Source: ANME-2 cluster archaeon (GTDB lineage Archaea; Halobacteriota; Methanosarcinia; Methanosarcinales; Methanogasteraceae). From it: 18,489 nucleotides of DNA. A program made the translations under genes and the position numbers. The notes below the pieces were generated by a model. The model was given only the letters and a program-made list of their open reading frames with translations, was not told the DNA's origin and did not search any database. The stretch covers positions 1 through 18,489 of the forward strand of contig PIXW01000105.1 in NCBI GenBank assembly GCA_003601535.1. The letters are read 5' to 3'. Below are positions 1 through 18,489 of the stretch, piece by piece. Every line of letters begins with the position of its first letter. Position 1 is the first letter of the stretch.

Positions 1-1875
1 AACGGCGCGGCAACAGGCGTCGGTGGAATCGTCCGGGACGTGCTCTCGATGGGCGCACGCCCGATCGCGCTCATGGATCTCCTCTACTTCGGAATGCCGG
101 AGAGCACAAAGAACCTGTACCTATTCGAGCATGTGATCGATGGCATCGCAGGCTACGGAAACTGCATCGGCGTTCCTGTGGTGCGCGGAGAGACATTCTT
201 CGAAGACGCATACTCAGGTAATCCGCTCGTAAATGTCGTCTGCGTCGGGCTTGCGCACAGAAAGAATATCGTGACCGCCACTGCTCAACATGCTGGCGAT
301 GCCCTCATCCTGATGGGTTCGACGACAGGAAGAGACGGTCTCGGAGGCGCATCGTTCGCATCGCGTGACCTGTCTGATGAATCCGAGTCAGAAGACCGGT
401 CGAGTGTTCAGATCGGGGACCCGTTCACAGAGAAGCTTTTAATCGATGCGGTTCTCGAGGCAATCGATTCCGGATATGTACTCGCATGTCGGGATCTCGG
501 TGCTGCCGGGCTCGTCGGTGCGAGCGCTGAGATGGGCGCAAAAGGAGATCTCGGCTTGCATCTGAACCTTGACAGAGTTCGTTTGCGGGAACAGGGGATG
601 ACACCTTACGAGATCCTGATTGCCGAATCACAGGAGAGGATGGTTCTTGAGGTGGATCCATCGAATATCGAGGCGGTGCTTGATATTGCTAACAAATACG
701 ATCTCAATGCAAGCGTGGTCGGAGAGTTCACAGATGATATGCGGTATCTGGTCGAGTTCAGAGGAGAGGTTGTCGTGGATCTGCCGATCGATTTTATTGC
801 TGGCGGTGCGCCTGCATTCGAGACCGAATCAAGAAGACCGGAAAAAAAAGCTGTAAGAGAAGAGAGACCAGATATCAGGGACGATCTGAAGACCCAGGTT
901 CTGAAACTGCTCGCAAGCCCGAACATCGCATCAAAGGAGTGGATATACCGCCAGTATGACCACGAGGTCCAGATACGAACCGTGATGAAGCCGGGTGATG
1001 ATGCCGGCATCCTGCGAATCGACGGTGAGACTGCAATTGCACTCTCATGCGGGTGCAACCCGGAGCACATCGCGATCGACCCGTATCATGGCGCGGCAGG
1101 ATCGGTTCTTGAGAACGCGATGAACCTTGCATGTAAAGGTGCTTATCCGGTAGCGATTGTGAACTGCCTCAACTTCGGAGACCCTGAGGATCCGGAGATA
1201 TACTGGCAGTTTGCTGAATCCGTACGTGGAATCGGCGATATGTGCCGGGAGCTTCGTACCCCTGTGGTCGGAGGCAATGTCTCGTTCTACAACGAGAGCG
1301 ATGAGTTTGGAACTGCGATCCCGCCGACACCGAGCATCGGCATGGTCGGGCTCCTCGAGGATTGCCTGACCCCTGCGATCGGATTTGCGAACGCCGGAGA
1401 TACGGTCATCCTTGTTGGAGAGACGAAAGACGAACTCGGCGGGAGCAAGTATCATTCGATCTATGGCACAACTGGCGGACGTGTTCCTGTGCCCCCGCCG
1501 GATTCATCGAAGATCATCAACGCGGTGATAGGTGCGATCAGAACAGGATGCGTCACATCGGCGCATGATGTTTCCAGCGGAGGGATTGCGGTTGCGCTCT
1601 CGGAGATGGCGCAAGGAGTTGGTGCGAAGATCGGTCTCACAGATTTGAAGGATCTGGGTTCTGACACAACACTCTTCTCTGAGTCGCACGGGCGCGCGAT
1701 CCTTGCAACACCGGATCCGGATACGGTAATAAGGCAACTGCGGGGTCTGCCACATCAGATCATCGGAACGGTCGGAGGCGGCGATGTGAGCATCGAGACT
1801 ATCGATGATACGGTTGTCATATCGCTGCACGAGATTGAGGTTACAAGAGAAAGCATCACACGGATGATGCATTGA
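1..1875 (+). CDS. purL: Phosphoribosylformylglycinamidine synthase subunit PurL (5'-truncated by window edge)
   Basis: PurL is the synthetase subunit that makes FGAM from FGAR, ATP and ammonia (from glutamine, via PurQ) in purine synthesis. The frame is open from base 1, and the first codons read [13 protein letters not shown], a conserved internal PurL motif, so roughly the first 100 residues lie outside the window. 624 residues are visible; archaeal PurL is usually a little over 700. Family motifs in order are SMGARPIA (near nt 46), [12 protein letters not shown] (nt 328-363), the second-half nucleotide-binding region with PGDDAGILR and NCLNFGDPE (about nt 990-1195), [10 protein letters not shown] (about nt 1270) and [18 protein letters not shown] (about nt 1560). 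This order fits the two tandem AIRS-type halves of the protein. It ends in TGA and converges on mrp with 20 bp between the stops. No frame break is seen. purB is also in the window but not in the same operon. Confidence 0.97.
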
Positions 1876-1895
1876 ATGTTTGGGACCTGCGAAAT

Positions 1896-2687
1896 TCACG
1901 ATGGAACAGCCGTCTTCAGAAACTCATCCACACGATCCACGATCTCCTCAAATGAACTCGCGGTTTTAGAATCAATCTCCGCAACAAACGGGATGCCGCT
2001 GTCACCGGAACTGACAACCAGCGGATCCAGCGGCACGCTTCCGAGAAACGGTACATCCATCTCCTCAGCAATACGTTTCCCGCCTCCCTTTCCAAAGAGA
2101 TCGATCGTATAACCACAGTGCGGACATACAAAGCCGCTCATATTCTCGATGATCCCGATAACTGGAATTTCAAGGTATTTTGCCATGTTCACAGCTTTCC
2201 TCGTATCGAGAAGCGCAACATCCTGTGGTGTGGTGACGATGATTGCACCATCCACGTCCATTAACTGTGCGATACTCATTGGTTCATCACCGGTTCCGGG
2301 AGGTAGATCGATCAGTAGATAGTCGAGTGTCCCCCACCGCACCTCTTCGATGAACTGCCGTATCGCATCCGTTCTGAGTGAACCACGCCACGGCACAGCA
2401 GCATCCTTCTCGATCAAAAAAGCCATCGACATGACCGAGATTCCGTGATAGAATCCGATTGGCAGATACACCGGTATCATGAGCTCCTCGTCTGCGGATG
2501 GGAATTCATCCTCGATATTTAGCATCTTTGGTATGTTCGGTCCGGTGATATCGGCATCAAGCAGCCCGACGCTCATTCTGCGCTCAGCCAGTGTGAGCGC
2601 AAGATTGACTGTCACTGTGGTCTTGCCAACGCCGCCCTTGCCGCTCATGACCACAATTCTATGTGTTATCTGATCTATTTCGTTCAT
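1896..2687 (-). CDS. mrp: Mrp/NBP35-type Fe-S cluster carrier P-loop ATPase
   Basis: This is a 263-residue cytosolic P-loop ATPase of the Mrp/ApbC/Nbp35 family, which carries and delivers [4Fe-4S] clusters to apoproteins. It has the deviant Walker A GKGGVGKTT (residues 17-25), the switch region DADITGPNIPKML (44-56), the Walker B-type DYLLIDLPPGTGDEP (122-136) and a CPHC motif (188-191) expected to bind the bridging cluster at the dimer interface. It lacks the N-terminal Cys-rich extension of eukaryotic Nbp35 and the bacterial DUF59 domain, which is usual for archaeal members. The ATG follows the TAA of the upstream phosphatase directly (TAAATG), so it is the third gene of the arfC unit and is probably translationally coupled. 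A specific client cannot be inferred. Confidence 0.95.
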   Translation of the reverse strand: MNEIDQITHRIVVMSGKGGVGKTTVTVNLALTLAERRMSVGLLDADITGPNIPKMLNIEDEFPSADEELMIPVYLPIGFYHGISVMSMAFLIEKDAAVPWRGSLRTDAIRQFIEEVRWGTLDYLLIDLPPGTGDEPMSIAQLMDVDGAIIVTTPQDVALLDTRKAVNMAKYLEIPVIGIIENMSGFVCPHCGYTIDLFGKGGGKRIAEEMDVPFLGSVPLDPLVVSSGDSGIPFVAEIDSKTASSFEEIVDRVDEFLKTAVPS

Positions 2688-3347
2688 TTAGCTTACCAGA
2701 CTCTCCACAAACTCCTTCACGCCGTCTCCATACGGTTCATTGCAGATGATGTCCGCTTCATTCTTGAGATCTTCCACAGCATTCGCAACCGCCACCCTGA
2801 TACCTGCGACTGCAAACATCCTGAGGTCATTCTCAGCATCCCCGATGCATGCAAGATGTTCTCTACGGATCCCGTTGATCTCTGCTGCTTTTGCAACGCC
2901 ACTGCCTTTGTTGATGCCCTTCGGCATGATCATCACATCGTTCCGGTTAAGTTCGATATCAACAGATAGATCGTTTCTTCTGATGATCGCCTTCACATCC
3001 TCGAGATGATCGATCGTCGTTGCAGCGATGACCTCTTCCACATTAACATAATCGGCATCCGCAAACGCTGATCTCAATTCCTCCAGTCCTTCGCCCAGGA
3101 GTATCTTTGTGCCATTCGCAGGATCGTAGATGACAGCACCATTCTCTGCTATGATCACATCCACAAAATCGTATCGTTCATTTGTATCCACCAAAAAAGG
3201 AAGCCTTCTTCCAGATGCCAGAAATACCTTTATTCCATTCTTCCTCGCATTCTTTAAACTGACTACTGCGTTTTTAGATAGGACCAGCGACTCATCAGTC
3301 AGTGTCCGGTCATAATCACATGCGATTGCCTCTATTTTATCCGCCAT
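2688..3347 (-). CDS. HAD-superfamily phosphatase, archaeal phosphoglycolate phosphatase type
   Basis: This 219-residue protein is a HAD hydrolase with a Cof/SPP-like cap. The catalytic motif is CDYDRTLTD, with D11 as nucleophile and D13 as acid/base. Arg replaces the usual Gly in DxDGT. Motif II is LASGR (43-47), the motif III lysine is in MPKGINKG (141-148), and motif IV is IGDAENDLRMF (168-178) with D170 and D174 as Mg ligands. Length and motifs match the archaeal phosphoglycolate phosphatase family (Thermoplasma TA0175 type). Members also hydrolyse other sugar or nucleotide phosphates, so the physiological substrate is uncertain. The gene overlaps arfC by 16 bp and abuts mrp. Next to a riboflavin-pathway reductase, the still poorly assigned phosphatase step of riboflavin synthesis is an alternative role, but this is inference from context only. 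Confidence 0.87.
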   Translation of the reverse strand: MADKIEAIACDYDRTLTDESLVLSKNAVVSLKNARKNGIKVFLASGRRLPFLVDTNERYDFVDVIIAENGAVIYDPANGTKILLGEGLEELRSAFADADYVNVEEVIAATTIDHLEDVKAIIRRNDLSVDIELNRNDVMIMPKGINKGSGVAKAAEINGIRREHLACIGDAENDLRMFAVAGIRVAVANAVEDLKNEADIICNEPYGDGVKEFVESLVS

Positions 3348-4009
3348 TGTACAACAAACCCCGCATCCATCGGTTCAAGCGATACCAGCTCAAGCAAACA
3401 TGCATTCTCGCAATCAGGAAAACCGGTACCGTCAGCAAGCGTCGGTGATGAACACCCACCGAGAATCAGATTCCCAATGTATACATATATCTCATCCACC
3501 AGTCTCTGAGTGATCAGACCCCAGTTCAGTGTGCCGCCACCCTCCACCATCAGCCTGCGGACACCCATATCATACAACTGTTCCAGTGCTGCTGTGAGAT
3601 CGACCTGATTCTCACCAGCGGTTATGATCTCTGCGCCTGCTGCACGCAATCCGTCCACACGCCCGGATGGGGCGGATTCGGAGACGAGGATGATCCGCCT
3701 GCCATTTCCCTTTCTGAGAATATCGGCATCGACCGGTGTTTTCGCTAGACTGTCAGCAACGATTCTCACAGGATTCTCATCCTTTCCGGAATTCAACCGT
3801 TTTTTCCGGAACTCTTCCCTTTTGACTGTCAAGCTTGGATCATCTGAAAGAACAGTACCTATTCCAACCATGACAGCATCCGCACCGCATTTCAGCTGAT
3901 CCACACGCCGAAGGTCGTGATCTCCGGAGATGGATACCTGCTTTCGTGTGTATGCTGAAATTTTTCCATCTGCACTCATGGCAGCATTTATGAACACATA
4001 CGGACGCAT
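3332..4009 (-). CDS. arfC: 2,5-diamino-6-ribosylamino-4(3H)-pyrimidinone 5'-phosphate reductase (RibD C-terminal family)
   Basis: A 225-residue stand-alone reductase domain (RibD C-terminal/Rib7 family). In archaea it reduces the ribosylamino group of the diaminopyrimidinone phosphate to the ribitylamino form with NAD(P)H, an early step to riboflavin and the F420 chromophore. The N-terminus RPYVFINAAMSADGKIS, the block GADAVMVGIGTVLSDDPSLTV (about residues 42-62), and MVEGGGTLNWGL late in the protein are characteristic. Length agrees with the characterised Methanocaldococcus homologue (about 224). There is no deaminase domain, as expected for archaea, which deaminate elsewhere. The ATG at 4009 is preceded by GGTGGT, a fair ribosome binding site. 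It is the first gene of arfC-phosphatase-mrp, and a nested inverted repeat and a TATA-like box lie just upstream. Confidence 0.94.
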   Translation of the reverse strand: MRPYVFINAAMSADGKISAYTRKQVSISGDHDLRRVDQLKCGADAVMVGIGTVLSDDPSLTVKREEFRKKRLNSGKDENPVRIVADSLAKTPVDADILRKGNGRRIILVSESAPSGRVDGLRAAGAEIITAGENQVDLTAALEQLYDMGVRRLMVEGGGTLNWGLITQRLVDEIYVYIGNLILGGCSSPTLADGTGFPDCENACLLELVSLEPMDAGFVVQWRIK

Positions 4010-4032
4010 ACCACCACGCTCAGAATAGTTAG

Positions 4033-4105
4033 GGAATTCGGAACGGTTGCGTTTGAGGGGATGGATGGTTGTAAGAACGCAATATATGAATCTGCTCCGA
4101 ATTCC
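4033..4105 (-). promoter_or_regulatory. Nested perfect inverted repeats upstream of arfC, with a TATA-like box
   Basis: An outer 10-bp repeat, GGAATTCGGA (4033-4042) and TCCGAATTCC (4096-4105), is perfect. Inside it sits a perfect 7-bp repeat, TTGCGTT (4047-4053) and AACGCAA (4076-4082). Read on the minus strand, a TATA-like TTCATATATTG (about 4079-4089) lies between the left outer and inner arms. Initiation about 25 bases downstream would leave a leader of roughly 45 nt before the arfC ATG. The arrangement could be an operator for a dimeric repressor around the promoter. If transcription starts further upstream, for example at the TATATAAATA-like sequence at 4130-4139, it could instead be a folded mRNA leader. 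No known riboswitch consensus is recognised. Confidence 0.5.
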
Positions 4106-4221
4106 ATACCCTGTATATGACCTTCTGGTATATAAATAATGCGGTTTCTCTCACAATGGAGGAATGTTGGAATCGTTGATCGTCGGTTGATACGAGTTCC
4201 GGCTTATCCCACCAGTCCAGT

Positions 4222-5988
4222 TCATGACATTCTCTTCGCTACAATGATTAATACAAGAATTGTGAGAATGGTAAAGAGCGATTCAAACCCTGGTGTTGAT
4301 TGTGACGATGGATGTGACCCATGATAGACCACCAGAAACGCATTGCTTGGAATCATATAGTCACCGTCGTCCTCGATCCTGACCATGTTATCCTGTGCTA
4401 TCAGATGCTCTCTCACATCGCGTTCATCGATTGCGAGATCGCGGTAGGGGTTGCCAGTATACACACCATCATATCTTTTTTTATTGAATAACAATGCGTT
4501 TTCACCTTTATCCCCTGAAGCGACGACCGTTGTAAGGATCGCTCTCTTTACATTATCAGGATGGATTTCTCCCTCGAAAACCAGTTTGGTGGTCGCTTCT
4601 TCTGGTGTTATATTACCTTTTTTGTCGGCATAGATGATATCACACCCCTCTTTGATCCAGTACTCGATTTCACCGCCATCCGGATCATTATAAACGACCA
4701 GGAGCCCGATCCCATCCATGCTGAACTTCTTGAAATCGCTGGCTGCATTCTCGACGACTGCTGTGTACGTTCCACCTGACCCGACCTGATCGGTCACATC
4801 ATAGCAGTATGTTCCGGCTGGATAATCATAAGGAGGTCTCCCTTTGCGATCTGTAAACGTTTGATCGGGGTTTATCTCTTCTCCAGCAAATGAGACTCGC
4901 ATATCCGGATACGTACCATTGGCTTCGATATAACTCCATGTCCAGTACGCATACAACCGTGCGAACTCGACTGTTGCCTGTTCAGGCAGTTCGATGTCAA
5001 AATCAACGGTGTATGTGGCGTTCGGGTGCAACCTGCCAGAGTACTTGCTGTCTCCGATGGTGTACACAAGATCCCCTGTGAGGGTTCCATGTCTGTATGT
5101 GGTAAGCGGATTGTCTGCTGTGTAACTATCTCCATCATGCCCGTTCTGGTATTCCATGATCAGTACCGCACCAACAGGTTGCAGATATCCGTCTATTCCC
5201 CGATCGAAGGTTATATTGTTGGATGATTGTCTATAATCTGTAACATTCCAGCAATCAAGATCAAAGCATAGATCCCTCCACTTGTGCACTCCGTTCTCCA
5301 TGCGTCCACCGTCTGCAGCATCCTCTGCAATCAGATGATTGTTGAATGTTAGCGTGTCGTTCACACCTTCATTTCCGGATAGGTACATCGTCCAGAGTGT
5401 AGCGGATTTAACCTCGTCTGTGATCGTCCCGTCAAAACGGATGGTCTCATCATCATGTCCGGTCCGATAATTCAGATTGATATTCCCCTCGCAGATCCAG
5501 AATTCCTTATCGGTTTCAGATGGATCGTTGTATACTGCAACGAGTGACGTGCCTTTGACCCTGCCATCGATCTCGCCGCCTGTGGTGATGGTTACAGCAT
5601 TGCTGTTGGCGATATGGTTTGTTACATCATAATATATCCAGTATTCACCATTTCCTGAGCAGTAGACATTCGGATTGGTATCGTTGATTCCTTCAAGAGA
5701 GATTGTTCCGAGATCGTGCTCATTGAATACTACTGTAACCCAGCCAGTCGCTTCCTTTGTTCCGCCTTTTACCCCCACATACAGACGCGCAAACGTAACA
5801 CCGTCAGGAACGTTCTCAAACACCTCGCTGTAGGGTGAGGTGCCCACACCATGTCCGCCATTGACATAGACGCCTCCGGCGATCACATCATGTTTGATTG
5901 CGTTCAGGTTGAACCCATCAGAGGAATACTGTGCAGATGCAACTGGTATTAGGAATAATACTAATATCACTATTATTATATGTTTCAT
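4222..5988 (-). CDS. Exported two-repeat DUF3344 surface protein with PGF-CTERM-like C-terminal sorting signal
   Basis: 588 residues from the ATG at 5988. The track of in-frame starts also allows a GTG at 6000, but GGTGA (6001-5997) sits 8 nt before the ATG and favours it. A signal peptide (MKHIIIVILVLFLIPVASA, cleavage about residue 19) is followed by two related beta-rich DUF3344-like units. The first opens with AGGVYVNGGHGVG and contains FARLYVGV, LVAVYNDPSETDKEFWICEG, ATLWTMYLSGNEG and GAVLIMEYQNG. The second repeats FARLYAYW, LLVVYNDPDGGEIEYWIKEG, AILTTVVASGDKG and AFLVVYHGS. The end, TPGFESLFTILTILVLII plus AKRMS, fits a PGF-CTERM signal, so archaeosortase processing and lipid anchoring are likely. 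It follows the S-component gene by about 70 bp and has its own TATA box. DUF3344 has no established function; ligand capture for the adjacent ECF importer is my inference. Confidence 0.85.
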   Translation of the reverse strand: MKHIIIVILVLFLIPVASAQYSSDGFNLNAIKHDVIAGGVYVNGGHGVGTSPYSEVFENVPDGVTFARLYVGVKGGTKEATGWVTVVFNEHDLGTISLEGINDTNPNVYCSGNGEYWIYYDVTNHIANSNAVTITTGGEIDGRVKGTSLVAVYNDPSETDKEFWICEGNINLNYRTGHDDETIRFDGTITDEVKSATLWTMYLSGNEGVNDTLTFNNHLIAEDAADGGRMENGVHKWRDLCFDLDCWNVTDYRQSSNNITFDRGIDGYLQPVGAVLIMEYQNGHDGDSYTADNPLTTYRHGTLTGDLVYTIGDSKYSGRLHPNATYTVDFDIELPEQATVEFARLYAYWTWSYIEANGTYPDMRVSFAGEEINPDQTFTDRKGRPPYDYPAGTYCYDVTDQVGSGGTYTAVVENAASDFKKFSMDGIGLLVVYNDPDGGEIEYWIKEGCDIIYADKKGNITPEEATTKLVFEGEIHPDNVKRAILTTVVASGDKGENALLFNKKRYDGVYTGNPYRDLAIDERDVREHLIAQDNMVRIEDDGDYMIPSNAFLVVYHGSHPSSQSTPGFESLFTILTILVLIIVAKRMS

Positions 5989-6043
5989 GTCATCATTCAC
6001 CGATGTGTATTATTGTTGATGCAAAAGACACGTAAACACCACC

Positions 6044-6050
6044 ATATAAA
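6044..6050 (-). promoter_or_regulatory. TATA box for the two-repeat DUF3344 gene
   Basis: Minus-strand TTTATAT between the S-component stop (6058) and the DUF3344 ATG (5988). Initiation about 25-27 bases downstream would give a leader of about 33 nt that includes the GGTGA ribosome binding site. This suggests the surface protein can be made at a different level from the ecfT transcript. Position and sequence fit an archaeal promoter; no further evidence is visible. Confidence 0.5.
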
Positions 6051-6057
6051 CATTTCT

Positions 6058-7149
6058 TCACATCACCGCACTCCTCATCTTCCGAGCGGCATCATACCCG
6101 ATCGAACCTCCGATGATGCCACCGAGGGCAGCAACCCCTACCTGAAGCCATGAGTACCATTCTGCATAGCAGATCTTCCATGCAGCAGGCGCGAAGAGGA
6201 AGTAGAATATCCAGTACGAAATAAACCCCCGCGACATGCCATAGATCATGCATGCAATCCGCGTATCTGCATAATTCATCCTGAAGAGCACAACCTCAGC
6301 ATCCACAACCGCACCCTCGATCAGATACCATCCGACCCAGACCGTGATATTCGAACCCCAGACCACCATACAGACGATCTGGTCAACAAGAAACAAGAGC
6401 GTGGCTGTGCCAGGTTTTCTTACGAGATGTAAAGCAACGACCATCAGCGCTGATACAGGTATGGTGAACAATAATCCGCCAAAGGGCCCTAACAGGTCAT
6501 TAAACGTCTGCCAGAACCACCTGAACACAACACCAGCGAGCGCTGCAAGCAGTGCTATTGTGACGAGATCGATTGTTGTGTACATCTCAAGAATTCCGAA
6601 CCGTCTGACTGCTAAAATCACTATGGCAAGCAGCAATAAACTGATTATGATGGTGCCATAAGTGATCCATGACGGCGGTGGAATGATTGTTATGTGGTGT
6701 GTGTATTCGGTCATGCTGCCGTCTGATGTCGCAGTTATGTGAAACGATGCTTCGGTCTTCATTGGAATCGAGTCAGGAGGCTTTACTCGAATCCGCACAC
6801 TAACAGAGTCTCCGCTTTGTATCTCTCCAGGATTGGCTGTTATAGTATTACCATACTGCGTGATCCGGTCACTCATTTCCTGCGTTGGTACCGATACTGA
6901 CAGTAAATCAGGAACCGTGATGTTTGCGGTCACGCCTGTAGTTTGTGCGCCATGATTTTCAAAGACGATACGTGCACCTTCGATAGAGCCGCCAGCAACC
7001 AGCTTATCGGATGCAAACACCCCTTCCTTTCGATCGGGTATGATAACCTTGATATCGATATCTGTGCCATCGCTATTGTTGGACGCATACGCCACAGAAG
7101 ACGATAATAATGTCAGTATCATGGCAAAAATTATTAATTTGTAATTCAT
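6058..7149 (-). CDS. Putative ECF transporter S-component (YkoE-like) with exported N-terminal beta-rich domain
   Basis: 363 residues. A signal peptide (about 1-22) is followed by an extracytoplasmic, beta-rich, Ig/CARDB-like stretch (about 30-155). A transmembrane helix (about 161-182) comes next, then a hydrophobic domain of about five or six helices (193-355). This domain contains LLGPFGGLLFTIP (219-231) and LVRKPGTA (242-249), with spacing resembling Bacillus YkoE, the S-component of a predicted hydroxymethylpyrimidine/thiamin-precursor ECF importer. The resemblance is by eye and moderate. In an ECF importer the S-component binds substrate in the membrane. An attached exported domain is not part of the usual S-component. 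The ATG overlaps the stop of the upstream DUF3344 gene (ATGA), so it is coupled to ecfT and DUF3344. An alternative is an unrelated membrane protein of the DUF3344 locus. Confidence 0.7.
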   Translation of the reverse strand: MNYKLIIFAMILTLLSSSVAYASNNSDGTDIDIKVIIPDRKEGVFASDKLVAGGSIEGARIVFENHGAQTTGVTANITVPDLLSVSVPTQEMSDRITQYGNTITANPGEIQSGDSVSVRIRVKPPDSIPMKTEASFHITATSDGSMTEYTHHITIIPPPSWITYGTIIISLLLLAIVILAVRRFGILEMYTTIDLVTIALLAALAGVVFRWFWQTFNDLLGPFGGLLFTIPVSALMVVALHLVRKPGTATLLFLVDQIVCMVVWGSNITVWVGWYLIEGAVVDAEVVLFRMNYADTRIACMIYGMSRGFISYWIFYFLFAPAAWKICYAEWYSWLQVGVAALGGIIGGSIGYDAARKMRSAVM

Positions 7150-8123
7150 ATCTTCTTCTGCCCTCGTTTCTTCAGATACATCAGGGAAAATGCAATGATC
7201 AAAATTATAATCACGGCGATTACCGGAACCGGGATACCAGATCGAACAGAAGATTGTTTCGGATAGGTCCTCAATTTCGTATCACCAGTGACACTGCTGC
7301 CATGTTCAACCACCAGAATTGCATTGAATGGATGAAGGTACTGTTCATCACCTCTTTTGAAGATAACCGTGTTGTTACTCTCGATGAGACCGTCGGTCAC
7401 ATCAAAATGATCAAAATCAAGGTATCCTCCGGTTTTTTCTCTTCCTATGTCGGTTCCAAGAAGTCTTGAGTTGAACCATAATTCATCAACCTCCCCTGGC
7501 GTACCTGCGATCATCACAGTCCACAGATCTGCTTTTTCAACCGTATTCAGATCCACATCTCCTGGAAACAAGGCTTCCCCCTCGGTTCTAACAGTGCCAC
7601 CGGCAATCGCCTTGCTGAGCGCATCGTTTCCCTCATCGATCCAGAACCGGGTATACGGCATGCTGCTATTCTCATAGACTGCAACAAGAAATATTGCATA
7701 AGGGGCGCCGTTGTTGTTCTCATAACTGGCTGAGATCAGATTGAGCCCTTTTTTGAATGCAATGTCTGTGACATTATATACGTAGCAGGAAACCCCCCAT
7801 GCAGCAAGATAATCTGGTTCTTCCCGTGTTTTGAGTTGGTAATCATTGATTGAGACGGTCAGCGTATCTCCTTTATTATAATTCCACATCGGCACATAAA
7901 GGCGGGCATAAATTATATTATCAGGGAGATCAAAGTACTCGGTGTATGGATTCACGTAGGTTACCCCGTGCCCTCCGTCCACATACACGCCGCCATGCAG
8001 GCTGCCTGATGCTATCGTATACAATGGAGTGCCGCTGCCCTGCCATTCGCCAGCCATGGCAGTTGATGAAAAAATTACAATGGCGAAGACCGGGATCGTC
8101 AGCCATCTGCGAAGAACAATCAT
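7146..8123 (-). CDS. Membrane-anchored single-unit DUF3344 protein
   Basis: 325 residues. The signal peptide ends near AMA-GEWQ (about residue 25). One DUF3344-like unit follows, opening with GSLHGGVYVDGGHGV and containing IIYARLYVPMW, IFLVAVYENSSMPYTRFWIDEG, ADLWTVMIAGTPGEVDELWFN and AILVVEHGSS. These blocks match, in the same order, both units of the larger DUF3344 protein at 4222-5988. The C-terminus is a hydrophobic helix (about 294-316) followed by KKRGQKKI. It lacks the PGF motif, so it is probably retained as an integral membrane anchor rather than processed by an archaeosortase. It lies between ecfT and the putative S-component with 4-nt ATGA overlaps on both sides, so all three should be made together. 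This is strong context for a role in the transporter. The function of DUF3344 itself is unknown. Confidence 0.83.
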   Translation of the reverse strand: MIVLRRWLTIPVFAIVIFSSTAMAGEWQGSGTPLYTIASGSLHGGVYVDGGHGVTYVNPYTEYFDLPDNIIYARLYVPMWNYNKGDTLTVSINDYQLKTREEPDYLAAWGVSCYVYNVTDIAFKKGLNLISASYENNNGAPYAIFLVAVYENSSMPYTRFWIDEGNDALSKAIAGGTVRTEGEALFPGDVDLNTVEKADLWTVMIAGTPGEVDELWFNSRLLGTDIGREKTGGYLDFDHFDVTDGLIESNNTVIFKRGDEQYLHPFNAILVVEHGSSVTGDTKLRTYPKQSSVRSGIPVPVIAVIIILIIAFSLMYLKKRGQKKI

Positions 8124-8992
8124 GTTCCCAGCCCCGGCACTGTTCCACCAAAACCGATGGAACTCATGTATATTCCGGATCCAACAAGCACAGCAACGTA
8201 GATCAGCATAACGTAATCACTCATACATAACCGCAGTTCATCCACAAAGGTGCGGTTCTTTGTCGCACGGAATGCACGTGCATCGGCAGCTATTGCGATC
8301 TGTCTTCCTTTGCGCAGAAGCCCAACCACCATCGGGAAGAAGATGTATCGCAGCGCCCTGATCTTTGTCCTGATGCCGCCTTTTAGCTCAAGTCCACGTG
8401 CCCGCATCGCACTTATGATGATCATACTCTCCTCGATCATCGATGGCGCAAAACCGACCGCGGATGATACCATAAATGCGATTTCGTTCGGAACTCCAAG
8501 CCAGATATCGGTGCGCGGAATTTTTACAAATCGCACCAGTCCAACAAGGAGTTCACTCGGGTGTGTGCTTGCAACGAATGCGGAAGCCGCACTTACAGTG
8601 GTCATGAACCTGAGCGACTGGATCAACCCATATACCGCGCCTTCTGCGTAGAAATGCACTCCTCCTGTGAGATATCCGATCACAGGAAACGCAGCAGGGA
8701 TGATGGTAAACGTGGGACTCTCCGGATCGCCCCAATAATAAAAGAGCGACTGCGTGAACATGAATCCAAAGACCATCGTGCCAAACACGAACAGTATTGC
8801 GCGGACCTTTGCTGCGGATGGCTTGATGATCATCCAGAACGGCAGTACAGACAGGAATGCAATGATCAGAAGGAGCGGTGTGCCGAGCAGCATGCTTATA
8901 ACCGACATTCCAAGTACCCAGATCAGTTTCACTCGCGGATCGAGCCGGTGCATGACCGTATCTTTCTGCTCATATCGGAACAATCCTCGCAT
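8120..8992 (-). CDS. ecfT: ECF transporter transmembrane protein EcfT
   Basis: This 290-residue T-component couples the ATPases to the S-component of an ECF importer. The N-terminal HRLDPRVKL (15-23) is typical. Hydrophobic helices occupy roughly 22-80, 95-140 and 255-282. The cytoplasmic coupling helices carry the Arg motifs SAMRARG (194-200) and AADARAF (235-241). The second motif reads A-R-A rather than the usual A-R-G, a small departure. The ATG at 8992 has no Shine-Dalgarno sequence, and a TATA-like element (CTTAAATAG on the minus strand, 9023-9015) sits about 27 bp upstream, so the mRNA may be leaderless. It heads the ecfT-DUF3344-S-component unit and diverges from the ATPase gene. Cobalt/nickel CbiQ is related, but no CbiM/CbiN is present, which argues against a metal importer. 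Confidence 0.92.
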   Translation of the reverse strand: MRGLFRYEQKDTVMHRLDPRVKLIWVLGMSVISMLLGTPLLLIIAFLSVLPFWMIIKPSAAKVRAILFVFGTMVFGFMFTQSLFYYWGDPESPTFTIIPAAFPVIGYLTGGVHFYAEGAVYGLIQSLRFMTTVSAASAFVASTHPSELLVGLVRFVKIPRTDIWLGVPNEIAFMVSSAVGFAPSMIEESMIIISAMRARGLELKGGIRTKIRALRYIFFPMVVGLLRKGRQIAIAADARAFRATKNRTFVDELRLCMSDYVMLIYVAVLVGSGIYMSSIGFGGTVPGLGT

Positions 8993-9065
8993 CGGATAGT
9001 TGAATTTTATGATACTATTTAAGACTTATGGAACATATCTCCCACTACAAGCGAATCACAATAAC
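8993..9065. promoter_or_regulatory. Divergent promoter region between ecfT and the ECF double ATPase
   Basis: These 73 bp separate the two start codons. CTATTTAAG (9015-9023) reads as a TATA-like box in both directions and lies about 27 bp from the ecfT ATG. A second candidate for the plus strand, ACATATC around 9033-9039, would place initiation near the ATPase ATG at 9066. Neither gene has a Shine-Dalgarno sequence, consistent with leaderless transcripts on both sides. The interval is too short for a TPP or cobalamin riboswitch. Confidence 0.45.
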
Positions 9066-10805
9066 ATGATCGATATCAGAAACCTCAGCTACACCTATCC
9101 GAATATGTCTGAGCCTGTACTCCGCGGCATCGACCTGCACATCGATGACCGCGAGTTTGTACTGATCCTCGGTCCAAGCGGCTGCGGAAAGTCCACACTC
9201 ATCCAGTGTCTGAACGGTCTGGTGCCGAAAGTCACAGGTGGAACCCTGAAAGGAGATGTAATGGTGAATGGAAGGGATGTCCGGAGTCATAAAGTACATC
9301 AAATGGCAATGGATATCGGAATCATATTTCAAAATCCGGATACACAGCTATTTGCACTTACAGTTGAAAAAGATATTGCTTTTGGTCCGGAGAATCTTGG
9401 AATGCCAAAAAAAGAGATTTTGGAACGGATGGAGCGGGCTATACACACCGTCGGCATGGATCGTATGCGAAACCATTTCATCTTCACGCTATCCGGTGGT
9501 GAGAAGCAGCGGGTTGCAATCGCGGGTACGCTTGCAATGGAACCAGGAATCATGGTTCTGGACGAGCCAACATCCGATCTCGATCCGGTCGGAACCAGCG
9601 AGGTCCTCTCTCTTATCAGGCGGTTGAATCAGGAGAAGGATATGACCATCATCCTGATCGAACATAAGATTGATGAAGTGATACATCTTGCTGATCGCGT
9701 TGTTGTTATGGATCAAGGGAAAATTATAATGGACGGTGCGCCAGACAAGATCTTTAACCATGCACACGAACGGTTGAAAAGGATCGGGATATGTCTGCCT
9801 CAATTATCAGAGATCGATCATGCGATAAAAAACGGTTCTGGAGGCTCTGATTCTGAATGTGATTCGCCTGTATATTCATCATACAGATCAATACTTGCCA
9901 GATTGCATCATCTACTCAGCGATGGACATGCCAGTTCCATACGTTTCAAAACCGCACGCACACCATCCGCCACCCGGAAACCCAAGATCATGATCAAGAA
10001 CCTGTGGCATGTATTTGATGATGGCAGAATCGGGCTTGAGGACATCAACCTTGTGATTCCAGAGCGTGATTTTGTGGCACTCATCGGACACAATGGTGCA
10101 GGAAAAACCACCCTTGTAAGCCATTTGATCGGGCTTCTGCGACCGAAGAAAGGAAACATTTTCATCGATGGCAGCGATGTATCCAGAATGACCGTAGCAG
10201 CGCTTGCCCAGAAGGTCGGGTATCTATTCCAGAACCCTGACAATCAGATTTTTACAGATAGTGTTGCCCAGGAACTGAGATTTGGTCTGAAAAACATCGG
10301 GCTCGATGATCGCACCATCAAACAGCGAGTGGATGCAGCCCTTGCAATGATGGAACTCACCAGGTTTCAAAATCGACACCCACACTCTCTCAGCCGGGGT
10401 CAGCGCCAGCGCCTTGCTGTGGCATCCATCCTCGCGATGGAACCGGATATCATCGTGCTCGACGAGCCCACTACAGGACAGGACTGGGGACATGTGAACC
10501 GGTTTCTGCATCAGATCCAGCACCTGAACGAACTTGGAAAGACGATCGTTCTCATCACCCACGATATGAACATCGTAGCAAACTATGCCAGAAGAACGGT
10601 TGTGATGGAGAATGGGAGGATCGTACTGGACGGGAATACGAGAGACGTCTTCTCAAATCCGGAAATTCTGGAAAAGACAGGAATAACACTGCCTGTTGTC
10701 ACCAAACTCTCGCACGACCTTCAAAGGGATGGGGTGGACATTCCAACGCTCCTGACTGTGCAGGAGTTGTGCTCCTGCATGTTCAGCCAACCCGTGAATT
10801 ATTAA
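9066..10805 (+). CDS. ECF transporter double ATPase (EcfA-EcfA' fusion, YkoD/CbiO-like)
   Basis: 579 residues with two ABC nucleotide-binding domains in one chain. Domain 1 has Walker A GPSGCGKST (36-44), Q-loop IFQNPDTQLF (87-96), signature LSGGE (142-146), Walker B IMVLDEP (162-168) and switch His200. Domain 2 has Walker A GHNGAGKTT (341-349), Q-loop LFQNPDNQIF (387-396), an altered signature LSRGQ (442-446), Walker B IIVLDEP (462-468) and His499. The FQNPD(T/N)Q Q-loops are typical of ECF ATPases. A variable linker joins them (about 252-305). The start MIDIRNLSYTYP at 9066 matches the family N-terminus; TTG at 9000 or ATG at 9009 would add an unlikely tail. It should power EcfT, encoded divergently next door. 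It converges on purB with 10 bp between stops. The double form fits YkoD, in line with the YkoE-like S-component. Confidence 0.95.
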   Translation: MIDIRNLSYTYPNMSEPVLRGIDLHIDDREFVLILGPSGCGKSTLIQCLNGLVPKVTGGTLKGDVMVNGRDVRSHKVHQMAMDIGIIFQNPDTQLFALTVEKDIAFGPENLGMPKKEILERMERAIHTVGMDRMRNHFIFTLSGGEKQRVAIAGTLAMEPGIMVLDEPTSDLDPVGTSEVLSLIRRLNQEKDMTIILIEHKIDEVIHLADRVVVMDQGKIIMDGAPDKIFNHAHERLKRIGICLPQLSEIDHAIKNGSGGSDSECDSPVYSSYRSILARLHHLLSDGHASSIRFKTARTPSATRKPKIMIKNLWHVFDDGRIGLEDINLVIPERDFVALIGHNGAGKTTLVSHLIGLLRPKKGNIFIDGSDVSRMTVAALAQKVGYLFQNPDNQIFTDSVAQELRFGLKNIGLDDRTIKQRVDAALAMMELTRFQNRHPHSLSRGQRQRLAVASILAMEPDIIVLDEPTTGQDWGHVNRFLHQIQHLNELGKTIVLITHDMNIVANYARRTVVMENGRIVLDGNTRDVFSNPEILEKTGITLPVVTKLSHDLQRDGVDIPTLLTVQELCSCMFSQPVNY

Positions 10806-10815
10806 AACCAAAAAT

Positions 10816-12159
10816 TCAAATCTTATAAGCCTGCACCCGTTTTTGCAATCTCGCAACAACCCTATCCACCTGCTCGACTGCTGTTCCGGTATAGCCGTAC
10901 GGATCCATCGCTGCCTCGATCTCATCCGCATCAAGCGTGACATCATCTCGTTCCAGCAGCACATCCCTGAGATTCTTTCTGCTCTCGCGTGCTTCCATCG
11001 AGCAATCCCGGATGATCCTATGCGCTTCCTGCCGTCCGATCCGCTTTGCGAGCGCGATCATGACAGGCTCTGCCATATTCAATCCATTGAGCAGATCAAG
11101 ATTCCGCTGGATATTCTCCGGATAAAATTTCAAATTAGTTATAATTTTTGTTGTCAGGTTGATCAGATGGTCTGTCAGTATGCACGCTTCCGGGAAGACG
11201 ATTCGCTCGCAGGATGAGTTCGTCAGATCTCGTTCATCCCACAGCGTGTTATTCAGAAGTTCCGGCTCTACCATCGCCCTGACGATTCTCGCAAGTCCGC
11301 ATACCTGCTCTGATTTGATCGGGTTGCGCTTGTGCGGCATGGTTGAGGATCCGACCTGCCGCTCTCCGAATCCCTCCTCGACCTCTGCGATCTCGCTTCT
11401 CTGCAGGTTTCTGATCGTTGTGCATATCTTATCCAGTGTTGTCACGGTATTTGCCATCCACAGTACGAGCTCTGCATGTCGATCACGCTGGATGATCTGG
11501 TTTGCGACATCAACCGGTTCGAGATTGAGATACTCCATCGTCTTCTTCTGAACCGCAATGCCGTTCTCTCCAAACGAGGCTTGCGTTCCGACAGCGCCGC
11601 CGATCTTGCCAACGACGATTCTCGGACTCAGTTGATCCAGTCGTTCGATATGCCGGTCGATCTCGCACGCCCATATCGCAAACCGCATCCCGTAAGTGGT
11701 CGGGACGCCGATCTGTCCATGCGTGCGCCCGGCACAGACCGTCTGCTTATGGGCATCGGACTGCTTGAGAAGCACATCAAGCAATCGATATAATTTCTCT
11801 CTGATGATTCTAATCGCATCACGCATCTGTAGCGCGGTTGCGGTATCGAGAATATCACTCGATGTCGCACCGAAATGTACCCATTTCCCTGCGTCCCCGC
11901 ACTGCTCTGATATCGCGAGCACAAGAGCCATGACATCATGGTGAATCTCATCCTCGATCTCTTTCACCCGGGAAAGCGAGACCTGACCTATGCTTTCTGC
12001 GATAACACCAGCATCCTCTGCCGGAATCAATCCCACATCAGATTCAGCCCTCGCAAGCGCGCTTTCCACTTGAAGCAGTTTACGGAGGCGTGTCTCCTCG
12101 TTCCACACCTGCTTCATCTCACTGCTTCCGTACCGGTATTCGATTGGGTGGATTGCCAT
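10816..12159 (-). CDS. purB: Adenylosuccinate lyase
   Basis: This 447-residue cytosolic lyase of the fumarase/aspartase superfamily cleaves SAICAR to AICAR and adenylosuccinate to AMP, both with release of fumarate. It has HFGATSSDILDTA (95-107), the catalytic-acid region GRTHGQIGVPTT (144-155, H147), and the superfamily signature GSSTMPHKRNP (270-280), whose loop serine is the catalytic base. Length is normal and no key residue is missing. The ATG at 12159 is 8 bp after the rpoB1 stop on the same strand and has no clear Shine-Dalgarno sequence. It is probably co-transcribed with the RNA polymerase genes, an unusual partner because rpoA1 normally follows rpoB1 in archaea. The other purine gene in the window, purL, is remote and on the opposite strand. 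Confidence 0.97.
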   Translation of the reverse strand: MAIHPIEYRYGSSEMKQVWNEETRLRKLLQVESALARAESDVGLIPAEDAGVIAESIGQVSLSRVKEIEDEIHHDVMALVLAISEQCGDAGKWVHFGATSSDILDTATALQMRDAIRIIREKLYRLLDVLLKQSDAHKQTVCAGRTHGQIGVPTTYGMRFAIWACEIDRHIERLDQLSPRIVVGKIGGAVGTQASFGENGIAVQKKTMEYLNLEPVDVANQIIQRDRHAELVLWMANTVTTLDKICTTIRNLQRSEIAEVEEGFGERQVGSSTMPHKRNPIKSEQVCGLARIVRAMVEPELLNNTLWDERDLTNSSCERIVFPEACILTDHLINLTTKIITNLKFYPENIQRNLDLLNGLNMAEPVMIALAKRIGRQEAHRIIRDCSMEARESRKNLRDVLLERDDVTLDADEIEAAMDPYGYTGTAVEQVDRVVARLQKRVQAYKI

Positions 12160-12167
12160 TGTTTTAT

Positions 12168-13970
12168 CTATGCAGCATCCTCCAGTTCCAGTCTTGGAGC
12201 AACGCCAAGCGATTTGATCTCATCGAGCAGTAGTTTGAATGCATAACTCATATCCACCGGGTATATGTCGGTCTCAGCGCCGCAGTTGGTACAGAATGCG
12301 ACATTCTTTCTCCGATCAAAGGTAGCGATCATCCCGCAGTTTTTACAGACCAGCTCTGTTACCTTGTCCGATTCATCAAGCAAGCGTTCTTTTAGTGAGA
12401 GTGCTGCGCCATGACCGATCAGGACATCTCGCTCCATCTCTCCGAATCTGAGACCGCCTTCTCTTGCACGTCCCTCGGTTGGCTGTCGCGTCAGGACCTG
12501 AACAGGTCCTCTCGATCTCGCATGAATCTTGGATGCGACCATGTGGTGGAGTTTCTGGTACAGAATGATCCCGATGAATATATCTGCCTGAATCTGTGCA
12601 CCAGTGACGCCATCGTACATCACCTCCTTTCCTGTGTGCGCAAAGCCGCATTCCTGCAGCGCAGCTCGCAGTTCATCCTCGGTCTCACCTGAAAATGCTG
12701 CAGCATCGATTCTTCTTCCCTGAAGCGCACCAACCTTTCCGCCGATCATCTCGAGCACGTGCCCGATGGTCATCCGGGATGGAATTGCATGCGGATTTAA
12801 GATCAGATCAGGAACGATCCCTGCTTCAGTGAATGGCATATCCTCATAAGGGACGATCAACCCGATGACGCCTTTCTGTCCGTGTCTTGATGCGAATTTA
12901 TCCCCGATCTCTGGTATTCGCTGATCTCTGACCTTCACTCTCGCAAGCCTGGTTCCGTAAGACTCGGTTATGGTCACCGTATCCACGATCCCTTTCTCGT
13001 TTGATCGCATGGTTACTGAGTTTTCCCGGCGCTCCTGTGGAGCAAGTCCGAGTTCTGTTGGTTCCTCAATGAATCTTGGTGGAGATGTCTTTCCGATGAG
13101 AACATCCCCGTGACCGACAACCGTTTCCGGATTGATCAGACCGTCAGAGTCCAGATGCGCATAAGCGTCCTCGCCTCTTGCGCCCCTGACCTCAGCGTCA
13201 GGGATCTCGAATCGATCCTCCTGCCCGCCAGGATACCGCTGCTCCTCGCCTTCAAGTGTCCTGAAGAAATGGCTGCGCCCGAGCCCGCGTTCGATCGAGC
13301 CTTTGTTCACAACAAGAGCATCCTCGATGTTGTAACCTTCGAACGATAAAACCGCAACAACAAAGTTCTGACCTGCTGGGCGACCATCCGCACCGATCGC
13401 GCATGCCGTTGGAGTGTTCACGAGCGCACGTTGTGGATAATGGAGGATGTGTCCGCGAGTATCAGGTCTCAGTTTGACGTTTGATGCTGGAATTCCGATG
13501 CACTGCTTAATCATAGCAGCGCCCATCGTGTTTCTCGGAGATGCGTTATGCTCCGGAAATGGAACCATGCCAGCGGATATTCCAAGAATCAGGGATGGAT
13601 CGATCTCGAGATGGGTATGTTCTGGCGTGATATCCGCTTCATCTACACCGATTAACGCGTTCTCTTCCTCTTCGGCATCGAGATACTCGATCGCACCCTG
13701 TGATACGAGATCATCAAAATCGATTTCACGCCTTTCGAGCTGGCTGATATGCTCTTCGGTTACCAGCGGTCTGCCACCTTCCACCACGATCAGAGGCCTG
13801 CGAGCCCTGCCCATATCGGTATTGATGATCACATCGCGTCCCTGAAGCGCAACATTGAGCTGGTTGGTTATTGCACCCTGCCTCCTGCCCCTCCTGATCT
13901 CGCGCACCAGTTCATCAGGATTTTCATGAGTGCCGACCAGTTCACCATTTAAGAATATCTTACCGGTCAT
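12168..13970 (-). CDS. rpoB1: DNA-directed RNA polymerase subunit B' (Rpo2 C-terminal part)
   Basis: This 600-residue gene is the C-terminal half of the archaeal RNA polymerase B subunit, which is split in methanogens, halophiles and Archaeoglobi. It supplies the hybrid-binding and wall regions and part of the active centre. Visible family features are the N-terminal [45 protein letters not shown] (about 127-150, residues lining the active site), [12 protein letters not shown] (the conserved basic element), and a C-terminal zinc ribbon CKNCG...CTNCG followed by [17 protein letters not shown]. Start choice: ATG at 13970, 12 bp after the rpoB2 stop, with AGAGG upstream. Length fits the family (about 600-610). 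It is co-transcribed with rpoB2 and rpoH. The gene after it is purB, not rpoA1. Confidence 0.97.
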
Positions 13971-13982
13971 TGGTCAAACCTC

Positions 13983-15485
13983 TTATACTGCAATCGCGCC
14001 ATACGCATACAACTCGTTCTTGATGCTCTCAACATCCTCGATTCCTGTGGACAGTTCCACCATCTGGGCAAAGTTCTTTACAAGACCGCAGTTTGGACCT
14101 TCCGGCGTCTCGGATGGGCACAATCTGCCCCATTGCGTCGGATGCAGGTCCCTTGCCTCGAAATGCGGCTGTGTTCTCGATAATGGCGAGATTACCCTGC
14201 GCAGGTGGGATAACGAGGATATGTGATCGGTGCGATCGAGCAGCTGCGCCACACCAGTACGTCCGCCAACCCAGTTTCCTGTTGCAAGCGGGTAAACGAT
14301 CCGCTGGGTGAGCACGTCAGGGCGTATCACGGTCATGATGTTCAGTTCACGCTTCCTCATGCTTGCGCGTTCTATCTGATACTTGATATCTCTTGCAAGC
14401 CGGTTGAACGAGACACGGAACAGATCTTCCATCAAATTTCCTGCGAGTTTTAATCTTTTATTTGCATAGTGATCCTTATCATCCACGCCCCTTCGTTTCA
14501 GAGCAATCTCAAAGCATGCCTCAGCCATTCTTGCCAGAAAATGAGCCTTTACCAGCCGATCTTTCTCATCATTGCCAAGATGCGGGAGTAGATATCGATC
14601 GAGGACATAGCCGATTCTCCGTGTCTGGTACTCCTTTGCCTGCCTTGCCGCAACGATACCTCCGATCTCTTCAAGTGCATCCTCCTTTGTAAATACCCCA
14701 AGATTATGTGCCGCTTCGAGATTTTCTGACATGAACTCCTGAATCTCAGGATCATCTGATACTGTTTCTACGATATCAGCGTCGGTCTCAAGTCCGAGTG
14801 CCCGAACAAGTGTGACAAAATTGATACGTCCAGGAACCGACGGGAATGAAACCTCAAGTATCGATTTACGCCCGCGCTCGACCACGGTCAATGCCCGGTA
14901 TCCATGCCGCTCTGAGAAGACCTTGGCAATCTCAATCTCATCCCCGTACTTGGACTCTATCTCGGTCATGATCTTGTTCGGGGCAAGATCCTCGAGTGTC
15001 ATGATCACCCGTTCGGTGCCGTTGGTGATGAAATACCCGCCAGTATCGAGCGGATCCTCGCCATGCTCCCGCAATTCCTTATCTGATAGCCCATACAGGT
15101 TGCAGACCTTTGATCGCAGCATAATCGGCAGGACGCCGATCTCCACACCCTTTGGATCGCTTTCTATTCCATTCTGCACAACGGTCATCTCGAGATTGAT
15201 CGGCGCTGAATATGTGAGATTGCGCAGCCGCGCATCGGATGGAAACAATCGATCAACCGCTCCATCAGCCTCCTTCACCACAGGATATCCAACCGAGACC
15301 GCGCCAAGACGAACATACGTCTCTGCACCCTCATCGGTGCCACTGATCTCGGTTTCAATAACGCCCATCTCATCTACGACCTTCTGAAGACCATGATCTA
15401 CGAATTCATTGAATGAATCGATCTGGTGCTGCACGATCTTGTTCTTGGCAAAATAGCTCTCTGATAATTTTTTCCGATCTAACAT
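13983..15485 (-). CDS. rpoB2: DNA-directed RNA polymerase subunit B'' (Rpo2 N-terminal part)
   Basis: This 500-residue gene is the N-terminal half of the split archaeal B subunit, forming the protrusion, lobe and fork regions. Recognisable blocks are KNKIVQHQIDSFNEFVDHGL near the start, the GGYFITNGTERVIMTLEDLAPNK region (about 148-170), KRRGVDDKDHYANKRLKLAG (about 340-360), the fork region GNWVGGRTGVAQLLDRTD, and RDLHPTQWGRLCPSETPEGPNCGLVKN near the C-terminus. The last block is the SETPEG motif shared with all beta subunits. The ATG at 15485 is preceded by GAGG overlapping the rpoH stop, 7 bp away, so translation is coupled. The break between B'' and B' is at the usual point. It functions with rpoB1 as one subunit. 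Confidence 0.97.
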   Translation of the reverse strand: MLDRKKLSESYFAKNKIVQHQIDSFNEFVDHGLQKVVDEMGVIETEISGTDEGAETYVRLGAVSVGYPVVKEADGAVDRLFPSDARLRNLTYSAPINLEMTVVQNGIESDPKGVEIGVLPIMLRSKVCNLYGLSDKELREHGEDPLDTGGYFITNGTERVIMTLEDLAPNKIMTEIESKYGDEIEIAKVFSERHGYRALTVVERGRKSILEVSFPSVPGRINFVTLVRALGLETDADIVETVSDDPEIQEFMSENLEAAHNLGVFTKEDALEEIGGIVAARQAKEYQTRRIGYVLDRYLLPHLGNDEKDRLVKAHFLARMAEACFEIALKRRGVDDKDHYANKRLKLAGNLMEDLFRVSFNRLARDIKYQIERASMRKRELNIMTVIRPDVLTQRIVYPLATGNWVGGRTGVAQLLDRTDHISSLSHLRRVISPLSRTQPHFEARDLHPTQWGRLCPSETPEGPNCGLVKNFAQMVELSTGIEDVESIKNELYAYGAIAV

Positions 15486-15492
15486 GTTTTCC

Positions 15493-15726
15493 TCATTCGA
15501 TTACAAGACGATAAAACTTAGATTCGCCAGTAGTCTCACTCTTTCTTGTGATCTCTACAACATCGCCTGCATTTGCACCAATCTCTTTTATTACCGGATC
15601 ACTTGTCAATATCTTGGACAGTTTCTCTTTTTCAATGTTGTATTTACTCAATACTTCCTCTATCTCATCATCATCGAGTACCCGATGTTCCGGGACCATT
15701 ATATGGTCGAGTATACTGAATCCTAT
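15493..15726 (-). CDS. rpoH: DNA-directed RNA polymerase subunit H (Rpo5), apparent ATA start
   Basis: RpoH corresponds to the C-terminal domain of eukaryotic RPB5 and helps downstream DNA binding and open complex formation. The core ILDHIMVPEHRVLDDDEIEE...DPVIKEIGANAGDVVEITRKS...FYRLVIE is diagnostic. No ATG, GTG or TTG occurs in frame at the expected start. The first in-frame ATG (15699) falls after the conserved LDHI segment and leaves 68 residues; the next upstream ATG (15786) is inside tRNA-Lys. A perfect GGAGG (15738-15734) lies 7 nt before an ATA codon at 15726. Starting there gives 77 residues, a normal length, beginning MGFSILDHI. I therefore favour ATA, or an A/G sequence error at that base. 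The gene is 7 bp upstream of rpoB2 and 29 bp after tRNA-Lys. The stop at 15493 is certain; the start is not. Confidence 0.88.
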   Translation of the reverse strand: MGFSILDHIMVPEHRVLDDDEIEEVLSKYNIEKEKLSKILTSDPVIKEIGANAGDVVEITRKSETTGESKFYRLVIE

Positions 15727-15755
15727 GTGAATCCCTCCGCAAAAACATAATATGA

Positions 15756-15829
15756 CGGGCTCGAAGGGATTTGAACCCTTGGCCATCGGGTTAAAAGCCC
15801 GGTGCTCTGCCTAACTGAGCTACGAGCCC
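15756..15829 (-). tRNA. tRNA-Lys (anticodon UUU)
   Basis: 74 nt on the minus strand. The acceptor stem GGGCTCG/CGAGCCC is perfect, with discriminator G. The D-arm is GCTC-loop-GAGC. The anticodon arm is CCGGG-CTTTTAA-CCCGA, giving anticodon TTT; its outermost pair is a C-A mismatch. The T-arm is AAGGG-TTCAAAT-CCCTT. CCA is not encoded. There is no intron. The 3' end is 29 bp before the rpoH start, so the tRNA is probably processed from the leader of the RNA polymerase transcript, or shares its promoter. Confidence 0.96.
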
Positions 15830-15900
15830 TTCCATAACCGACCATGACGGAAATCCGAAGGACTGCGGTATCATTCACTGATGATCCAATGCATCCATGC

Positions 15901-15910
15901 ATATTAAGAT
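15901..15910 (-). promoter_or_regulatory. Possible TATA box upstream of tRNA-Lys/rpoH
   Basis: Minus-strand ATCTTAATAT in the 88-bp gap between the rps8e stop and tRNA-Lys. Initiation about 25 bases downstream (near 15880) would give about 50 nt before the tRNA, somewhat long for a tRNA promoter. A perfect ATGCAT-CC-ATGCAT palindrome (15889-15902) overlaps its edge. This is the best candidate for the tRNA-Lys/rpo transcript but is weak. Confidence 0.3.
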
Positions 15911-15917
15911 TTTCTTG

Positions 15918-16292
15918 CTACATCAACACAGCGTTGACGATTCCTTCCTGCCCTGGTCGATTGGTTACTCGCGCTGAACCAAGATTCGTCTTGATGATCG
16001 CTCCCTTTGTGATGATATTTCGACGGGTATAGTACTGATTTGCAGGATTCCCCTCGACGGTCTCGATCACACATTTCTGGGTTGTGCCATCCTCTGGATT
16101 GGTCACGTTCGCCACATCGCATCTGAAGAGACGTAGCTTCTGGTTTCCGCCAAAGGTGCGTATCTTCTTGCTGCGCACCGGTGCAAGATGGGTGTCAGCG
16201 GGCTCGCGGCCCATCTCGAACCTTCGCTTTCCACGGGATCTGATAATCCTTCCGCCGCTTGACCTGCGTCTTGAATCTCCTTGCCATTTCAT
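15918..16292 (-). CDS. rps8e: 30S ribosomal protein S8e
   Basis: This 124-residue archaeal/eukaryotic ribosomal protein has no bacterial counterpart. The basic N-terminus MKWQGDSRRRSSGGRIIRSR, the block REPADTHLAPVRSKKIRTFGGNQKLRL (about 29-55), ANQYYTRRNIITKGAII and the C-terminal RVTNRPGQEGIVNAVLM identify the family, and the length is typical (about 120-130). The ATG at 16292 is preceded by GGAG at an 8-nt spacing. It lies 20 bp after tRNA-Arg on the same strand, so co-transcription with that tRNA is likely. CTTTATAA sits just upstream but is too close to serve as its TATA box. Confidence 0.97.
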   Translation of the reverse strand: MKWQGDSRRRSSGGRIIRSRGKRRFEMGREPADTHLAPVRSKKIRTFGGNQKLRLFRCDVANVTNPEDGTTQKCVIETVEGNPANQYYTRRNIITKGAIIKTNLGSARVTNRPGQEGIVNAVLM

Positions 16293-16312
16293 GATTTATT
16301 CTCCTTATAAAG

Positions 16313-16384
16313 CGTCCCGACCGGGACTCGAACCCGGGTCTAAGGCTCCGCAGGCCCTAAGGATATCCGCTACCACATCGGGAC
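16313..16384 (-). tRNA. tRNA-Arg (anticodon GCG)
   Basis: 72 nt on the minus strand. The acceptor GTCCCGA/TCGGGAC is perfect, with discriminator G. The anticodon arm AGGGC-CTGCGGA-GCCTT gives GCG, reading Arg CGC (and CGU after modification). The T-arm is CCGGG-TTCGAGT-CCCGG. The D-arm stem is weak, with only two clear G-C pairs (positions 11-24 and 12-23), but the D-loop GG is present. CCA is not encoded and there is no intron. It lies 20 bp upstream of rps8e. Confidence 0.95.
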
Positions 16385-16411
16385 ACGCAATCATCCAATG
16401 TTGCATTCCGG

Positions 16412-16420
16412 ATTATTAAA
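16412..16420 (-). promoter_or_regulatory. TATA box of tRNA-Arg/rps8e
   Basis: Minus-strand TTTAATAAT, preceded by CC, is centred about 32 bp upstream of the tRNA-Arg 5' end. This is the standard distance for an archaeal tRNA promoter. It would place initiation a few bases before the tRNA and probably drives rps8e as well. Confidence 0.55.
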
Positions 16421-16448
16421 GGTTACCTGATTGCAGGGTGTTCCCGTC

Positions 16449-16457
16449 GATTTATAA
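16449..16457 (+). promoter_or_regulatory. TATA box of nadA, leaderless spacing
   Basis: GATTTATAA is centred about 27 bp before the nadA ATG (16481). With standard archaeal spacing, transcription would begin at or within a base or two of the ATG. The lack of a Shine-Dalgarno sequence before nadA agrees with a leaderless mRNA. The box is divergent from the tRNA-Arg promoter about 35 bp away. Confidence 0.6.
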
Positions 16458-16480
16458 CGAATGTACACCAAAAAGCCAGC

Positions 16481-17383
16481 ATGATCGAAAGAATCATGAG
16501 GTTGAAACAGGAGAGGGATGCGGTCATCCTTGCCCACAATTATCAGCGTCCTGAGATTCAGGATATTGCGGATTTCGTTGGTGATTCGCTTGCACTCGCT
16601 ATACAGGCATCAGAGACCGATGCTGATGTGATCCTCTTCTGCGGTGTTGATTTCATGGCAGAATCTGCAGCCATTCTGAACCCTGATAAGATGGTATTGA
16701 TACCGGATACCGATGCCAGATGCCCGATGGCTGCGATGATCACAGAGCAGAAGCTAATTGAGATGAAACGAACGTATCCGGATGCTCTGGTGGTCTGTTA
16801 TGTGAACACGAGCGCATCAGTGAAAGCAGAGAGCGATATCTGCTGCACCTCAGCAAATGCGGTCGAGGTTGTGAACTCGCTTGACTGTGAGGAGGTCATC
16901 TTTGTGCCTGATAAGAATCTTGCGCTCTATGCTGCCAGGTTCACAGATAAGAAGGTCATGCCGTGGGATGGGTACTGCCCGACACATCATCAGATCCTTG
17001 CATCCGATATCACTGATGCGAAGAAGAGACACCCGGACGCAGAGGTGCTTGTGCACCCTGAATGTAGACCGGAAACAATCGATCTCGCAGATGGAGTGTA
17101 CGGAACCGAGGGGATGATCAGGCATGTCAGAGCTTCGCGCTCGGATGAGTTCATCATCGGAACCGAATCAGGAATGCTGCACCGATTGGAGAGGGAATTT
17201 CCAGAGAAACGATTCTATGCAGTCTCTGATTACACGATCTGCCCTCCTATGAAGATGGTCACGCTTCTCGAAGTGGTTCGTTCGCTTGAGAATCTTGAAC
17301 ATGTCGTTACCATACCTGAGGATGTGCAGAAAAAAGCAAAAGATGCGCTCGACCGGATGCTTGAAGTGAAGAGGGAAAGTTGA
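16481..17383 (+). CDS. nadA: Quinolinate synthase NadA
   Basis: This 300-residue [4Fe-4S] enzyme condenses iminoaspartate with dihydroxyacetone phosphate to quinolinate, the committed precursor of NAD. Family signatures are [21 protein letters not shown] (16-36), [14 protein letters not shown] (53-66), [21 protein letters not shown] (107-127) and [20 protein letters not shown] (191-210). The predicted cluster ligands are C81 in ARCPMAAM, C166 in WDGYCPTHH and C254 in ICPPMKM; their spacing resembles characterised short archaeal NadA. The length is the short archaeal form (about 300). Its iminoaspartate source (NadB or aspartate dehydrogenase) and NadC are not in the window. The stop TGA is followed at once by the TTG of the prenyltransferase gene. 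Confidence 0.97.
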
Positions 17384-18223
17384 TTGATCAGGCTTTTCAG
17401 GATAGGTAACTGCGCGATGGCTGGCTTTGCCGCGGCGATCGGCGCGGGAATCGTTTGTGGCATGACCCAGATACCGGTTCCAGGGGTGATACTCGTATTC
17501 TCCTCTGTTTTCCTGATCACAGGCGCAGGAAACGCGATCAATGATTTTTTTGATGCGGATATCGATGCGATCAATAAACCGGCGCGTCCGATACCCTCAG
17601 GGCGGGTGAGCAGGAATACTGCGCTGTATCTTTCGTTTCTGCTCTTCGGAATCGGGATCGCATTATCCTGCTTTATCAATACCATCTGTTTTGTTATCGC
17701 TCTCGTAAACTCGATACTGCTCATAATCTATGCCCGTAATCTGAAACAAACCGCGCTCGCTGGAAATATCTGCATCGGATATCTGACAGGCTCCACGTTC
17801 CTCTTCGGAGGTGCGCTCTTTGAGACTGCGGGTCTCTATCGAACATCCGGATTGTTTGCGCTTGCGATGCTTGCAACGATCGCACGGGAGATCGCAAAGG
17901 ATATCGAGGACATCGAGGGCGACCTTGCCATGGGTGCTGTCACGCTTCCGATCCGCGTCGGGCAGAAGCGCGCCGGAAATATTGCATCGTTCGCTGGTAT
18001 AATTGCAGTGATATTGAGCCCGATGCCGTATTTCACCGGGTTCTCGGTCTGGTATCTCGTTGTGATACTGTTCGCCGATCTCTGTTTCCTGATTGCGATA
18101 CTGCAACTGATAAAGGGCGATGCTGCTCACTCGTCGCGATCATTTAAGCGGGCAATGGCTGTGGCTTTGCTTGCGTTTGTGGTCGGGACAATGAGCGGCA
18201 CACCGATGGCACTTTTAGGATAA
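17384..18223 (+). CDS. Digeranylgeranylglyceryl phosphate synthase (UbiA family)
   Basis: 279-residue integral membrane prenyltransferase. It fits geranylgeranylglycerol-phosphate geranylgeranyltransferase, which adds the second C20 chain in archaeal ether-lipid synthesis. The Mg-diphosphate motif NDFFDADID (53-61) followed by NKPARPIPSGR, and the second aspartate motif KDIEDIEGD (about 170-178), are complete. Around eight hydrophobic helices cover the rest. N-terminal RLFRIGNCAMAGFAAAIG matches the family start, so the TTG at 17384 is favoured; the next ATG (17417) would remove it. TTG directly follows the nadA stop, with GAGG about 9 nt upstream, so the two genes are translationally coupled. 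Other UbiA enzymes (quinone or heme prenylation) are possible, but length, motifs and host favour the lipid role. Confidence 0.92.
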   Translation: MIRLFRIGNCAMAGFAAAIGAGIVCGMTQIPVPGVILVFSSVFLITGAGNAINDFFDADIDAINKPARPIPSGRVSRNTALYLSFLLFGIGIALSCFINTICFVIALVNSILLIIYARNLKQTALAGNICIGYLTGSTFLFGGALFETAGLYRTSGLFALAMLATIAREIAKDIEDIEGDLAMGAVTLPIRVGQKRAGNIASFAGIIAVILSPMPYFTGFSVWYLVVILFADLCFLIAILQLIKGDAAHSSRSFKRAMAVALLAFVVGTMSGTPMALLG

Positions 18224-18310
18224 TCTTATTAACTTAAAATCATATAAATATAAACTTTCATCAAGCCGCTGCCATCATCAAATCTCTGCGAATAGATATG
18301 AGGATGCTCT

Positions 18311-18484
18311 TTAATCTTCTGGTATAGCGGGCTTTGGGACAATATTACCTGACCGACCGCCCAACCACCTCACAACCACATTCTGCAATCTCACCCCGCG
18401 ATACTGCAGAATGTTTTGAAACATCCTATGTTGAGCATTGCCTTCGCTCTTTGGCACTGCAAAAGCAGTGGTTAAGTCGTTCAT
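18311..18484 (-). CDS. Hypothetical short ORF, possibly the end of a gene beyond the window
   Basis: 57 codons from an ATG at 18484 to TAA at 18311, reading MNDLTTAFAVPKSEG at the start and ending in GGRSGNIVPKPAIPED. I do not recognise it. The frame remains open for the few bases up to the window edge, so it may be the C-terminal end of a longer gene. No ribosome binding site can be judged because the edge is 5 bases away. An opposite-strand frame (18334-18489, plus) is equally open, so at most one of the two is likely to be real. Confidence 0.15.
   Translation of the reverse strand: MNDLTTAFAVPKSEGNAQHRMFQNILQYRGVRLQNVVVRWLGGRSGNIVPKPAIPED
18379..18413. repeat. Perfect 9-bp inverted repeat
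   Basis: CATTCTGCA (18379-18387) and TGCAGAATG (18405-18413) form a perfect stem with a 17-nt GC-rich loop. The repeat is followed directly by a second palindrome, ATGTTT-TG-AAACAT (18411-18424). No T-run follows, so this is not a classical intrinsic terminator. Confidence 0.6.
18455..18470. repeat. Perfect 6-bp hairpin with AAAA loop
   Basis: CACTGC-AAAA-GCAGTG. It is the third inverted repeat within about 95 bp. The role is unknown; a transposable-element end or a structured RNA are possible. Confidence 0.5.
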
Positions 18485-18489
18485 TGGAT

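Follow-up and report, generated by a model that had tools for sequence, protein, structure and literature searches.

The window, that is, the whole 18,489-nucleotide stretch analysed here, encodes an ECF importer whose YkoE-type S-component is constantly accompanied by a protein of the DUF3344 family (here DUFa). Homology and predicted fold show the two EcfA domains, EcfT and the YkoE-type S-component as an ordinary ECF engine, and the natural reading of DUFa is that of an exported partner of this importer. We give about an even chance to the explanation that the locus encodes a dedicated group I ECF importer with built-in extracellular substrate handling, whose ligand is a metal-bearing tetrapyrrole or a nickel or cobalt chelate.

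Gene arrangement and the ECF engine

The open reading frame list of the window confirmed the observation made in the earlier note, since all five genes were found at the positions claimed. The features, with their evidence in brackets, are:

4222..6000, minus strand: two-domain DUF3344 surface protein (Pfam, NCBIfam)
6058..7149, minus strand: S-component, YkoE-type (Pfam, predicted fold)
6061..6597, minus strand: YkoE-type core of the S-component, residues 185-363
6676..7068, minus strand: residues 28-158 of the S-component, an Ig-like domain that we read as exported
7146..8123, minus strand: DUFa, a DUF3344 protein (Pfam, predicted model, 42/42 linkage with the S-component)
8120..8992, minus strand: EcfT (CbiQ family), energy-coupling subunit (Pfam, PDB EcfT chains, alignment)
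8993..9065, strand not applicable: divergent EcfT-EcfA intergenic region with a conserved A/T-rich promoter-like stretch
9066..10805, plus strand: double EcfA ATPase with two ABC domains, transcribed divergently (Pfam, NCBIfam, alignment of relatives)

According to the gene coordinates, EcfT and DUFa, and likewise DUFa and the S-component, overlap by 4 nucleotides. The EcfA open reading frame is listed as 9000-10805 on the plus strand, with a TTG at 9000; because the alignment with relatives begins only at residue 19-23 of that frame, translation probably starts at the ATG at 9066 (MIDIRN...) and not at the TTG, which would leave 73 nucleotides for the divergent promoter. No clear palindrome was seen in this intergenic region, no NikR site was recognised upstream of ecfT, and the Rfam scan of the window returned two tRNAs only, with no TPP riboswitch.

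EcfT matched PF02361 (CbiQ) at 92.1 bits (cut-off 25) and the PDB EcfT chains 4huq and 4hzu (E 9e-13), and it fell far under the cut-off of the CbiQ equivalog TIGR02454 (35.6 vs 111.8 bits); judged by these matches, it is an EcfT, yet not CbiQ proper. Its Ala-Arg-Gly (198-200) and Ala-Arg-Ala (238-240), which we take to be the EcfT coupling motifs, were invariant among nine aligned sequences. In EcfA, both TIGR04520 and TIGR04521 scored over cut-off in two stretches, giving two EcfA-type ATPase domains, so that three features of a group I ECF system (CbiQ-family EcfT, two EcfA-type domains and an S-component fold) were found in the same locus.

The S-component and the DUF3344 proteins

The protein at 6058-7149 matched PF09819 (ABC_cobalt, the family of YkoE) with 30.0 bits (cut-off 25.2), the match being confined to residues 194-302, and the best match of its predicted core was 5edl, the thiamin-binding S-component YkoE. 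The earlier note had called it a YkoE-like S-component, with failure to match any such fold as the refuting outcome; the fold was found and the likeness stood for the core, but the protein is more than that. An N-terminal helix is followed by the Ig-like domain, an extra helix (161-184) and the core. We read the N-terminal helix as a signal peptide and the Ig-like domain as exported.

DUFa contains DUF3344 (PF11824) at 132.6 bits, and the protein at 4222-6000 contains two such stretches at 373 bits (cut-off 27.2 for both). The predicted model of DUFa has two beta-sandwich domains (about 35-153 and 156-277), a C-terminal helix (299-323) with a basic tail, and an N-terminal helix that we read as a signal peptide. 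The two-domain protein has a signal-peptide-like start and a C-terminal TPGFE-hydrophobic-basic tail, by eye presumably PGF-CTERM-like; NCBIfam returned for this tail only Heimdall-CTERM, under its cut-off. In sister genomes two neighbouring genes, arranged in reverse order, stand in place of this protein, and locus L073 has a copy that is fused and ordered as in the window, its open reading frame running off the contig.

Conservation and gene neighbourhoods in relatives

The S-component and DUFa lay side by side on one strand in all 42 loci of a census that comprised 38 order genomes, out of 39 with an S-component match (G345 left out), and loci L074-L077. EcfT was seen in at least 30 and EcfA in at least 28 of them; these and the other neighbour counts are minimum values, since L121 and L126 cover only some 4 kb and a number of contigs are also short. 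The DUFa and S-component genes stand in the same order in different families and in a single bacterium (L077), and in the Firmicutes locus the two proteins are 39-40% identical to those of the window. Identity to sister genomes was 82-84% for EcfT (n=8 relatives), 75-80% for the S-component (n=7) and 66-74% for DUFa (n=10), with dN/dS of 0.065-0.227 over the 18 pairs computed. Distances of the three proteins were correlated (Mantel r 0.92-0.97; 0 of 5000 permutations as high) over 22 loci picked for having all three. One genome, a single contig of 5,751,492 bases (G322), has the complete enlarged locus. This nutrient importer is real, and it is conserved widely among methane-cycling archaea.

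The lack of a recurrent association between DUF3344 and ECF genes, named in the earlier note as refuting, was thus not what we found, since DUF3344 recurs next to this S-component. The association did not extend to the family as a whole: in a draw of 196 genomes of the phylum, at least 43 carried DUF3344 and only two matched the S-component, so belonging to DUF3344 does not by itself mark a protein as part of an ECF system (the phylum search for the S-component used the narrower profile A1, the order-genome search the wider A6). Many DUF3344 genes lay in MacB-type clusters, some near CobN; MacB-type modules were present in 14 of 20 DUF3344 loci examined and FecCD permeases, confirmed by Pfam, in four of these loci, findings that we count in favour of a metal or tetrapyrrole ligand.

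A metal route had been considered unlikely in the earlier note, a view that is too strong given the NikR, CobN and ChlI/ChlD-type neighbours in relatives of the locus, though no CbiM/NikM match was found. CobN adjoined at least four of the 42 loci (L137, L140, L141 and L077) and ChlI/ChlD-type genes at least three; upstream in L077 were MotA/ExbB and DUF2149 genes, which we take to resemble hmu genes. NikR adjoined six loci, all of family f3, which we assume to be ANME-2a/b (genus g10 being presumably Methanosarcina), and was not seen by the other 36 within the stretches examined. Among the matches listed, CobN lay within 15 kb of DUF3344 in 11 of 22 cases against 0.83 expected, in 16 phylum genomes that were picked for their examined DUF3344 clusters, include the S-component-bearing G136 and, where related, are not independent. 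For this count, split CobN pieces were merged (G080, G001:C1, G009:C212 and G007:C102) and one match below cut-off (G014:C63:25963-26103) was dropped. The window's own genome has three CobN matches elsewhere, neither CobN nor NikR being in the window. The neighbours in relatives are a hint that the cargo is a metal-containing ring molecule or a metal complex, and not a vitamin. In a hydrogenotrophic methanogen, CobN1 and NikR1 are described as high only under nickel limitation (PMC12350162), and two CobN-like BtuS proteins of Methanosarcina barkeri are described as changing with iron/sulfur source (PMC10846266).

Role of DUFa and nature of the ligand

In the explanation that we favour, DUFa would be a membrane-anchored partner beside the S-component on the outer face, a contact suggested by the overlapping genes, the constant linkage and the co-divergence. 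DUFa and further DUF3344 surface proteins would fetch the ligand from the S-layer, or through it, and pass it to the S-component, which would topple into EcfT, with ATP-driven release. The most likely ligand is a metal-bearing tetrapyrrole of the F430, corrinoid or heme type, or else a different chelate of nickel or cobalt, and CobN/ChlI-ChlD-type chelatases would then process it; ligand and processing are both read solely from the genes that neighbour the locus in relatives.

Alternatively, DUFa and its fellow DUF3344 proteins might be adhesins of the S-layer or matrix whose genes simply lie next to those of the importer; they would then anchor or space the complex and never touch the ligand. 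A predicted fibrillar-adhesin cluster that overlaps DUF3344 (PMC9210967), the sugar-binding modules among the matches of DUFa's beta-sandwich fold, the very long open frames containing DUF3344 in the genomes searched and the SLH domains on one DUF3344 copy in L077 all fit this idea. We nevertheless doubt it, since the single-domain DUFa is a form of its own and accompanies the S-component in every locus, also in a bacterium with a different envelope (L077).

An importer of free nickel or cobalt ions under NikR control, with DUF3344 as an exported metal trap, appears unlikely to us. DUFa has two invariant histidines (His52 and His264, in 19 of 19 aligned sequences) and NikR adjoins six loci, but NikM/CbiM have an N-terminal metal-binding motif where the S-component has its Ig-like domain, no CbiM/NikM or CbiN family match was obtained among the eight window proteins with Pfam and NCBIfam, and most loci were without NikR in the stretches examined. 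The trap would compare with NikK/NikL of NikKMLQO, and the locus is indeed like NikKMLQO/CbiMNQO in joining components beyond A, T and S to an ECF engine (PMC2667541) and in the NikR by some loci, its S-component being, in contrast, of the YkoE family. Nickel ECF systems with such extra proteins (PMC2667541) also run counter to the earlier note's statement that ECF importers by definition use no separate binding protein. In favour of an ion importer, DUF3344, NikR and EcfT/EcfA occur together on a Methanoperedens plasmid described in 2022 (PMC9674854), in which DUF3344 surface proteins neighbour what was called a possible biotin transporter; the passages of that account on these genes link no DUF3344 to the transporter and name no S-component, and the plasmid sequence had no match among the genomes searched.

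Import of an organic vitamin or precursor (HMP/thiamin-like) by the same importer and DUFa partner, as in YkoEDC, with incidental CobN/NikR neighbours, seems to us quite improbable. YkoEDC is a group I ECF system for thiamin/HMP, from which the locus differs in the Ig-like domain, the extra helix and the constant DUF3344 partner. The PF09819 match and the 5edl fold favour this alternative, and over 19 aligned S-component sequences two of the thiamin-holding residues of YkoE, which include Trp49, Glu77, Gln95 and Asp131 (PMC5037267), are replaced by similar ones: Trp49 by an aromatic residue in 18 (Phe 17, Tyr 1; Ser in the other) and Gln95 by Glu in 18. Glu77 (Ala 11, Cys 7, Ser 1) and Asp131 (Trp 15, Gly 3, Ala 1), however, are non-acidic in 19 of 19, and Tyr46 aligns to a gap, so that the full set is absent. 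These changes count against a YkoE-type thiamin site and not against every organic ligand, since nine other archaeal PF09819 proteins likewise lack the full set. Together with the Rfam result, they leave the hint at a thiamin precursor in the earlier note without support, and no thiamin gene was found among the neighbour proteins scanned.

That a DUF3344-LolD-MacB module exports or places DUF3344 surface proteins, with the ECF genes serving secretion or assembly and not uptake, is very improbable. Next to DUF3344 genes, 24 of the 42 loci have a MacB_PCD/FtsX-type permease and 14 have a LolD-like ATPase, recalling MacB/LolCDE-type ABC transporters, but neither was seen in the stretches examined of the 11 ANME-2c loci (a label taken from one relative, L065), L074-L076 and L077, all with ECF genes and DUFa, and import is what known ECF transporters do.

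In the usual view, an ECF importer binds its substrate only in the S-component. An Ig-bearing S-component with a fixed exported partner bears on how S-layered archaea pass scarce nutrients through their wall. Like the Bacteroidota Hmu system with its CobN-type dechelatase HmuS (PMC12583661), some relatives have a CobN-type chelatase by uptake genes; unlike it, they have an ECF importer and DUF3344 in place of the HmuR receptor and HmuY, and the window has no CobN. Archaeal use of HmuS/CobN/ChlH homologues was called unclear in that 2025 paper on HmuS (PMC12583661), and DUF3344-linked clusters are a concrete candidate setting for these homologues. Tentatively, and with more doubt than conviction, we suggest that DUF3344 may define a surface-to-cytoplasm scavenging system in methane-cycling archaea, in which metallo-tetrapyrroles (F430, corrinoids, heme) from lysed neighbours would be captured by DUF3344 proteins on and under the S-layer, imported by the ECF importer with its fused Ig ectodomain and, in many lineages, by a MacB-type module, and stripped of their metal by archaeal CobN/ChlI-ChlD-type chelatases. 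If true, this system would be to archaea what the Hmu heme-salvage operon is to bacteria, and its ECF importer would have an obligate receptor partner outside the cell.

Gene content of the importer locus

All genes that the earlier note had assigned to an ECF importer locus were found in the window, which is the entire contig C32 of an incomplete source genome (G000; 78% complete, 1.67 Mb), and the importer proteins matched their families above cut-off in Pfam and NCBIfam:

8120-8992, minus strand: EcfT, 4-nt overlap with DUFa
7146-8123, minus strand: DUFa, a DUF3344 protein predicted to be exported and membrane-anchored, 4-nt overlaps with EcfT and with the S-component
6058-7149, minus strand: S-component, 4-nt overlap with DUFa
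4222-6000: two-domain DUF3344 protein, 57 nt after the S-component
Double ATPase EcfA, divergent from the EcfT-DUFa-S-component genes

The score of EcfT against the CbiQ equivalog model (TIGR02454, NCBIfam) was far under the cut-off. The Pfam match of the S-component to PF09819 was modest (30.0 versus a cut-off of 25.2 bits) and was present in 19/19 relatives scanned; the Methanosarcina-type S-component protein of locus L130 gave no Pfam match at E 0.001. An archaeal riboflavin-pathway reductase (TIGR01508) is encoded at 3332-4009, in the same direction as the two-domain DUF3344 gene and 212 nt beyond its 3' end, and has no match in the sister loci L037-L056.

The two DUF3344 domains fused in 4222-6000 are encoded separately in sister genomes, by neighbouring genes whose order is reversed (L037:7251-9355); L073:4740-6809 again has them fused and arranged as in the window, in a frame that runs off its contig. 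The S-component gene of genome G009 (L043:7545-9152) extends into a 535-aa frame in which similarity is lost past residue 321 of the window protein, as a frameshift or rearrangement might produce.

Conservation of the exported DUF3344 partner

DUF3344 and CbiQ were each found in 17/17 genomes of the window's family (taken as ANME-2c). The order EcfA (divergent)-EcfT-DUFa-S-component was repeated in sister loci (e.g. L037, L038, L039, L041, L049, L051), and L043 and L045 carry EcfT-DUFa-S-component with EcfA absent. A scan of named genomes yielded 21 S-component loci, in genomes labelled ANME-2, Methanosarcinales, Methanosarcinaceae, Methanoregulaceae, Methanospirillum, Euryarchaeota and HGW-Firmicutes-8; matches occurred in 39/185 genomes of the order and, with a narrower profile, in 2/196 of a draw from the phylum. 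In a comparison of 42 loci (from 38 of the 39 matching order genomes, plus L074-L077), DUFa was the neighbour of the S-component in all 42, encoded in the same direction at a distance of 0-433 nt, with EcfT in 30 and EcfA in 28 within the stretches examined, which bears out the proposed recurrent association of DUF3344 with ECF genes. In six of the 12 loci lacking EcfT (L040, L054, L067, L143, L121, L126) the sequence ends close to the S-component; EcfT was not seen in the stretches of L080, L131, L132, L133, L139 (only 2.9 kb of downstream DNA) and L142. In genome G136, EcfT and EcfA were found on a separate contig (L081). Pairwise distances across 22 loci were correlated (r 0.97 for S-component-DUFa, 0.92 for S-component-EcfT and 0.92 for DUFa-EcfT; reached by 0/5000 permutations), part of which is due to shared descent alone. 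The importer, together with an exported DUF3344 protein dedicated to it, is well supported as a conserved unit, in which DUF3344 may capture the ligand.

In the parts available of previous work, a 2022 study describes a Methanoperedens plasmid on which genes for DUF3344 surface proteins neighbour NikR and EcfT/EcfA, and treats the transporter as one that may import biotin (PMC9674854). A group of predicted fibrillar adhesins, ambiguous in function, overlaps DUF3344 (PMC9210967), and nickel ECF systems with extra NikK/NikL components have been described (PMC2667541). Within the portion of the literature surveyed, we did not come upon a fixed DUFa-S-component pair, an Ig-like domain on an S-component or a DUF3344-CobN linkage.

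Enlarged loci and MacB-type modules

The locus is enlarged in family f3 (taken as ANME-2a/b) and in Methanosarcina-like genomes. The additions are two DUF3344 proteins, one of ~590 aa, which in L130 carries CARDB domains, and one of ~340-360 aa, together with a LolD-like ATPase and a MacB_PCD/FtsX permease; a similar module occurs in other families of the phylum. Other neighbours in the stretches examined of the 42 loci were MacB-type permease (24), LolD-like ATPase (14), NikR (6), CobN (4) and ChlI/ChlD-type genes (3). Twenty stretches around DUF3344 clusters (L080-L099) contained MacB-type permease in 14, LolD-like ATPase in 14, CobN in 5, ChlI/ChlD-type in 4 and BtuC-type genes in 6; Pfam confirmed the permease in L085, L086 and L099, and FecCD in L092-L095. 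All seven of these DUF3344 clusters belong to other families; a MacB-type module accompanies each except L094, where none was found, and several also have CobN, ChlI/ChlD-type or FecCD-type genes nearby within the stretch. An archaeal DUF2117 gene (Pfam) adjoins the MacB permease in L130:5708-6883 and L137:6017-7210, and frames with similar N-termini occur in L131-L136, L138 and L139.

Candidate ligands of the S-component

YkoE contacts thiamin through Trp49, Glu77, Gln95, Asp131 and Tyr46, according to the available part of its structural description (PMC5037267). In 19 relatives of the window protein, in an alignment that is loose around these positions, position 49 was Phe (17), Tyr (1) or Ser (1), an aromatic residue thus persisting, position 77 Ala (11), Cys (7) or Ser (1), position 95 Glu (18) or Pro (1), and position 131 Trp (15), Gly (3) or Ala (1); Tyr46 aligned with a gap. 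Because the ligand residues are replaced, a YkoE-type thiamin site is unlikely and the thiamin-precursor hint drawn from YkoE likeness loses ground, although nine other archaeal PF09819 proteins likewise lack the full set.

The metal route, previously deemed unlikely, has metal-side neighbours in relatives. Six f3 loci have NikR (PF08753 and NCBIfam nickel-regulator models) as a neighbour; in L146 it separates the MacB module from two additional DUF3344 genes. In genome G198 one NikR is ~2 kb from a CobN that is itself 6 kb from DUF3344. Against this reading, NikR was present in all 33 genomes scanned, among which it was never on the same contig as the ECF locus in ANME-2c. In the Firmicutes locus L077, the core is flanked by MotA/ExbB, DUF2149, CobN, a putative cobaltochelatase subunit (TIGR02442) and a ChlI-type gene, a set which we take to be reminiscent of heme salvage. 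In the same MAG locus, one DUF3344 protein carries three SLH domains (L077:3824-5353), which suggests DUF3344 surface proteins fitted to the bacterial wall.

In 16 genomes drawn from those with examined DUF3344 clusters (L080-L099), 11/22 CobN genes lay ≤15 kb from a DUF3344 match versus 0.83 expected under uniform placement (0/200,000 simulations as high), and 1/22 at 2 kb (P 0.24). In the 17 ANME-2c genomes, 5/75 CobN matches lay near DUF3344 (in four genomes, all ≤2 kb) against 0.88 expected at 2 kb (P 0.002) and 3.35 at 15 kb (P 0.24), which makes for only a weak link in this family.

The available parts of published work report no clear role for archaeal CobN-type proteins (PMC12583661), a rise of CobN1 and NikR1 under nickel limitation (PMC12350162) and, in M. 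barkeri, CobN-like BtuS proteins that respond to the source of iron and sulfur (PMC10846266). Taken with the NikR, CobN and ChlI-type neighbours, the published CobN and NikR data lead us to prefer, with modest confidence, a metallo-tetrapyrrole or a nickel/cobalt chelate as the first-choice ligand.
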